From Phytoactinopolyspora mesophila (GTDB lineage Bacteria; Actinomycetota; Actinomycetes; Jiangellales; Jiangellaceae): DNA of 64,000 nt. The translations under genes were made by a program, and so were the position numbers. How positions within the stretch are numbered: the first letter of the stretch is position 1; every line of letters begins with the position of its first letter. Shown here piece by piece: positions 1-64,000 of this stretch. The notes under the pieces are model-generated. The model worked only from the letters and a program-made list of their open reading frames with translations. It was not told the DNA's origin and searched no databases. The stretch lies in the NCBI RefSeq assembly GCF_010122465.1, contig NZ_WLZY01000002.1:509076-573075 (forward strand). The letters are read 5' to 3'.

Positions 1-41
1 ACGGTCTTTCCTACCAGCGGTGGCGGTGGTTCCTGATTCGA

Positions 42-335
42 TCACCGGCCCTGGCCGGGGTCAGCCTTGAGCCAGCTCGTGGGCAGGAGCTGGATGTGAA
101 GAGAACCGTTGTCAGTGGGCAAACGGAGTCCGACTAGAGCGGCTGGCTCGCCTCCCGAGGTCAGCAGGCCGGTCTGGTACACAACGGCGCTTCTTTGGTG
201 GAGTACCCATATGTCGTTCACCAGAGCGCATTCTGGACGCCCCAACGCACGGTTGATTTCTGCGTCGGCCGGAAACCCGTCGTCGGCCAGCGGCACACAC
301 ACGCGGAATCGCTGCCCGATTACGGCGGTCCACAT
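42..335 (-). CDS. hypothetical protein (97 aa)
   Basis: Small open frame starting at an ATG preceded by a purine-rich AGGGGGAG stretch and ending in TGA. The predicted protein has no signal peptide or membrane segment and no motif I recognise. The frame stays open further upstream, but that extension lacks a ribosome-binding site and has a less natural composition. It lies downstream of the aminotransferase remnant on the same strand. It is called a gene mainly on coding bias; a chance frame in GC-rich DNA is possible. Confidence 0.4.
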   Translation of the reverse strand: MWTAVIGQRFRVCVPLADDGFPADAEINRALGRPECALVNDIWVLHQRSAVVYQTGLLTSGGEPAALVGLRLPTDNGSLHIQLLPTSWLKADPGQGR

Positions 336-452
336 GGCTCCCCCTGAGGCTCGAGGCCGAGCACACGCTGGTGCTGGCATGGGTTCCATAGTGAATCTCG
401 GCAGCGGCGAGCCGGTAGGGTCCAAGGGCCCAGGCCGCCCGGGAGCACCCGA

Positions 453-983
453 TCAGAAGCCCGCGGCGCCGAACCGGTGCCGTAGCTCGGCGAGGCGCGC
501 GACCGGCTCGCGGGCGAATACCAGCCGCACGTACCTGGGTGCGACGACGTCGCCCCAGCCCTGCATGGCCGTGGCCGCCACCTTGCCGTGTGTGAGCAGA
601 GCCTCCGATAGCGCACCGGCCGTCGTGCCCATGGCGTCGGCGTCGACCAGGAGCGACCACCCGCCTTCAGGGATGACGAGAGGGAGGTGACTGAGCTGAT
701 GCACCACTTCGTCGCGGCGCCGCTGCAACTCGGCCGTGGTCTCGGCCACGCCTGCGCCGTCCCCGGCACGAAGCGCTGCTTCGGCACCGGACTGTGTCAG
801 CCCGGGTGGCGTGACGACGTTGTACGTATGCGTCCAGACGATGCGAGCGCTGATATCCGTCGGCCCCACGGCCCACCCGATCCGCCAGCCGATCATGCGG
901 AACTCTTTCGAGACCGAGCCAAGGGTGACGGTGCGCTCGGCCATGCCGGGCAGCGCGGCCGGATGCCGGACCGGCAGGGCTAC
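453..983 (-). pseudogene. 5'-truncated PLP-dependent class I/II aminotransferase
   Basis: The readable protein is the C-terminal part of a fold-type I aminotransferase. It contains the PLP-lysine region (SVSKEFRMIGWRIGW) and the usual C-terminal small domain, ending at a normal stop. Family-like sequence continues upstream of the first ATG (944) as far as RHPAALPGM, then meets an in-frame TGA at 984-986. The N-terminal half, with much of the cofactor and substrate pocket, is missing. No homologous sequence is visible beyond about 990, and a long inverted repeat begins at 1022. An intact family member is about 380-400 residues, so this is a remnant and unlikely to be active. Confidence 0.75.
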
Positions 984-1021
984 TCAACCGGCGAGGTACA
1001 TACATGCTCGCGAGCCCCTTT

Positions 1022-1078
1022 CCTATGATCATGAACATTAGTTGACCGATATGGTCACGAAGTGTTCATGATCATAGG
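1022..1078. repeat. long inverted repeat, ATGATCAT-edge group
   Basis: Two perfect 16-bp arms (1022-1037 and 1063-1078, CCTATGATCATGAACA and its complement) flank a 25-nt centre with an inner stem TGACC/GGTCA at 1043-1047 and 1053-1057. It lies between the truncated end of the aminotransferase remnant and the stop codon (1081-1083) of the HAAS gene. It could end transcription of that gene; no T-tract is present. Confidence 0.85.
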
Positions 1079-1080
1079 GA

Positions 1081-1728
1081 TTAGGTGCTGAACCGTACGG
1101 ACTGACGGGCAAACCTGGTGGCGAGCACCACGATGATCGCGGCGGCTCCGCCCAGCCCGAGATGCGCCCAATGCCCCGGCGCGGCAGTCACCACGGATAA
1201 CAGGGCCGCGGCGGCGAAGGTGACCAGCGCGGCCAGCATCAGCCTTGCCAGCCAGCGCCGCGCGGCTGCCGTGCACCCCCGGCCAGCGGGAAATGAGCTA
1301 GCGATCATCAGGAGCAGTGCAGTCACCTGAGCGATGGTTGCCGAGACCTGCAGCAGATCGATGCTGGCAGAGAAGGCGGTTCCCATCCGGCCGTCGGCGA
1401 TGATCGTATCGGGCACTCCGAACAGGACATCGTAGAGCTGCCAGCAGAGTCCACCAGCGCCCAGTAGCAGAAACACCAGAAACGCCTTGCGGCGGGCCAA
1501 TCGTGGGCGCAGCTCCTTGGCGAGCGCCGTTCCGAATTCGCGAGGATCGCCGAATTCTTGGACGATTGCGCACATGGTCTCGTCGCGGGTGGAAGCCTCG
1601 TGGTGTTCGAGCATCTCGAGCAGCCCGTCGCGGAGTTCGTCGATGATGTCCGCACGGGCGCCAGGTGCGTCCGGCAGCCGGGCCTCGACCTGGGCGACGT
1701 AGGTCTCGACGGCGTCGCTATGGCTCAT
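1081..1728 (-). CDS. HAAS-type signalling-domain membrane protein
   Basis: Predicted 215-residue protein. The first 80 or so residues form a charged helical domain (YVAQVEARLPDAPGARADI and onward) of the HAAS/permease-prefix type that commonly accompanies PadR regulators. The rest contains about four hydrophobic segments, including FLVFLLLGAGGLCW and LMLAALVTFAAAALLSVV, so the protein sits in the membrane. The start at 1728 is 2 bp after the PadR stop, so the two genes are probably translationally coupled; an upstream in-frame start would overlap padR. Role in relaying or modulating the PadR response is inferred from this gene pair, not shown. Confidence 0.75.
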   Translation of the reverse strand: MSHSDAVETYVAQVEARLPDAPGARADIIDELRDGLLEMLEHHEASTRDETMCAIVQEFGDPREFGTALAKELRPRLARRKAFLVFLLLGAGGLCWQLYDVLFGVPDTIIADGRMGTAFSASIDLLQVSATIAQVTALLLMIASSFPAGRGCTAAARRWLARLMLAALVTFAAAALLSVVTAAPGHWAHLGLGGAAAIIVVLATRFARQSVRFST

Positions 1729-1730
1729 CG

Positions 1731-2048
1731 CTAGGCCCCGATGACTCGCTCGACGACATTCGCGAAACCGCGCCACTCCGTTCGCTGGGCAGCCAACGCG
1801 GCGCGTCCGGCTGTGGTGATCGTGTAAGTGCGGCGCCGGCGGCCGTTGTGCACCGACCAGTCGCCGTGGATGAGCCCGGAGCGCTCCAGCCGGTGCAGGG
1901 CGGGGTAGATGGTGCCCGACGGCAGGTCGAGTGTGCCTTCGCTGCGGGCTCGAAGCTCCTCGACCACTCCGTAACCGTGCAGCGGTCCCGGCTCGAGCGT
2001 GGCCAGCAGCATGGCGTCGAGATGACCCTTCAGCAGCGCGGACTTCAT
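1731..2048 (-). CDS. PadR-family transcriptional regulator
   Basis: A 105-residue winged-helix protein with the PadR signature: MKSALLKGHLDAMLLATL, then GYGVVEELRARSEGTLDLPSGTIYPALHRLE and the RRRTYTIT wing. Its length is typical of the small, single-domain PadR group. The start at 2048 is the ATG of MKSALLKG; further upstream the frame crosses the promoter region. It is divergent from the ABC exporter at 2127. PadR proteins usually repress neighbouring exporter genes and release DNA on ligand binding, so control of both divergent units from 2049-2126 is likely. Confidence 0.9.
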   Translation of the reverse strand: MKSALLKGHLDAMLLATLEPGPLHGYGVVEELRARSEGTLDLPSGTIYPALHRLERSGLIHGDWSVHNGRRRRTYTITTAGRAALAAQRTEWRGFANVVERVIGA

Positions 2049-2050
2049 AG

Positions 2051-2107
2051 GTAGCAATCCTACAGTCCGAACCGCTAAGGTAGCGAAGCTATATATAGGA
2101 ATGCTAC
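2051..2107. promoter_or_regulatory. divergent padR/ABC exporter control region with dyads
   Basis: The 78-bp gap between padR and the ABC ATPase holds an inverted repeat, GTAGCAATCCTA (2051-2062) and TAGGAATGCTAC (2096-2107), with one mismatch, plus an internal dyad TAGCGAAGCTA (2081-2091). It is AT-rich (CTATATATAGG). A PadR operator is the natural reading. GGAAGGAG at 2113-2120 is the exporter ribosome-binding site. Confidence 0.6.
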
Positions 2108-2126
2108 TTATAGGAAGGAGCGCTGA

Positions 2127-3035
2127 ATGCCGGAGGCGATCGTCACCGAACGGCTGACCAAGCGCCATGGTGCCCTGGTGGCGGTGAACCACTTGGACAT
2201 GGCCGTCCCCACCGGGCAGGTCACCGGCTTCGTCGGACCCAACGGCGCCGGGAAGACCACCACGATCCGTATGCTGTTAGGCCTGATCCGGCCCACATCG
2301 GGCGCGGCCTGGGTGCTGGGCGAGCCGTTGACCTCAGCTGCGGCGTACCTGCAGCGCGTCGGCTCGCTGGTGGACGGCCCGGCGTTCTACCCGGCTTTGA
2401 GTGCGCGGAAAAACTTGCTGGTGCTGGCCCGGCTCGCGGAGACGGTGGACCGGATCGAATACGTGCTGGACGCCACTGGGCTACGTGGGCGCGCCGACGA
2501 CCCCGTGGCCACCTACTCGATGGGAATGCGCCAACGGCTGGCGATCGCCGCGGCCATGTTGCCCAACCCTGAGCTGCTGATTCTCGACGAGCCCGCGAAC
2601 GGTCTGGACCCCGCCGGTATCCGGGAGATCCGGAAACTGCTGCGGGCCCTCGCCGACCAGGACATCACCGTGTTCGTCTCCAGCCATCAGCTGTCCGAGC
2701 TTGAACAAGTCAGCGACCGGGTTGTGCTGCTGCGCACCGGGGAGCTCGTATACCAGGGTGCGCTCACCGACCTACTGGCCGGTCAATCCGCCCAGACCAC
2801 GGCGCGTCCGGAGGAAGCAGGCGACGTCGGGGCCCTCGCCGGCATCATCGAGCGGCATGGCTGGACGGTCCGGGCCGAGGACAACCAGGTGATCATCAGC
2901 GCGCCGGCCGACGCGGCGGGCACGCTCAATCGCCTCGCACACCAGCACGGGATCACGTTGGCCGAGCTACATACCCGGCCGCCGACCCTGGAAGAGATTT
3001 TCTTCGATCTGACCGAAGGGGAGGGAGGAGCATGA
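2127..3035 (+). CDS. ABC transporter ATP-binding protein (exporter type)
   Basis: A 302-residue ATPase with Walker A GPNGAGKTT near residue 38, the signature YSMGMRQRLAIA, Walker B LLILDEPANGLDP, and the switch histidine in SSHQLSE. A C-terminal extension of about 80 residues is typical of the DrrA/CcmA-like exporter ATPases. A strong ribosome-binding site (GGAAGGAG) sets the start. The stop overlaps the start of the permease gene by 4 bp. The pair makes a small ABC-2 type exporter controlled by PadR; the substrate (drug, lipid or peptide) cannot be told from sequence. Confidence 0.92.
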   Translation: MPEAIVTERLTKRHGALVAVNHLDMAVPTGQVTGFVGPNGAGKTTTIRMLLGLIRPTSGAAWVLGEPLTSAAAYLQRVGSLVDGPAFYPALSARKNLLVLARLAETVDRIEYVLDATGLRGRADDPVATYSMGMRQRLAIAAAMLPNPELLILDEPANGLDPAGIREIRKLLRALADQDITVFVSSHQLSELEQVSDRVVLLRTGELVYQGALTDLLAGQSAQTTARPEEAGDVGALAGIIERHGWTVRAEDNQVIISAPADAAGTLNRLAHQHGITLAELHTRPPTLEEIFFDLTEGEGGA

Positions 3036-3820
3036 TCGCGTCGTTGCGCAGCGAGCTGGTCAAGCTCCGGCAGCCGGCCTACTGGATCGGCCTGGCCGGA
3101 ATGGCCGCCTTCATGGTCATCGCCATGGTGATCTCCGTCAGCGGCGCGGGCGACGAGGCGAGTGACCGTGGCCCGGCGGGCGTGGTGCTGTCAGCTGACC
3201 AACTGGCCGAAGCCGACGGGCTGGCCCGCAGTCTCGGCAACTCGATCACGTTCATCGGGGTGGTGGCCCTGACGCTCGTCGCGGTCAACATCGGTACCGA
3301 GTACGGCCAAGGCACCATCCGGAACATGCTGGTGCGCCAACCACATCGGGCCCGGCTCTTTCTCGGCAAGCTGGCCGCGATCCTGGGTTTCCTGGCTGCG
3401 GCCGTGGTCGCAGCGTCGGCTGTGGGTATCGCAGTCGCGCCCGTGCTGGTCCCCGATGATGTCGGCGCCGTCGACTGGTGGTCTGCCAGCGGCCTGCTGG
3501 CCACGGCGGGTGGAGTCGGCAACATCATCGTGGCGACCTGGGGATGGGCGTGCCTCGGCGTCCTGCTCGCGGTGGTGTTGCGTTCGGCTCCGGCGACGAT
3601 CGGAGTGGGCGTCGCGTACGCGCTGCCGTTCGAGATCCTGCTGACGGTCGCCGCCGAGGACGTCACCCGCTGGCTGCCGGGTCAGCTGTTCCAGGCGCTG
3701 GCGCAGGGCGGCACGGAGGCGGTGAGCCGGGCGGCCGCGCTGCTCGGCGCCGTCGGGTGGGTGGCGGCCACTGTCGTCGTCGCTCTGATCATCTTCCAGC
3801 GCCGCGACGTCCCGGACTGA
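3032..3820 (+). CDS. ABC-2 type transporter permease
   Basis: A 262-residue membrane protein with about six hydrophobic segments: one near residues 17-38, then, after an extracytoplasmic loop, IGVVALTLVAVNIG, LAAILGFLAAAVVAASAVGIAV, a glycine-rich segment, LGVLLAVVLRSAP, and the C-terminal AALLGAVGWVAATVVVALI. The cytoplasmic GTEYGQGTIRNMLVRQPHR motif is typical of ABC-2 permeases, which couple to the ATPase through this loop. It overlaps the ATPase gene by 4 bp. A 32-bp-arm hairpin begins 10 bp after its stop. Confidence 0.88.
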   Translation: MIASLRSELVKLRQPAYWIGLAGMAAFMVIAMVISVSGAGDEASDRGPAGVVLSADQLAEADGLARSLGNSITFIGVVALTLVAVNIGTEYGQGTIRNMLVRQPHRARLFLGKLAAILGFLAAAVVAASAVGIAVAPVLVPDDVGAVDWWSASGLLATAGGVGNIIVATWGWACLGVLLAVVLRSAPATIGVGVAYALPFEILLTVAAEDVTRWLPGQLFQALAQGGTEAVSRAAALLGAVGWVAATVVVALIIFQRRDVPD

Positions 3821-3829
3821 GCCGCCTAG

Positions 3830-3913
3830 ATGATCATGTTTGGTGGGTTTCCTCGTGCGTCGACAGGCCGGTAGGCATGGTGACGCACGAGGAAACCCAC
3901 CAAACATGATCAT
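3830..3913. repeat. 32-bp perfect inverted repeat between convergent genes
   Basis: Arms 3830-3861 and 3882-3913 are exact reverse complements over 32 bp with a 20-nt loop. The outer edge is ATGATCAT, shared with the repeats at 1022, 57399 and 58001, while the arm interior is unique to this copy. It lies between the converging permease and dehydratase genes, so it could stop transcription from both sides. It has no T-tract and is much longer than an ordinary intrinsic terminator. Confidence 0.9.
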
Positions 3914-3926
3914 TCGGGTGGGCGTG

Positions 3927-5657
<1,731 letters not shown>

Positions 5658-5702
5658 GGGGCCTCCTTGTGGGTCGGTTCGGATCGCGGCGGCGGGTGAC
5701 GT

Positions 5703-5752
5703 CTTGCGTCCTGCAAGGCGTGCGTCCCAGGCCACGGTCTGCAGGACGCAAG
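5703..5752. terminator. hairpin between gntR and dehydratase
   Basis: Perfect 13-bp arms CTTGCGTCCTGCA (5703-5715) and its complement (5740-5752) with a 24-nt loop. It begins right after the stop of the GntR gene and ends 45 bp before the dehydratase start, on the same transcript. It could act as a terminator or attenuator separating the two genes, or stabilise mRNA ends. Confidence 0.65.
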
Positions 5753-6511
5753 TCAGGGGGTGGCGTCGTCGTCGGGCGGCAGGTCGATCGCCGTCCACAG
5801 CGAGTGTTCGGTCTGGTCCAGGTGGTCGCGCATCGCCGCGGCGGCGCCCGTGGCGTCGCCGCTGATGACGAGGTCGTAGATCCGCGTGTGCTCATCGATG
5901 ACCTGCACGAGCGGCCGGTTGCGGGCGACGTGCCCGCGGCGGCTCTGCATCCTGCTGGCTCGCATGGGATGGGCCATCGCCTCGATCAGGAACGTCATGA
6001 TCTGGTTCCCGCTGGCGGCAGCCAGGGCCTCGTGGAAGCGGACGTCGGCGAGGTCGAACGCGTCTGGATCGCCGGTGTTGGCGCGCATGTCATCGAGCGC
6101 CTGGCTCATGGCGGACGCGGCGGTGCGGTTGACCCGGCCGGCGGCGAGCGCGGTGATCTGAACTTCGAGCGCGCGGCGGACTTCGAGCAGCTCGAGCATG
6201 GTGCGGGGACCCTGCCGGAGGCTGGCGGCGAAGAAATCCTGAACAGCCGCCGACGACAACCGGGCGACAATCGGGCGCTTTCCATGCCGCACTTCGATCA
6301 GGCCGCGGGCTTGCAGGGAGCGCACCGCCTCGCGGACGGTGAGCCGGCTGACGCTCAGGTCAGCGGAGAGTTCGGACTCGGACGGCAGCTCCGAGCCGGG
6401 CTCGAGTTCGCGGAAAACCAGCTCTTCGAGCCGGCTGACGACTCGCTCATGCGTGTTCAGTTCTGCCTCCGTCTCGACAGTGTGACCGCCAGCTTCGTCG
6501 TTCTGATCCAA
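5753..6511 (-). CDS. GntR-family regulator, FCD (FadR) subgroup
   Basis: A 252-residue regulator. An N-terminal winged helix (residues 20-85) carries LPSESELSADLSVSRLTVREA, and an all-helical FCD ligand domain follows. The FCD metal-site residues are visible in DVRFHEALAAASGN, DEHTRIYD and the C-terminal MRDHLDQ. The best-fitting start is a TTG at 6511; no clear ribosome-binding site precedes it, so the start is uncertain. Divergent from the sugar transporter and upstream of the dehydratase gene, it probably responds to a sugar acid, as most FCD regulators bind carboxylates. A palindrome at its start suggests autoregulation. Confidence 0.88.
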   Translation of the reverse strand: MDQNDEAGGHTVETEAELNTHERVVSRLEELVFRELEPGSELPSESELSADLSVSRLTVREAVRSLQARGLIEVRHGKRPIVARLSSAAVQDFFAASLRQGPRTMLELLEVRRALEVQITALAAGRVNRTAASAMSQALDDMRANTGDPDAFDLADVRFHEALAAASGNQIMTFLIEAMAHPMRASRMQSRRGHVARNRPLVQVIDEHTRIYDLVISGDATGAAAAMRDHLDQTEHSLWTAIDLPPDDDATP

Positions 6512-6525
6512 CTCATCAGATGAGT
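6511..6525. promoter_or_regulatory. putative GntR operator (with a half-site at 6621-6630)
   Basis: ACTCATCAGATGAGT is a perfect palindrome apart from its central base and overlaps the start of the GntR gene. The first ten bases of its complement form, ACTCATCTGA, recur at 6621-6630, immediately upstream of the -35 element of the divergent transporter promoter. This arrangement suits a GntR regulator controlling itself and the transporter. Confidence 0.6.
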
Positions 6526-6634
6526 AGGTGGTAAGGAGCGTAAGTCAAAGTTGGCGTTTCGCCTAATACTCCGCAGAGTCGCTGAATCAGGTGGCGGCCA
6601 GATTACCAACTCATAACTAAACTCATCTGACACC

Positions 6635-6664
6635 TTGACCGCTGCCGCCGCTCGGAGCTACGTT
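6635..6664 (+). promoter_or_regulatory. putative promoter of the arabinose-type transporter operon
   Basis: TTGACC (6635-6640), an 18-bp spacer and TACGTT (6659-6664) resemble a housekeeping actinobacterial promoter. A direct repeat GTCTGATAT at 6671-6679 and 6690-6698 lies just downstream and could be a regulator site or part of the leader. Confidence 0.45.
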
Positions 6665-6762
6665 GCAGCTGTCTGATATGACGAACAGCGTCTGATATTT
6701 CGGACGCCATACTTCGTCCACACGTTCACGGGAGATCTCGAAGGCGAGAGGGCAGGTCGAGG

Positions 6763-8106
6763 ATGTTAACGTTAACAAGAGCTGGTCGGAGATTGGGGCT
6801 CAGTTCGGTCCTGATCCTCGGTCTGGCGTTCGCCACCGCGTGTGGTGGCGACGACGGCGGCAACCCCAGCGGCGATTCCGGCCAAGGCGGCGGTGAGGGC
6901 CAGGACATCGAGCTCGAGTTCTGGACGTTCGTCGACGCGCACACCGACTTCATGCAGGCCCGCGCGGACGAGTTCAACGCGCAGAACGACGAGTACAACA
7001 TCGTCCTGGACGCATCCGTAGCCGACTTCGAGGAGATGCACGACCGGCTCCTCGTCGCGATGCAGACCGGCGCCGGCGCGCCGGATATCGTCGACATCGA
7101 AATCCAGCGCTTCGCGACGTTCCTGCGCGGCGAGGTGCCACTACACCCGCTCACCGACATCGTCGACAACCACCGGGACCAGCTGGTGGAGGAGCGCACC
7201 GCGCCGTACCGGGCCGACGGCGTCGAGTACGGCATCGACTATCACCTCGGCACCTGGGTGATGTACTACAACAACGAGATCCTCGAGGAAGCCGGCGTCG
7301 ATGTCGACGACATCGTGAGCTGGGACGACTACATCGAGGCCGGTAAACAGGTGGTGGCGAACACCGACGCGTGGATGGCGCCGGTGGAGACGACGGACCG
7401 GTTCTCGGTGATCGGGCTGATGCTGCAGAACGGCGGCGGCACCTACGACGAGAACAACGAGCTGATTCTCGACAGCCAGGAGAACATCGACGCGTTGCAG
7501 CTGATCGCCGACATGGTCCATGAGCACGAGATCGCCACGGTGTCGGCCGGCGGTCAGGTTCATGACGAGGCCTTCTACCAGGCGATGAACGCCGGTGAGT
7601 ATGCCTCGGTGTGGATGCCACAATGGTTCGTCACCCGCTTCTGGGACTTCATGCCCGAAACCGAGGGGCACATCCTCATCCGCCCGCTTCCCGAGTTCGA
7701 GCCCGGCGGATTCATCAGCACCATGGGTGGCGGCACCGGTACGGCGATCACCAAGCAGATCGACGACGACAAGCTTGACGCGGCCAAGCAGTTCCTCGAG
7801 TTCGCCAAGCTCAGCTACGACGCGCAAGTAGCGCTATGGACGGAGCTCGGCTTCGACCCGTTCCGCAACGACGTCTACGAGGACGAGGCGCTGCTCGAGG
7901 CTGATCCGTGGTTCGGCGGCGAGCAAGTAATGACGAACCTGGAGGGCATGTTCGACCGGCTGGCTCCCGAATACACGGGACCGAGGTATCCGGAGGCGAT
8001 CCTGCAACTGCGCGACGTGGTCGCCTACGACGTCATCGAACAGGGTGCGGATCCGGGCGAAGCGCTCCGGAAGGCGGCAGAGGAAGTCCGCTCGATCGAC
8101 GACTAA
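6763..8106 (+). CDS. CUT1 ABC transporter sugar-binding lipoprotein
   Basis: A 447-residue extracellular solute-binding protein (SBP_bac_1 type). The N-terminal LGLSSVLILGLAFATAC is a lipoprotein signal with lipidated Cys near residue 28, followed by a Gly/Asp linker. The mature domain shows the usual features, with EFWTFVDAHTDFMQARADEF at its beginning and a conserved tryptophan-rich middle (SWDDYIEAGKQV). It is the first gene of a unit with two permeases and the GH51/GH43 enzymes, so an arabinose oligomer or other plant pentose is the likely ligand. A LacI-type palindrome overlaps the start codon. A structured element follows the stop. Confidence 0.92.
   Translation: MLTLTRAGRRLGLSSVLILGLAFATACGGDDGGNPSGDSGQGGGEGQDIELEFWTFVDAHTDFMQARADEFNAQNDEYNIVLDASVADFEEMHDRLLVAMQTGAGAPDIVDIEIQRFATFLRGEVPLHPLTDIVDNHRDQLVEERTAPYRADGVEYGIDYHLGTWVMYYNNEILEEAGVDVDDIVSWDDYIEAGKQVVANTDAWMAPVETTDRFSVIGLMLQNGGGTYDENNELILDSQENIDALQLIADMVHEHEIATVSAGGQVHDEAFYQAMNAGEYASVWMPQWFVTRFWDFMPETEGHILIRPLPEFEPGGFISTMGGGTGTAITKQIDDDKLDAAKQFLEFAKLSYDAQVALWTELGFDPFRNDVYEDEALLEADPWFGGEQVMTNLEGMFDRLAPEYTGPRYPEAILQLRDVVAYDVIEQGADPGEALRKAAEEVRSIDD
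6764..6777. promoter_or_regulatory. LacI-type operator across the start codon
   Basis: TGTTAACGTTAACA is a perfect 14-bp palindrome with the central CG step typical of LacI/GalR operators. It begins at the second base of the lipoprotein start codon, where a bound repressor would block transcription. No LacI gene is adjacent; the nearest in the window is the partial one at 63219. Confidence 0.65.
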
Positions 8107-8317
8107 GAGGTCGCGCGACCTCTAAGAGCCTGTTCAGGAACAGGCTCAATGGGGAGCCTGCAAGTGGATCTCTCCCGGCCCGCGGACTCGGTCGGAAGGT
8201 GTTCGCCATCGTCCATCTCTCGCCAGCTGATGGTCACGCTTGCCGGCTCCCTGGTCCGCCGGGTCGCCGCTCGTCATTTCCATCCACGTCATGGAGAGGT
8301 TCCACTTGCCGGCTCTC
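8107..8317 (+). ncRNA. candidate structured RNA element, copy 1 (after binding-protein gene)
   Basis: The 284-bp gap between the binding-protein and permease genes begins right after the stop with the perfect palindrome GAGGTCGCGCGACCTC (8107-8122), then a hairpin AGCCTGTTC/GAACAGGCT (8127-8146). A long stem follows, pairing 8151-8175 with 8293-8317: 24 pairs, including two G.U pairs, one mismatch and one bulge on each side of the register shift. The loop contains GGACTCGGTCGGA and TTCGCCATCG, which recur in the loop of the copy at 38296-38463. Both copies follow a sugar-binding-protein gene. It may stabilise the lipoprotein mRNA or limit read-through to the permeases; this function is inferred. 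Confidence 0.6.
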
Positions 8318-8390
8318 GAAGTTGCCCGGATCGGCGCTTTTCCGAAGCGGGCCAGACCCTACGCCTACCGACCATTGCTGAGGTGCAGCT

Positions 8391-9323
8391 ATGGAAACCA
8401 GCACGCTGAGCCGGGAAGAGCGGCGCAGCCGCAGCCGCCCGAAACGGCCGTTCCTTCATCGTCCACCAGTGGTGGCCGCGATCTTCTTACTGCCGTTCCT
8501 GGTGCTCTTCGGGATCTTCCGGGTCTGGGCCGTCGGTTACGCCGTCGTGCTGAGTTTTCAGGACATCGAGGGGGTGGGGGTCAGTGATTGGACCGGCTTC
8601 GACAACTATCGCCGCCTGCTATCCGACAGCACGTTCTTCCTCGCGTTGCGCAATACCGCGCTGTACACGCTGGGGACGCTGCTGATTCTCATCCCGCTGC
8701 CGTTCGTGCTGGCCGCGGTGCTGCGCTCGAAACTCGTGGCCCGGCCGGTCATGTTCCGGTCGGTGTTCTTCCTGCCGGTGCTGACGTCGCTGGTGGTTGT
8801 CGGCGTCATCTTCTCGCTCCTGCTGACCACGCACGGGCTGCTGAACAGTTTCCTCGGCCTGTTCGGGCTTCCGCAGCAGGGCTGGCTGGAGACCCGGCAT
8901 CTGGCGATCCCGGCGATGATCATCATGGCCACCTGGCGATGGACCGGCATCAACATCATCTACTTCACCACCGGGTTGTCGAACATCCCGAACGAGCTCT
9001 ACGAGTCCGCCTCGGTCGACGGCGCCGGCGCGTTGCGCAAATTCTGGTATCTGTCGGTGCCGTTGTCGAAGCCGATCATCCTGTTTGTCACCATCTTGAC
9101 GATCTTCGGTGGTTTCCAGCTCTTCGTCGAGCCGTTGATCCTCTGGGGCACCGGCGGCGGTCCCGGGCAGGGCGGGCTGAGTGTGGTCATGCATCTCTAC
9201 CGGACCGCGTTCACGTCGTTCCAGCTCGGCTACGCCTCAGCCATTGGTGTCGTCCTGGCGTTGATGATCATTGTCCTGTCCCTCGTCGTACTGAAGCTCT
9301 TCGGCTTCTTCAAGAAGGACTGA
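8391..9323 (+). CDS. CUT1 ABC transporter permease (MalF-like)
   Basis: A 310-residue permease with six membrane segments and the EAA loop ESASVDGAGALRKFWYLSVP near residue 205, which docks onto a shared ATPase. The start ATG has GAGGTG upstream. It is followed 6 bp later by the second permease. Together with the lipoprotein it forms a CUT1 importer; no ATPase gene lies in the cluster, as is usual in actinobacteria where one MsiK-like ATPase serves many systems. Confidence 0.93.
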   Translation: METSTLSREERRSRSRPKRPFLHRPPVVAAIFLLPFLVLFGIFRVWAVGYAVVLSFQDIEGVGVSDWTGFDNYRRLLSDSTFFLALRNTALYTLGTLLILIPLPFVLAAVLRSKLVARPVMFRSVFFLPVLTSLVVVGVIFSLLLTTHGLLNSFLGLFGLPQQGWLETRHLAIPAMIIMATWRWTGINIIYFTTGLSNIPNELYESASVDGAGALRKFWYLSVPLSKPIILFVTILTIFGGFQLFVEPLILWGTGGGPGQGGLSVVMHLYRTAFTSFQLGYASAIGVVLALMIIVLSLVVLKLFGFFKKD

Positions 9324-9329
9324 TCGATT

Positions 9330-10283
9330 GTGAACCGCGAGAAGAAGTCTCAGCTGCGGACGACGGCGAGCCAACAGGAACGGACCGCCGTGATGGATCG
9401 GGGACCGGCGGACGTGCCACCGCGGCTCGGGCGGCCGGACACAGGTGGACAGCGGCGGCTCACCGGCCGGCATCGGAAGATCATCGTTACCGCGCTGGTC
9501 AGCGTCATCGCCGTGGCCTTCCTCATCCCGTTCTACTGGCTGCTGGTCAGCGCCTTTCGTCCGGCCAACCGGGTGTTTGCCGACGCGGGGAACTTCTTCC
9601 CGGCATCGGTCACCCTGGACAACTTCGACGCGCTGTTCCGGGAGACGTCGGTCGTCACCTGGTTCATGAACTCGGTGATCCTGGCGGCGGGTTCGACGAT
9701 CGGCTCGCTGGTCGTGGTGACGATGGCGGCATACGCGCTGGCGAAGATCGAGTTCCCGTTCCGCAACACGATCTTTGTCGGCATTCTGGCCTCGCAGATG
9801 CTGCCGTTCCACTTGCTGTTGATTCCGCTGTTCATGCTGACGATCAACCTGGGGCTGATCGATACCCATCTGGGTGTCATCGTGCCGATGCTGGCGCATC
9901 CCTTCGGGCTGTTCTACATGCGCCAGTACATGCTGGGGCTGCCGCAGGATGTGTTCGACGCTGCCCGGGTCGACGGCGCGTCGGAGTACCGGATCTTCTT
10001 TGGCATCGTGGTGCCGATGGTGAAGCCGGCGATGGCGACGCTGGCGATCATCTTCTCGCTGGAACAGTGGAACGACCTGCTGTGGCCGCTGATCGTGATG
10101 CGCTCGTCGGAGAACTACCCGCTGGCTGTCGGGATCACCACCCTGATCGGGTTGCACCGGCCGCGGTGGGATCTCGTCATGACCGCGGCGGTCCTCGCCG
10201 TCATCCCGATCATGATCCTCTTCTTCCTGATGCGCAAACAGTTCATCAACGGCCTGGGTCAGATGGGCACCGGGAGTAAGTAG
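9330..10283 (+). CDS. CUT1 ABC transporter permease (MalG-like)
   Basis: A 317-residue permease. After a long charged N-terminal region (about 48 residues) come six membrane segments and the EAA motif DAARVDGASEYRIFFGIVVP. The chosen start is a GTG just after the upstream permease stop; an internal ATG 21 residues later is an alternative, because the N-terminal extension looks poorly conserved. It is the partner of the 8391 permease. Confidence 0.92.
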   Translation: MNREKKSQLRTTASQQERTAVMDRGPADVPPRLGRPDTGGQRRLTGRHRKIIVTALVSVIAVAFLIPFYWLLVSAFRPANRVFADAGNFFPASVTLDNFDALFRETSVVTWFMNSVILAAGSTIGSLVVVTMAAYALAKIEFPFRNTIFVGILASQMLPFHLLLIPLFMLTINLGLIDTHLGVIVPMLAHPFGLFYMRQYMLGLPQDVFDAARVDGASEYRIFFGIVVPMVKPAMATLAIIFSLEQWNDLLWPLIVMRSSENYPLAVGITTLIGLHRPRWDLVMTAAVLAVIPIMILFFLMRKQFINGLGQMGTGSK

Positions 10284-10340
10284 CCGGGCGCACGAAACCA
10301 GCTGGCCAGAAACCGTCACATCCGACAGGAGGACCCGCTT

Positions 10341-11864
10341 GTGCCTGACGCTTCGCTGACTCTCGATCCTGATTTCCGGGTGGCCGACGTTCCACGCCGG
10401 TTGTTCGGCTCGTTCGTCGAGCACCTCGGCCGGTGCGTGTACACCGGCATCTACGAGCCCGGCCATGAGCACGCCGACGCGGACGGCTTCCGCACCGACG
10501 TGCTCGAGCTGACCCGTGAGCTGGGGGTGTCCGTCGTCCGGTATCCCGGCGGCAACTTCGTCTCCGGGTATCGGTGGGAGGACGGCGTCGGCCCGCGTGA
10601 CGAGCGTCCGGAGCGGCTCGACCTGGCCTGGCGTTCGCGGGAGACCAACGCGTTCGGCCTGGGTGAGTTCGCCGACTGGGCGCACAAGGCCGGCGTCGAG
10701 CCCATGATGGCGCTCAATCTCGGCACCCGTGGTGTGCAGGAAGCCTGCGACCTGCTGGAGTACTGCAATCACCCAGGTGGGACGTACTGGTCTGATCTCC
10801 GGGTGGCCCACGGATACGAGAAGCCATTCGATGTGCGGCTGTGGTGCCTGGGCAACGAGCTCGACGGACCGTGGCAGATCGGGCACAAGACGGCCGCGGA
10901 GTACGGACGGCTGGCCGCTGAGACCGCCCGGGCGATGCGGATGATCAACCGTGATCTGGAACTCGTGGCGTGCGGCAGCTCCCACTCGGGAATGCCGACG
11001 TTCGGCGCGTGGGAGGCCACCGTCCTCGAGGAGTGCTACGACCACGTCGACTACATCTCGCTGCACGCCTATTACCACGCGCAGGACGGCGATCTGGCCA
11101 GCTTCCTGGCCTCCGCCGTGGACATGGAGGGCTTCATCGACAGCGTGGTGGCCACTGCCGACCACGTACGGGCGAAGACCCGCAGCAGCAAGCGGATCAA
11201 CCTCTCGTTCGACGAGTGGAATGTCTGGGACCAGACCGAGTGGCGTGAGCAGGGACCGCCGGACGACTGGCCGGTGGCGCCGCGGCTGATCGAGGACACG
11301 TACAACGTCGCAGACGCTGTCGTCGTCGGCAGTCTGCTGGTCACGCTCTTGCGGCACGCCGACCGGGTGACCATCGCCTGTCTCGCCCAGCTGGTGAACG
11401 CGATCGCGCCCATCCGCACCGAGCCGGGAGGGGCCGCCTGGCGGCAGCCGAGTTTCTATCCGTTCGCGCACGTGGCCAGCCTGGCGCGGGGCCGAGTGCT
11501 CCGGGTCGATGTGGCGTCGCCGACGGTGAATACGTCGGTGTACGACGACGTGCCGGCGGTGCACGCGGTGGCCACACACGACGAGGAAACCGGCGACGTC
11601 ACCGTCTTCGCTGTGAACCGGCGCGTCGACGAACCGCTCGACCTGTCGATCGGGCACCGCGCCTTTGCCGGCTATCACCTGCTCGAACACATCGTTCTCG
11701 CCGACTCCGATGTCGATGCGACGAATTCCCTCGAACAGCCGGACCGGGTGACGCCGTGGACGGCAGCTGGAACCGCACCTGCCGGGAACGACCGGACCGA
11801 CGTCCGGTTGCCACCGGTGAGCTGGAACGTCATCAGACTGCGCCGAGCGGAAGGAAGCCGATGA
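10341..11864 (+). CDS. abfA: GH51 alpha-L-arabinofuranosidase
   Basis: A 507-residue intracellular exo-enzyme that removes terminal alpha-L-arabinofuranosyl units from arabino-oligosaccharides. The GH51 (beta/alpha)8 domain shows LFGSFVEHLGRCVYTGIYEP at the N terminus, the acid/base Glu173 in GNELDGPWQ and the nucleophile Glu292 in FDEWNVW. A C-terminal beta domain follows. There is no signal peptide, which fits import of oligosaccharides by the upstream transporter. The start is GTG with GACAGGAGG 10 bp upstream. The stop overlaps the start of the secreted GH43 gene. Length is normal for the family (about 500). Confidence 0.94.
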   Translation: MPDASLTLDPDFRVADVPRRLFGSFVEHLGRCVYTGIYEPGHEHADADGFRTDVLELTRELGVSVVRYPGGNFVSGYRWEDGVGPRDERPERLDLAWRSRETNAFGLGEFADWAHKAGVEPMMALNLGTRGVQEACDLLEYCNHPGGTYWSDLRVAHGYEKPFDVRLWCLGNELDGPWQIGHKTAAEYGRLAAETARAMRMINRDLELVACGSSHSGMPTFGAWEATVLEECYDHVDYISLHAYYHAQDGDLASFLASAVDMEGFIDSVVATADHVRAKTRSSKRINLSFDEWNVWDQTEWREQGPPDDWPVAPRLIEDTYNVADAVVVGSLLVTLLRHADRVTIACLAQLVNAIAPIRTEPGGAAWRQPSFYPFAHVASLARGRVLRVDVASPTVNTSVYDDVPAVHAVATHDEETGDVTVFAVNRRVDEPLDLSIGHRAFAGYHLLEHIVLADSDVDATNSLEQPDRVTPWTAAGTAPAGNDRTDVRLPPVSWNVIRLRRAEGSR

Positions 11865-13864
11865 AGGCGTTTGCGAACACCACCACGGCCCGAAGATCCT
11901 TGACCATCAGAGCAGCCGGCATCGGACTGGCAGCGGTCATGCCGCTGGCCGTGCTGATGCCGGTGGCCGTCGCCGACGAGCCGGACAGCCGGGCGATCGC
12001 GCAGGCCTCGACCGACCAGGACGCCGCACCAGCGGGGCAGATCCCGCTCACCGGGTCCGTCTCGCTGCACGACCCCACCCTCTTCGCCGACGACGACACC
12101 TACTACGTGTCGGCTACCAACGGCCCGATCCGTAGCGCGCCCAGCCTCGAAGGCCCGTGGACGAATCTGGGCAGCGTCCCCCGCGCGGACTGGACGTCGT
12201 CGTTGCCAGGACTGTCCGGGGGATTGTGGGCGCCGCACGTGCAGCGCATCGACGACACCTTCTACTTCTACTATTCGACCTCGGACTTCGGGACGAACAG
12301 CTCGGCTATTGGGCTGAAGACGACGCGGACCCCGGGCGACCCGTCGAGCTACGTCGACCACGGCGCACCGATCGTCACCTCGGGGGAACCCGACCCGGAC
12401 CACGCGACGCACAACGCCATCGACCCGGCCATCTGGCCGGACGAGAACGGCGACTGGTGGCTGGTCTGGGGATCTCACTTCGACGGCATCATGATCCAGC
12501 AGCTGGGTGAGGACATGGCCTCGCTCGTGGGTGAGCGTTACATGGTGGCGCATCGCAGCAGCGAGACGTTCCCGATCCTGGACCCGGGGTGTCCGTTCCC
12601 GGAGCCCGCGTGTGCGAACTTCAACCGGATCGAAGGGCCGTCGATCTTCGAGCGCGACGGCTACTTCTACCTGATGGCCGCCTGGGACTGGTGTTGCCGC
12701 CCGAACGGCAACGACAACACCTACAAGATCATCATCGGCCGGTCGGAGAACATCTTCGGCCCGTATGTCGACAAGAACGGTGTGGACCTCGCCGAGGGCG
12801 GTGGCAGCATCATCCTGAACAGCCGGGCGGCCGCATCGGACGTCACACCGAGCGGGCTCTACCGGGCTCCGGGCGGCCCGGACATCTTCGTCGAGGACGA
12901 CGTATATCACCTCATCTACCACGCCTACCGGCCCCAGAACACGCTGGGGATCTGGCCGATGAGCTGGCACGACGGTTGGCCGTACCTGAATCAGCCCGAC
13001 GGCGGCGCCTACGATCTGGCCGACCGTGAGTACGTCCGGCTGGTCAACCAGGACGGCATCATCACCGATCCGGACAGCCTGCAGAATCCGGTCGCGAGCG
13101 ATCGCTGCCTGACGGCGACGGCCGAGGGGAGTGAGACGTCGGTGATCCAGACGACATGCGACACATCCCTCGGGCAGGTGTGGGAGATGCTGATGGGCGA
13201 CGACGGCTTCTGGCGGTTCCGCAATATGGGCGGGCCGGACGGGGAGGCGATCTGCCTGACCATGGCTGACGACTCCGGCGCGATCGGCACCGACGTGGTG
13301 GTGACCGGTTGCGACGCGTCCGCCGATCTTCAGCACTGGTACCTGGACGATGCCGGACACGGCTTCCACCGGCCGGTCGTCAAGGATGCCAACCTGGCAC
13401 TCGAGGTAGAGAACACCTGCGAACCGGCCGCGTCGTACAACTGCGACGGCGTGGTCGGCACCAACGTCGTGGGCGGCGTCCGCCGCGACGGTGATCACAC
13501 GGCCGGCAACCTCACCCAGGCCGCGAAGTGGCCGCCGCAGCAGTGGCAGCTGTCGCGGGTCGAGATGACCGCGGATCTGCTGCTGGCCGCCTTCGACGGC
13601 TTCGTCGCCGACGGCGGCGTGGTCGGCTCGGGCCCGGGCGGCAGTCCGGAACGGCGGGTGGCGGTACTGCGGCACATGCTGGCCGAAGCGGCGGCGCAGA
13701 TCGAGGCGGGCGATGACGACGCGGCGCTCGCCCAGCTCTCGGATGCTCAGCGGCGCATTCACGTCTCCGGATCAGTCCACCCGTCGCACCTGGTCAGCGG
13801 TGCGGACGCGGCCCGGCTGCACGGGCTGATCGAGCAGCTGAAGGATGGGTTGAACAGGAACTGA
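11861..13864 (+). CDS. secreted GH43 arabinanase-like enzyme with ricin-type lectin and C-terminal helical domain
   Basis: A 667-residue protein beginning with a signal peptide (residues 1-38, ending VAVADEP). The GH43 five-bladed propeller spans about 60-400, with the general base Asp70 in LHDPTLF, the pKa-tuning Asp near 187 in NAIDPAIW and the acid Glu near 257 in IEGPSIF. A ricin-type beta-trefoil (about 405-565) with DRCLTA and QVWE-type repeats probably binds carbohydrate. The last 100 residues form a helical module resembling the end of the 1821-residue ThuA protein. It would release arabino-oligosaccharides outside the cell for the upstream importer. The start at 11861 overlaps the abfA stop (ATGA); the frame further upstream lies within abfA. 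Confidence 0.9.
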   Translation: MKAFANTTTARRSLTIRAAGIGLAAVMPLAVLMPVAVADEPDSRAIAQASTDQDAAPAGQIPLTGSVSLHDPTLFADDDTYYVSATNGPIRSAPSLEGPWTNLGSVPRADWTSSLPGLSGGLWAPHVQRIDDTFYFYYSTSDFGTNSSAIGLKTTRTPGDPSSYVDHGAPIVTSGEPDPDHATHNAIDPAIWPDENGDWWLVWGSHFDGIMIQQLGEDMASLVGERYMVAHRSSETFPILDPGCPFPEPACANFNRIEGPSIFERDGYFYLMAAWDWCCRPNGNDNTYKIIIGRSENIFGPYVDKNGVDLAEGGGSIILNSRAAASDVTPSGLYRAPGGPDIFVEDDVYHLIYHAYRPQNTLGIWPMSWHDGWPYLNQPDGGAYDLADREYVRLVNQDGIITDPDSLQNPVASDRCLTATAEGSETSVIQTTCDTSLGQVWEMLMGDDGFWRFRNMGGPDGEAICLTMADDSGAIGTDVVVTGCDASADLQHWYLDDAGHGFHRPVVKDANLALEVENTCEPAASYNCDGVVGTNVVGGVRRDGDHTAGNLTQAAKWPPQQWQLSRVEMTADLLLAAFDGFVADGGVVGSGPGGSPERRVAVLRHMLAEAAAQIEAGDDDAALAQLSDAQRRIHVSGSVHPSHLVSGADAARLHGLIEQLKDGLNRN

Positions 13865-13877
13865 GTGGTTCGTTAGG

Positions 13878-13917
13878 CCTCCGCGAGGCGCCGACGTGTC
13901 GCGGCGCCTCGCGGAGG
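13878..13917. terminator. GC-rich 16-bp hairpin after the arabinan operon
   Basis: Perfect arms CCTCCGCGAGGCGCCG (13878-13893) and its complement (13902-13917) around an 8-nt loop, starting 13 bp after the GH43 stop. Its size and position fit a transcription terminator of the actinobacterial type, which lacks a T-tract. Confidence 0.75.
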
Positions 13918-13946
13918 AGACTGGCACGAAGGACCGATGAAAGGCA

Positions 13947-14741
13947 GTGAGTGCAACCATGGCAGGGCTCATCCGGGAGGTGCCGGCCGTCGGCCGGGCG
14001 ATCGATGTCCTCGACTTGTTCTTGGACGGCAAGGGCCCGAGATCGGTGGCCGAGATCACGGCGGCGCTCGGGCTGCCCCGGAGCACCACGTATGAGCTGG
14101 TGCAGACGTTGGTCGCACGCCGTTGCCTGCGAGTGGTCGACGGGCACGCCCACCAGTACGATCTCGGGCTGCACCTGTTCGAACTCGGCAGCGCCTACGG
14201 CGACAGCATCGAACTGACCGAGCAAGGCCAGCAGGTTGCCCAGGAGATTGTCGCCCGTTCGAACGAGACCGTGCACGTCGCCACCCTCGACGGCGCCGAG
14301 GTCGTCTATCTGGTCAAAGCCGAGAGTCCGAAGACGGTCCGGATGGTCTCCGCGGTGGGCCGCCGACTGCCGGCACATTGCACGGCTGTTGGCAAGGCCA
14401 TGCTGGCCGGGCTCGACGACGAAGACGTGGTGGCGCGCTACGACGACGTGCAGGAGTGGATCCGGATGACGCCCAACAGCGTCGCGTCGTTACCGGACCT
14501 GCTGGCCGAGCTGGACAGAACCCGGCAGCGCGGCCTGGCCGTCGACGATTGCGAATCCAATGTCGATGTCCGCTGCGTCGCGGCGGCGGTCCGCGACGCG
14601 AGTGGTGAGGTGGTGGCGGGGATGAGTATCTCCGCTCCGGCTCATCGGGCCGACGAACGAGCCGACGAACTGGCCGGCTACGTGTCCGAAGGAGCCTTGG
14701 AGTTGTCGACCCGGCTGGGATACCGAAGGAGCACTCGATGA
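13947..14741 (+). CDS. IclR-family transcriptional regulator
   Basis: A 264-residue regulator with an N-terminal winged helix (AVGRAIDVLDLFL; LGLPRSTTYELVQTLVARR) and a C-terminal effector domain (AVGRRLPAHCTAVGKAMLAGL; the DDCESNVDVRCVAAAVRD region). The GTG at 13947 is used; an in-frame ATG four codons later is equally possible. It is the first gene of a tightly packed run with the TIM-barrel protein and the alditol oxidase, both joined by 4-bp overlaps. It therefore probably controls its own operon in response to the substrate of that pathway. Confidence 0.9.
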   Translation: MSATMAGLIREVPAVGRAIDVLDLFLDGKGPRSVAEITAALGLPRSTTYELVQTLVARRCLRVVDGHAHQYDLGLHLFELGSAYGDSIELTEQGQQVAQEIVARSNETVHVATLDGAEVVYLVKAESPKTVRMVSAVGRRLPAHCTAVGKAMLAGLDDEDVVARYDDVQEWIRMTPNSVASLPDLLAELDRTRQRGLAVDDCESNVDVRCVAAAVRDASGEVVAGMSISAPAHRADERADELAGYVSEGALELSTRLGYRRSTR

Positions 14742-15631
14742 TGGACGCCACTAGATCGTTCCTGGCCACACTCGACCTGCCACGCGGCAGCTCTGATCTC
14801 GGGACCTCCGACCGGCGGTTCAGCGACGGCGCCGCCTACCGGGTGGAGATCCCGTCGGTGGAGGGGCCGGAGGCCTTCGAAGCAGTGCTCGAAGCGGCAA
14901 CCGAGCACGGCGTCCGGGTGCACCGGGTCAGCCAGGGCAGCGGCATCATGTTGCTGACCGACGCCGAGATCGAACGTATGGTGCGGCTGGGCCGTGACCA
15001 TGACGTAGAAGTGTCCCTGTTCACCGGCCCGCGGGCGGCCTGGGACGTGGGCGCCCAGGTGACGTCGTCGTCGGGACGTGTTCTCGGCGCCAGCTTGCGC
15101 GGAACCGATCAGCTCGTTTATGGCATCGAAGACGTGCGACGCGGCTGTGAGCTCGGCGTGCGCAGTGTCCTGGTGGCCGACCTCGGCCAGCTGTGGGTCC
15201 TGGCTCAGATGAAGCAAGCCGGAGAGCTGCCGCCAGACCTGGTGCTCAAGGTCTCGGTGTCATTGCCCGTGGCCAACCCGGCCACTGCCCGGGTGTTTCA
15301 AGACCTGGGCGCGTCCACGCTCAACCTCCCGGTGGACCTGGCGCTGCGGGACATCGCGGCCATCCGGGAGGCGGTGGCGTTGCCGCTCGACGTCTACATC
15401 GAGGGCGCCGACGATTTCGGCGCACCGGTCCGGCATTATGAACTCCCGGAGATCATCCGGATCGCCGCTCCGGTGTACGTGAAGTTCGCCGTGCGGAACT
15501 CGCCGAACCTCTATCCGTCCGGCGGACATCTGCGGCAGCTGGCGATCGACACCGCACGCGAGCGCGTACGCCGGGCCGCGATCGGTCTGAGCATGCTGAA
15601 GCGCTATTACCCGGAGGCAGAGACCCGTTGA
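14738..15631 (+). CDS. TIM-barrel-like protein of unknown function (weak resemblance to peptidase U32 group)
   Basis: A 297-residue soluble protein. Alternating strands and helices such as VRSVLVADLGQLWVLAQMK, DLVLKVSVSLPVANPATARV, LGASTLNLPVDLALRDIAAI and PLDVYIEGADD suggest a (beta/alpha)8 barrel. The segment order recalls U32 collagenase-like proteins, but I see no definite active-site signature. It overlaps the IclR stop and the oxidase start by 4 bp each, so all three are made together. A catabolic lyase or isomerase acting on the alditol-oxidase product or substrate is possible, but this is inference. Confidence 0.7.
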   Translation: MMDATRSFLATLDLPRGSSDLGTSDRRFSDGAAYRVEIPSVEGPEAFEAVLEAATEHGVRVHRVSQGSGIMLLTDAEIERMVRLGRDHDVEVSLFTGPRAAWDVGAQVTSSSGRVLGASLRGTDQLVYGIEDVRRGCELGVRSVLVADLGQLWVLAQMKQAGELPPDLVLKVSVSLPVANPATARVFQDLGASTLNLPVDLALRDIAAIREAVALPLDVYIEGADDFGAPVRHYELPEIIRIAAPVYVKFAVRNSPNLYPSGGHLRQLAIDTARERVRRAAIGLSMLKRYYPEAETR

Positions 15632-16902
15632 CCGCCACTCGACTCACGAACTGGGCCCGGAACATCCAGTACACCGCCACCCAGGTGCAGCGACCGTCGT
15701 CGCTGTCCGAGCTCCAGGCGCTGGTGACCGACAGCCCAAGGGTGCGGGTCCTGGGCACCCGGCATTCTTTCAACACGATCGCGGACACCGACGGCGTGCT
15801 GGTGTCGGTCGATGCGTTGGACATGCCAACGACACTCGATCCGGCCGCAGCGACGGTTACCGTCGGCGGCGGTGTCCGCTACACCGAGCTGTGCCAATGG
15901 CTGCACCGGCGTGGCTGGGCGGTGCACAACCTCGGCTCGCTGCCACACATCTCGGTGGCCGGGGCGGTGGCAACGGGGACACACGGCTCGGGGGACCGCA
16001 ACGGCAATCTCGCCACCGCGGTCTCGGCACTGGAGATGATCACCGCCGACGGTGAGCTGGTGCGGCTGAGCCGCGACACCGATGGCGATCGATTCAATGG
16101 GGCGGTGGTGTCGCTGGGAGCCCTTGGTGTGATGGTGAAACTGACCCTCGACGTGGTGCCCACGTATGCCATGCGCCAGCGGGTCTACACCGGACTGTCC
16201 TGGACCGCCCTGGCGCAGCGGTTGGACGACGTCTTCGCCAGCGGCTACAGCGTCAGCGTCTTCACCGATTGGGCCGACGCCGAGCACACCCAGATCTGGG
16301 TCAAACGCCATGCCGACGACACCCGTGAAGACACAACATCGCTGTTCGGCGCTGCTGCCGCGGACGTCGCCATGCACCCCATCGCCGGTATGCCGGCATC
16401 GTTCTGCACCGAGCAGCTCGGCGTGCCGGGGCCCTGGCATGCCAGGCTTCCGCATTTCCGCGCGGAAGACACGCCGAGCACTGGCGACGAACTGCAATCG
16501 GAGTACCTGGTGCCGCGCGAGCATGCCGCGCAGGCAGTGGCCGCGCTCGAAGCCATCCGCGACCGCATCGCGCCGGTCTTGCAGGTCTGCGAGCTGCGTA
16601 CCGTTCAGGCCGACGAGCTGTGGCTGAGCCCGAGTTATCGGCAGGACGTGCTGGGCCTGCACTTCACCTGGATCAGCGATCTAACGCCGGTTCGCGGTGT
16701 GATGGAGGCCGTTGAGAAGGCCCTGGAGCCTTTTGCCGCGCGGCCGCACTGGGGCAAGATCTTCGGCATCCCGGCCGAGGCGGTGCGGGCGATGTATCCG
16801 CGGCTGCCGGACTTCGCGGACCTGGCGCACGAGTACGATCCGGAAGGAAAGTTCCGCAACCAGTTCGTCGACCAGTACCTCACCCCTGGCGGAGCCGGCT
16901 GA
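15628..16902 (+). CDS. FAD-dependent alditol oxidase (AldO/xylitol oxidase family)
   Basis: A 424-residue VAO-type flavoenzyme. The FAD domain shows GTRHSFN with His46 in the position that binds FAD covalently in Streptomyces AldO, and SVAGAVATGTHGSG. The C-terminal end HWGKIFGIPAEAVRAMYPRL followed by FRNQFVDQYL is typical of the alditol oxidase/gulonolactone oxidase group. The length matches AldO (about 418). Known members oxidise the terminal CH2OH of xylitol or sorbitol to an aldehyde with release of H2O2. The actual substrate here is unknown. The gene begins inside the end of the preceding gene (4-bp overlap). Confidence 0.87.
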   Translation: MTATRLTNWARNIQYTATQVQRPSSLSELQALVTDSPRVRVLGTRHSFNTIADTDGVLVSVDALDMPTTLDPAAATVTVGGGVRYTELCQWLHRRGWAVHNLGSLPHISVAGAVATGTHGSGDRNGNLATAVSALEMITADGELVRLSRDTDGDRFNGAVVSLGALGVMVKLTLDVVPTYAMRQRVYTGLSWTALAQRLDDVFASGYSVSVFTDWADAEHTQIWVKRHADDTREDTTSLFGAAAADVAMHPIAGMPASFCTEQLGVPGPWHARLPHFRAEDTPSTGDELQSEYLVPREHAAQAVAALEAIRDRIAPVLQVCELRTVQADELWLSPSYRQDVLGLHFTWISDLTPVRGVMEAVEKALEPFAARPHWGKIFGIPAEAVRAMYPRLPDFADLAHEYDPEGKFRNQFVDQYLTPGGAG

Positions 16903-16922
16903 CGTCCATCGGGAAGGCGCAT

Positions 16923-17666
16923 GTGACCACGGAATACAGCCTCTACGGCGATCTCGCGCGGTGGTGGCCGCTGATCTCGCCGCCGGACGAGTACGCCGAG
17001 GAAGCTGCCTTCGCCGCGACCCTGCTCGGGTCGGCGTCGATCCCGGTCCACGAGGTTCTGGAGCTGGGCAGCGGGGGCGGCCACAACGCGGTGCATCTCA
17101 GCTCGCGGTTCGCGTTGACACTCGTCGACCTGTCGCCGGAGATGCTGGCCGTGTCCCGGCGGCTCAACCCCGGCTGCGAACACCATGTGGGCGATATGCG
17201 CGATCTCCGGCTCGGCCGCAGTTTCGACGCGGTCTTCGTCCACGACGCGGTGGATTACATGGTCGATGAGGCCGACCTGCGCAAAGCCGTCGAGACGGCC
17301 TTCGTCCATTGCCGCCCAGGCGGGGTGGCGGTGTTCGTGCCGGACTTCACCGTGGAGACGTTCGCGCCGGCGAGTGAACACGGTGGAAGCGACGACGACG
17401 CATCCGGGCGCGGCGCGCGCTATCTGGCCTGGACCTGGGACCCGGACCCGGACGACTCCTGGGTGTGCACCGAGTACGCGTTCCTGCTCCGCGAGGCCGA
17501 CGCGACGGTCCGCGTCGTACACGAGACGCACCGGACCTGCCTGTTCAGCCGTGATCGGTGGCTGGGCATCCTGACCGGCGCCGGTTTCGAGGCTGAGGCG
17601 ATCGCCGAGGTCACCACCGACGATCGGATGCCGCGGGACGTGTTCCTCGCTCACCGCCCCGGCTGA
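16923..17666 (+). CDS. class I SAM-dependent methyltransferase
   Basis: A 247-residue cytosolic protein with SAM-binding motif I VLELGSGGGHNAVHLS, the acidic residue after strand two (LTLVDLS) and DAVFVHDAVDYM as motif II. Residues 130-220 form a substrate domain rich in beta strands. It starts at GTG with GGGAAGG upstream, 20 bp after the oxidase gene, and probably shares its transcript. The methyl acceptor cannot be predicted. Confidence 0.88.
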   Translation: MTTEYSLYGDLARWWPLISPPDEYAEEAAFAATLLGSASIPVHEVLELGSGGGHNAVHLSSRFALTLVDLSPEMLAVSRRLNPGCEHHVGDMRDLRLGRSFDAVFVHDAVDYMVDEADLRKAVETAFVHCRPGGVAVFVPDFTVETFAPASEHGGSDDDASGRGARYLAWTWDPDPDDSWVCTEYAFLLREADATVRVVHETHRTCLFSRDRWLGILTGAGFEAEAIAEVTTDDRMPRDVFLAHRPG

Positions 17667-17672
17667 CTTGGC

Positions 17673-17722
17673 GCAATGAGGAAGCTCATTGCTGCTCTGG
17701 CAACCACAAGCTTCCTCATTGC
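17673..17722. repeat. inverted repeat, 14-bp arms
   Basis: Perfect arms GCAATGAGGAAGCT (17673-17686) and its complement (17709-17722), with an inner TTGC/GCAA stem (17689-17692 and 17700-17703). It starts 6 bp after the methyltransferase stop and is a likely transcription end, although it lacks the shared ATGATCAT or GGTGATCG edge. Confidence 0.75.
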
Positions 17723-17827
17723 TGCCTGAGGACGTCCCTATGTGACGACGTGGCCACACCGGTGGGTGCCAGTCTTTGGTGCGAGACCTGCCATGCGAGC
17801 GACGGCTGGCGTGGTTAAGGTGCGAAC

Positions 17828-19630
17828 GTGACTCTTTCTGCGAAGCCGACGATCATCGACCTTCTCGAACTGCACAGCTGGACCGTCTTCGATGTCGACG
17901 AACACGGCCATGTGCTGGCCGGATCGGATGCGAGCGGTTCCACCCAGCTGGTGGAGATCGCTCCCGACGGAGTGCGCACCCAGCTGACGGCTCTGCCCAG
18001 CGCCTGCTCCGGCCGGTATTTGCCCGGCCGGCGGACCGTCGTCGTGCAGCACGACACCGACGGCGACGAGCGCGCCCAGTTGTCGCTGCTCAACCTGGAA
18101 CCAGACCGGCCCGCGCCCGCCGGGCTGGACGACCTCGAGCCCTTGGTACGGGATCTCGCGTACATCCACTCGCTGGTCGACGTCCGTCCAGGGCGAGTGG
18201 TCTACAGCACCAACCGTCGCAACGGCGTCGACTTCGACGTCGTCGTACGAGACCTGTCCAATGGGTCCGAACAGGTGGTTTTCGACGACGGCGGGTACGT
18301 CGCGGCGGTCGACGTCGACGGCGACGCGGTAGCCGTGACGCTGCTGTCGCTGCAGCCGGCCTCGACTCAGGTGCGGCTGGTGCGGGATGGGACGTTCACT
18401 GACGTCACCGCGGCCGACGACCACTCGATGCACACCTCGGTGCGGTTTCTCCCCGGCACGGGTTCTCTGGTCATGTCGTCGAACCACGGCAGGGACTTCC
18501 GTTCTGTGGTGCGGGTCGACTCCTCGGGCACATGGACCACGCTGCTCGAGTCGGATGAGCACGACATCAGTGTGCTTCCGTCGCCGGATGGGTCTCGGTT
18601 GCTGATGTTCCGGCACATCGACGGCGGAACGGAGCTGGCGATCCATCGCGCGGACGGCGAGTTGGAGACCGAGATCGCGCTGCCCAGGTTCGGGGTGGCG
18701 GCCGCGATGTGGTCACCGGACTCGGCCCTGCTCGCGGTCGGACTGAACACACCGACGAGTCCCGGCGACGTCTTGTTGGTGGACGCCTCCAACGGCGAGA
18801 TTCGCATGCTCGTCGACGGCACCGAGCAGATGACCCCGCAGATGCGCGTGGCGCTGGTGGAACCGGACAGCGTGCGGATCCCCACCCGCGACGGCGAGTT
18901 GATCCCGTGTTTCGTTTACCGGCCGAGCGATCCGGCGGCCGAGCTCGCCGGCTCGGTGGTGGTCAACATCCATGGTGGTCCTGAAGCGCATGCGCAGCGC
19001 ACCTTCACGGCGGTGAGCCAGGCCATGGTCGCGGCCGGGCATATCGTGCTGGTGCCCAACGTGCGTGGCTCCACCGGCTACGGCAAGCGGTGGTACTCGC
19101 TGGACGACGTGTACCTGCGGCTGGAATCGGTGCTCGATCTGGTGGACATCCGGGCCTGGGTGCCCGAGGCCGGCGGCGACCCCGAGCGGGTGGCGCTATA
19201 CGGCGGCAGCTACGGCGGATACATGGTGCTGGCCGGGCTGTCGATGCACCCAGGGCTCTGGGCAGCGGGCGCCGAGCTGGTCGGGATGTCGTCGTTGGTG
19301 ACGTTCTTGGAGAACACCTCCGCCTATCGTCGCGCCGTGCGGGAGCGGGAGTACGGCAGCCTGGAGCACGACCACGACTTCCTGGTCAAGGCGTCGCCGC
19401 TCACCTACCTGGCCGCCATCGATACTCCGTTGTTTGTCATCCACGGCGCGAACGACCCCCGGGTGCCGCTGTCGGAGTCCGAGCAGATCAAGGCGGCGCT
19501 GGACGCCAAAGGTGTGCCGTGTGAGCTGCGGGTGTACGACGACGAGGGGCACGGGCTGGCGAAGCGAGCCAACCGGCTCGACGCGTACCCCGCTGCCCTG
19601 GCCTTCCTCGCCAAACACCTCGCCCGCTGA
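17828..19630 (+). CDS. S9-family serine peptidase (prolyl oligopeptidase/acylaminoacyl-peptidase type)
   Basis: A 600-residue cytosolic protein. Residues 1-340 form a WD/PD40-like beta-propeller that limits access to short peptides. The C-terminal alpha/beta-hydrolase carries the triad: Ser461 in GGSYGGYM, Asp in GANDPRVPLSE and His in DEGHGLAKR. NIHGGPEAH supplies the oxyanion region. The start is GTG at 17828 following AAGGTGCGAAC. No signal peptide is seen. It stands alone between hairpins at 17673 and 19710. Confidence 0.92.
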   Translation: MTLSAKPTIIDLLELHSWTVFDVDEHGHVLAGSDASGSTQLVEIAPDGVRTQLTALPSACSGRYLPGRRTVVVQHDTDGDERAQLSLLNLEPDRPAPAGLDDLEPLVRDLAYIHSLVDVRPGRVVYSTNRRNGVDFDVVVRDLSNGSEQVVFDDGGYVAAVDVDGDAVAVTLLSLQPASTQVRLVRDGTFTDVTAADDHSMHTSVRFLPGTGSLVMSSNHGRDFRSVVRVDSSGTWTTLLESDEHDISVLPSPDGSRLLMFRHIDGGTELAIHRADGELETEIALPRFGVAAAMWSPDSALLAVGLNTPTSPGDVLLVDASNGEIRMLVDGTEQMTPQMRVALVEPDSVRIPTRDGELIPCFVYRPSDPAAELAGSVVVNIHGGPEAHAQRTFTAVSQAMVAAGHIVLVPNVRGSTGYGKRWYSLDDVYLRLESVLDLVDIRAWVPEAGGDPERVALYGGSYGGYMVLAGLSMHPGLWAAGAELVGMSSLVTFLENTSAYRRAVREREYGSLEHDHDFLVKASPLTYLAAIDTPLFVIHGANDPRVPLSESEQIKAALDAKGVPCELRVYDDEGHGLAKRANRLDAYPAALAFLAKHLAR

Positions 19631-19678
19631 CCACCACCCCATTCCGGCTGAACCACCCCTTGCTGAACCACCCCTTCC

Positions 19679-19767
19679 GGTGATCGACAGGACGTTGCGG
19701 TTGCTCTGAGGTGATCGACAGTGCGGTGTGGTTGTGGCGTAACAACCACACCGCACTGTCGATCACC
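19679..19767. repeat. 26-bp perfect inverted repeat plus an extra edge copy (GGTGATCG group)
   Basis: Arms 19710-19735 and 19742-19767 are exact complements over 26 bp around a 6-nt loop. The edge GGTGATCGACAG also occurs alone at 19679-19690, giving two similar units in tandem. Just upstream, CTGAACCACCCCTT is repeated. It separates the converging S9 peptidase and dhaM genes. Confidence 0.88.
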
Positions 19768-19803
19768 GGGAGGTGGAGAGCGACAAGGGTGGTGTTGGTG
19801 GGG

Positions 19804-22290
19804 TTACGCGGTGAGGGCGCGGACGTCGGCGGCGGACGGAAGCGCCAGCGCGCGTTTCGCCAGCTCCCGACACTGCGCCAGGTCGAGATCACGGACGGCG
19901 TGTTTGACGATCGGCACCGCGTACGGGCCCACACTGAGCTCGTCGACCCCGAGACCGAGCAGCAACGGTGCAGCTACGGGGTCCGATGCGATCTCGCCGC
20001 ACACCGCCACCCGGACCCCGGTGCCCGAGGCAGCTCGGCATACCTCGTCCACCAGCCGTAATACGCCGGGGTCGAGTGCATCGCCGAGCGTTGCCACGGC
20101 GTCGTTGCCGCGCTCGGCCGCCAGGGTGTACTGGGTGAGATCGTTGGTCCCGATGCTGAAGAAGTCCACATGTGGCACGAACGCCGCCGCCTTCAGCGCC
20201 GCCGACGGCACCTCGATCATGATGCCGACCTCGAGCCCGGCGAGGTCCGCCCGCTCGTCCTCGCGACACACCTCGTCGAGGATCCGCCGCGCCGCGAGTA
20301 GCTCGTCCACCTGGCTGACCATCGGAAACATCACGCTGACTGGGTGATCGGCGGCCACCCGGCAGATGGCGCGCAGCTGATCGCGCAGCAGTTCGGATTG
20401 GGCAAGCGCGAGCCGCAGGCCACGCACGCCCAGGAACGGGTTGGCCTCCGTAGGCTGGTGGACGTAAGGCAGGGGTTTGTCGCCACCGACGTCCAGCGTG
20501 CGGATAACGGCGCGGCGCCCACTGAGCGCTTCGACGACGCGGCGGTAAGTCGCCTCCTGCTCATCGACCGATGGCGCCGAGTCACGTCCCAGGAACAGGA
20601 ACTCGGTGCGGATCAGCCCGGCCAGGTCGGCACCGTGTGCGGCGGCGGCCGCGGCGTCGGCCTCACTGCCCACGTTCCCGGCGACGTGCACCTCACTCCC
20701 GTCGCGAGTGAACGCCGGCTGGCTCGCAGCGGCCATCGCGTCGTCGAGCAGGCGCTCGCGCTCGGCCGCCTGGGTCTTGAACTCGACCAGTTTCTCGGGC
20801 CCGGGGTCGACAACCAGTTCGCCGGTAGCACCGTCGAAGGCGATCATGGTGCCGTCCGGGGTGGCCAGTACGCTCTGACCGGCTCCGACGACGGCCGGGA
20901 TGCCACGAGACCGAGCCAGGATCGCACTGTGCGACGACGGGCTGCCGTAGGCGAGCACGATCCCGCTGACGGTGTCCCGGTCGAGCGCGGCCGCCTGGGC
21001 CGGAGTCAAGTCACCCGCGACCAGTACTCCTGGCTTGGCGTCGAAAGCTGACGATCGGCCGAGCAGCACCAGTAGCACCTGGTCGTGCACGGCACGCACG
21101 TCGGCGGCGCGGGCCCGCAGGTACTCGTCGGCGAGGGCATCCAGGTCGGCCGCGATCGCCTGGACCGTTGTCGACCACGCCGCCGGGGCGGATTGCCCGT
21201 CGTTGACCCGCCGACGGACGTCGTCCAGCAGTTCCGCGTCGTCGAGCAGCATCAGATGTGCATCGAAAACACCGGCCTCGGACTCACCCAGCTCACGCGC
21301 GGTGCGGGCGCGGGTCTGGACGATCTCGCGGCGCACGGCGGCGACGGCACTGCGCACCCGCCGCCACTCGGCTGTGGCGTCCGCAGCGGGCTGTCGGTCC
21401 TCGGCGGTGAGCTCCGGGCTGGACGTGCCGGGGGACCACGCGGGGCCGATGCCGATGCCGGGCGAGGCGGGGAACGGCCCGTCACCGGCCGGGGGTGCGG
21501 GCGGTGCCGTGGCGCTCGGCCCGCGCCCGGCCGGGGCAGGTGGCATGGTGAGGGTCTCATCGACTTCGTCGAATTGGCGCGCGGCCAGGGCGAGAACGTG
21601 CTCGACCGCCTCCTTGGCCTGGCTGCCGATGGCGGACACCTCGATCTCGTGCCCGGCGAGCGCGCCGAGCGTGGCCACCCGGCTCAGGCTCGCCCCGGGC
21701 ACCGCCGACGACGCCGTGGTGATGTTGCGCAACAACACACGAGCGTCGAGGGTGCGAACCTCGGCGGCCAGCCGGGCCGCGGGCCGCGCGTGCAGACCGT
21801 GCGCGTTCGTCACGATGAACGTCGCCCGCGCGTCCGGCTCCTCGGTGTCCTCCGCGCCGGCCGGCTCGGCGCCGGAATCCGGCGCCTGCTGAAGATGCGC
21901 CTGCTTGCCGGCCAGCGCCGCCACGGCTTCGGATTCGACGTCGGCCAGCGACGCCCCGCCCGCAGCCGCTACCGTTGCCGCCACCAGCCCTTCGACCAGC
22001 GGCGCGGCACACAACCGCACCCGCGCCGAGACGTCGGATTCGAGCAGGTCCAGAGCCAGCTCGGCGGAGAGCACCGCGCTGCCCAGGTCCATCAGGACGA
22101 GCACGCCGTCGGGGGTGTCGACCTGTTCGATCGCCTCCTGGACTTGGACAGCGTCCGTGCCGAACGTGGTCTCGTCCAACCCGGCCGCGATGGCGATGCG
22201 CACGCTGCGCCCGTGCAACATCTCCTCGGCGATCTCGGTGGCCGCGCGGGCGAGCGAATGACTATGAGAGACGACGACGATTCCGACCAT
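19804..22290 (-). CDS. dhaM: DhaM: PTS phosphotransferase fusion (EIIA-Dha, HPr and enzyme I domains)
   Basis: An 828-residue fusion that passes phosphate from phosphoenolpyruvate to DhaL-bound ADP. The order is: EIIA(Man)-like domain (1-135) with His9 in VVVSHSHSLA; HPr domain (about 155-240) with His167 in GLHARPAA; enzyme I domain (about 265-828) with phospho-His454 in SPSSHSAILARSRGIP and the PEP-binding barrel (RTLDVGGDKPLPY; FFSIGTNDLTQYTLA). It is the last gene of the dha operon, 3 bp after dhaL. A fused enzyme I lets the system run from PEP without the general PTS enzymes, although cross-talk is possible. Confidence 0.95.
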   Translation of the reverse strand: MVGIVVVSHSHSLARAATEIAEEMLHGRSVRIAIAAGLDETTFGTDAVQVQEAIEQVDTPDGVLVLMDLGSAVLSAELALDLLESDVSARVRLCAAPLVEGLVAATVAAAGGASLADVESEAVAALAGKQAHLQQAPDSGAEPAGAEDTEEPDARATFIVTNAHGLHARPAARLAAEVRTLDARVLLRNITTASSAVPGASLSRVATLGALAGHEIEVSAIGSQAKEAVEHVLALAARQFDEVDETLTMPPAPAGRGPSATAPPAPPAGDGPFPASPGIGIGPAWSPGTSSPELTAEDRQPAADATAEWRRVRSAVAAVRREIVQTRARTARELGESEAGVFDAHLMLLDDAELLDDVRRRVNDGQSAPAAWSTTVQAIAADLDALADEYLRARAADVRAVHDQVLLVLLGRSSAFDAKPGVLVAGDLTPAQAAALDRDTVSGIVLAYGSPSSHSAILARSRGIPAVVGAGQSVLATPDGTMIAFDGATGELVVDPGPEKLVEFKTQAAERERLLDDAMAAASQPAFTRDGSEVHVAGNVGSEADAAAAAAHGADLAGLIRTEFLFLGRDSAPSVDEQEATYRRVVEALSGRRAVIRTLDVGGDKPLPYVHQPTEANPFLGVRGLRLALAQSELLRDQLRAICRVAADHPVSVMFPMVSQVDELLAARRILDEVCREDERADLAGLEVGIMIEVPSAALKAAAFVPHVDFFSIGTNDLTQYTLAAERGNDAVATLGDALDPGVLRLVDEVCRAASGTGVRVAVCGEIASDPVAAPLLLGLGVDELSVGPYAVPIVKHAVRDLDLAQCRELAKRALALPSAADVRALTA

Positions 22291-22293
22291 TGC

Positions 22294-22929
22294 TCACCCC
22301 AACGCGGACGCCGCGGCCCGCATCATCAACGCGGCGCTCGTGGCGCCGGGATCCTGGTGTCCGACACTTCGTTCGCCGAGGTACGACGCGCGTCCCTTGC
22401 GGGCGAGCATCGGTGTGGTGGCGTCGCGCCCCTTCTCGGCTGCGTCGGCGGCGGCTTGCAGGGCGTGGCCGAGCCCGGCGCCCGCGGCGAGCTCCTTGTC
22501 GAGAGCGTCTGCCGCAGGGGCGAGGGCGTCGTACATGGTCTTGTCGCCGGCCTCGGCCTTCCCACGGGCGACGACGCCGTCGAGCCCGGCGCGCAACGCG
22601 GCGGCGAGCGCCTCCGCGTCGATCGCATCGTTGTCGCCGGCCGCCGAGCCGAAGCGCAGGAAGAACGTGCCGTACAGCGGGCCGCTGGCGCCGCCGATCG
22701 AGCTCACGAGCGTCATACCGATCTTCTTGAACAGCGCGGCGCTGGACGGGTATTCGTCACCGTCCAACGCCGCGAGCACGGCCGTCATCCCGCGGTCCAT
22801 GTTGGTGCCGTGGTCGGCGTCGCCGATCGCGGAATCGAGCTGGGTCAGTTCCTCCTTGTGCGCATCGATCAGGGCGGCGAACCCACGGATCCAGGCCGTG
22901 AGGCCGGACAGAGTGACGGCATCGGACAT
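22294..22929 (-). CDS. dhaL: dihydroxyacetone kinase subunit DhaL
   Basis: A 211-residue all-helical ADP-binding subunit. The metal/nucleotide site is seen in LDSAIGDADHGTNMDRG and in the GGASGPLYGTFFLRFG loop. In PTS-dependent dihydroxyacetone kinases the bound ADP is a fixed cofactor rephosphorylated by DhaM. The ATG at 22929 is 2 bp after the dhaK stop and gives the standard length; the upstream frame enters dhaK. It is part of the glpF-dhaK-dhaL-dhaM unit. Confidence 0.95.
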   Translation of the reverse strand: MSDAVTLSGLTAWIRGFAALIDAHKEELTQLDSAIGDADHGTNMDRGMTAVLAALDGDEYPSSAALFKKIGMTLVSSIGGASGPLYGTFFLRFGSAAGDNDAIDAEALAAALRAGLDGVVARGKAEAGDKTMYDALAPAADALDKELAAGAGLGHALQAAADAAEKGRDATTPMLARKGRASYLGERSVGHQDPGATSAALMMRAAASALG

Positions 22930-22931
22930 GG

Positions 22932-23933
22932 TCAGACTCCCCATCGCAAAGCTGGTGTGTTCACCGGAGCATCCCACAGCTCCAGCAGGTCGTCGGTGAC
23001 TTTCATGAGGGTGACCGAGCAGCCGGCCATCTCCAGCGAGGTGATGTACGGCCCGACCAGCGAGCGCGCGATCCGCACTCCATGCCGGTCCAGGATGCGG
23101 GCGACCTCGTTGTACATCAGGTAGAGCTCGATCAGTGGGGTGCCGCCCATGCCGTTGACGAAGGCGATGACACCGTCGCCGGAGCTGAACGGCAGATCGG
23201 TCAGGATCGGCTCGACCAGCATCTCGGCGACTTCTTTGGCCGGGGCGAGCGGTACCCGTTTGCGTCCGGGTTCGCCGTGGATGCCGACGCCGATCTCCAT
23301 CTCACCGTCGCCGATCTCGAAGGTGGGCTGTCCGGCGGCTGGCACGGTGCACGACGTCAGCGCCATACCCATGCTGCGGCTCTGGGCGTTGACGGTCTTG
23401 GCGACGTCGGCGACCTCGGTCAGCGAGCGGCCTTGGTCCGCCGCCGCGCCGGCGATCTTCTCCAGCAGCACGGTGCCGCCGACGCCGCGTCGTCCGGCGG
23501 TATACAGGCTGTCCTGGACCGCGACGTCGTCGTCGACGACGACCGAGGTGACCTGCACGCCGGTCTCGGCGGCGGCGAGTTCGGCGGCCATCTCGAAGTT
23601 CATGACGTCGCCGGTGTAGTTCTTCACGATGTGCAGCACGCCGGCGCCGCCGTCGACGGCCTTGGTGGCCGTCAGCATCTGCTCGGGAACCGGCGAGGTG
23701 AACATCTCACCAGCGCAGGCGGCGTCGAGCATGCCTGGCCCGACGAAGCCGCCGTGTAGTGGCTCGTGGCCGGATCCGCCGCCGGAGATCAGGGCGACCT
23801 TGCCGGAGACGGGAGCGTCGGCCCGGTAGATGACCTTGTTCGGGTGGTCGACCCGCAGCTCCGGGTGAGCGGCTTCGATGCCGAGTAATGCCTCGCTGAC
23901 GACGTCGGCGGGCTGGTTGATGAGTTTCTTCAT
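22932..23933 (-). CDS. dhaK: dihydroxyacetone kinase subunit DhaK
   Basis: A 333-residue substrate-binding subunit. [11 protein letters not shown] supplies the substrate pocket, and His219 in GIHGEPG is the residue that forms the covalent hemiaminal with dihydroxyacetone. The start at MKKLINQP has GGGAG upstream and is preferred over the GTG four codons earlier. It works with DhaL and DhaM to make dihydroxyacetone phosphate. The closely linked glpF suggests glycerol as the source; no glycerol dehydrogenase gene is in the window. Confidence 0.95.
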
Positions 23934-23960
23934 GTGCTCTCCCACGGGTGGCGTGGCTGA

Positions 23961-24731
23961 TCAGGCCGAAGCGGTCTCGGATTCGGCCTGGCTGGACGGT
24001 ACGGCGGGGATGCGTTCGGGGATGTCGCGGACGCGGGTCAGTGCCAGGTAGACGGCGGCTGCGGCGATGCCAGCGGAGATCTCGGCGGCCAGATAGACCG
24101 GTGCCTGCCCCCAGTCGACCTCGCCACCCCAGATCTGCTGGATGAACATCGGGCCGAGGGTGCGGGCCGGGTTGATCGACGCGCCGGTGGCGGGCGCGAC
24201 CGGGATGATCGCGGCGAACACGACGAGGCCGATCGCGATGCCGGCGAAACCGGGGGCGGCGTTGCGATGGATCACCATCAAGACGGTGAGCACCAGGATG
24301 AAAGTGCCGACGAACTCGGCGGTGAACGCCTGACCGGTGCCGACGCCGTCGCCGTAGGCGGCCACGCCCAAGCCGACGTCGCTGGCTTGGCTGCCCAGCA
24401 CGCCGATGATGGCAAGCGCGCCGATGGTGGCGCCGACCAGCTGGGCGGCGATGTACTCGGGGACCTTGCGCCACGGAAACTGACCGGTGACGGCAAGGCC
24501 GATGGTGACGGCGGGGTTGATGTGGTTGCCGGAGACATGTCCGAACGCGTACACGGTCGCCACGACGATGGTGCCGAAGGCGAACGAGATGATGCCGAGG
24601 TCGGCCATGGTGAACGGGCTGTCCCCGTTGACGATCAGCGTTGCCGGTACCGCACCCACCCCGATGAATACGAGGAACGCGGTGCCGAGTACTTCAGCCG
24701 CCAGTTTCTGCGGCGTCCGTAGTCCTTCCAT
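23961..24731 (-). CDS. glpF: glycerol/dihydroxyacetone facilitator (aquaglyceroporin)
   Basis: A 256-residue MIP-family channel with six membrane helices and two half-helices bearing the NPA boxes HINPAVT and SINPARTLGP. An Asp/Arg region typical of glycerol-permeating members follows the second box. It heads the dha operon, 27 bp before dhaK, and gives passive entry of glycerol or dihydroxyacetone. A short acidic C-terminal tail is present. Expression is probably controlled by the divergent IclR gene through the palindrome at 24754. Confidence 0.93.
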   Translation of the reverse strand: MEGLRTPQKLAAEVLGTAFLVFIGVGAVPATLIVNGDSPFTMADLGIISFAFGTIVVATVYAFGHVSGNHINPAVTIGLAVTGQFPWRKVPEYIAAQLVGATIGALAIIGVLGSQASDVGLGVAAYGDGVGTGQAFTAEFVGTFILVLTVLMVIHRNAAPGFAGIAIGLVVFAAIIPVAPATGASINPARTLGPMFIQQIWGGEVDWGQAPVYLAAEISAGIAAAAVYLALTRVRDIPERIPAVPSSQAESETASA

Positions 24732-24753
24732 CCGGACCTCCAGTGCGCCATAG

Positions 24754-24774
24754 TTGCCGAATACAATTCGGCAA
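24754..24774. promoter_or_regulatory. putative IclR operator of the dha operon
   Basis: Nine-base arms TTGCCGAAT and ATTCGGCAA around ACA, 22 bp upstream of the glpF start. A second, imperfect dyad (AATGTCGA at 24773-24780 with TCGAACATT at 24788-24796) adjoins it. Its place between divergent glpF and the IclR gene suggests dual control. Confidence 0.65.
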
Positions 24775-24853
24775 TGTCGAATGATGCTCGAACATTACGG
24801 CTATGTTTCACTGGTGACAAGAGGTAGACGATGACGAATCTGCGAGGACCCAG

Positions 24854-25603
24854 GTGATCCAATCGGTCGACCGCGCCATCCGTATCCTGACCGCACTTCA
24901 AGGTGCCCGGCGGATGAGCCTGTCCGAGCTTGCCGAGCGGCTGGAGCTGCCGCCGCCAACGGTGCACGGCATCGTGCGCACCCTGGTGGCGCACGGCATG
25001 GTGGTGCAGGATCGCAGCTCAGGGCGCTACCAGCTGGGCCCGGCGGTGCTGCGGCTCGGCAATGTCTACCTCGACACGCTGGAGCTGCGCTCGCGTGCGG
25101 TGACCTGGGCTGAAGAGCTGAGCCGGCGGACCGGCTTCGCCGTACGGGTGGGGGTCCTGCTTGCCGAGGACGTCGTCATCATCCACCACGAGCCGCGCCC
25201 CGACGGCAGCCGGCAAATGCCGGAGGTGGGTATCGTCATCCCGGCCAACGCCAGTGCGCTGGGCAAGGCGATGCTGGCGTTTCTCCCCGATGAGGCCGAC
25301 GACCTGCTGGCCGGGCCGTTGCGGAGCATGACCGGGGAGACCGTGACCGACGCGGCTGAGTTCCGCAAACAGCTCGACGACGTACGCGGCACCGGCCTGG
25401 CCTTCGAGTGCGACGAGGCCGTGCTCGGCGAATCGTGCGTCGCCGGGGCGGTGTTCGACGCGACGGGGCTGGTGGTCGGGGCGGTTGGTGTCGTCGCCTC
25501 TACCAGTGAGTGGCCGGTGGGCGACTCCGCCGTCGAGGCGGTGCGCACAACGGCGCGGACAATCTCCCGGGAGCTCGGCGCTGCTCGCTGGCCCGCCACC
25601 TGA
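24854..25603 (+). CDS. IclR-family regulator (probable regulator of the dha operon)
   Basis: A 249-residue protein: N-terminal winged helix (SVDRAIRILTALQ; MSLSELAERLELPPPTVHGI) and C-terminal effector domain (VIPANASALGKAMLAFLP; FECDEAVLGESCVAGAVFD). The GTG start has GCGAGGACC upstream. It is divergent from glpF-dhaKLM with a perfect palindrome between them. IclR proteins commonly control glycerol and small-acid catabolism, so the ligand could be glycerol, dihydroxyacetone or its phosphate; this is inferred from position. Confidence 0.88.
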   Translation: MIQSVDRAIRILTALQGARRMSLSELAERLELPPPTVHGIVRTLVAHGMVVQDRSSGRYQLGPAVLRLGNVYLDTLELRSRAVTWAEELSRRTGFAVRVGVLLAEDVVIIHHEPRPDGSRQMPEVGIVIPANASALGKAMLAFLPDEADDLLAGPLRSMTGETVTDAAEFRKQLDDVRGTGLAFECDEAVLGESCVAGAVFDATGLVVGAVGVVASTSEWPVGDSAVEAVRTTARTISRELGAARWPAT

Positions 25604-25635
25604 CTACCCCCTTTTGTCGGTAGCCGTTGGCTCCG

Positions 25636-25703
25636 ACTTCAATACCGCCAGGTGGCGTTTGGGCCTGACAACGGCCGGTTAAGCGACCTGGCGGTATTGA
25701 AGT
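25636..25703. repeat. 18-bp perfect inverted repeat between convergent genes
   Basis: Arms ACTTCAATACCGCCAGGT (25636-25653) and its complement (25686-25703), loop 32 nt with an inner GGCC/GGCC stem. It lies between the converging IclR gene and the LLM oxidoreductase gene, as a possible two-way terminator. Confidence 0.82.
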
Positions 25704-25718
25704 GCCGGTTCTCGGCGG

Positions 25719-26624
25719 TTAGAAGGTCTTGGCGACGTGGGCGGCGACGACGCTGAGGTCGTGCCAGTCGTCGGCCAGCGGCCGTTCGTCGCGCGGATGG
25801 TCTGGATTGGTGTCGAGGACGACGTACTCGGCGCCCATTTCCGCGAAGGCCTCGATGTCGGAGCTGATCTGCGCCAGGCTGCCGGTTCCGAGCGGCCGAT
25901 CCGTCTCCGGCAGGTCGTGGTCTCGCAGCCGGACCCGCATGCGTGGGTTCAGCGTCGGGGTGGGACGGCCAGTCGCCTCCGCGGCTGCCCGCAGCGCAGG
26001 TAGGCCGGTGCTACGGAGCCAGCTGATCTCGGCGTTGTTCGGGTGCCACGCATCGCCGAAGCGGGCGGTCCGGCGAATGGCACCAGGGCTCGTGCCGCCG
26101 ACCCAGATCGGCGGATGGGGGGTCCGCGCCGGCCTGGGACCGGTGCCGACGTCGTTGTACCTGACGAACTCCCCGTCCGTCGACACGGTGTCGTTCGTCC
26201 AGGCTGCCTTGATGGCTTCGAGGTATTCGTCGCTCACCCGGCCTCGTTGTGCGAAGGGTGTGCCGGCGACGTCGAATTCCGACTCCGACCAGCCGACTCC
26301 AACACCGAAGATGAATCGTCCGCCACTGACCTGATCGATGTTGGCCGCCAGCCTGGCGGTGTGCAGTGGGTGCCGATAGGGGGCGATCGCCACCGACGTG
26401 CCGAGTTCGAGCCGGTCGGTGAGTGCAGCCAGCCAGGGCAAGGTGGTGAAAGGGTCGTAGAACGGCGCCGGGTAGAGCTCGCTGACCTCGGGCGTGAGCG
26501 CCACATGGTCGGACATGACCGCCAGGGCGAAGCCGGTGTCTTCGGCGAAGCTCACCCAGTCGCGAAACGCCTGGGGCGTCGCCGTCGGCCCGTAGTTCCG
26601 GATGTTGAGACCTAACTTGATCAT
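25719..26624 (-). CDS. LLM-class (luciferase-like) flavin-dependent oxidoreductase
   Basis: A 301-residue F420- or FMN-dependent TIM-barrel oxidoreductase. Family signs are LGLNIRNYGP at the start, LELGTSVAIAPYRHPLHTAR, FIFGVGVGWSESEFDVAGTPF and PPIWVGGTSPGAIRRTARFGDAWHP. In actinobacteria most such proteins use coenzyme F420; the substrate is unknown. The start at 26624 has GGAG six bases upstream and overlaps the deaminase stop (ATGA). The two genes form a unit. Confidence 0.88.
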   Translation of the reverse strand: MIKLGLNIRNYGPTATPQAFRDWVSFAEDTGFALAVMSDHVALTPEVSELYPAPFYDPFTTLPWLAALTDRLELGTSVAIAPYRHPLHTARLAANIDQVSGGRFIFGVGVGWSESEFDVAGTPFAQRGRVSDEYLEAIKAAWTNDTVSTDGEFVRYNDVGTGPRPARTPHPPIWVGGTSPGAIRRTARFGDAWHPNNAEISWLRSTGLPALRAAAEATGRPTPTLNPRMRVRLRDHDLPETDRPLGTGSLAQISSDIEAFAEMGAEYVVLDTNPDHPRDERPLADDWHDLSVVAAHVAKTF

Positions 26625-27139
26625 TGTTTCTCCTGGCTGGCGAGGTAGCGGGCGAACGGTTCGTCTGCGCCGTCGGTGGGAACGTAGGTGAGCTGTCCCG
26701 GGGCGGTGGCTCGTAGCGCCGCCTGCATGCGGGGCATGAGATCGTCGCCGGCTGGATCCGGCCCGCCGAGAACCCGGACGTACTCCTTGGGCGCCGCATA
26801 GACGAGGCGGGTGACGCCGACGGCGGCGGCCACCGCGTGGCAGATGGCGCAGGGCTCGCAACTGGACACGATGACGGCGCCGGCCAGGTCCAGCACGGCG
26901 AGGTTGGAGCACGCGTAACGGACCGCGGCGACCTCGGCGTGTGCCGTCGGATCCAGGTCCTGAGCAGCGGTGTTGACTCCGGTGCCGATGACCTTGCCGC
27001 CGCGTACGACGAGCGCGCCGAACGGCAGCTGTCCGGCGTCGGCGTTGTCGTTGGCCAGCTGCACGGCTCGAGCTAGCAACTCGGGATCGACGACGTCCTT
27101 GTCCGCGGGCGGTACCGGGTGATGGGCGGCATGATTCAT
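26621..27139 (-). CDS. nucleoside/nucleobase deaminase (CDA superfamily)
   Basis: A 172-residue zinc deaminase with HAEVAAVRYAC (Zn histidine and catalytic Glu) and SCEPCAICHAVA (two Zn cysteines), in the order and spacing of guanine/cytosine-type deaminases. LPFGALVVRGGKVIGTG is also conserved in this group. It overlaps the oxidoreductase gene by 4 bp. It differs from tRNA adenosine deaminase TadA in its C-terminal part, so nucleobase salvage or catabolism is favoured; the exact base is not clear. Confidence 0.87.
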   Translation of the reverse strand: MNHAAHHPVPPADKDVVDPELLARAVQLANDNADAGQLPFGALVVRGGKVIGTGVNTAAQDLDPTAHAEVAAVRYACSNLAVLDLAGAVIVSSCEPCAICHAVAAAVGVTRLVYAAPKEYVRVLGGPDPAGDDLMPRMQAALRATAPGQLTYVPTDGADEPFARYLASQEKQ

Positions 27140-27186
27140 AAGAGAACGGTAAATCCTGACATCAATGTGAGATTCAAGGGTTGGGC

Positions 27187-27272
27187 ATGAGAGGCCGCGC
27201 AGAATCGGGCGCCTGACAGTGAGCGGGGCCTGGGCACGCGAGCCGGGCGACTCCCATTCTGCGCGACCTCAT
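27187..27272. repeat. inverted repeat with GAGGYCGCGC edge
   Basis: Left arm 27187-27205 and right arm 27256-27272 pair over 17 bases, with two extra bases on the left; the inner ten pairs (CGCGCAGAAT) are perfect. The outer GAGAGGCCGCGC resembles GAGAGGTCGCGCG of the element at 38296 and GAGGTCGCGCG at 8107. It occupies the gap between the divergent deaminase gene and the TIGR04222 gene, so it is not simply a shared terminator. Confidence 0.7.
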
Positions 27273-27309
27273 AGTGTGTGAACGTCGTTGATCTTCGAGA
27301 TCTCTGTGA

Positions 27310-28593
27310 GTGACCGTGGTAGTGCTGTTTGCCCTGGTTCTTGGCGTGGTGTTCGCTCTGCTCTCGTTCATCTACCTCGTGACCGCCCGCCAGGCCCGCC
27401 AACTGCGTTCCGCCGCCGCGAGCGAACCGGGCGACGTGGGCGCCGAGCAGCTGGATCCTTACGAACTGGCCCTGCTCGCCGGTGGCCGGCCTCGACTCGG
27501 CCAGCTGGTTCTGGCCAAACTCTATTGTGACCGCCTGTTCCGGGTGCGTCGCCGCGGCCGCCGCTTCGTGCGGCAAGCCCGCCTCCAGGCCGACGCGGAC
27601 GCTCAGCTGCGCGCCCCCGTCGATGCTGGGAACGGCGCCCTGGCCGCGGCCGCGAGGATCGTCAGCTCCGGCACGCTTCGACGTCCGGCTCAGGTGATGT
27701 CTGCGGTATCCCGGGAGAGCGCCTGGACGTCGGCTGCATTGGCCCGGTTGCGCTCGGCCGGGCTCCTGCTTCCGGCCGAGCGGCTGCGCCGGCTCGAGCG
27801 CTGGCGATCCTTCGCCGCCGGTGTCCAGACGCTCATGGTCGTCCCGTTGATGTTTGTGCTGCTCGTGGCTGCCATGTTCGCTTCTGCCCTGGCGGTTGAC
27901 GCCGGGTTTCCACCGGCCCTTGCCGTGCCACCTTTTCTCGCCACGCCGGTGATCATCGTCCTGGTGCTGCGCTGGTTCGGTGCTCCGGCGCTGGTGGTCA
28001 TGGCGGCCGGCGTCGGCGCAGGTTTCCTGGCCGTGCCCGGCCTGCCGGCATGGGTGAGTGTCGCCGTGCTGGCATTCTGCCTGGCCTGGCTGGCCACATA
28101 TGGCGTCCACCTCGCGACTCGCGGCTCGATGGGAGCCCGGAGCACGGCCGGTGATTCGCTGCTGGCCGCTGTGCGCGCACACCTCAGTAATCCGACGACG
28201 CCCACGCAGGACCACGTGCTGCTCACTGTCGCGCTGGTCGGACTGGGAAATCTCCGGGCTGTGCGGGGTCACCGCGAGACGTCCGGCGACGAGGAGAACA
28301 GTGTCGACGGGCTAACAGAGGGCAGGCCCGGTTATGGCGACTCCCCGGGTCTGCCCGAGCTGGGCGCGTTGGCTGCCGCCTGTGGGATTGTCGCTGACTC
28401 GCTGCTCGGTGGCGAGCTCGGAGACGGCGGCGTAGGCGGGGCGTTCGGCTCGGATGGCGGGGGCGCGGGGTTCGGCGGCTTCGGCGACGCCATTGGCGGC
28501 GGTGGTGCCGGTGTCGGCGCTGGTGGAGGCGACGGAGGTGCGGACGGCGGAGGCGGTGCTGGTGGCGGGGGTGGGGGTGGCGGTGGCCCGTGA
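27310..28593 (+). CDS. TIGR04222-type membrane protein with glycine-rich tail
   Basis: A 427-residue protein with an N-terminal membrane helix (VVLFALVLGVVFALLSFIYLV), the signature LDPYELALLAGGRPRLGQLV seen in TIGR04222 proteins, and several more membrane segments (about 180-275). The last 70 or so residues are almost only Gly, Ala and Asp and end in an uninterrupted run of glycines. Proteins of this type are uncharacterised, and their Gly-rich tails are common in actinobacteria. The start is GTG; the ribosome-binding site is weak. The stop is followed by a cluster of inverted repeats. Confidence 0.8.
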   Translation: MTVVVLFALVLGVVFALLSFIYLVTARQARQLRSAAASEPGDVGAEQLDPYELALLAGGRPRLGQLVLAKLYCDRLFRVRRRGRRFVRQARLQADADAQLRAPVDAGNGALAAAARIVSSGTLRRPAQVMSAVSRESAWTSAALARLRSAGLLLPAERLRRLERWRSFAAGVQTLMVVPLMFVLLVAAMFASALAVDAGFPPALAVPPFLATPVIIVLVLRWFGAPALVVMAAGVGAGFLAVPGLPAWVSVAVLAFCLAWLATYGVHLATRGSMGARSTAGDSLLAAVRAHLSNPTTPTQDHVLLTVALVGLGNLRAVRGHRETSGDEENSVDGLTEGRPGYGDSPGLPELGALAAACGIVADSLLGGELGDGGVGGAFGSDGGGAGFGGFGDAIGGGGAGVGAGGGDGGADGGGGAGGGGGGGGGP

Positions 28594-28615
28594 CCACTTT
28601 CGTGCCGTCCCCGTT

Positions 28616-28680
28616 CCGGGTGATCGACAGCGCATCGTGCTTTGGTCATTCGCAACCAGAACCCGCTGACGATCACCGGG
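28616..28680. repeat. imperfect inverted repeat, GGTGATCG group
   Basis: Left arm 28616-28632 and right arm 28664-28680 pair over 17 bases with two mismatches. The edge GGTGATCGACAG is identical to that at 19679 and 19711. Further edge copies, TGACGATCACC at 28800-28810 and GATGATCACCGG near 28833, show that this gap is a composite of several elements. Confidence 0.65.
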
Positions 28681-28717
28681 GGGTGACCACGATGCGCGCC
28701 GGAGGAAGCGCTGGCGA

Positions 28718-28785
28718 GCTTCGTGGCCTCAGGTAACGTTTCGCGGCCCGGAAACGGGGCCAAGCGTTACAAGAGGCCACGAAGC
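28718..28785. repeat. nested hairpin with three stacked stems
   Basis: GCTTCGTGGCCTC (28718-28730) pairs perfectly with 28773-28785. Inside it GTAACG (28733-28738) pairs with CGTTAC (28765-28770), and GGCCC pairs with GGGCC at the centre. It lies between the converging TIGR04222 and SurA-like genes. Confidence 0.75.
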
Positions 28786-28845
28786 GGGGTATGTATCCCC
28801 TGACGATCACCCGGGACCGACCAGACGGTGCCGATGATCACCGGT

Positions 28846-29607
28846 CTATGACAGGTTCACGGTGACGTCGGCGTTCTCGCGCAGATCACCGATGAGCGCC
28901 TGAACCACCTCGGACTCCTTGTCCGCCTTGGCCTGCTCTTCGAGCTGTGGCTTCACCTCGTCGAACGGCGGCAGCTCGGAACCTTCTTCGCCAAGCTCTT
29001 CCTGCTGAGCCTCGGCTTGGTCGTACAACTCCTGAAGTTCTTCTTCGGTGGGCTCGATGTCGCCGGCCTCTTCGGTGATCAGACTGTCGAGTCTCACCTG
29101 CGTCTCGAGCTGGGACATGATCTCTTCCTCTTCCATGCCCTGCTCATTCAGCGCAGCCATGAACTCGTCGGCGGAGCCGAGCCCGTTCTCGGTGGCAAGC
29201 TCCTCCAGAGTTTCGTCGAGATCAGACTCGGAGACCTCGACCCCCCGGTTCTCCGCCTCCTGATTGAGCAGCTCAGAGTTGATCATGTTCTCCGCTGTCT
29301 GCTCTTTCAGTTGCTCTTCGTCGACCGGTTCACCGGACATCTGGGACTGCATGGCCATTTGCTCGAACTGCGCCTCGTAAGTGGTCACGAATTCTTCTTT
29401 GAGAATGTCTTGGCCGTTGACGGTGGCGACTATGTCCGGAATACCTTCGATGTCTGGTTGTGGTATATCTTCTTGCCCGGGAACTTCTTCGTCAGCGACA
29501 GCTTCGCCCGTCTCGCCATTGCCAGCGTCGTCGGAGTCTCCGCAGGCAGCGGCGCCGAACAGGGCGACAGCTAGGCCAATTCCAAGTAATACTTTCCTGT
29601 TCACCAT
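28846..29607 (-). CDS. SurA-N-like lipoprotein (putative chaperone/foldase)
   Basis: A 253-residue protein. The signal MVNRKVLLGIGLAVALFGAAAC is a lipobox; a very acidic linker follows. Residues 60-180 resemble the SurA N-terminal chaperone domain (VATVNGQDILKEEFVTTYEAQ; ENMINSELLNQEAENRGVEV). There is no clear parvulin PPIase domain, so it may be a chaperone rather than an isomerase. The protein is rich in Glu and Gln and contains few basic residues, with lower GC than neighbours. AAGGAG lies only two bases before the ATG, so the GTG codon that follows the ATG may be the true start. Confidence 0.8.
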   Translation of the reverse strand: MVNRKVLLGIGLAVALFGAAACGDSDDAGNGETGEAVADEEVPGQEDIPQPDIEGIPDIVATVNGQDILKEEFVTTYEAQFEQMAMQSQMSGEPVDEEQLKEQTAENMINSELLNQEAENRGVEVSESDLDETLEELATENGLGSADEFMAALNEQGMEEEEIMSQLETQVRLDSLITEEAGDIEPTEEELQELYDQAEAQQEELGEEGSELPPFDEVKPQLEEQAKADKESEVVQALIGDLRENADVTVNLS

Positions 29608-29675
29608 TTCTCCTTCCAGTATCCTGCAGCCGCCCACCGTACCACACAGACTTGAATCAAATTTCTTATTGTTTT

Positions 29676-29691
29676 CTTATTCTGGAATAAG
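29676..29691. promoter_or_regulatory. AT-rich palindrome upstream of the lipoprotein gene
   Basis: CTTATTCTGGAATAAG is a perfect 16-bp palindrome in an AT-rich stretch (about 29640-29705) unusual for this DNA. It lies 69 bp upstream of the lipoprotein start and may be a regulator site. Apart from it, the gap 29608-29753 shows nothing I can name. Confidence 0.4.
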
Positions 29692-29753
29692 CAATTCTTA
29701 ATGATTGCCAGTGCGCTTCGCCGCCATTCGGAGGCGATCCGGTTTAATGCGGC

Positions 29754-29991
29754 TCATCCGAATCCAGGGTGTGATCGGGGTCTGAACCCGGCGGTCTCCA
29801 AGGGGGATCTGGCGATGTAGTGCGTCAGGTTTCGGAAAGCCGAGGGCCGAGCAGCGTAGGTGCTCGAGCCGATGACCGCGGCCATGAGTTCGGCCCCCTC
29901 GTCCCGGTTGGCGTGCCGGTAGGCGGTGATCATGCGCTGGTAGATGCCCTAGGTCGCCTCGACCTCGACGTGCTCCTCGGCAGCGAACAAT
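29754..29991 (-). pseudogene. ISL3-family transposase C-terminal remnant
   Basis: On the minus strand the translation reads LFAAEEHVEVEAT, then a TAG (29949-29951) where the family has Trp, then GIYQRMITAYRHANRDEGAEL and, near the end, AFRNLTHYIARSPLETAGFRPRSHP before a stop. These match the ISL3 transposase end, where NYIARSLLETGGFRPRLHP is usual. Only about 80 codons remain. AATGCGGCTCAT at the end (29746-29757) recurs at 30602-30613, at the end of a second remnant. Confidence 0.75.
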
Positions 29992-30005
29992 TTCTCCCGG
30001 CGACG

Positions 30006-30503
30006 TCAGACCTTCTCGACGCTGACCTTGCGTCCGGAGACTGTTCCGGGAGCGTCGATAATCGCGCGGGCTTCACTGGCTGCGATGGTGCTGTAGTCGG
30101 ACTCGAAGCCCGCGTCGCGCCCGATGCGCTTGCGGCGACGAACCATCGTGGAGGAGATGAGCCCCGTGCTGACTACGAGGATAACGATCATCGGCACCGA
30201 GACGATCAGGAGTGTCGCTGACACTCCCGGGGCGGCGATCGGCCAGAACGCCAAGATGAGCCCTGCCACCAACGCAACTGCAACGAGACCGCTCACGAGA
30301 AGCATTGCTCTGGAAAGCCAAAGGAAGGACACATCGTGGCGGCGAAGACGCTCGTCCAACGCGTACAGATCCGAGAGCTCCAACCGCCGGTTCACGTCAT
30401 AGCGCCCATACAGTTGCTCGTGCGCCTCTTCGCCCTTCGACCGCTGCTTGATGACGGTCCCATCCGCACCGATGTGCCATTGAACCTGCCAAGGCTGCTT
30501 CAC
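30006..30503 (-). CDS. hypothetical two-helix membrane protein
   Basis: A 165-residue protein. The N-terminal part (QVQWHIGADGTVIKQRSKGE and onward) is charged and soluble. Two membrane helices follow (AMLLVSGLVAVALVAGLILAFW and TLLIVSVPMIVILVVSTGLI), then a basic RRRKRIGRD and a C-terminal cytosolic tail. The GTG start at 30503 has GGGGAG eight bases upstream; the open frame upstream of it runs through transposase debris in the wrong frame. No family recognised. The gene sits between two transposase remnants, so it may have been carried in. Confidence 0.65.
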   Translation of the reverse strand: MKQPWQVQWHIGADGTVIKQRSKGEEAHEQLYGRYDVNRRLELSDLYALDERLRRHDVSFLWLSRAMLLVSGLVAVALVAGLILAFWPIAAPGVSATLLIVSVPMIVILVVSTGLISSTMVRRRKRIGRDAGFESDYSTIAASEARAIIDAPGTVSGRKVSVEKV

Positions 30504-30609
30504 TTCTGTGCTCCCCGCTATCGAACGGATCGTTTCCTCGCCGGGGCGAGTGATCTGGTGACAAGATACAGGTACCTCAGCGCGGAATGCTCCGTCCGGA
30601 AAATGCGGC

Positions 30610-30785
30610 TCATGGGACATCCGGTAGGGGTGTGATGTCGAGACCTCCGGTGACGAGGGGCAGGCGTAGGCGGTAGTTACTGCGGTTGCGGTAGCCGCGG
30701 GCGAGGTGCGCTCGTTGTTCGTCGATGAGGTTCTCCGCGCCGGCGCGCAGGAATGCGGAATATTCCAGTTCATAGCCGCAGGAAC
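30610..30785 (-). pseudogene. second transposase C-terminal remnant (probably ISL3-like)
   Basis: The minus-strand translation ends with ARGYRNRSNYRLRLPLVTGG and a short tail before TGA. RGYRN..NYRLR..L..GG is a usual ending of one ISL3 transposase group. The preceding residues (SAFLRAGAENLIDEQRAHL) are less diagnostic. The frame is open to the end of the ROK gene, where homology stops. Its end carries the same AATGCGGCTCAT (30602-30613) as the remnant at 29754. Confidence 0.5.
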
Positions 30786-31994
30786 TCAGATCAGGGAGTC
30801 CACCTGGGCAGGTGAGAGCGCGTGGTCGATCACCATGACCGCCGCGCCGATGATGCCGGCCCGGTCGCCGGTGTGCGATTGGACGATCCGCAGGTGCTGC
30901 GTGGCCAGCGGGAGTGAGCGCAGGTAGACGACCTCGCGGACCCCGGCGATGAGATGCTCGCCGGCTCGCGAAAGGGAGCCGCCGACGACGATCACCGACG
31001 GGTTGAACAGGCTGACGGCGGCGGCGAGTACATCCCCGATGTCGCGGCCGGCCTGACGCAGAAGCTGGAGAGCGTCGACGGATCCGGCCCGGGCGTGGGT
31101 GACGACGTCGCGGCTCGAGGTGGCGTCGATGCCGCGCGCGGAGAGTTGCGCCGCGATGGCAGCGCCGCTGGCCACGGCCTCGAGGCAGCCTTCGTTGCCG
31201 CACCGGCAGGGCACTTTGGCGCCGCGGGGTACCTGGACGTGGCCCATGTCGCCGGCGGCGCCCTGTGCGCCGCGGTGCAGCCGGCCGTCGCTGATCAGGC
31301 CGCTGCCGATGCCTGTGGCGACCTTGACGAACATCATGTGCGGCGCGCTGCTCCACTGCGTGAAGTGTTCTCCCAGCGCCATGATGTTCACGTCGTTGTC
31401 CACCAGCGCGACGACGCCGAACCGGTCGCGCAGGTGCCCTTGGACGTCGTAGCCGTCCCATCCGGGCATGATCGGCGGGTTGACCGGACGCCCGGTGGAG
31501 TGCTCAACCGGGCCGGGCAGGCCGATGCCTACGCCGAGCAGCTGGGGAAGGTGGCCGGATTCCTCCAGCAGTTGCTGCCCGGTGGTGGCGACCCAGTCGA
31601 GCACCTTCTCCGGGCCGCTGGCCACCTCCAACGCTCCGCGAGCTTCGGCCAGCATGGCCCCGGCGAGGTCGGTGACGGCGAGCCTGGCATGTGTCGCGCC
31701 GATGTCGGCCGCGAGAACGACCCTGGCTCCCGGGTTGAAAGCGAACCGGGCGGGCGGCCTTCCCCCGGTAGACGCTGCCTTATCGGCTGGGCCGATGAGG
31801 TTGCTGCCCAACAGGGCGTCCACCCGCTGGGTGATCGTGGAGCGGGCGAGGCCGGTCTCGGTCGCCAGCTGGGCGCGCGTGCGGGGTAGACCGTCGCGGA
31901 GCAGTTGGAACAGGACGCCGGCGCCTGGGGTGGTGCCGTTCTCCAGGACTGTCGCCAGCGACCGTGATGCTGTTTCGTCGGCGCTTTCGAGCAT
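30786..31994 (-). CDS. ROK-family transcriptional regulator (NagC/XylR type)
   Basis: A 402-residue repressor with an N-terminal winged helix (LLRDGLPRTRAQLATETGLA) and a C-terminal ROK sugar-kinase-like domain: VLAADIGATHARLAVTDL, GVGIGLPGPVEH, LVDNDVNIMALGEH, the zinc motif CRCGNEGCLEAVASG and IVVGGSL. The start at 31994 gives MLESADE; no good ribosome-binding site is visible. It is divergent from the Gfo/Idh/MocA and sugar transporter operon and probably represses it through the dyad at 32059-32085, with release by a sugar. Confidence 0.9.
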   Translation of the reverse strand: MLESADETASRSLATVLENGTTPGAGVLFQLLRDGLPRTRAQLATETGLARSTITQRVDALLGSNLIGPADKAASTGGRPPARFAFNPGARVVLAADIGATHARLAVTDLAGAMLAEARGALEVASGPEKVLDWVATTGQQLLEESGHLPQLLGVGIGLPGPVEHSTGRPVNPPIMPGWDGYDVQGHLRDRFGVVALVDNDVNIMALGEHFTQWSSAPHMMFVKVATGIGSGLISDGRLHRGAQGAAGDMGHVQVPRGAKVPCRCGNEGCLEAVASGAAIAAQLSARGIDATSSRDVVTHARAGSVDALQLLRQAGRDIGDVLAAAVSLFNPSVIVVGGSLSRAGEHLIAGVREVVYLRSLPLATQHLRIVQSHTGDRAGIIGAAVMVIDHALSPAQVDSLI

Positions 31995-32058
31995 GGGACT
32001 AGTGAAACACACGGTTCCTTGACGCGTGATCTGTTCATGAATCAGTAACAAGTAGGCA

Positions 32059-32085
32059 ACTTTTGCTTGACGGATGAACAAAAGT
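32059..32085. promoter_or_regulatory. ROK operator dyad over a promoter that gives a leaderless mRNA
   Basis: ACTTTTG (32059-32065) and CAAAAGT (32079-32085) form a perfect dyad. It overlaps the -35 element TTGACG (32067-32072), which is 18 bp from TACCGT (32091-32096). Transcription would begin about 7 bp after the -10, at the ATG at 32103, so the first gene is probably translated without a leader. TTTTG/CAAAA-type dyads suit ROK regulators. Confidence 0.65.
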
Positions 32086-32102
32086 CGCTCTACCGTCCTC
32101 TC

Positions 32103-33245
32103 ATGAGTATGGCGCCGATCACACATCAAGACGTTGACCGTCTGAACCCGAACCGGAGCACCGCCTACCGAGCCGCAATCGTCGGCACCGGCTTCATGGG
32201 CCGGGTGCACTCCCGAGCCGTTCACGTCGCGGGTGGCCGGGTGGTCGGGATCGTGGGATCGAGCGTCGAACGAGCTACGACGGCCTTGCCGGAGATGTAC
32301 TCGGAACAGGTGTTCCGCTCTCTCGACGAGGCGCTGGAGTCGCCCGACGTCGACGTGGTCCACGTGTGTACGCCCAACAACCTGCACGAATCGGCGGTGC
32401 TCGCGGCCATCGAGGCAGGCAAGCACGTGGTCTGCGAGAAGCCGCTGTCCGTGTCGGCGGAGTCGGCGGCCGTCATGACCGCCGCGGCCCGCAGGGCGGA
32501 GCGGGTGGCCACCGTCCCGTTCGTCTACCGCTTTCATCCGATGGTGCGTGAGGCGCGGGAGAAGGTGCGCCGGGGCGAGGTCGGCACCGTGTTCCTGGCG
32601 CACGGCGGATACCTGCAGGACTGGCTGCTGCGGCCCACCGACGACAACTGGCGGGTGGACCCGCACGTGGGCGGTCCCACTCGCGCCTTCGGTGACATCG
32701 GCTCCCACTGGTGCGACCTTCTCGAGTTCGTCACCGGAGATCGGATAGCCCGGGTCTCGGCCCAGGCTTCGACCGTCAACGAGCACCGCGGCGACGGCGA
32801 TCCGCGCCAGGTGGCCACCGAGGACATCGTCGTCGTCCAGTTCGCCACCGTCGCCGGCGTCATCGGCTCGTTCGTGATCAGCCAGGTCTCGGCGGGCCGG
32901 AAGAACCGCCTCCTGCTCGAGATCTCCGGATCGAAGTCGTCGCTCGCCTTCGACCAGGAGAATTCCGAGTTCCTGTGGTGGGGCGGACGAGACCGCAGCA
33001 GCATCCTGGTCCGCGATCCGGAGACGTTGAGCCCGCCCGCGGCGTGCTACGCCCGGGTTCCGTCCGGTCATCCGCAGGGCTACCAGGACTGCTTCGACTC
33101 TTTTGTCGCCGACACGCGTTCCGCCGTGGGCGGGGGCTGGCCCGACGGGCTGCCGACCTTCGACGACGGGCTGCGGGCCGCGCGCGTTGCCGAGGCCGTG
33201 GTCGCTTCGGCGCGTCAGCACACATGGGTGGAGGTGGGCGGATGA
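32103..33245 (+). CDS. Gfo/Idh/MocA-family sugar oxidoreductase
   Basis: A 380-residue NAD(P)-dependent dehydrogenase. The Rossmann motif is AAIVGTGFMGRVHSRAV. The family signature EKPLSVSAESAAVM contains the conserved Lys. GDIGSHWCDLLEFVTGD holds the usual Asp and His of the active site. The ATG at 32103 is chosen because the promoter predicts a leaderless message; a TTG at 32067 falls inside the -35 box. It is the first gene of an operon with a CUT2 transporter. Related enzymes oxidise inositols, glycosides (often at C3) or sugar acids. Confidence 0.9.
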   Translation: MSMAPITHQDVDRLNPNRSTAYRAAIVGTGFMGRVHSRAVHVAGGRVVGIVGSSVERATTALPEMYSEQVFRSLDEALESPDVDVVHVCTPNNLHESAVLAAIEAGKHVVCEKPLSVSAESAAVMTAAARRAERVATVPFVYRFHPMVREAREKVRRGEVGTVFLAHGGYLQDWLLRPTDDNWRVDPHVGGPTRAFGDIGSHWCDLLEFVTGDRIARVSAQASTVNEHRGDGDPRQVATEDIVVVQFATVAGVIGSFVISQVSAGRKNRLLLEISGSKSSLAFDQENSEFLWWGGRDRSSILVRDPETLSPPAACYARVPSGHPQGYQDCFDSFVADTRSAVGGGWPDGLPTFDDGLRAARVAEAVVASARQHTWVEVGG

Positions 33246-34783
33246 CCGCGATCCCGGTTGACGAAACCCGAGGTGGCGGCACCGCGACAGATGCGCCACT
33301 GGTTCGTGTGCGAGGCCTCGACAAGTCGTTCCTGGGCGTTCAGGTGCTCTTCGGGATCGATCTCGACGTGCGTGCCGGTGAGGTTCATGCGCTGGTCGGC
33401 GAGAACGGCGCTGGAAAGTCGACGCTGATGAAGATCCTCGCCGGGGTGTATCAGCCCGACGCCGGCAGCATCGAGCTGGACGGCGATGTCGTGACATTCG
33501 AGCATCCGCTGCAAGCTCAGCATGCCGGTGTCTCGACGGTGTTCCAGGAGTTCAATCTGCTGCCCGAGCGCACCGTGGCGGAGAACGTCTTCCTCGGTCG
33601 TGAGCCCCGGAATCGCGGGCTGGTCGACGCCGCCCAGATGAACGCCGACACCGCCGCCCTGCTCGCTGATCTCGGACTCAACTGGCTCACCCCGCAGACC
33701 CGGGTGCGCTCGCTGTCGGTAGCCGGGCAGCAGATCGTGGAGATCGTCAAAGCGCTCTCCTACGACGCCCGCATCATCTCCATGGACGAGCCGACCGCGG
33801 CGCTCGCCGACGAAGAGGTCGAGGTGCTGTACCGGCTGATCGGTACGATGCGCAAACGTGGCGTGGCTGTGCTCTATGTGTCGCACCGGCTCAAGGAGAT
33901 CTTCGACCTGTCCGACCGGGTGACCATCCTGAAGGACGGCGTCCTGGTCGACACTGTCGACACCACGCGGATCAGCTCCGACGAGCTGGTGAGGCTGATG
34001 GTGGGACGGCCGATCTCCAGTTTCTTCCCGGACAAGATCGAAGGCACGGCCCCGGGTGACGTACGCCTGCAGGTCACTGGTGGCGGTAACACCCAGCTGG
34101 ACGGCATCGACCTCGAGCTTCGGGCCGGCGAGATCACCGCGCTGGCCGGTCTACAGGGCAGCGGGCGGACTGAGATCGCGCAGGCGCTGTTCGGCATCGA
34201 CCGCTTCACCCGCGGGCAGGTGTGGCTGGACGGGCGCCGGATACAGATCCGCTCGCCACGCCAAGCGGTTCGCGCCGGGCTGGCACTGGTGACGGAGGAC
34301 CGCAAGGCCGAAGGGCTCGTGCTGAATCAGTCGGTGCTAGCCAACGCCCGCCTGGTGCTGGACGCCGTGACACCCCGGCAAGCCGCGCGACGTGCCCGGC
34401 GCATACCTGGCATCTTGTCGTCGCTCGAACTCGTCGCCCGCGGCAACGACCAGGAGGTCCGGTTCCTCTCCGGCGGAAACCAGCAGAAGGTGGTGCTGGC
34501 GAAATGGCTGGCCACCGAGCCGTCAGTGATCCTCCTCGACGAGCCGACCCGAGGAATCGACGTCGGAGCCAAACAACGCGTGTACACGCTCATGCGCGAG
34601 CTTGCGGCCAACGGCGTGGCGATCCTGATGATCTCATCCGAATTGCCCGAAGTGATTGGTATGGCCGACCGGATCGTGGTTCTCAAGGACGGCCGGATCG
34701 TAGGCGAGGTCCCCGCGGGCTCCGATGAGGAGACCGTGATGGGGCTGGCTACTGGTCACACCAAGAAGGCAGGGGAGCGATGA
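33242..34783 (+). CDS. CUT2 sugar ABC transporter ATP-binding protein (RbsA/XylG type)
   Basis: A 513-residue tandem ATPase. The N-terminal half has Walker A GENGAGKST and Walker B IISMDEPTAAL; the second half has GLQGSGRTE in place of Walker A, a signature LSGGNQQKVVLAKWL and LLDEPTRGIDVGAK. This asymmetric second site is normal for the family. The ATG overlaps the upstream stop by 4 bp and the stop overlaps the next gene by 4 bp. With two permeases and a binding protein it makes a full importer. Confidence 0.94.
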   Translation: MTAIPVDETRGGGTATDAPLVRVRGLDKSFLGVQVLFGIDLDVRAGEVHALVGENGAGKSTLMKILAGVYQPDAGSIELDGDVVTFEHPLQAQHAGVSTVFQEFNLLPERTVAENVFLGREPRNRGLVDAAQMNADTAALLADLGLNWLTPQTRVRSLSVAGQQIVEIVKALSYDARIISMDEPTAALADEEVEVLYRLIGTMRKRGVAVLYVSHRLKEIFDLSDRVTILKDGVLVDTVDTTRISSDELVRLMVGRPISSFFPDKIEGTAPGDVRLQVTGGGNTQLDGIDLELRAGEITALAGLQGSGRTEIAQALFGIDRFTRGQVWLDGRRIQIRSPRQAVRAGLALVTEDRKAEGLVLNQSVLANARLVLDAVTPRQAARRARRIPGILSSLELVARGNDQEVRFLSGGNQQKVVLAKWLATEPSVILLDEPTRGIDVGAKQRVYTLMRELAANGVAILMISSELPEVIGMADRIVVLKDGRIVGEVPAGSDEETVMGLATGHTKKAGER

Positions 34784-35889
34784 CCCAGAGCGTCGACGTG
34801 TCGCAACGTCGGTCCACCCCCAAGAAGTGGAACCTGGGGCCGACCGAGCTGGTGTTCGTGGCGCTGTTCGCCATCGTGGCCGTCAGCGCGGTGCTGGTCG
34901 GTATGCGAGGCGCGAACCTGTTCAGCACCGGCAACCTCATCGACATGTTCACCCGGTCCAGCCTCTTGGGGTTCATCGCGATCGGCCAGACCTTCGCCAT
35001 TCTGTGCCGCTCGCTCGACCTTTCGGTCGGCTACGTGGTCGCCCTGACCAGCCTGATCGCGGCGACGACGATGGCCGGGCAGGCCGACCGCATCCTGTTC
35101 GGCGTGGCTGCTGTTCTGGTGGTTTCCGGATTGATCGGGCTGGCGAACGGCCTGATCATCACCGTACTCAAGGTGAACCCGTTCATCACCACCCTGGGCA
35201 TGGGGCTGATCATCAAGGGTTATCTCGACACTCAGTACCAAGGCCCGTCCGGCGACGTGCCCAGCGAGTTCCAGCAGTTCGGCTACACCCGCCTGGGCTT
35301 TCTGCCGCTGTCGACGGCGGTGATGCTCGTGATCGCCGTGGCGGGGATCATGTTCCTGCGCAAGAGTCGCACCGGCTACCACATGTTCGCCGTGGGCGGG
35401 AACGCCGAGGTCGCCCGGATGTCGGGCATCCGGACCGGACGGGTGATGATCACCGCTCACGTGTTGTGTTCGCTGTGCGCGGGGCTGGCCGGCTTGCTCA
35501 TCGCCGCTCGATTCGGAACCGGAAGCTCGCTGGTCTACAACAACCTCTACGAACTCGACTCCATCGCGGCCGTGGTGCTCGGCGGGACGCTCCTGCTCGG
35601 CGGGCGGGGCGGTATCGCGGGCACCATCGGCGGGGTGCTGATCCTGGCGGTCCTCGACACCGTCTTCAACATCTTGCAGGTGGATCCCTTCTTCAAGGAC
35701 GTCCTTCGTGGCGTGATCATCATCGCCGCGGTCGCCATCTACGCCCGCCGCCAGCTCGACCGCCAAGCCAGACGAGACCGGTTCAACGGCGGCGACGACG
35801 GCGGCGGAGCCGATCCACCGGAGCCGCCCACTCCAGTCCCTGCGGGATCAGGCGCGACGGAAACCGCGCAAGGGGGTGACACACGATGA
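34780..35889 (+). CDS. CUT2 sugar ABC transporter permease (RbsC type), first
   Basis: A 369-residue permease with about nine to ten membrane segments and family motifs FIAIGQTFAILCRSLDLSVG and FAVGGNAEVARMSGI. The C terminus carries a hydrophilic, Gly/Pro-rich tail. It overlaps the ATPase and the second permease by 4 bp each. Two different permease genes imply a heteromeric channel, as in several plant-sugar importers. Confidence 0.92.
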   Translation: MTQSVDVSQRRSTPKKWNLGPTELVFVALFAIVAVSAVLVGMRGANLFSTGNLIDMFTRSSLLGFIAIGQTFAILCRSLDLSVGYVVALTSLIAATTMAGQADRILFGVAAVLVVSGLIGLANGLIITVLKVNPFITTLGMGLIIKGYLDTQYQGPSGDVPSEFQQFGYTRLGFLPLSTAVMLVIAVAGIMFLRKSRTGYHMFAVGGNAEVARMSGIRTGRVMITAHVLCSLCAGLAGLLIAARFGTGSSLVYNNLYELDSIAAVVLGGTLLLGGRGGIAGTIGGVLILAVLDTVFNILQVDPFFKDVLRGVIIIAAVAIYARRQLDRQARRDRFNGGDDGGGADPPEPPTPVPAGSGATETAQGGDTR

Positions 35890-36977
35890 ACCCGAGCCTG
35901 ACCCAGCGTGGCAACCAGGTCACGGCGGCGACCGGCCGGCTGTTCGGCGGTGGCAGCGGGACGGTGTTCGCGCTGCTCCTGGTGATCTGCGTGGTCATCG
36001 CCTTCGTCAATGTGAGCTTCTTCGAGCCGCCGTCGCTGATGGCGTTCATCAAGACTGCCGCGCCCCTCGTGTTGCTGGCGATCGGCCAGTATTTCGTCAT
36101 CGTCTCCGGTGAGCTCGACCTTTCGGTTGGTTCGCTGGTGGGCGCCCAGGTGGTCATCGCGGCGCGGCTCATCGACGGGGAGGAAGGCCGGACCATCCCG
36201 GTCCTGCTCCTGATGCTGGCCTTCGGCGTGCTCGTGGGTCTGGTTAATGGCCTGATCACCACCGTGCTGAAGGTGCAGTCGCTGATCACGACGCTCGGGA
36301 TGATGCTGGTGCTGTTCGGGGCGGTCCGGCTCTGGACCGGCGGCGCACCGACCGGTGCGTTGTCCGAGGCGTTCCGGCAGCCGGGCAGGGGCGGACTCGA
36401 CATGCCGGTGGTGCGCCAGCTGCCGTGGGCGCTGGTCATCCTCGTCGTGTTCGTCGTCGCCGCGATCGTGCTGATGCGCAGCTCCTACGGCAAGGTGCTG
36501 GTCGCCACCGGGGACAACGAGCGCTCGGCAGCCTTCTCCGGTGCCCGGGTATGGAAGGTCCGTACCGCTGCCTTCGTGCTGTCCAGCGTCATGGCGACCT
36601 TCGCGGCGGTCCTCATCGGCGGCTTCGCCGGTGTGACTGCACAGGTCGGCCAGGGGCTCGAGTTCTCGGCGATCACCGCGGTGGTCCTGGGCGGGGTGGT
36701 GCTCGGCGGCGGCCGCGGCACCGTCATCGGCGCGATGGGCGGGGCACTGACGCTGCAGGCGTTGTTCACCCTGTTCAACCAGCTGGCCCTGCCGTCCACC
36801 ATCCGACCGGCCGCTCAAGGCGTGATCATCATCGCCGCGGTCGCCTACGCCGCACGGGAGCGGTCTCGCCCCGTCGCGCCTTCCGAACCACTCCATTCTC
36901 CCGAACCGGATCCCCCCGAGCCGGATTTCCCTGAACCAGCCCATTCCCGAGATGGCGAGAGTCGTTCCACAACCTAG
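35886..36977 (+). CDS. CUT2 sugar ABC transporter permease (RbsC type), second
   Basis: A 363-residue permease with motifs LLAIGQYFVIVSGELDLSVG and VATGDNERSAAFSGARV, comparable to the first permease. Its C-terminal tail is an unusual Pro/Glu/His-rich stretch (SEPLHSPEPDPPEPDFPEP) of unknown role. It begins with a 4-bp overlap on the first permease and ends 13 bp before the binding-protein gene. Confidence 0.92.
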   Translation: MNPSLTQRGNQVTAATGRLFGGGSGTVFALLLVICVVIAFVNVSFFEPPSLMAFIKTAAPLVLLAIGQYFVIVSGELDLSVGSLVGAQVVIAARLIDGEEGRTIPVLLLMLAFGVLVGLVNGLITTVLKVQSLITTLGMMLVLFGAVRLWTGGAPTGALSEAFRQPGRGGLDMPVVRQLPWALVILVVFVVAAIVLMRSSYGKVLVATGDNERSAAFSGARVWKVRTAAFVLSSVMATFAAVLIGGFAGVTAQVGQGLEFSAITAVVLGGVVLGGGRGTVIGAMGGALTLQALFTLFNQLALPSTIRPAAQGVIIIAAVAYAARERSRPVAPSEPLHSPEPDPPEPDFPEPAHSRDGESRSTT

Positions 36978-36990
36978 AGGGAGGCACCAA

Positions 36991-38274
36991 ATGCGCAAGT
37001 CCCGCATTTTCCTAGCCAGCGCTGCCGCGGTAGCCCTGGCATTGTCAGCCTGTACCACGGATGATCCGGACGACGCGGCCGATCCGATCGACGACGTCGC
37101 TGTTGAAGCCGACGCCGATGCCGACGACGATGAGCCCGACGACGGTGACGATGACGACGCCAGTGACGATGACGCCAGCGACGACGATGAGCGTGCGGAC
37201 GACGACTGGTTCGTTCGGGCCGATTACGAGCGGCAGCTCGCTCAGCGTGACATCGAGCCGGAAGGTCCGGCAGATCAGCCGTGGCTGCAGGCGATCGACC
37301 CGGATTGGACCGACACGTCGGAGTATGCGAACGGCGGCGATAACACGCTGTGCTTCTCCAATGCCTCGGTGAGCAACCCGTGGCGGGTGACGGGCTGGAT
37401 CACGATGCAGCAGCAGGTCGAGGTCTACCAGGACAGCGGCGACATCGGCGAGTTCCGCGTCTCCGACGCTGCGGACGATGACAACCAGCAGATCTCGGAC
37501 ATCCAGACGTTCATCGACGCTGGTGACTGCGATGCGCTGATCGTCTCGCCGTCGACCACGGCCACCCTGACGCCGGCGGTTCAGGCGGCCTGCGACAGCG
37601 ACGTCCCGGTGATCGTCTTCGACCGTGGTGTCAACACCGACTGCATGGTGACCTTCATCCACCCGATCGGCGGCTACGCCTACGGTGCCGACGCCGCGGA
37701 GTTCCTGGTCGACAGCCTGGAGCCGGGCTCGACGGTGCTGGCGCTGCGCATCCTCGCTGGCGTGGACGTGCTGGAGCACCGCTGGGCGGCCGCTCAGGAG
37801 ATCTTCGGCGCCAGTGAACTGGACGTGCTGGGATACGAGTTCACCGGTGGTGACGGCGCGCAGATCAAGGACACTGTGACGCAGTACCTGCAGCGGGGCG
37901 ACGTGGACGGCATCTGGATGGACGCCGGTGACGGCGCGGTGGCCGCCATCGAGGCGTTCGAGGACACCGGGAACGACTACCCGGTGATCGCGGGCGAGGA
38001 CGAACTGAGCTTCATGCGTAAGTGGCAGGAGACCGGGCTGACCGGGATCGCGCCGGTGTACTCGAACTTCCAGTGGCGTACGCCGATCGAGGCGGCCGTC
38101 ATGATCTGGAACGGCGAGGAGGTGCCCAGCGAGTGGGTGCTTCCGCAGGAGCCGATCACCGAGGCCGACCGCGACGAGTTCCTCGACCGCAACGCCGAGA
38201 TGCCGAGCCTGCACTACGCCAAGTTCGGTGGCGAGGACCTGCCTGGCTTCCCGGACGTGTGGCAGGACCGCTAG
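36991..38274 (+). CDS. CUT2 sugar-binding lipoprotein
   Basis: A 427-residue binding protein (Peripla_BP_4 group). The lipobox is LALSAC near residue 19. An Asp-rich linker (about residues 30-75) with the repeat DDDASDDDASDDDE separates the lipid anchor from the binding domain. The domain shows DNQQISDIQTFIDAGDCDAL and VPVIVFDRGVNTDC, as in ribose/xylose-type receptors. AGAGGGAGG precedes the ATG at 36991; the upstream frame overlaps the permease end. A structured element follows the stop. Confidence 0.92.
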   Translation: MRKSRIFLASAAAVALALSACTTDDPDDAADPIDDVAVEADADADDDEPDDGDDDDASDDDASDDDERADDDWFVRADYERQLAQRDIEPEGPADQPWLQAIDPDWTDTSEYANGGDNTLCFSNASVSNPWRVTGWITMQQQVEVYQDSGDIGEFRVSDAADDDNQQISDIQTFIDAGDCDALIVSPSTTATLTPAVQAACDSDVPVIVFDRGVNTDCMVTFIHPIGGYAYGADAAEFLVDSLEPGSTVLALRILAGVDVLEHRWAAAQEIFGASELDVLGYEFTGGDGAQIKDTVTQYLQRGDVDGIWMDAGDGAVAAIEAFEDTGNDYPVIAGEDELSFMRKWQETGLTGIAPVYSNFQWRTPIEAAVMIWNGEEVPSEWVLPQEPITEADRDEFLDRNAEMPSLHYAKFGGEDLPGFPDVWQDR

Positions 38275-38295
38275 TCCGACCAACGAGTGCGGCAC

Positions 38296-38463
38296 GAGAG
38301 GTCGCGCGCCGTGTGAGTGGCCCCGGCAAGCGGGGTCTCTCCCCGCCCAGCAGACTCGGTCGGAGAGAGGCTTCGCCATCGACCTTCCTCGCTGATGCCC
38401 GCCACACCATGGAGAGACTCCGTTTGCCGGGGCCTCCAAGACCAAGAAATCGCGTGACCTCTC
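38296..38463 (+). ncRNA. candidate structured RNA element, copy 2 (after binding-protein gene)
   Basis: Outer stem 38296-38308 with 38451-38463 (13 pairs, one G.U) and inner stem 38319-38342 with 38411-38434 (24 pairs, two G.U). All three wobble pairs have G on the left and T on the right, so they pair only in the transcript of the + strand, the direction of the operon. The 68-nt loop carries AGACTCGGTCGGA and CTTCGCCATCGACC, shared with the copy at 8107-8317. It separates the binding-protein gene from the epimerase gene. Confidence 0.68.
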
Positions 38464-38481
38464 AGCCCGGAAAGGACCGAA

Positions 38482-39336
38482 GTGACCAGGAAGCTTGGTG
38501 TCAATACATGGGTGTGGACATCGCCGCTCACCGATCAGGGGCTGGCCGAGCTGGCCCCCCGGATCGCCGGGTGGGGGTTCGACGTCATCGAGTTGCCGGT
38601 GGAGAACCCCGGCGACTGGGACCCGCAGCGCGCCACCAAGCTCCTGGACGCGCTGGGCTTGTCCGCCAGCGTCGTCCTGGTGATGGGAGAGGGCCGCGAG
38701 CTGGTGGCGACCGACCGGGGAACGGTCGCCGCCACTCGCGACTACCTTCGACACGTCGTTGACGTCGCTGCCGTGGTCGGATCACCGGTGATCGCCGGCC
38801 CGGCGTATGCCTCGGTGGGCCGGACCTGGCGAATGGACGCTGCCGAGCGCCGCGACCGTTACGCGGAGCTCCGTGACGGCCTGGCGCCGGTGGTCGAGCA
38901 TGCCATGGCGGCGGATGTGAGCGTTGCCATCGAACCCCTCAACCGGTATGAGACCAGTCTGATCAACACGGTGGAGCAGGCACTCGAAGCGATCGAGGGC
39001 CTACCGCCAGCCGGATGTGGACTGGCGCTCGACGTTTACCACATGAACATCGAAGAACGTGATGTTCCGGCCGCGATCCGGCGCGCGTCCGGTCGAATCG
39101 CCCACGTACAGGTGTGCGCCAACGACCGGGGAGCGCCTGGGGCGGATCATCTGGACTGGCCGGGCATCGTGGCCGCGATCGACGCCGCGGAGTACAAGGG
39201 GCCGTTGGTCATCGAGTCGTTCACCGCGGAGAACGAGACCATCGCGACCGCGGCGTCGATCTGGCGGCCCCTGGCCTCGAGCCAGGATGCGATCGCTACC
39301 GAAGGCGTGGCTTTTCTGAAGGGAGTGGTGCGCTAG
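38482..39336 (+). CDS. TIM-barrel sugar epimerase/isomerase (D-tagatose/psicose 3-epimerase group)
   Basis: A 284-residue member of the AP-endonuclease-2-like sugar isomerase family. Probable metal ligands are Glu in VAIEPLNRYETSLINT, Asp in GLALDVYHMNIEE, His in GADHLDW and Glu in GPLVIESF, the pattern of ketose 3-epimerases. The start is GTG with AAAGGAC upstream. It lies after the transporter genes and the structured element. Beside a Gfo/Idh/MocA enzyme and ThuA, such proteins often act on keto-sugars; the exact reaction is inferred. Confidence 0.87.
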   Translation: MTRKLGVNTWVWTSPLTDQGLAELAPRIAGWGFDVIELPVENPGDWDPQRATKLLDALGLSASVVLVMGEGRELVATDRGTVAATRDYLRHVVDVAAVVGSPVIAGPAYASVGRTWRMDAAERRDRYAELRDGLAPVVEHAMAADVSVAIEPLNRYETSLINTVEQALEAIEGLPPAGCGLALDVYHMNIEERDVPAAIRRASGRIAHVQVCANDRGAPGADHLDWPGIVAAIDAAEYKGPLVIESFTAENETIATAASIWRPLASSQDAIATEGVAFLKGVVR

Positions 39337-39458
39337 CCACGATCGGACCGGACCGCCGGCGCCGGCACGCCGTGCGGGCTTCGAATACATCAGAAGCTCT
39401 TGGAGGACCCGACTTCCGGCGACGCCGGTTTTGCGGGCCTCATCTTGGAGGGACTTGA

Positions 39459-42400
39459 ATGAACGTGGCCCGACGACGATGGTGGAAGCGGCCGCTGGCC
39501 GGAACCATCACCGCAGCAATGGGGATCTCGTTGCTTGCTACCGTTCCTTCGGTGGCGCACGAACACCCGGACGACGAGCATGGCGACGCGCATGTGCTGA
39601 TCTTCACGGCGACGGCAGCCGGCCCCTGGCACGACGCGGCGATCGAGTACGGCACCCCGGTTCTGCAGGACGCGCTGGAGGACGTGGGCATCACCTCGGT
39701 GGCGACCGACGACCCCGCTATTTTCACCGATGAGGACCTGGCTCAGTTCGACGGCCTGGTGATGTTCCACACCAACGGCGATCCCTGGAACGCCGAGCAG
39801 AAGGCCGCCATGGAGCGGTACCAGCAGGCCGGCAACGGCATCGCCGCGATCCACAACGCCACTGACATGCGCGGCAACTACCAGTGGTGGGACGATCTCG
39901 TCGGCACGCTGATGCCCGGGCATGCCGACAACAACCCGGCGGAAAACGGTCTCCAAGCAACCGTGCAGGTGGAGGACAGCACCCACCCGTCGACGGCGCA
40001 CCTCGAGGGTTTCGAGTGGGTCCGCAATGACGAGTGGTACAACTTCTCCACCAACGTCCGCGGCGACGCCCACGTGCTGCTGTCCATCGACGAGACCACG
40101 TACAACCCCGGGCAGCACGCCATGGGCTACGACCACCCGCTCGCGTGGTGCAAGATGTACGACGGCGGCCGGGCCTGGGCCACGGCGCTCGGCCACTTCC
40201 CGGCGCACTACGACGAGCCGGAAGTGATCCAGCACATGGTCGGCGGCATCCAGTGGATCGCCGGTGCGGCCGAGGGTGACTGCGGCGGGACCGTGTGGGA
40301 CTCGTTCGACAAGGTGTCGCTCGACACCGACACCAGCGCGCCGTTCGGCATGGACATCGCGCCGGACGGGCGGGTGTTCTTCACCGAGCTGGTCCGTGGC
40401 CAGATCCGGGTGTTCAACCCGGAGACGCACACAACCACCACCGCGCTCACCATTCCGGTCTACTCCGGCGGTGAGGACGGGATGAAGTCGATCGTGCTCG
40501 ATCCGGACTTCGAGGAGAACGGCTGGCTGTACGTCTACTACGCACCGGTGAGCAACGAGCCGGTCTACGTCAACCGGCTCTCCCGGTTCACGGTCGGGGA
40601 AGGTAACGTCATCGACCCCGACTCCGAATCGGTGGTCATCGAGATCCCGAAACAACGGTTCGACCAGCCGGGTCACACCGGCGGTGGGCTGGGTTTCGAC
40701 CCTGACGGCAACCTCTTGTTGTCGATTGGTGACGACATCAACCCGCATTCCGAGCCGTCGCCGTCGTCGGCGCCGCTCTCGACGATCGAGGGCACCTTCC
40801 ACGACGCGCGCGAAACCTCGGCGAACACCGCTGACCTGCGCGGAAAGCTGCTGCGGATCACACCTCAAGCGGACGGCGGGTACACCGTGCCCGACGGCAA
40901 CATGTTCAACAGCGGCCGGTTCGACCACCTGTTCCCGGACGGCACGTATGACCCTGAGCTGGCGCTGCCCGAGATCTACGCCATGGGTTTCCGCAACCCG
41001 TTCAGGTTCGCGGTGGATCCGGTGACCGGACATATCGGAATGGCTGACTACGGCCCGGACTGCAACAATCCGAACAACTGTGGCAATTATGGCCCGACCG
41101 GTATGGTCTCGTGGACCCTGATCACCGAGCCGGGTAACTACGGCTGGCCGATGTGCCACGGCGACAAGCGGCCGTACCGCGACGTGGACTACACCACCAC
41201 GCCGCGGACCTTCGGTGACTTGTTCGACTGCGACAACCCGATCAATGACTCACCGCGGAACACGGGTCTGCAGGAGCTTCCGCCGGTAGTGATGAACGAC
41301 ATGGTCTACGGCTACCAGATGTCCACCGTGCCGGAGATCATCCCGCAAGGCGGCGGGCTGGCTCCTATGGGCGGACCGTTCTACCAGTTCGACCCGGACA
41401 ACCAGTCGGAGACCAAGTTCCCCGAGTACTACAGCGGCAAGCCGTTCTTCTATGAATGGTCGAAGAACCGCCTGTACTCGATGATCGTCGACCACGACGC
41501 CCCGGAGGGCGACCGGCTGCAGAAGATCAACCACTTCCTGCCGCCGCCGGAACAGCAGTGGTTGGCGCCGATCGAGATGAAGTTCGGTGCCGATGGCTCG
41601 CTGTACGTCCTCGAGTGGGGCGGTGGTTTCGGCCGGCACAACCCGGACTCGGGTCTGTACCGGATCGACTACGTGCCGGACGGCAGGTCGCCGATCGCGG
41701 TCGCCGAGGCGACACCGGACTCCGGACACAGCCCGCTGGAAGTGGAGTTCTCCAGCGAGAAGAGCCACGACCCCGAGGGCGGTTCGCTGACCTACGAGTG
41801 GGACTTCGAGAACGACGGTGAGACCGATACCACCGAGGCGAACCCCACGCACACCTATACCGACGACGGCGTGTACAGCGCCAGGCTGACGGTGACCAAC
41901 GAGAACGGCATGACCGGTGTCGCGGTGGCCACCATCACCGTCGGCAATACGCGGCCGGATGTCGAGTTCAACTGGCCGCCGGACGGCGGGTTCTTCGAGT
42001 GGGGCGACGAGATCAGCTGGGATCTCAACATCAGTGACCCGGAGGACGAGGAGATCGTCGAAGAGAACGCGGTTGTCCAGCCGGCTATCGGCCATGACGA
42101 CCACGCTCACTCGTTCGATCCGATCCAAGGGTTGACCGGTTCGATCACGGCCGGCCTGAGTGGGCACTCGAGGACGGACAACGCGTTCTATGTCCTCGAT
42201 GGCCGCTACACCGACGAGGGTACTGACACCGCGCCGCCACTCGTGGGGTCGCAGACGGTGGTGCTGCAGCCGAAGTTCAAGCAGGCTGAGCACTACACGT
42301 CATCCGACGGCATCACCACGGCGAGCAACAACGACGTCGAGGCAGGTAACGAGGTCATCTCCGGGAGTGGCGGCGCCTGGGCGGCGTACGATCCGGTGAA

Positions 42401-44924
42401 CCTCACCAACATCGACTCGATCGCGTTGCGGGTGGCCTCTGCCGCGGGCGGCACTATCGAGTTGCGCCGGGACGCGCCGGACGGCGACCTACTTGGTACG
42501 GCCGACGTTCCCGCAACCGGCGGGCTGTCCCGGTTTGTCGACGTCACCGTCGAACCCGATGATCCGGGGGAGACCTTTGCGCTGTACCTCGTCTTCCCGG
42601 ACACGTCGGACGTGCGGGTGAACTTCTTCGAGGCCGAGGGCAAGGGCATCTCGCCGGAGACCCGGCCGGACGTGCGCATCACGTCGCCGGACGGGAGCGA
42701 ACAACTCGAGACCGGTGAGATCGAGATCACCGCCGAAGCCGCGGATGCGGAGAACGAGATCACCCAGGTCGAGTTCTTCGTGGACGGCGACTCCATCGGC
42801 GTCGACGATTCCGCGCCGTACACCGTGACGTGGGACGTCGACGAGGAGAAGGTGTACCAGCTGACGGCGGTGGCCACAAACGACCTGGGTCTGACCACGA
42901 CGTCGAGGATCGTGCGTGTTCAGGTCGGTGAACTGTTCGGCGACTTCGAGACCTTCGCCAATACAACGGCGGAGTTCGAGCGCCTGGGCGGCAACGAGTG
43001 GGCCATCACCGCGAACGGCGGGAACATGTGGCAGGCAACCGACGAATACGGTTCCCTGTACCTGCCGTCGGCTGCCGGCGATCGCTGGGCCGCGACGGTC
43101 AAGATCGAAAGCCAGCAGAACACCAACAACTCGGCGAAAGCCGGTCTCATCGTCCGCAACGACGTCACCTCGCCCGGCACGTCTCCGGGATACGCGGCGA
43201 TGACGATGCGGGCCGGAAACGCCTACGAGTGGCTGCGGGATACGACCGGCAACGGCCAGCTCAATGCCAGTGACGGCGGTGGGCAGCACGAGTATCCGGC
43301 GTGGGTGCGCATTGTCCGCGACGGAGACACCTACACCGCATACCGGAGTTCCGACGGAGAGAACTTCATCCAGGTCGGACCGTCCGAGGTGCTCCCAGGT
43401 GCCGCCGACATCCAGGACATCGGCATGGTCGTCACGGCGCACAACGCCAACCAGACCAGCCGGGCGGTCTTCTCGGACTTCGAGCTCGACCTCGACCCGC
43501 AGGACCCGGATGATCCGGATGATCCGGAGCTGGAGTGCCCGGACGATGATCCTGATGGTGGCGTCCGGGAACCGTCGGACGAGTTCGACGGTGACGCGCT
43601 GGACGGCTGCCGCTGGAGCGTCTTGCGTACCGCCCCGGGCGCGGAGGTCACCCAGGTGGACGGTCAGCTCGTGCTGCCGGTCACCAACGGCGACATCAAC
43701 GAGAGCGAGCCTGGCCCGATCAGCTACCTCGGCCAGCCGGCTCTCGAGGGCGAGTGGGAGATCGAGACCCGGCTCACGCTCGAGCACACTCGGGAATGGC
43801 AATATGGCGGCTTGATGCTGCACGCGGACGACGACAACTACGTCCGGGTGAGCTACACCGCCAGTTCGGCGACCAACCGGTTCCTCGAGTTCCAGTCCGA
43901 GACCAATGGTTCGCGGACGTGGCACGCCAACAACGTCGCGGTCCCCGGTGACCCCGACACGGTGCACCTGCGCCTGGCCAGCGACGGATCGGAACTCACA
44001 GCGGCCTACTCGGTCGATGGTGAGCAATGGACCGCCCTGGACGGCTCGGCTGAGCTGAAGCAGGACGCCACCGTAGGCCCGGTTGCGGCCGGTGACACCG
44101 GCGCGATCGAGGTCGACGCGTACGTCGACTACTTCCGCGTCATCGGTGCGGACGACGACACGACACCACCGGTGGTGGACGTCGTCGTGGATCCGGCCGA
44201 TCCGGACGGCGACAACGGCTGGTACGTGAACACGGTGACGGTCACCGCCACGGCCACCGACGACACCGGCGGTGACGTGCACATCGAGGTGCGCACCGAT
44301 GGCGGCGACTGGGCGGAGTACACCGAGGCGCTGGAGATCAGCGCGGACGGCGTACACGACCTCGAGTTCCGGGGAACCGACGAGGCCGGCAACGTCTCCG
44401 ATCCGGAGGAAGTCACGATCCGACTGGACGCGACCGCGCCGGAGCTGAGTGTGGACGGCGTTGACGACGGCGCGGTCTACGACCTCGGCACCGAGCTCAC
44501 GGTGAGTGCCGAAGCCGAGGACACGGTGTCCGGCGTGGCCTCGTTGGAGTTCGAACTCAACGGTGTGGCCGTCGACAACCCGTCGACGTTCATCCCTGAG
44601 GCGGGGCAGCACACGCTCACCGCCGTGGCCGTCGACGAAGCGGGCAACACCGCTGAGGCGACGGTGTCCTTCGAGGTCGAGGTGACCTATGCGGGAGCGC
44701 AGGCGTTGCTCGATGAGCTGCATCAAGACGGTCGGATCCAGCGGCGCGACTACAACCAGTTGCGCACGCAGCTGTCCATCGCCGAGCGCGCGGCCAACCG
44801 GGGCCAGACCGGCCAGGCCGAACAGGCCCTCGACCGGTTCATCTCCTTCGCCGAAGACGTCGACGACGAGGAGGTGACGGCACAGCTGGTCGACCTGGCT
44901 GAAGCGCTGCGATCGCAGCTCTGA
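39459..44924 (+). CDS. very large secreted ThuA / sorbosone dehydrogenase / PKD multidomain protein
   Basis: An 1821-residue exported protein. A signal peptide (1-35) is followed by a ThuA-like domain (about 45-265; HVLIFTATAAGPWHDAAIEY, GIAAIHNATDMRG), a glucose/sorbosone dehydrogenase-type beta-propeller (about 280-730; FGMDIAPDGRVFFTEL, GLGFDPDGNLLLSIGDD), a PKD domain (about 745-830), a carbohydrate-binding-like region (about 930-1065), an Ig-like domain, two concanavalin-like (DUF1349-type) domains, two further Ig-like domains and a C-terminal helical module like that of the GH43 enzyme. TTGGAGGG precedes the ATG. It probably binds and oxidises a polysaccharide or glycoside outside the cell. 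Its operon neighbours fit keto-sugar uptake and breakdown. Confidence 0.88.
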   Translation: MNVARRRWWKRPLAGTITAAMGISLLATVPSVAHEHPDDEHGDAHVLIFTATAAGPWHDAAIEYGTPVLQDALEDVGITSVATDDPAIFTDEDLAQFDGLVMFHTNGDPWNAEQKAAMERYQQAGNGIAAIHNATDMRGNYQWWDDLVGTLMPGHADNNPAENGLQATVQVEDSTHPSTAHLEGFEWVRNDEWYNFSTNVRGDAHVLLSIDETTYNPGQHAMGYDHPLAWCKMYDGGRAWATALGHFPAHYDEPEVIQHMVGGIQWIAGAAEGDCGGTVWDSFDKVSLDTDTSAPFGMDIAPDGRVFFTELVRGQIRVFNPETHTTTTALTIPVYSGGEDGMKSIVLDPDFEENGWLYVYYAPVSNEPVYVNRLSRFTVGEGNVIDPDSESVVIEIPKQRFDQPGHTGGGLGFDPDGNLLLSIGDDINPHSEPSPSSAPLSTIEGTFHDARETSANTADLRGKLLRITPQADGGYTVPDGNMFNSGRFDHLFPDGTYDPELALPEIYAMGFRNPFRFAVDPVTGHIGMADYGPDCNNPNNCGNYGPTGMVSWTLITEPGNYGWPMCHGDKRPYRDVDYTTTPRTFGDLFDCDNPINDSPRNTGLQELPPVVMNDMVYGYQMSTVPEIIPQGGGLAPMGGPFYQFDPDNQSETKFPEYYSGKPFFYEWSKNRLYSMIVDHDAPEGDRLQKINHFLPPPEQQWLAPIEMKFGADGSLYVLEWGGGFGRHNPDSGLYRIDYVPDGRSPIAVAEATPDSGHSPLEVEFSSEKSHDPEGGSLTYEWDFENDGETDTTEANPTHTYTDDGVYSARLTVTNENGMTGVAVATITVGNTRPDVEFNWPPDGGFFEWGDEISWDLNISDPEDEEIVEENAVVQPAIGHDDHAHSFDPIQGLTGSITAGLSGHSRTDNAFYVLDGRYTDEGTDTAPPLVGSQTVVLQPKFKQAEHYTSSDGITTASNNDVEAGNEVISGSGGAWAAYDPVNLTNIDSIALRVASAAGGTIELRRDAPDGDLLGTADVPATGGLSRFVDVTVEPDDPGETFALYLVFPDTSDVRVNFFEAEGKGISPETRPDVRITSPDGSEQLETGEIEITAEAADAENEITQVEFFVDGDSIGVDDSAPYTVTWDVDEEKVYQLTAVATNDLGLTTTSRIVRVQVGELFGDFETFANTTAEFERLGGNEWAITANGGNMWQATDEYGSLYLPSAAGDRWAATVKIESQQNTNNSAKAGLIVRNDVTSPGTSPGYAAMTMRAGNAYEWLRDTTGNGQLNASDGGGQHEYPAWVRIVRDGDTYTAYRSSDGENFIQVGPSEVLPGAADIQDIGMVVTAHNANQTSRAVFSDFELDLDPQDPDDPDDPELECPDDDPDGGVREPSDEFDGDALDGCRWSVLRTAPGAEVTQVDGQLVLPVTNGDINESEPGPISYLGQPALEGEWEIETRLTLEHTREWQYGGLMLHADDDNYVRVSYTASSATNRFLEFQSETNGSRTWHANNVAVPGDPDTVHLRLASDGSELTAAYSVDGEQWTALDGSAELKQDATVGPVAAGDTGAIEVDAYVDYFRVIGADDDTTPPVVDVVVDPADPDGDNGWYVNTVTVTATATDDTGGDVHIEVRTDGGDWAEYTEALEISADGVHDLEFRGTDEAGNVSDPEEVTIRLDATAPELSVDGVDDGAVYDLGTELTVSAEAEDTVSGVASLEFELNGVAVDNPSTFIPEAGQHTLTAVAVDEAGNTAEATVSFEVEVTYAGAQALLDELHQDGRIQRRDYNQLRTQLSIAERAANRGQTGQAEQALDRFISFAEDVDDEEVTAQLVDLAEALRSQL

Positions 44925-44926
44925 CG

Positions 44927-45002
44927 CCCGACAGCTGATCTGACACCACAGGGTGATCTAGGTTCGAGGGTTGATGTGACACCCGACAGCTGATCTGACA
45001 CC
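44927..45002. repeat. direct repeat of 21 bp, 55 bp apart
   Basis: The 446-bp gap 44925-45370 starts with CCCGACAGCTGATCTGACAC plus one base at 44927-44947 and again at 44982-45002. The second copy runs into further TGACACCCGAC-like sequence. Such repeats can be the end of a lost insertion sequence. The rest of the gap holds the inverted repeat at 45073 and a LacI-type site at 45263. Confidence 0.55.
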
Positions 45003-45072
45003 CGACGAGCGACGCGACAGCGGGTTGGTGCCGCCATCTGTGCGGTGCCAGCCCGCTGTTGTCGTGTCCGCA

Positions 45073-45185
45073 CCCGCCCTTATCGGTGATCGTGAGCGGA
45101 TTTCAGCTGTTACCTTGCCCGGTTTGCGCCCTTTTGTGCTGCTGGGAACAGCTGAAATCCGCTCACGATCACCGATAAGGGCGGG
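45073..45185. repeat. 39-bp perfect inverted repeat (largest in the window)
   Basis: Arms 45073-45111 and 45147-45185 are exact complements over 39 bp, with a 35-nt loop. GGTGATCG lies within each arm, 12 bp from its outer end. It lies between two genes of the same direction, 149 bp after the ThuA-protein stop. Such perfect length is not needed for termination and suggests active maintenance or recent origin. Confidence 0.92.
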
Positions 45186-45262
45186 CTTGATTAAGTGAAG
45201 ACGTGAGAATGTCAGGACAAACCCTTTACAGACATTCGCCCACCGTGGCAGCATCTCTATCG

Positions 45263-45276
45263 AGAAAGCGCTTACC
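45263..45276. promoter_or_regulatory. LacI/cre-type operator upstream of the PAP2 protein
   Basis: AGAAAGCGCTTACC matches the LacI-family form with central GCGC. Eleven of its bases (AAGCGCTTACC) recur in the complement of 47452-47465, upstream of the mannosidase operon. A common repressor is likely. Confidence 0.6.
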
Positions 45277-45370
45277 AACAGTCCAGTGATCACCGAATTT
45301 GGTCCCACCGCGGCATGCGCGGTCGTCAATGGCCATGGGTAGCCCGGTCGTGCGGCCTGAGAGGAAGAAC

Positions 45371-47404
45371 ATGACGGACGAGCAGAAGAGCATTGACAGG
45401 CGTAGTTTCCTCCGGCGTTCCGCAGGTGTCTCGGCAGCGCTGGTCGTGGGATCGTCGGCCGGCACGCTGGTCGCCGGCTCGCAGGCCGCCGCCGCTGCAT
45501 CGGCGCGGACGGCCAAAGGGGCGTTCGGCCAGCCGGTGTCCACCGGCGACGTGCCGCTGACCGCACAGGCTGCACAGCGAGGCCCAGTGGCAGCAGGGCG
45601 CAGCGCCGCCGTGCAGGCATTCGTCGACGACTACCTGACCAACGCCGCGGACAACCTCAGCAAGGAGACGAACGCGGCCGTGCGCATCCTCTCGGGGATG
45701 GACGAGCACTGGAAGACCGGCGCCTCCTGGGACGACGGCGTCGTGCTGAACCGGGCTCTTCTCCGCGACAACATGCGCTACGTCGCGGAGATCACCACTG
45801 AGCGCACGGAGGCCGAAGCCAAGCAGTCCTTCGTCGATGACCGCCAGCACCAGAGCTACAGCGCCACCGGGGGGCTGGGGCCGTTGACCGAGCTGTACCG
45901 AGCCGGTGCCAAGGCGGTCACCAGTATCACTGGGGCGCCGGACGGCATCCCGCCGGGCCGGATCAGTGACTCGATCCCCGACGACGCGCCTGACGGCTCG
46001 GACCTTGGCGCGGGCTCGGTCAACTCGGAGCTGGGCAAGGTGGTCGAACTCGTCAACACCATCCGTGGGCCGCACGCGTCGAGCAATCCGAGCAAGTTCA
46101 CGTTCCAGTATCCGCGACCGTGGCGGCTGACCGAGGACAGCGAGGTGGTGGAGACCGGCGGCATTCCCGTCTTCGGCGTCCCGATCTACGCCTCCGACGC
46201 TGTCGTCGCGCCGCAGCTTCTGCGCCAGCGCAGCGACAATCCGGACGAAGACGGTGGTTACCCCAGCGGGCACACCAATGCCGCGTACCTGGCCGCGCTG
46301 GCCTTGGGATATGCCATCCCCGAGCGTTTCCAGGAGTTGCTGGCGCGCGCCTGCGACACCAGCCACAGCCGGATCGAGTCAGGTATGCACTCGCCGGTGG
46401 ACGTCGTCGGCGGGCGCATCCTGGCCACCGCGCTGGCCGCCGCCGTTCTGCACGATCCCGAGTACGCCGAGCTCAAGGCCGCGGCCCGCCAGCAAGCTCT
46501 CGAGTACTTCGAGGCCAAGACGGATGCCACACCCGACACGCTGTACGCGTACGCACACTCCGCCGGCCCGAACACCGACCGGTATGCCGACCACGAGTCC
46601 AATCGGGAGTTGTTCACGCCCCGGCTGACGTACACCATGCCCCGGCGTGGTGGCGACGCGGAGCTGACGGTTCCCAAGGGTGCGGAAACGCTGCTGGAGA
46701 CCCGTCTGCCTTACCTGGACGCTGACCAGCGCCGCGCCGTATTGCAGACGACGGCGCTGCCGGCGGGTTACGCCCTCCTTGATGGCCCGGAGGAGTGGGG
46801 CCGGCTGAACCTCTTCGCCGCCGCGGACGGCTACGGCGCGTTCCGAGGCGACGTCACAGTCGTCATGAATTCCGCCGACGGCGGCTTCAATACCTCCGAT
46901 GCCTGGCGCAATGACATCGGCGGCGCCGGCAAACTCACCAAGCAGGGGACGGGGACCTTGGCCTTGACCGGCGCCAACAGCTACACGGGCGGCACCCGGA
47001 TCGACGACGGAACGCTGGTTGCGGCCTCGCCAACCGCCCTCGGCAAGGGTGACGTGCACGTGGCCGGCGGTACCTTGCGCCTGGACGCGGACGCGGGCCA
47101 GGTGGCGGTGCGCGGCGCTTACACGCAGTCGCCGGGCAGTGCGCTGGAGGTGACGCTGAGCGACGACGGGGCGCCGGTGCTGGACGTGTTGCGGACAGTC
47201 ACTATCGACGAGGCCAGTACCCTCGAGATACAGCTCCACGTCGAGCGTGCCCCCGCCGCGGGCGATACCCTCCCGGTGATCCGTGGCCGCAGGCTGCAGG
47301 GCGAATTCGGCACCATCAAGGTGGACGTGGACGGCTACCGGGCTGTGCCGGAATACTCGGCGGGTGGCATGTCCGTGCGTCTCGAGCCGGACTCGGATGC
47401 CTGA
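45371..47404 (+). CDS. Tat-exported PAP2/vanadium haloperoxidase-like protein with C-terminal PATR-type repeat region
   Basis: A 677-residue protein with a Tat signal (DRRSFLRRSAG) and alanine-rich h-region. The PAP2-type acid phosphatase/haloperoxidase core (about 75-400) shows GGYPSGHTNAAYL with His301 and SRIESGMHSPVDVVGG with His340, two of the active-site motifs. The C-terminal part (about 515-670) contains GTGTLALTGANSYTGGTRID, an autotransporter-associated beta-strand repeat, and beta-rich sequence. GAGAGGAAG precedes the ATG at 45371; the frame upstream to 45299 lacks a signal for translation. It may be a secreted phosphatase; a haloperoxidase role is less certain. Confidence 0.82.
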   Translation: MTDEQKSIDRRSFLRRSAGVSAALVVGSSAGTLVAGSQAAAAASARTAKGAFGQPVSTGDVPLTAQAAQRGPVAAGRSAAVQAFVDDYLTNAADNLSKETNAAVRILSGMDEHWKTGASWDDGVVLNRALLRDNMRYVAEITTERTEAEAKQSFVDDRQHQSYSATGGLGPLTELYRAGAKAVTSITGAPDGIPPGRISDSIPDDAPDGSDLGAGSVNSELGKVVELVNTIRGPHASSNPSKFTFQYPRPWRLTEDSEVVETGGIPVFGVPIYASDAVVAPQLLRQRSDNPDEDGGYPSGHTNAAYLAALALGYAIPERFQELLARACDTSHSRIESGMHSPVDVVGGRILATALAAAVLHDPEYAELKAAARQQALEYFEAKTDATPDTLYAYAHSAGPNTDRYADHESNRELFTPRLTYTMPRRGGDAELTVPKGAETLLETRLPYLDADQRRAVLQTTALPAGYALLDGPEEWGRLNLFAAADGYGAFRGDVTVVMNSADGGFNTSDAWRNDIGGAGKLTKQGTGTLALTGANSYTGGTRIDDGTLVAASPTALGKGDVHVAGGTLRLDADAGQVAVRGAYTQSPGSALEVTLSDDGAPVLDVLRTVTIDEASTLEIQLHVERAPAAGDTLPVIRGRRLQGEFGTIKVDVDGYRAVPEYSAGGMSVRLEPDSDA

Positions 47405-47451
47405 CCCGGTGCAGCGGTCCAGCGTGATCGCGAGGCATCGCGACGGGATCA

Positions 47452-47465
47452 GGTAAGCGCTTGCC
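47452..47465. promoter_or_regulatory. LacI/cre-type operator upstream of the mannosidase operon
   Basis: GGTAAGCGCTTGCC is a near-perfect palindrome with central GCGC. It shares 11 bases, on the opposite strand, with the site at 45263. It lies 141 bp before the lipoprotein start. Confidence 0.6.
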
Positions 47466-47502
47466 CGACTTGCGGATGCGGGCTAACCTGAGCGCACAAA
47501 AA

Positions 47503-47516
47503 TATGTCAAGACATA
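47503..47516. promoter_or_regulatory. second palindrome in the mannosidase operon control region
   Basis: TATGTCAAGACATA is a perfect 14-bp palindrome in an AT-rich stretch. CCTTTAAAGG (47527-47536) follows it, and TATTCT near 47543 could be a -10. GntR-type regulators use sites of this form, but none is adjacent. Confidence 0.5.
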
Positions 47517-47592
47517 AGATCAAATTCCTTTAAAGGTCCGATCTATTCTACACTGCAAGACGCTCATGACTGAGCGTCGGCGAGGAGACCCA

Positions 47593-48876
47593 GTGAAGCG
47601 TCATCACCTGATCCGCTCGCTTGCGACGGCGGCGGTCGGCGCGCTCGTGCTCGCGTCATGTTCCGGCGACGGCGGAGGCTCGGACGGCGGCGGGGGTTCG
47701 GACGGCGGCGACGTCGTGCTCGAACTCGTGCAGTCGGGCGATGTGAACCAGGGTGGCGGCTACGCCACCCTCACAGAGAGATACTTCGAAGAGACGGGCG
47801 TGCGTGTCGACGTCATCGAGGTGCCCAACGACGATCTGCGCACACGTCTGCGCACGGCGTCGCAGGCGAATGATCCGCCCTCGCTGGCGGCGTCGCCGTC
47901 GACCGACCCAGCGTGGACCGACCGTCTGCTCGACCTGACCGACATTTTCAACGAGGTCGGCATCATCGACACCCTTTCGGTGGCCGACCCCGCCGACGGC
48001 TTGGTCAAGGCGCTGCCGACCACGCTCACGGCCGTGGGCATGTTCCTCAACAAGTCGCTGTGGGACGAAGCCGGTGTGGACTATCCCACGACGCTCGACG
48101 AGGCGTGGACCTGGGACGAATACGTCGAGTTGTCCGATGAGGTCGTCGAGGCCACCGACGCTGAGTACGGCGCTGTGATGGACGGCTCGGCACACCGCCT
48201 GCGCGCCTTCCTTTACGAGTTCGGCAGCGAGGGCGTCACCGAGCAACCCGATGGCAGCTGGGCGCTCGACGAGGCCGGTGCCGAGGCGCTGGAATACTTC
48301 AAGCAACTGCACCAGGACGGTGTCATGCCCCAGTCCGTGTGGGGTGCGGCGGACGACCCGAGTGCGACGTTCAAGTCCGGACGCGTCGCCGGCTACATGT
48401 CGGGCGTGTGGCAGATCGCCGACTTCCAGGAGACCATCACCGACTTCGAGTGGGTCTCCGTGCCGTTGCCGCAGCAGCCGGTGCGCGCGACCAACTACGG
48501 TGCCGCATCGTGGATCGTCGCCTTCGACGGCACCGGTGTCGAGGAGGAGACTCTCGACTTCATCCGGTGGCTGTACTCGGAAGAGAACTACCGCGAATAC
48601 TGCGAGATCTCCGGGTGCCTGCCTGTACTCGACGGTCTCGAGGTCAGCTACGAGGAGGACGAGTACGCCTTCCAGCTGTACAACGCCGAGATCCTCGAGT
48701 CTCCGCCGATCTCCGCGGTGCAGACCACGGACGGCGTGTTGCACGGCTATCAGGGCAAGTCCGTAGACTCCGAGCCGCTCCAGGACGAGACCGTCAAGTT
48801 CCTCAACAACGAGCAGTCGCTTGAGGACACGGTGGAGAACATCGGCAGGATCACCACCGATCAATTGGCCGACTGA
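47593..48876 (+). CDS. CUT1 ABC transporter sugar-binding lipoprotein (mannoside-type)
   Basis: A 427-residue SBP_bac_1 protein with signal KRHHLIRSLATAAVGALVLASC (lipidated Cys near residue 23) and a Gly/Ser/Asp linker. The binding domain shows ERYFEETGVRVDVIEVPNDD and KSLWDEAGVDYPTTLDEAWT. The start is set at GTG 47593 because GAGGAG lies just upstream; the ATG at 47566 lacks one. The operon goes on with two permeases and a GH38 alpha-mannosidase, so a mannose-containing oligosaccharide or glycan fragment is the likely ligand. Confidence 0.9.
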   Translation: MKRHHLIRSLATAAVGALVLASCSGDGGGSDGGGGSDGGDVVLELVQSGDVNQGGGYATLTERYFEETGVRVDVIEVPNDDLRTRLRTASQANDPPSLAASPSTDPAWTDRLLDLTDIFNEVGIIDTLSVADPADGLVKALPTTLTAVGMFLNKSLWDEAGVDYPTTLDEAWTWDEYVELSDEVVEATDAEYGAVMDGSAHRLRAFLYEFGSEGVTEQPDGSWALDEAGAEALEYFKQLHQDGVMPQSVWGAADDPSATFKSGRVAGYMSGVWQIADFQETITDFEWVSVPLPQQPVRATNYGAASWIVAFDGTGVEEETLDFIRWLYSEENYREYCEISGCLPVLDGLEVSYEEDEYAFQLYNAEILESPPISAVQTTDGVLHGYQGKSVDSEPLQDETVKFLNNEQSLEDTVENIGRITTDQLAD

Positions 48877-48906
48877 GCGCGGCGCACGAAGGAAGCTCGT
48901 GGTTCT

Positions 48907-49851
48907 ATGACTCTCCGCACCTCGAGTCCGGCCTCCTCCGCCCAGCGGGTGAAGGGGGCCGGGCGCCGTGTTCGGCGCGGCCGACGTAGCCGCTACCGCC
49001 TGGCGCCGTTCATCTTCACGGTCGCCACCGCGGTGTTGTTCGGCTTGTTCTTCCTGTGGCCCGGTGTCCTCGGCCTGTCTTACTCGCTCACGGACTTCCG
49101 TGGCTGGGGAGACTCCGAGTTCGTCGGGTTGTCCAACTACGGCGACCTGTTCGGGGACTCCGAGTTCTACCAGTCGCTGGGGCGCACGCTGCTGTATGCC
49201 CTGTTCGCGGTGCCTGTTGGCTACTGTCTGGCGCTCGCGATGGCGGTGGCCCTCACCGCGCAGCGCGCGCGGGGAAAGACGGCGGCGCGCATCATCTTCT
49301 TCGTGCCGTGGCTCGTTTCGCCCATCGTCGCCGGTGTCATCTGGCGCTGGATGTTCGGCGAGAGCTTCGGGTTCGTCAACTACATCATTCGCCTGCTGGG
49401 CGGCGACGCGGTGCCGTGGGCGACCAACGCCGACCTGTCGTTGTTCGTCGCCGTTCTCGCATCCGCGTGGGGCGGCGCGGCCTTCAACATGTTGCTGTTC
49501 ATCGCGGCCATCAGCAACGTGCCGAAATCGTACTACGAGGCCGCGGAGCTCGACGGAGCGAACGGCTGGCAGCGCTTCTGGTACATCACCTTGCCAGGCA
49601 TCGCCCCGACCTCCGTTCTTGTCATCCTGCTCTCATCGCTGACCGCCATGAAAGAGTTCGCGATGATCCAGGCGCTCAACGGTGGTGGTCCTGGCACCCA
49701 GAACCGGCTGATCGTGCAGTACATCTACGAGACCGGGTTCGAGCGCTCGCTCATCGGATATGCGAGTGCGGCATCGATGATCCTGCTGGTGATCCTCATG
49801 ATCATCGCGATCATCCAGCTCCGTATCAGCAAGAGGAAGAACGCATGGTGA
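48907..49851 (+). CDS. CUT1 ABC transporter permease (MalF-like)
   Basis: A 314-residue permease. A basic N-terminal segment is followed by six membrane helices and the EAA loop YYEAAELDGANGWQRFWYIT. GAAGGAAG lies upstream of the ATG. The stop overlaps the start of the second permease by 7 bp. No ATPase gene is linked. Confidence 0.93.
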   Translation: MTLRTSSPASSAQRVKGAGRRVRRGRRSRYRLAPFIFTVATAVLFGLFFLWPGVLGLSYSLTDFRGWGDSEFVGLSNYGDLFGDSEFYQSLGRTLLYALFAVPVGYCLALAMAVALTAQRARGKTAARIIFFVPWLVSPIVAGVIWRWMFGESFGFVNYIIRLLGGDAVPWATNADLSLFVAVLASAWGGAAFNMLLFIAAISNVPKSYYEAAELDGANGWQRFWYITLPGIAPTSVLVILLSSLTAMKEFAMIQALNGGGPGTQNRLIVQYIYETGFERSLIGYASAASMILLVILMIIAIIQLRISKRKNAW

Positions 49852-50732
49852 CCACGCACGCGCCCACGGCGCCCCGGAAGAAACGCCCGATGCGGGACCT
49901 GCGACGCCGGCGCGGTGAAATCCGCCGCAGTATCGTCCCGACCACCATGCTGTGGGTCATCGCCGTGCTCATGGCGTTCCCGCTGCTGTGGTTCCTGTTG
50001 TCGTCGTTCAAGCCGGGCGGCGAGCTGTTCAGCTACCCGTTGTCGTTCATCCCTCGCGAGTGGACACTCGGCGGCTACGAGGCCGCGTTCGAACGCGTCG
50101 ACTTCATGCGTTACCTCGGCAACACGTTCATCGTCGCGTCGGTGTCGACGATCATCACCGTGGTCCTGTGTGCGTCGACAGGGTATGCGCTGGCGAAGTA
50201 CAAGAACCCGTGGCTCAGTGTGCTCGGTCTGTGTGTCCTGTCGATGACGATGCTGCCGGGCGAGGTCATCCTGAACCCGATGTTCATGGTGGTCCGCGAC
50301 CTCGGCATGTACAACTCACTACTGGGCGTCATCATGCCGTCGATCCTCACCCCGACGGGTGTGTTCATGTTCCGGCAGTTCTACCTGACGGTTCCCGACG
50401 AGCTCATCGATGCCGCGCGGATCGACGGTGCCAGCGAGTACGGCATCTTCCTGCGCATCATGGTGCCGCTCGCACGACCCATCATGCTCACACTTGCCAT
50501 CGTCTCGTTCCAATGGCGCTGGAACGACTACATCCTCCCGCTGATCATCCTGGGTGACCCTGACAAGTTCACCCTGCAGATCGCCTTGCGGTCGCTCGTC
50601 GGCGCCGAGAACATCAACTGGAGTGTGCTGCTGTCGGCGTCCGTGCTGTCGATGATCCCGCTGGTCGCGCTCTATCTCGTGTTCCAGAGATACGTCACCT
50701 CGTCGAACATCAACGCGGGGCTCAAGGACTAG
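49845..50732 (+). CDS. CUT1 ABC transporter permease (MalG-like)
   Basis: A 295-residue permease with six membrane helices and the EAA motif DAARIDGASEYGIFLRIMVP. The ATG at 49845 lies inside the end of the first permease and has GAGGAAGAACGC upstream; the longer frame upstream is a shadow of the first permease. The C terminus ends in NINAGLKD, typical of MalG-like proteins. It is followed 4 bp later by the mannosidase gene. Confidence 0.93.
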   Translation: MVTTHAPTAPRKKRPMRDLRRRRGEIRRSIVPTTMLWVIAVLMAFPLLWFLLSSFKPGGELFSYPLSFIPREWTLGGYEAAFERVDFMRYLGNTFIVASVSTIITVVLCASTGYALAKYKNPWLSVLGLCVLSMTMLPGEVILNPMFMVVRDLGMYNSLLGVIMPSILTPTGVFMFRQFYLTVPDELIDAARIDGASEYGIFLRIMVPLARPIMLTLAIVSFQWRWNDYILPLIILGDPDKFTLQIALRSLVGAENINWSVLLSASVLSMIPLVALYLVFQRYVTSSNINAGLKD

Positions 50733-50736
50733 AGCC

Positions 50737-53700
50737 GTGTATATGCAGGTGTCGTCGGTCCTGGCCAGGGTCGATCGCTGGCTCGGGGAGTATCTGACCG
50801 ACGCGGTCGTCGTCGAGACCGCGCCGCTCGTTGTTGCGGCGTGGACTGTACCGGGCGTGGTCGGTGCTGCGGGTGAACCGATCCCGTTCGGCGATGTGCC
50901 TGACCCCACGGCGTTCATGCCAGTGGATCCCGGGTCGGAGTGGGGCCGTGCCTGGGGCACCACCTGGTTCCATGTGAACGGCCAGGTACCGGCGGGCTGG
51001 GCCGCTGACGATCGGCATCGCGTGGAGTTGTCGCTCGACCTCGGATTCAACAGCGCCAAGCCAGGCTTCCAGTGCGAAGGGCTGGTGCGTACCCCGTCAG
51101 GGCAGGCGGTGAAAGGCCTCGAGCCCCGCAACCATCATGTGCCGATCGAGGCCGCGCCCGGCGACGCGTTCACGTTCCTTGTCGAGGGCGCTTCCAATCC
51201 CGACCTGTCGGGCGGCAACGACTTCAAAGGGGCACACGCCTATGCGCCGACCTCACTCGGCGATCCGAAGAGCGCACCTGACACGCCGTTGTACCGGCTG
51301 GGACGCTTCGAGATCCGGCTGATCGATTCCGTCGTGGAGCGTCTGCTCCGCGAGATGACCGTGTTGCACGGGCTCGCGCTCGAACTCGGGGAGAACGAGC
51401 CGCGCCGGGCGGCGCTTCTGGCCGGCCTCGACGGTGCGCTCGATGAGCTCGACCCCGGCGATCCCGCGGCGTCGGCGCCCGCCGCACGCGCGGTGCTCGC
51501 GCCCCTGCTTGCTTCCCCAGCGGCCGCGTCGGCGCATCGCATCGTCGCGACCGGCCACGCGCACATCGACTCGGCGTGGCTGTGGCCTGCCCGGGAAACC
51601 GTGCGCAAAGTGACCCGTACCTTCGCGAACGTCGTCGATCTCATGGACCGGGATCCCGATGCGGTGTTCACCAGCTCGTCGGCGCAGCATTTCGCCTGGC
51701 TCAAACGCCAGGACCCGGAGCTGTACGCGCGGGTGAGGCGGCGCGTCGCCGAGCGGCGCATCGTCCCGGTCGGCAACATGTGGGTCGAGTCCGACGTGAA
51801 CATGCCGTCGGGGGAGTCGCTGGCCCGCCAGCTGTCGCAGGGAACGCGTTTCTTCGAGCGCGAGTTCGGAGCACGCAGCGACATCGGATGGTTGCCGGAC
51901 TCCTTCGGATACCCTGGCGCGCTGCCTCAACTGCTGCGCAAGGCCGGGCTGCGCTGGTTCTTCACGCAGAAGATGTGCTGGAACGATGCCAACGCGATGC
52001 CACACCACACATTCCTTTGGGAGGGCATCGACGGCACCCGTATCCTCACGCATTTTCCGCCGAACAACACCTACAGCGGCGACATGCGGCCCACCGAGTT
52101 CGCCCGCAGCGTGCGCAACTTCAAAGACCACGCTGGTGCCTCGCTGTCACTCATGCCGTTCGGATACGGCGACGGCGGCGGGGGCCCGACCCGCGAGATG
52201 ATGTGCGACGCGCGCCTGCAGGCCGATCTCGAAGGGTCGCCGCGGGTGCGGTTCGGCACGGCCCGCGACTTCTTCGGCACGGTCGAGCGTGAGTACGTGA
52301 ACCCGCCGGTGTGGTCCGGCGAGATGTACCTCGAGTTCCACCGCGGCATCTACACCTCACAGGCGCGCACGAAGCGGGGTAACCGACGCAACGAGCAGCT
52401 GCTCTTCGAGGCCGAACTCTGGTTGACGAGCGCGGCGGTGCGTGTGGGTATGCAGTATCCGTATGACGAGCTCGACGAGCTGTGGCAGGAAGTTCTTCTG
52501 CTGCAGTTTCACGACATCCTGCCCGGCACCGCGATCGCGTGGGTGCACCGCGAGGCCGAGGCTTCTCACAAGCGCATCACCGGGCGGCTGGAAGCTCTGA
52601 TCGCCGACGCGCTGCAAGCGCTCGCGGGTGAGGGAACCCGCCGCGTCGCGGTCAACCCGGCGCCGTTCCCCGTGTCGGGCGCTCCCGCTTTCGGTGGAAC
52701 CGCGGACGTCCCGGACCGGGCGGCTGCCGACCCGCGGGAGCTGGCGGGCGGCGGTATCGAGCTGACCTCCTCCGCACTGCGCGTCGAGGTCTCCGCGACC
52801 GGTCTGCTCACCCATGTGATCGACCTCGCGTCGGGACGTGATCTCGTTCCGCCCGGCCAGGCAGCGAACCTGCCGCAGCTGCACGTGGACGCACCGGCGA
52901 AGTGGGACGCGTGGGATCTCGACCGCTCGTACCGCGCGAATGCCGTAGATCTCGTGGACGGCACGGCGACGCTGCGCGAGGACGGCAGTGTGCGCATCGA
53001 GCGGGTGTTCGGCCACAGCCGCCTCACTCAGATCATCACGGTGGTCGACGACGCCGTTTGTATCCACACCGAGATCGACTGGCATGAGCGCCGTCGTATG
53101 CTCAAGCTCGCGTTCCCCCTCGACATCCACGCACACGACGCGGCCTACGAGACCCAGTTCGGGTACGTGCGACGCCCGCTGCATGCCAATACATCGTGGG
53201 ATGCCGCCCGCTACGAGGTGTGCGCCCACCGGTGGGTACACGTGGGGGAGCCGGGTTTCGGTGCCGCCGTGGTGAACGACGGCGTATACGGGCACGATCT
53301 CACCCGCGACAGCGTCGACGGCCGGGTCGTCACCACTGTGCGGCAATCGCTGCTGCGGGCGCCCACGTTCCCCGATCCGGGAGCGGACCAAGGGCGGCAT
53401 ACCTTCACCACCGTGCTCGTACCGGCTGTGACCACGGAGGATGCGCTGCGAGCGGGGGCGAAGCTCGCCGCACCGCTGCGCCACATTACGGGGGCCGACG
53501 TTCCGGCGCCGCTCGTCTCCGTGTCCGGCGCCGCGGGCGTGCCGGCGTCGGCGGTGGTCTCGGCGGTCAAGCTGGCCGACGACCGTTCCGGCGACGTGAT
53601 CGTGCGCGTGTACGAGAGCCGCGGAGCTCGCACTCGGGCGAGGCTGCACGCCGATTTCGCCGTCACCGACGTGCGTGAATGCGACCTCGTCGAGACGCCG

Positions 53701-53832
53701 CTCACCGACGAGACGGGAGCCGTCGTACCCGACGCAAGCGGCGGCATCGGCATCGTCCTGCACCCGTTCGAGGTGCTGACGCTGCGGCTAGTGAACCGGC
53801 ATCACGGGGCACCAGGGCGGGATCACACGTGA
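50737..53832 (+). CDS. GH38 alpha-mannosidase
   Basis: A 1031-residue cytosolic alpha-mannosidase. The GH38 core shows the zinc-site motif GHAHIDSAWLWP near residue 273, the nucleophile Asp388 in WLPDSFGYPG, and FHDILPGTAIAWVHREA. Accessory beta domains fill residues 640-1031. The start is given as GTG at 50737; an in-frame ATG two codons later is equally likely. It hydrolyses alpha-mannosides imported by the upstream transporter. Its stop overlaps the next gene by 4 bp. Confidence 0.93.
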   Translation: MYMQVSSVLARVDRWLGEYLTDAVVVETAPLVVAAWTVPGVVGAAGEPIPFGDVPDPTAFMPVDPGSEWGRAWGTTWFHVNGQVPAGWAADDRHRVELSLDLGFNSAKPGFQCEGLVRTPSGQAVKGLEPRNHHVPIEAAPGDAFTFLVEGASNPDLSGGNDFKGAHAYAPTSLGDPKSAPDTPLYRLGRFEIRLIDSVVERLLREMTVLHGLALELGENEPRRAALLAGLDGALDELDPGDPAASAPAARAVLAPLLASPAAASAHRIVATGHAHIDSAWLWPARETVRKVTRTFANVVDLMDRDPDAVFTSSSAQHFAWLKRQDPELYARVRRRVAERRIVPVGNMWVESDVNMPSGESLARQLSQGTRFFEREFGARSDIGWLPDSFGYPGALPQLLRKAGLRWFFTQKMCWNDANAMPHHTFLWEGIDGTRILTHFPPNNTYSGDMRPTEFARSVRNFKDHAGASLSLMPFGYGDGGGGPTREMMCDARLQADLEGSPRVRFGTARDFFGTVEREYVNPPVWSGEMYLEFHRGIYTSQARTKRGNRRNEQLLFEAELWLTSAAVRVGMQYPYDELDELWQEVLLLQFHDILPGTAIAWVHREAEASHKRITGRLEALIADALQALAGEGTRRVAVNPAPFPVSGAPAFGGTADVPDRAAADPRELAGGGIELTSSALRVEVSATGLLTHVIDLASGRDLVPPGQAANLPQLHVDAPAKWDAWDLDRSYRANAVDLVDGTATLREDGSVRIERVFGHSRLTQIITVVDDAVCIHTEIDWHERRRMLKLAFPLDIHAHDAAYETQFGYVRRPLHANTSWDAARYEVCAHRWVHVGEPGFGAAVVNDGVYGHDLTRDSVDGRVVTTVRQSLLRAPTFPDPGADQGRHTFTTVLVPAVTTEDALRAGAKLAAPLRHITGADVPAPLVSVSGAAGVPASAVVSAVKLADDRSGDVIVRVYESRGARTRARLHADFAVTDVRECDLVETPLTDETGAVVPDASGGIGIVLHPFEVLTLRLVNRHHGAPGRDHT

Positions 53833-55514
53833 GGGGCGTGGACGAGTCGTTTCGCCGCGCGGTGATCGCCGCCGCGGACGGGGCAGTGGACGGTGTACTC
53901 GCCATGTCGCCGGCCGACCTCGGTACGGCCCCGCTCGGGCCCTACCGCGCGTCGATGCGCCGTATCAAGCTGCTGGTCGGCGCGTACCTCGTCGATGGCG
54001 GTCGGCATACCGGGGACGCAGCGCTCATCTCGCATGCCGTCGCACACGCGGAGGCACTTCGGAGCATGCAGACAGCCTCCGGGCTGTTCCTCGGCGGCGA
54101 CAACATCGAGTCGCCGCCTGACTCCGCGTTTGCGATCAACGACGTGTGCGACGCGCTCGAGCTCCTCCGGCGTGCCGCTGCGTCGTCGCTGGTGCCGCTC
54201 GAACAGATGCTCGGCGCGATCGCCGACGCGGCGACACCCCCCATGCTCGCGGGTGGCGTACACACACCCAACCACCGGTGGGAGCTCACGGCGGCACTTG
54301 CGAGGTTGTACCGGCTCCGGCCTGACCCCGCCGTGCGCGTGCGGGCCGAGCAGTGGCTCGCCGAGGGCATCGACCAGCAAAGCGACGGGATGTACTCCGA
54401 GCGCAGTGCCAACTACGCGGCACACGTGTCGAACCCGTCGCTCGCCGTCATCGGGGACGTGTTCGACCGCCCGGATCTGCACGACGTCGTGGTGCGCAAC
54501 CTGGAAGCCACCCTCGGGCTGATCCTGCCGGACGGCTCGGTCGAGACCGTGCACTCGCGGCGCCAGGACCAGCGCGGCGAGCCGTTCCCGCTGGCGCCGT
54601 ATCTGGTGGCCTACCGGCGCTTCGCGATCGAGCGGGGCCGCGGTGACTTCGCGTGGGCGGCCGGACGCGCCGCGGCGCAAGGCGTGGCCGAGCCACACAC
54701 CGTGCTGACTGAGATGCTGCTCGACCCGCGGCTGGCGGAACTACTGCCCGGCGCAGAACCGCCTGCCCCGACCCGCCGCGAAGCGTGGGGCGCCTCGGGA
54801 CTCGTCGTCGATGCGAACCCGGCGCGCACGCTGGTGCTCTACGGCGGCTCGGACTATCCCCGACAGCGGCGTATCCGTTCGGGGCTGGCGAACAACCCCA
54901 CCTTTCTGCGGATGTTCGCCGGCGAGGTGGTTCTCGAATCAGTGCGGCTGTCTCGCGATTTCTTCGGCCTCGGTCCGTTCCGCGCCGCCGGCATCGAGCA
55001 CGACGGTGATGCGTTCGTCCTCAACGAGCGGCTCGAGGGGCGCTACTATCACCCGCTCACCGGCGGTGATCGGCGCGCCGACGGCGCCTATGACCTGGTG
55101 GACGAGGGGCGGTTCGCCGCGGCGATGTCTTTCGGCGACCGCCGGTCCGACACCGTCGTACTGCGCACCCGGCTTGTCGCGCGGCCGACCGGCAACGGTG
55201 TCGAACTCGAGATCGTCACCGACGGACCGGCCCTGCCGTGGGCGCTTGAGTTCGCCTTCCGTGATGGCGGCGAGTTCAGCGGCGGATCGGAGGGGCCGGA
55301 CGGCTCGGTACGGCTGGATTCGGGCACCGCGTGTTACCGCTCGGGCGGCAGCACCGTCGAGTTCGGTCCCGGCACGGGGGAGGCGGGGCCCGCCCGGTAT
55401 CAGCCCGGGGAGGACTACTCCTACCTCGGGGCAACCGATGCGGCGGGAGGGCGCCGGGCGTACATCGTCGGCAGCGCTCCGGGTGTCGCGCGTGTCCACA
55501 TTCGCGCCATTTGA
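53829..55514 (+). CDS. (alpha/alpha)-barrel enzyme of unknown specificity
   Basis: A 561-residue cytosolic protein. The first 330 residues look like an (alpha/alpha)-barrel (MRRIKLLVGAYLVDGGRHTG; GVHTPNHRWELTAALARLYR; SDGMYSERSANYAAHVSNPS). The rest is mainly beta sandwich. This layout resembles heparinase II/III-like lyases and some glycoside hydrolases, but I cannot place it in a family. The conserved-looking TPNHRWE and GSVETVHSRRQD segments may be catalytic. It starts at GTG overlapping the mannosidase stop by 4 bp, so it probably acts on the same glycan. An uronic-acid or modified sugar next to mannose is one possibility. Confidence 0.72.
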   Translation: MRGVDESFRRAVIAAADGAVDGVLAMSPADLGTAPLGPYRASMRRIKLLVGAYLVDGGRHTGDAALISHAVAHAEALRSMQTASGLFLGGDNIESPPDSAFAINDVCDALELLRRAAASSLVPLEQMLGAIADAATPPMLAGGVHTPNHRWELTAALARLYRLRPDPAVRVRAEQWLAEGIDQQSDGMYSERSANYAAHVSNPSLAVIGDVFDRPDLHDVVVRNLEATLGLILPDGSVETVHSRRQDQRGEPFPLAPYLVAYRRFAIERGRGDFAWAAGRAAAQGVAEPHTVLTEMLLDPRLAELLPGAEPPAPTRREAWGASGLVVDANPARTLVLYGGSDYPRQRRIRSGLANNPTFLRMFAGEVVLESVRLSRDFFGLGPFRAAGIEHDGDAFVLNERLEGRYYHPLTGGDRRADGAYDLVDEGRFAAAMSFGDRRSDTVVLRTRLVARPTGNGVELEIVTDGPALPWALEFAFRDGGEFSGGSEGPDGSVRLDSGTACYRSGGSTVEFGPGTGEAGPARYQPGEDYSYLGATDAAGGRRAYIVGSAPGVARVHIRAI

Positions 55515-55566
55515 CCCCTGCCGCTTCTTCGGCTTCGGCAAGTTCCCGTGTCGTAAGCACCGGAAA

Positions 55567-55583
55567 GTGTTCATGATCATGGG
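55567..55583. repeat. orphan half of an ATGATCAT-edge repeat
   Basis: GTGTTCATGATCATGGG is nearly the same as the right arm at 1062-1079, and flanking bases also agree (GAAAG before, TTAG after). No complementary arm is found in the 80 bp upstream or downstream. It lies 53 bp after the stop of the barrel enzyme gene. Confidence 0.6.
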
Positions 55584-55597
55584 TTAGCAGGGTAGGT

Positions 55598-56233
55598 GTG
55601 GTGTCTATGGACGACGCATACCCGGTTCAGTACGCCGTGGAGTATCCGGATCGGCCCCTCAATCGCGCCAGTACCTTCTTCAGGCTCTTCGCGGCGATTC
55701 CGATACTGATCATCCTCGGCATGGTGTCCAGCGGCACCTGGCAGTGGACACATGAGACCGGCACGCTGGTCGCCGCGGGTGCCGGCGGGTTCTTGTTCCT
55801 CCCGCCGCTGCTGATGATCCTCTTCCGGCGGAAGTATCCGCTGTGGTGGTTCGAGTGGAACCGGGAGTTGCACCGATTCGGCAATCGGGTGGTGGCCTAC
55901 CTGGCGCTGATGGACGACCGTTATCCGTCGACGGACGATTACCAGGCCGTCCACCTCTACTACCAGCATCCGGACGTGCCCAACGAGCTGAACCGCTGGC
56001 TGCCCCTGGTGAAGTGGCTTCTCGCGATCCCGCATTACATCGTGCTGTTCTTTCTCGACATCGCCGCGATCGTGATGGTGATCATCGCGTGGTTCGCCAT
56101 CCTGATCACCGGCAGATACCCGCGCGACCTTTTCACCTTCGTCGAGGGCGTCATCAGGTGGCACAACCGGGTATTGGCCTACTCGGTGGTGTTGGTCACC
56201 GACCGGTACCCGCCGTTCCGGTTCGGCCCGTGA
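55598..56233 (+). CDS. DUF4389 membrane protein
   Basis: A 211-residue protein with three membrane segments: FFRLFAAIPILIILGMVSS, a second after residue 50, and YIVLFFLDIAAIVMVIIAWFAILITG. The family hallmark YPRDLF.F..G..RW..RV..Y is present (GRYPRDLFTFVEGVIRWHNR). Function unknown; such proteins are frequent in actinobacteria. Start at GTG 55598 or, three codons later, ATG 55607. Confidence 0.85.
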   Translation: MVSMDDAYPVQYAVEYPDRPLNRASTFFRLFAAIPILIILGMVSSGTWQWTHETGTLVAAGAGGFLFLPPLLMILFRRKYPLWWFEWNRELHRFGNRVVAYLALMDDRYPSTDDYQAVHLYYQHPDVPNELNRWLPLVKWLLAIPHYIVLFFLDIAAIVMVIIAWFAILITGRYPRDLFTFVEGVIRWHNRVLAYSVVLVTDRYPPFRFGP

Positions 56234-56350
56234 ATTGACCAGGAGTGGTGGAAAACACCAGCGCCACCCTGATTGAGGTTGGTCTACGACGTCCCGTAGT
56301 ATGGGGCGCCTTGCCCTCCCGACAGTACGGAACAGAGAGGACGCGGACTC

Positions 56351-56722
56351 ATGACGGCAGTAACGCTCGTTGTCGGTGGTTTGTTGACGTTGGCCGGGAT
56401 CATCGCCTACGCCGTCTCCGACGCGGCGAGCGCCACGGCGCTGATTCCCAGTGTGGTCGGTGTGCTGCTCCTTGTCTGCGGACTGCTCGCGCGCAAGGCA
56501 TCGATCCACAAGCACGCTATTCACGCGGCCATGGTGATCGCTCTGTTGGGAGCGCTCGGCTCATTGATGAACGTGGTGCAGATCGGGGATCTGATCGACG
56601 GGACGGCTGAGCGGCCCGCCGCGATCGTCGTCAGCATCATCATGTTCGTGATCCTGGTGGCCTACTTGGTGCTCGGCGTACGCTCCTTCATCAGCGCCAG
56701 GCGCCAGCGCGTCAACCCGTAG
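56351..56722 (+). CDS. small hypothetical membrane protein
   Basis: A 123-residue protein made of four hydrophobic segments (TLVVGGLLTLAGIIAYAV; LIPSVVGVLLLVCGLLA; AAMVIALLGALGSLMNVV; IVVSIIMFVILVAYLVLGV) with a basic C-terminal tail. ACAGAGAGGACGCGGACTC precedes the ATG. No family recognised. It follows the DUF4389 gene by 117 bp in the same direction; that gap shows nothing specific. Confidence 0.75.
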   Translation: MTAVTLVVGGLLTLAGIIAYAVSDAASATALIPSVVGVLLLVCGLLARKASIHKHAIHAAMVIALLGALGSLMNVVQIGDLIDGTAERPAAIVVSIIMFVILVAYLVLGVRSFISARRQRVNP

Positions 56723-56754
56723 CGGCCGGCATCCGCCTGGGGCTGGGTTGCCGC

Positions 56755-57240
56755 CTACCCGGCCTCGCTGTCGATCGTCTTCGACAGCTCACTGGCCAGC
56801 GCGCCGAGATCCTCACCCTGGTACACGCCGGCGAGTTCGTCGAGTAGGCGGGTCAGGACGTCGACCTGAGCGGGCGTCAGCATGGCGGGCAGGCCGGTGG
56901 CCGGGGCGTCATTTTCGAGTTGAGCCCGGAGCCGGGCCGCGTACTCGTCCCGGTTCACCGGGTTCCCGGCCCGGTCCCGCTCGGCGGCGGTCGGGCGTGG
57001 CGGGATGACGCCGGCGGCCGGGGGAGTGCTGAACTCGGCATGCTCCGCGCAGTAGTCGGTGCCCCGACTCAGGTCGGACGTCCATCCCACCGCGTTCTTG
57101 CGGGCCCAGGCCGAGGCATCGGCGTCACTACGCCAGCGTTCCGCCGCCGGAGGCTCAACTTGAACTGGGCATCCGGCGACATCGCAGCTGAGCACGATTC
57201 GCCGGGGCGTGGCACCACGGCCGGACAGGTGGAGGCTCAT
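56755..57240 (-). CDS. hypothetical protein with cysteine pairs
   Basis: A 161-residue soluble protein. The N-terminal half has four cysteine/histidine positions (LSCDVAGCPVQ and DYCAEHAEF) that could hold zinc, a pattern seen in small actinobacterial proteins sensing or binding nucleic acids, though I cannot name a family. The C-terminal part is helical (MLTPAQVDVLTRLLDELAGV). It is convergent with the gene at 56351. The 209 bp upstream hold only the repeat at 57399. Confidence 0.65.
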   Translation of the reverse strand: MSLHLSGRGATPRRIVLSCDVAGCPVQVEPPAAERWRSDADASAWARKNAVGWTSDLSRGTDYCAEHAEFSTPPAAGVIPPRPTAAERDRAGNPVNRDEYAARLRAQLENDAPATGLPAMLTPAQVDVLTRLLDELAGVYQGEDLGALASELSKTIDSEAG

Positions 57241-57398
57241 GGCTATGACTCTCTTCTCGCCGATCCACGGCGGCCCTTCCGCGGGAAGACCGGGGTCTGG
57301 TCTTCGCTCTCGGCCGGGCTCACGCTCTCGTTGTGATGAGAGTGGGTGTCGTCGGACTCGGACGCTCCTGTCAAGGTTACCCGCTCGCCCGCGAGCCC

Positions 57399-57456
57399 CC
57401 CATGATCATTGGCACTAAACCCCTCGTATCGGTGGGAAAATGCCAATGATCATGGG
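57399..57456. repeat. inverted repeat, ATGATCAT-edge group, overlapping a stop codon
   Basis: Perfect arms CCCATGATCATTGGCA (57399-57414) and its complement (57441-57456) around a 26-nt loop. The TGA of the DUF3054 gene (57450-57452) lies in the right arm, in the TGATCA core. Confidence 0.88.
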
Positions 57457-57887
57457 TCGGGTGGCCTGGCGGCGAGGAATCTGCGTGCGACGACGCGCCA
57501 GCCGATCAGGAGCGCAGCGAGCGTCAGGGGCGCCACGATCACGAAGGGCAGCGCCGTCCCCTGCCCGGAGACCGCACGCAGCGACATGCCGACGACGACG
57601 GTCGCAGCCCAGATGCCCACACCGGCGCGGACCGGCGACAACGGCCACCGCCAGGCCCGGGTAACCAGCCAGCCGACGGCCGCTGCGACCACGAATGGCC
57701 ATGCCGACTCCGCGAACCCCTGCGGGTCACCGACCAGCGCCGGGCCGTCGTGGGTGCCGCGTCCGGCGAGCACAAAGCCAAGGGCGATGACGAGGTCCAC
57801 CAGCGCCGCGGTCCATATCGAGCGGCCGCTAGCCGGCCAGGTCTTGGCCGCACGCATGCCATCGGTGGCGGTGCGGGACGGGTTCAT
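57450..57887 (-). CDS. DUF3054 membrane protein
   Basis: A 145-residue protein with four membrane segments and the family pattern LVDLVIALGFVLAGRGTHDG followed by ESAWPFVVAAAVGWLVTRAW. Function unknown. The start at 57887 has GAAGG upstream and gives the usual length. Its stop codon is part of the inverted repeat at 57399-57456, so the last residues (PPDP) adjoin, and partly come from, that element. Confidence 0.85.
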   Translation of the reverse strand: MNPSRTATDGMRAAKTWPASGRSIWTAALVDLVIALGFVLAGRGTHDGPALVGDPQGFAESAWPFVVAAAVGWLVTRAWRWPLSPVRAGVGIWAATVVVGMSLRAVSGQGTALPFVIVAPLTLAALLIGWRVVARRFLAARPPDP

Positions 57888-58000
57888 GGTGGGCCTTCGG
57901 TTGTCATCGTGAGTTGTCACGAGTCTAGATACCCTCCGACGGCCGGTCGCCCCACCCATCCCGGGATGGGTGGGGGTTGGTGGCGAGCGGCGCGACCCCG

Positions 58001-58052
58001 ATGATCATTGACACTTGCCCTGGCTATCACCGGTATAAGTGTCAATGATCAT
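58001..58052. repeat. inverted repeat, ATGATCAT-edge group, overlapping a stop codon
   Basis: Perfect arms ATGATCATTGACACTT (58001-58016) and its complement (58037-58052) around a 20-nt loop. The TGA of the GH127 gene (58049-58051) is part of the right arm. The first eight bases equal those of the repeat at 3830. Confidence 0.88.
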
Positions 58053-59989
58053 GGGCAGAGCGTGGGGAGCCAGATCCGCATGGCGGTGGGTTTGCGCTCC
58101 GCCCATTGATGGCAGGGGCCGAGCCGGACCTCAATGGGCGCGCCGGTAGGCGGCCGGTTGACGTCGGCATCGCTCAGGTAGGGCCAGCGCGCTGATCCGT
58201 CGGCACCGGAGACGACGAACCCCTGCACCACCACCTGCCCGTGGCGATCGGCCGGGCGGACACTGGTATCGACAACGACGTGGTCCAGCCCCACCCCGTC
58301 CGGCAGGTCGATAGCCTCCGCGCAGTACACGAGTGGCCCACGCTCGACGGCCACACATCCGCGGATCGCGTCGATGCGGTGGTCCGGCCAGGTGAAACGG
58401 GGCGTCACCGGTAGTCGCAGCCGGACCTCCTCGCCGGCCACGAACTCCCGATCGACAACGGCCACTCCCGGCGCGACGTCGCGTTGCCGCCCGCCTTCCT
58501 CGAGCACCGCGCCGTCGGCCCAGGCCGGGACGCGCAGCCGCAGCGCCATCGAGCCCTCCGGCGGCTCGGTCACGCGGACGGTCACCAGACCGTCGTCCGG
58601 ATACGCGGTCTCCACTTCGAGGCCGGCCACCCGTCCGTCGCCCAACTCGGCCCGCACCCGGGCACTCGCGTACTGGAGCAGTGTCACGTCGCGTTCGCCG
58701 ACGTCGGCGGCGTAGGTGTGCCACGACGCGAGCGTGCGGGCGACGTTCGTCGGGCAGCACGAGACGTCGAACCAGGCGGCCCGCGCACTGCTCTCCGCTC
58801 GCATGGACACCTGATCGTCGCTGGCCACGTCGCCGGCTACCCGCTGGTGAAGCGGATTGGCGTAGAAGAACGCCTTGCCGTCGGAGCGCGGTGAGGTCGC
58901 CAGCACGTTGAACGACGTCCGCTCGATCAGGTCGGCGTACTTCATGTCGCCGGTCGCGAGATACAGCCGCCAGGACACCATGATCGAGGCGATACCGGCG
59001 CAGGTCTCGCAGTAGGCCCGGTCGGCGGGCAGTTCCCAATCCTCACCGAAGCCCTCGTCCTGGTGCCGGGACCCCATTCCGCCGGTGATGTAGGTACGAC
59101 GCGCCACCGACCAGTCCCACTGCCCTTCGATGGCGGCGAGCAGTTCGTCGTCGTCACCTTCCGCCGCGACGTCCGCCGCCGCGGCGGACAGATAGAGCGC
59201 GCGAACGGCGTGCCCGCGCCACGCATGCGCGTCCCGGATCGGCACGTCGTCCTGGAAATAGGCCCGGCCTAGCGGAATGTCCCGGAGGAGGCCGTGCCCG
59301 CGCCGGTCCAAGAACAGCCGGGCCTGGTCGACGTATCGGTCTTCGCCGAGCGCCCGGCCCAGTTCGACCAGGCCCAGCTCGATCTCCGGGTGCCCGCAGA
59401 TGCCTTCCCGTCCACCGGGCCCGAACTCTGCACAGACGTGATCGGCCGCGCGGCGGGCGATCTCCACCAACTCGTCCGGTCCGCTGGTGCGCAGCCGGGC
59501 GACGGCGGCCTGCAGCAGATGCCCGACGCAATACAGCTCATGGCCCATTTCGAGGTCGGTGTAGCGCGCGGGCCGGTTGGGATGACCGTAGTAGGTGTTG
59601 AGATAACCGTCGGCGTCCTGGGCGCGGCCGATGCGGGCGGTCAGCCGTCGGATGCCGTCGTCCATGCCGGGATCGCCAGAACGGGCGAACTCCCACGACA
59701 TCGCCTCGATCAGCTTGTAGACCTCGGAGTCGGAGAAAGACCACCCTGGGCGCTCGGCCTCGGTGCGGCCCTCGGCGACGCGGTCGAAGTTGGCCAGCCA
59801 CCCCAGCCGTTCCATCCAGCTCTCGCAGTGCTCCAGAGTCGCGGCCGCGTTTGTCGCCTGCAATGTCGACCAGAAGCCGGGGCCGAGGGCGATTTCGCCG
59901 AGCCCCAGCGGACGGCGTTCGCCGCGCGAGGGAACCACCGGGCGCCCGCCTGTCGGGTCGGTTGCGGTGACGGTTTTGTTCAGGGTCAC
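58049..59989 (-). CDS. GH127 beta-L-arabinofuranosidase (DUF1680)
   Basis: A 646-residue cytosolic enzyme that releases L-arabinose from beta-arabinofuranosides. By alignment of spacing with the bifidobacterial HypBA1, Glu312 (GFGEDWELP) is the acid/base, Glu328 and Cys330 (YCETC) with Cys411 and Cys412 (SCCPTN) make the zinc site, and Cys411 is the nucleophile. An (alpha/alpha)6 barrel is followed by beta-sandwich domains. It is the last gene of an operon with a CUT1 importer, 61 bp after the second permease, and ends inside an inverted repeat. Likely substrates are arabino-oligosaccharides of plant glycoproteins. Confidence 0.93.
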   Translation of the reverse strand: MTLNKTVTATDPTGGRPVVPSRGERRPLGLGEIALGPGFWSTLQATNAAATLEHCESWMERLGWLANFDRVAEGRTEAERPGWSFSDSEVYKLIEAMSWEFARSGDPGMDDGIRRLTARIGRAQDADGYLNTYYGHPNRPARYTDLEMGHELYCVGHLLQAAVARLRTSGPDELVEIARRAADHVCAEFGPGGREGICGHPEIELGLVELGRALGEDRYVDQARLFLDRRGHGLLRDIPLGRAYFQDDVPIRDAHAWRGHAVRALYLSAAAADVAAEGDDDELLAAIEGQWDWSVARRTYITGGMGSRHQDEGFGEDWELPADRAYCETCAGIASIMVSWRLYLATGDMKYADLIERTSFNVLATSPRSDGKAFFYANPLHQRVAGDVASDDQVSMRAESSARAAWFDVSCCPTNVARTLASWHTYAADVGERDVTLLQYASARVRAELGDGRVAGLEVETAYPDDGLVTVRVTEPPEGSMALRLRVPAWADGAVLEEGGRQRDVAPGVAVVDREFVAGEEVRLRLPVTPRFTWPDHRIDAIRGCVAVERGPLVYCAEAIDLPDGVGLDHVVVDTSVRPADRHGQVVVQGFVVSGADGSARWPYLSDADVNRPPTGAPIEVRLGPCHQWAERKPTAMRIWLPTLCP

Positions 59990-60050
59990 GCTTGTGCTCC
60001 TCAGGATCTTGCGCGGCCGGCTGGCCGGGGACGGGCGTCGTTCTCGCTGG

Positions 60051-60869
60051 TCAGTCCTTGACGGCTCCCGCGGTCACGCCGCTGGCGACGTAGCGCTGGG
60101 CCACGATCAGCAGGACGGCCGCCGGAATGGACGCGACCACGGCGGTGGCCATGATGGAGTTCCACTGGGTGGTGTTGTTGCCGATGTAGGCGTAGATGCC
60201 CAGGGTGATCGGGATCATGTCGCCGTTGCGGTTGAGCGTGGAGGCGAAGATGAAGTCCGACCACGCCCACAGGAACGCGAACAACGACACGGTCAGGATC
60301 GCGTTGCGGCTGACCGGCAGCACCACCGACCGGAATGTCCGCCAGGTATTGGCGCCGTCCACCTTGGCGGCTTGAATGAACTCCTGCGGGATGCCGGACA
60401 TAAAGGTGGTGAACAGCAGCACCCCGAACGGTACGGCGATGGTCGAGTTGGCGACGATCAGCCCGCCCACGGTGTTGAGCCACCCGAGCCGGATGTAGAT
60501 GGCGTAGAAGCCCATCGCCATCACCACACTGGGGATCATCTGGGCGATCAGCAGCAAAAAGCTCATCGAGCCTTTGCCTGGAAGCCGTAGCTTCGCCAGC
60601 GCATACCCGGCGGGCGCGGAGATCACCAGCGTCAGCAGCACGCAGCCCAGGCCGATGATCAGGCTGGTCATCAGGTTGGGTAGCTGCTGGTTGAAGACGT
60701 CGACGTACCCCTCGAACGTCGGATTCCACGGGAACCAGTGCGGGGGATCGGCCCGCATGTCGCTGGTCTTGGTGAGGGAGACGTTGACCATCCAGTAGAC
60801 GGGGAAGAGCATCACCGCGGTGAAGAAGATGCCCAGCGCGGTCTTCCAACGGGTGCGTTGTGGCGTCAT
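60051..60869 (-). CDS. CUT1 ABC transporter permease (MalG-like)
   Basis: A 272-residue permease with six membrane helices and the EAA motif QAAKVDGANTWRTFRSVVLP. It starts with a 4-bp overlap on the MalF-like gene. The C terminus ends in GAVKD as in many MalG-like proteins. It is part of the GH127 operon. Confidence 0.94.
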   Translation of the reverse strand: MTPQRTRWKTALGIFFTAVMLFPVYWMVNVSLTKTSDMRADPPHWFPWNPTFEGYVDVFNQQLPNLMTSLIIGLGCVLLTLVISAPAGYALAKLRLPGKGSMSFLLLIAQMIPSVVMAMGFYAIYIRLGWLNTVGGLIVANSTIAVPFGVLLFTTFMSGIPQEFIQAAKVDGANTWRTFRSVVLPVSRNAILTVSLFAFLWAWSDFIFASTLNRNGDMIPITLGIYAYIGNNTTQWNSIMATAVVASIPAAVLLIVAQRYVASGVTAGAVKD

Positions 60870-61852
60870 GACCGCTCCTCCCGTCGCTGGAGGTAGAGAT
60901 AGACGAAGCCGGCCACGAGCGCGAACACGATCAGCAGGTTGCCCACCGCGGCTGCCTGCGAGAAGTCCGGCTGTCCGGTGCCGAAGGCGCGCCGATAGGA
61001 CCAGATCGCCAGCGTCGTCGAGGCGTTGCCTGGACCACCCGTCGTCATGATCCAGATGACGTCGACCACCTTGAGCGTGTAGATCAGCCCGAGTAGGAGG
61101 GTGATCGCCGAGACGGGCCGCAGCAGCGGCAGGGTGATGTGCCAGAACTGCTTCCAGGCGTTCGCTCCGTCGAGTGAGGCCGCCTCGTAGACGTCACCGG
61201 GAATGTTCTGTAGCCCGGAGTACAGGATGACGAGGTTGAACGGTATGCCGAGCCAGATGTTGGCGATGATCACGGAGACCAGTGCCCACTGCGGGGAGGT
61301 CAGCCAGTTGATCTGGCCGATCCCGAACGCACCCAGGAACGAGTTGATGATGCCGTTCTCGCTGTTCAGCATCCACGACCAGGTCGACGCCGACACGATC
61401 AGCGGCAGCAGCCACGGCACCAGGAACAAAGCCCGCAAGGTTCCCGAGAGCCGGAAGTTGTTGCGGAAAAACACCGCCAGCGCCAGCCCGATCGTGAACT
61501 GCGCACCGATGGAGACGAGGGTGAACAGGATGGTGTTGCGTACCGCGACACCGAACGCGTTGGATGTGATCACGTCGGTGAAATTGCTGAAGCCCACGTA
61601 GTCGGCGTTGCCCTGCACAAACGCGCGTGGCGTGTAGTCGTGCAGGCTGAGTTCGACGTTCCGGTACAGCGGGAACGCGTAGAAGACCACCAGGTAGATG
61701 ATCAGCGGTGCGATGAAGGCGAGTGCGGCCCAGCGCTGGGCGGAAGAACGCCTCCGGGTGCCCGGTTCTCCCCGCCCGCTGCGGGGAGAACCGGTCCTGG
61801 CCGTCGCGTTCGTGCGGGCCGGTGACTCGACGGTGTGAAGCGTCGGTCTCAT
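60866..61852 (-). CDS. CUT1 ABC transporter permease (MalF-like)
   Basis: A 328-residue permease: basic, Arg/Ser-rich N terminus (about 40 residues), six membrane helices and the EAA motif YEAASLDGANAWKQFWHITLP. It follows the binding-protein gene by 12 bp and overlaps the MalG-like gene by 4 bp. No ATPase gene is linked. Confidence 0.94.
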   Translation of the reverse strand: MRPTLHTVESPARTNATARTGSPRSGRGEPGTRRRSSAQRWAALAFIAPLIIYLVVFYAFPLYRNVELSLHDYTPRAFVQGNADYVGFSNFTDVITSNAFGVAVRNTILFTLVSIGAQFTIGLALAVFFRNNFRLSGTLRALFLVPWLLPLIVSASTWSWMLNSENGIINSFLGAFGIGQINWLTSPQWALVSVIIANIWLGIPFNLVILYSGLQNIPGDVYEAASLDGANAWKQFWHITLPLLRPVSAITLLLGLIYTLKVVDVIWIMTTGGPGNASTTLAIWSYRRAFGTGQPDFSQAAAVGNLLIVFALVAGFVYLYLQRREERS

Positions 61853-61864
61853 GGGTGTCCTAGA

Positions 61865-63127
61865 TCAGTTGAGTGCCGCTTCGGCGTCTGCTTGGGCTTG
61901 GTCCAGCGCGTCGGCGGGCGACATGGCGCCGCTCAGGGCGTTCTGGACAGCCGTCCAGAGTGCTTCGGAGATCAGCGGATAGTCGGTGCCGAGGTCGTCG
62001 CTGGTGCGCCCCTTGGCGTTGCGGACGGCGTCGACCCACGGCTCGAGTTCCGGGCTGGACTCGAGCAACGCTTCCTGCCCGGCGTGTGTGGGCGGGATGT
62101 AGTAGGCGAACGTGGTCGCTGTCTCCACCAGCCCTTCCGGTGTCGTCATACACTCGACGATCTGCGTGGTGACGTCGTAGCGGGCCTCGTCGCTTTGCAC
62201 GGGCGCGGTGATGAACTCGCCGCCGGTAGGTGTCGGGGCGACACCGCCGTCCCGGCCGGGCAGCGCGATGACGCCCGTCGGGAAGTCAGCTTCGGCGGCA
62301 CTGTTCACCTGCCAGGTGCCGTTGAGGGCGAAGGCGAACCGCCCGGTGAGGAACTCTTCCCACACGGTGTTCTGGGAGTTCGTGATCACTGAGTTGGGTG
62401 CGTAACCGGCGTCTACCCAGCTGGTCCACAACTCGAGCGCCTCGACGGCCTCGGGGGAGTCCAGCGCGCGAAGGTCCGCGCCGGCGCCCCAGTACCAGGG
62501 CAGGAACTGGAACGATCCCTCTTCGGTCCCGATTCCGGCGAAGGTGATGCCTTGCGAGCCGGCGGCGTCGATCTGTTCCAGCGCCTCGGTGAGCGAGCTC
62601 CAGTCGGAGATGGCGTCCGGGGCGACGCCGGCCTCGTCGAGGATGTCTTCGTTGTAGTAGAGGGCCAGCGTGTTGGCGCCGATGGGGATTCCGTACGGTT
62701 CGCCGTCGACGACGCCCGCGGCGAGGAGGTTCTCGTCGATCTCCGAGGTGTCGAAGCCGAACTCGTCCATCGTGGTCAGCATCCCGGTGTCGGCGAGGGT
62801 GGAGACGGCGGGGTTGTCCAGCAGAATGATGTCCGGTGCCGAGCCCTCTTGAGCGGCAAGCAGTGCCTGGTTGGTCAGTGCCGTCGTGTCGTAGGCGGTG
62901 CGCTCGATCGTCACACCGGCCTCGTCGCCGCACGCGTCGACCCGCTGGGCCCAGTCGGACGAGTCTTCGTGCTGCGGGTACGGATCCCACCAGGTGTAGG
63001 TGCCGCCTGATGCGGTCGTGCCGTTCCCGTCGCCGTCGTCGGACGACGAACACGCCGCCGTGGCGGCCACACAAGCGGCGATTCCGACCACACCGAAGAC
63101 TCGCATGAGTCTGTTCGGACGTGTCAT
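61865..63127 (-). CDS. CUT1 ABC transporter sugar-binding lipoprotein (beta-arabinoside type)
   Basis: A 420-residue SBP_bac_1 protein with signal LMRVFGVVGIAACVAATAAC (lipidated Cys near residue 26) and a short Asp/Gly linker. The binding domain shows WWDPYPQHEDSSDWAQRVD and YNEDILDEAGVAPDAISDW. The ATG at 63127 has AAGGAGG close upstream; the longer frame crosses the promoter. It heads the operon ending in GH127, so a beta-arabinofuranosyl oligomer is the likely ligand. Confidence 0.92.
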   Translation of the reverse strand: MTRPNRLMRVFGVVGIAACVAATAACSSSDDGDGNGTTASGGTYTWWDPYPQHEDSSDWAQRVDACGDEAGVTIERTAYDTTALTNQALLAAQEGSAPDIILLDNPAVSTLADTGMLTTMDEFGFDTSEIDENLLAAGVVDGEPYGIPIGANTLALYYNEDILDEAGVAPDAISDWSSLTEALEQIDAAGSQGITFAGIGTEEGSFQFLPWYWGAGADLRALDSPEAVEALELWTSWVDAGYAPNSVITNSQNTVWEEFLTGRFAFALNGTWQVNSAAEADFPTGVIALPGRDGGVAPTPTGGEFITAPVQSDEARYDVTTQIVECMTTPEGLVETATTFAYYIPPTHAGQEALLESSPELEPWVDAVRNAKGRTSDDLGTDYPLISEALWTAVQNALSGAMSPADALDQAQADAEAALN

Positions 63128-63218
63128 GGCTTTCCTCCTTGAATCTGGCAATTCATGGCACCCACTGGCCGTGGGTGGATATGTCGTTGACGAGCGGTGA
63201 AATGTTGGTCGTGGTCCC

Positions 63219-64000
63219 TCAGCTGGCTGGGCCCGGAGCCCCTGTGCTGCCCCGGTCGATGAGCTCCGGGGAGATGAATCGCACGACGTACGGTTCCTCG
63301 CCCTGCTCGGTCGACTCGATCCGCCGCACAAGCTGGCGCACCGCCATCCGGCCCAGCCGGTCCGGGGCGCTCTCGATGGAGGAGTACGGCAGGGAGAACG
63401 TGCGGGCGAACTCGTCGGAATACCGGCCGATCACCGAGAGATCGTGGGGTACGGCGAGCCCGCGGGTATGCAGGACGGACGGCAAAGCCGCGGCGGCGGC
63501 TTCGTTGTTCAGCAGCAGCCCGGTGGCCGCGGGATGTGCGTCCAGCAGGGCGTGCAGGGTCTGGCCGATGGCCGGCTGTCGGGATTCGCCGAACACGGCA
63601 TGAAGCCGGATCTCACGCCTTTCTGCCTGCTGCAACGCGGCGTCCTGCAACCGCCAGACGTAGGCGCCACCCCGTTCCACGACATGTTCGGGCTGGGACA
63701 CCAGGATCAGCTCCCGGTGTCCCAGCGCATACATGTGCTCGATCATCATCCGGCCGGCTTCCTCGAAGTCCAGGTCGAAGACGTCCAGGCCGGTGCAGTC
63801 GCCGGGCAGTCCGATCAGCGCACCGGGTTGCGGGGCGGCTCGCAGGATCGGCAGCCGGAGGTCGTCCTGGGCGACGTTGAGCAGCACGATCCCGTCCACC
63901 ATGCGGGAGTCGGTGATCCGGCTGAGCGCTCGCGCGCCGTCGGCCTCGGTCACCAGGAGGATGTCGTAGTCGAGTTCGCGGGCGGTGTCGGAGACACCCA
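63219..64000 (-). CDS. LacI-family regulator (N-terminal part beyond the window)
   Basis: The 260 visible residues are the effector domain of a LacI/GalR repressor: DGIVLLNVAQDD, HMYALGHRELILVSQPEH, ATGLLLNNEAAAAALPSVLHTRGLAVPHDLSVIGRYSDEFAR and the final VRFISPELIDRGSTG. The DNA-binding headpiece lies past position 64000. It is upstream of, and co-directional with, the GH127 transporter operon, 91 bp away, and so is its probable regulator. The 91-bp gap has TGAAT/ATTCA arms (63142-63157 region) but no clear CG-centred LacI site. Confidence 0.88.
   Translation of the reverse strand, partial: GVSDTARELDYDILLVTEADGARALSRITDSRMVDGIVLLNVAQDDLRLPILRAAPQPGALIGLPGDCTGLDVFDLDFEEAGRMMIEHMYALGHRELILVSQPEHVVERGGAYVWRLQDAALQQAERREIRLHAVFGESRQPAIGQTLHALLDAHPAATGLLLNNEAAAAALPSVLHTRGLAVPHDLSVIGRYSDEFARTFSLPYSSIESAPDRLGRMAVRQLVRRIESTEQGEEPYVVRFISPELIDRGSTGAPGPAS

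Follow-up and report, generated by a model that had tools for sequence, protein, structure and literature searches.

The two long hairpins that follow sugar-binding-protein genes in the DNA analysed here (the window, a stretch of 64,000 nucleotides from Phytoactinopolyspora mesophila) are, with fair confidence, two copies of one dispersed, mobile palindromic repeat of the kind represented by Rickettsia palindromic elements (RPE), REP sequences and MITEs, in which template switching has probably re-copied one arm from the other, with a possible role as a hairpin at the 3' end of mRNAs. Throughout Jiangellaceae the family supplies new 3' hairpins and new protein insertions.

The two copies in the window

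Family membership was scored with two covariance models: R1, built from alignment A1 (37 of 43 extracted copies), and R2, built from alignment A2 (44 of 114 copies, shorter-loop sub-types included). The copies in both alignments were picked for clean stems, and the high percentages of paired cells in them reflect that selection. The features of the window are as follows.

6763-8106, + strand: binding-protein gene 5' of copy 1, SBP_bac_1, CUT1-type (Pfam PF01547, E 6.9e-28)
8107-8122, + strand: short perfect palindrome directly 3' of the stop codon of that gene, separate from the element
8154-8315, + strand: copy 1, a diverged long-loop element (R1 41.8 bits, E 1.7e-6, match 8155-8314)
8154-8175 and 8293-8315, + strand: arms of copy 1, from the fold
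8391-9323, + strand: permease gene 3' of copy 1, BPD_transp_1 (Pfam PF00528, E 5.5e-12)
36952-38274, + strand: binding-protein gene 5' of copy 2, Peripla_BP_4, CUT2-type (Pfam PF13407, E 1.6e-26)
38296-38308, + strand: 5' arm of the outer stem of copy 2, from the fold; the family has no counterpart
38319-38434, + strand: copy 2, a complete element of the 68-nt-loop sub-type (R1 130.2 bits, E 1.7e-24, match 38321-38432)
38319-38342 and 38411-38434, + strand: arms of copy 2, enclosing the loop at 38343-38410, from the pair listing of the fold
38451-38463, + strand: 3' arm of the outer stem of copy 2, from the fold
38482-39336, + strand: xylose-isomerase-like TIM-barrel gene 3' of copy 2 (Pfam PF01261, E 1.2e-34)

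The original prediction, made from the letters of the window, was of a structured RNA with a 24-pair inner and a 13-pair outer stem in copy 2, a matching stem in copy 1 and two loop blocks common to both. The stems of copy 2 were borne out (22 Watson-Crick and two G.U pairs in the inner one; one G.U among the 13 of the outer one), and none of 200 dinucleotide shuffles matched the fold energy of this copy (z -4.75). Copy 1 also folds (z -4.99 against shuffles), but its stem aligns to the model with mismatches and a gap, and it is a weak member of the family; long-loop relatives of it lie elsewhere in the same genome (C6:347081, C4:321788 and C7:285193). The minus and plus strands of copy 2 are equally stable (-92.8 and -92.3 kcal/mol), and the plus strand of copy 1 is more stable than its minus strand (-106.4 vs -98.1 kcal/mol). 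Both loop blocks are exact in the two copies; GACTCGGTCGGA has no other site in the window and TTCGCCATCG occurs a third time at 34867. The neighbours, too, were as described, with the SBP_bac_1 gene followed by two permease genes at copy 1 and the Peripla_BP_4 gene followed by the xylose-isomerase-like gene at copy 2. The statement that no named motif carries these blocks agrees with the Rfam 15 search, in which no family reached its gathering score within the window; a tRNA scan of the window found none.

Other small palindromes lie close to copy 1. The palindrome at 8107-8122 is similar to one half of copy 2's outer stem; it was considered as a repeat and rejected, since an exact match was present at one of 337 loci, its own. 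A perfect palindrome at 8126-8148, GAGCCTGTTCAGGAACAGGCTC, adjoins copy 1, and CAGGAACAGGCTC is also found directly behind a broken element at C8:275673 (locus L115); this palindrome is perhaps another small repeat.

Size, architecture and host range of the family

The element had been thought to be present twice; R1 has at least 76 matches in this genome. A blastn search of the genome with copy 2 returned 63 pieces at E <= 10, of which 46 reached E <= 1e-14, spread over many contigs and both strands, with some in tandem. Since R2 adds nine places without an R1 match, the genome holds about 80 copies or more, of uneven strength. Across five genomes of the genus the R1 matches number at least 76, 3, 18, 17 and 1, and all such copy numbers are lower bounds, given that the best 150 candidates per genome were scored (the best 40 in BLAST searches and the best 27 in the class-wide survey). 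From the total of 115 R1 matches one opposite-strand duplicate was excluded; the remaining 114 were used, and placement, orientation and wobble pairs were analysed in the 104 copies in which 17 or more of the 22 stem positions are paired. The ten rows dropped at that step include copy 1 of the window, for which the stem register was missed.

The common core lies between the arms and reads, from arm to arm, YCGCCC(A)GC.G ... CGATGCCC...CCMTGG. It contains a short inner helix, in the middle of which one pair covaries (GC in 36 and AU in eight copies of A2). Loops measure 41-125 nt, the stem has a median of 26 bp, and the whole unit comes to about 85-170 nt. Tandem arrays of two or three elements occur in this genome at C3:141102-141404, C1:1125794-1126030, C1:1143525-1143750 and C1:953818-954050.

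Matches to R2 were found in 16 of 22 Jiangellaceae genomes, representing three of the six genera; G010, G014, G020 and G021 are among the genomes that gave none. In the class-wide survey eight of 148 genomes had matches and all eight were Jiangellaceae, and none of the 137 genomes sampled from the rest of the class matched (under stricter filters and from the best 27 candidates of each), a figure that takes all family members to be among the genomes listed by name or kinship, 120 others being unlisted. A strict pattern of the loop was found, among named genomes, in six Jiangella species, Haloactinopolyspora alba, Phytoactinopolyspora halotolerans and P. limicola only (32 stretches). Phylum-wide the same pattern hit one of 296 genomes, its own, a negative that says little alone because the pattern is narrow; it was absent from the viral contigs, and the plasmid collection yielded a single piece of 33 nt at E 0.5. 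Judged by these searches the repeat appears confined to Jiangellaceae as far as searched, and no description of it was found in the open-licence papers searched.

Covariation of the stem and its origin

Compensatory change is regarded as the strongest evidence of a functional RNA. The original prediction had proposed that homologues be examined for it, and such changes are abundant in both alignments. In A1, double-sided changes occur at 20 of the 22 outer-stem pairs, the whole structure has 203 double-changed cells vs 51.6 in shuffles, and the covariation score is 0.570, falling to at most 0.136 when the structure is slid. In A2, the corresponding figures are 21 of 22 pairs, 377 cells vs 94.6, and 0.913 against at most 0.218. 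Two coarser measures of A2 lie little above the shuffles because of saturation, namely the number of pairs with a double change (23 vs 20.0, equalled in four of 500 shuffles) and that of further pair types (67 vs 63.6, equalled in 75 of 500). Comparison of 35 clean copies belonging to the amplified sub-type puts the identity of the 5' arm between copies at 59% for its outer third, 63% for the middle part and 91% for the six inner positions, and that of the two loop ends at 80% and 91%. The arms are private to each copy in sequence, yet kept paired.

Selection on the RNA of the plus strand had been argued from wobble pairs, all clear cases in the two window copies being G.U in that strand and A.C in the other. 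The 24-pair stem of copy 2 does have two G.U and no A.C; the argument fails family-wide. The 104 copies have 2049 internal stem positions with Watson-Crick neighbours on both sides, of which 1929 are Watson-Crick, 25 G.U, 35 A.C and 60 other, and the difference between G.U and A.C is not significant (p = 0.25); in this genome alone the counts are 13 G.U and 26 A.C (p 0.053). A count with stems extended through terminal G.U pairs points in the opposite direction (93 G.U vs 50 A.C) and was set aside, since such extension favours G.U by construction.

The kinds of substitution also bear on the origin of the pairing. Compensated double changes comprise 71 transitions and 66 transversions (67 and 46 for loop substitutions in the same comparisons), so that half of the compensated changes are transversion exchanges, for which there is no route via G.U. 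At a site common to two relatives (G002 and G003), adjacent pairs have switched jointly, GA to CC on one arm and TC to GG on the other, and one uncompensated change adjoins this joint change. Adjacent stem changes cluster as a trend (38 observed vs 30.3 expected, p 0.06), and 66 of 203 stem differences between nearest neighbours are one-sided or unpaired. Template switching is described as able to repair stems and to create multibase compensatory mutations (PMC8794818), and also as homogenising arms and inverting spacers, in coding genes included (PMC8604942). It is a mechanism that we infer, the clustering of adjacent changes being a trend; the compensatory changes are there, but template switching leaves an identical signature.

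Filled and empty sites

Orthologous sites were surveyed in six relatives for 24 of 31 eligible sites, 22 of which gave relatives; 70 loci were read, about half of the matches listed, and some of them are probably paralogues (response regulators). An R2 element was present at four of the 70 (L269, L293, L266 and L262). Copy 2 is absent from the orthologous gene end in all five relatives read: in G002 and G003 the binding-protein gene abuts the next gene almost directly, the two genes are a few dozen bases apart in G004 and G006, and a different hairpin is found in G005. Copy 2 is therefore not a conserved attenuator of that operon.

An empty site was also seen within a gene. The MTHFR-like gene at C1:940545-941609 of this genome has 57 additional in-frame residues that correspond to one partial and one complete element, and its orthologues in G001, G002, G003, G004 and G021 read straight through the site, in a comparison that leaves aside G005 and G006, which also matched. 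The partial copy beside the complete one indicates that partial tandem duplication follows insertion. This clean empty site, together with the absence of copy 2 in relatives, argues that copies insert; some sites are common to several species, so not every copy is recent. No target duplication was seen at the single clean comparison of a filled and an empty site (MTHFR-like, where the filled site bears the partial tandem copy), and neither a transposase nor the element boundary was found.

A different proposal is that the loop alone is mobile and inserts itself into the loops of pre-existing gene-end hairpins, so that each site would have its own stem. Stem sequence does vary by site, and other strong hairpins do stand at some orthologous gene ends, as this proposal would have it; there was, though, no long pre-insertion hairpin at the MTHFR-like site or at the copy-2 site of G002, G003 and G004, and the arms of a sub-type share ancestry, with the six innermost positions 91% identical. 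As a main model it was rejected on the strength of the hairpin-free empty sites and the related inner arms, and it is given very little credence here. The other hairpins deserve mention in their own right. At L257, L270 and L271 (G004) and L248 (G005), orthologues of element-bearing gene ends, a strong hairpin of another type lies directly past the stop codon, with TGATCAT/ATGATCA-like ends and, for example, a stem of 22-46 bp; this type may be a second Jiangellaceae repeat family.

Placement and orientation

Genes were called with a codon-usage script trained on 30 open reading frames of the window, and not taken from annotation. With respect to these calls, 80 of the 104 copies lie 3' of a co-directional gene, at a median of 17.5 nt past its stop codon. 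Gaps between co-directional genes hold 36 sense and 13 antisense copies (p = 0.0014) and those between convergent genes 44, of which 36 are nearer to the gene on their 5' side; two copies are in divergent gaps and nine inside open reading frames (six antisense, three sense). As a reference, 40 stretches of this genome contain 64 co-directional, 32 convergent and 30 divergent gaps of 100 nt or more, with the element gaps included. The sense and 3' bias is real, and purifying selection, a preference of insertion or a role of the 3' RNA could each yield it. The excess of sense over antisense copies in co-directional gaps (36 vs 13) favours a role at the level of the transcript. The stop codons that precede the 80 sense copies are TGA in 47, TAG in 30 and TAA in three cases, and TAG looks frequent for a genome of high GC content.

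The bias just described would also fit repeats that form a class of structured 3'-UTR RNA or terminator, kept in place by a function at the end of the message and covarying through selection for RNA pairing, as in actinobacterial terminator-like repeats. The proximity to the stop codon, the excess of sense copies, the convergent copies that lie nearer to their 5' gene and the replacement of the element by other strong hairpins at some orthologous gene ends all suit such a class. Against it, the stem is not followed by the run of T that is the hallmark of intrinsic terminators (T accounts for 13-29% at each of 20 positions), G.U pairs are no commoner than A.C, intragenic copies are in frame in both orientations, and the element stands at only four of the 70 orthologous gene ends read. 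On balance this account of the family is unlikely, though it has some weight.

Far less probable is an operon-specific riboswitch or attenuator controlling how much binding protein is made relative to transporter. It would explain why each window copy separates a binding-protein gene from the gene that follows it in the operon, the placement from which the original prediction drew a tie to sugar-binding-protein genes. That tie did not survive the wider sample: the genes upstream of the family are functionally mixed, and the Pfam hits of 54 upstream genes from this genome, together with the binding protein of copy 1, cover 85 families, only six of which have more than one member. The association with sugar transport thus looks like chance, as far as domain content can tell. 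With upstream genes of mixed function, a copy-2 site that is empty in five relatives and 44 of the 104 copies between convergent genes, an operon RNA is contradicted as the function of the family; a local effect on the two operons is possible.

Copies inside genes and inverted loops

In-frame copies were found in genes of seven kinds. When seven element-bearing proteins were scanned, the element lay between domain matches in five (an oxidoreductase with a BFD domain, a CobB-like amidotransferase, a copper amine oxidase, an FHA-FtsK protein and a double ABC ATPase) and within a domain in two (the MTHFR-like protein and an ADP-ribosylglycohydrolase, the gene of which bears the element in two species). 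The in-frame translations of the element vary with its orientation and with the copy.

In a hydantoinase A/B fusion gene the same linker carries an element in five of eight species (loci L307-L314), sense in G001 and G003 and antisense in G004, G005 and G006; in G000 (this genome), G002 and G021 the linker is empty and unrelated in sequence. This linker is a hot spot for elements of either orientation. At the gene end at C1:640570, similarly, the copy is sense in this genome and antisense in G005. These differences in orientation are compatible with inversion in place as well as with more than one insertion at a tolerant site.

Two kinds of observation had been named in advance as telling against a selected RNA, a lack of homologues with compensatory changes, or homologues outside transcribed regions and in both orientations. 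The homologues with compensatory changes exist, but the second kind of observation was made as well, in the form of 13 of 104 copies antisense in co-directional gaps, nine of 104 intragenic in either orientation and a loop inverted at two common sites.

A proposed mechanism

To return to the mobile palindromic repeat, the unit would spread as a small non-autonomous mobile element with its arms travelling along, and the conserved loop and inner arm would be the recognition target of a putative mobiliser. Complementarity of the arms would be kept mainly by re-copying one from the other through template switching, and not by wobble-mediated selection on RNA. Most surviving insertions would lie 3' of stop codons as the places of least harm, and the transcribed 3' hairpins would then probably act as structures at the end of the message, whether in protection from exonucleases, as a processing site or as a partial terminator. 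If so, copies 1 and 2 may alter the expression of the genes behind the two binding-protein genes. REPs are described as able to block exonucleases (PMC12306157), and by analogy with them the long RNA stem at copies 1 and 2 may shield or end the upstream message.

A stronger form of this mechanism, which we hold tentatively and at somewhat less than even chances, is that of a new mobile palindrome defined by its loop, the arms of which copy each other at replication, so that insertions drift to private hairpins; the loop can flip in place, coding sequences can be entered in frame either way, and covariation would be a by-product of DNA copying. Overwhelming covariation is here combined with in-frame, antisense and loop-inverted copies, with no excess of G.U and with transversions in half of the compensated changes, which makes the family a natural system for separating RNA selection from the copying of DNA arms. 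Should the covariation indeed be a by-product of DNA copying, the family would offer a natural test of covariation as proof of RNA function.

Comparison with known systems

RPE are described as dispersed palindromes found between genes and in frame within unrelated genes (PMC10969869). The present family consists of dispersed palindromes of similar size that are also in frame within genes, a likeness by description and placement. It differs in belonging to another lineage, in conserving the loop and inner arm while leaving the outer arm free, and in entering genes both ways, with no single conserved peptide read through the element.

REP and BIME sequences are palindromes of many copies, described as mostly extragenic and near gene ends (PMC3733652, PMC12306157), and the family is likewise made of many palindromes near gene ends. 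REPs are, on the other hand, 20-40 bp long, bear the tag GTAG and are associated with RAYTs (PMC3733652), whereas the unit of the family measures about 85-170 nt. A RAYT was considered as the mobiliser and rejected, because the domain (Y1_Tnp, PF01797) is missing from all five genus genomes in a search that was positive in five of 14 controls.

MITEs such as ERIC, Correia and QMITE are described as small non-autonomous elements with inverted repeats, often intergenic or 3' of open reading frames and able to affect mRNA (PMC10969869). In the family it is the outer ends that vary most (59% identity) and the loop that is conserved, which is the reverse of a MITE. The termini of MITEs are conserved transposase sites, and conserved terminal inverted repeats were not seen in the 35 copies compared (59% outer vs 91% over the inner six). 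A repeated class of hairpins, the Tuberculosis Rho-independent terminators (TRIT), also stands at the gene ends of an actinobacterium. According to PMC3526491 a model of TRIT was proposed in the RNIE paper. By description the family is alike in forming repeated gene-end hairpins in an actinobacterium. Set beside these systems, it is best classed as a new family of mobile palindromes, a variant in having private, self-matching arms.
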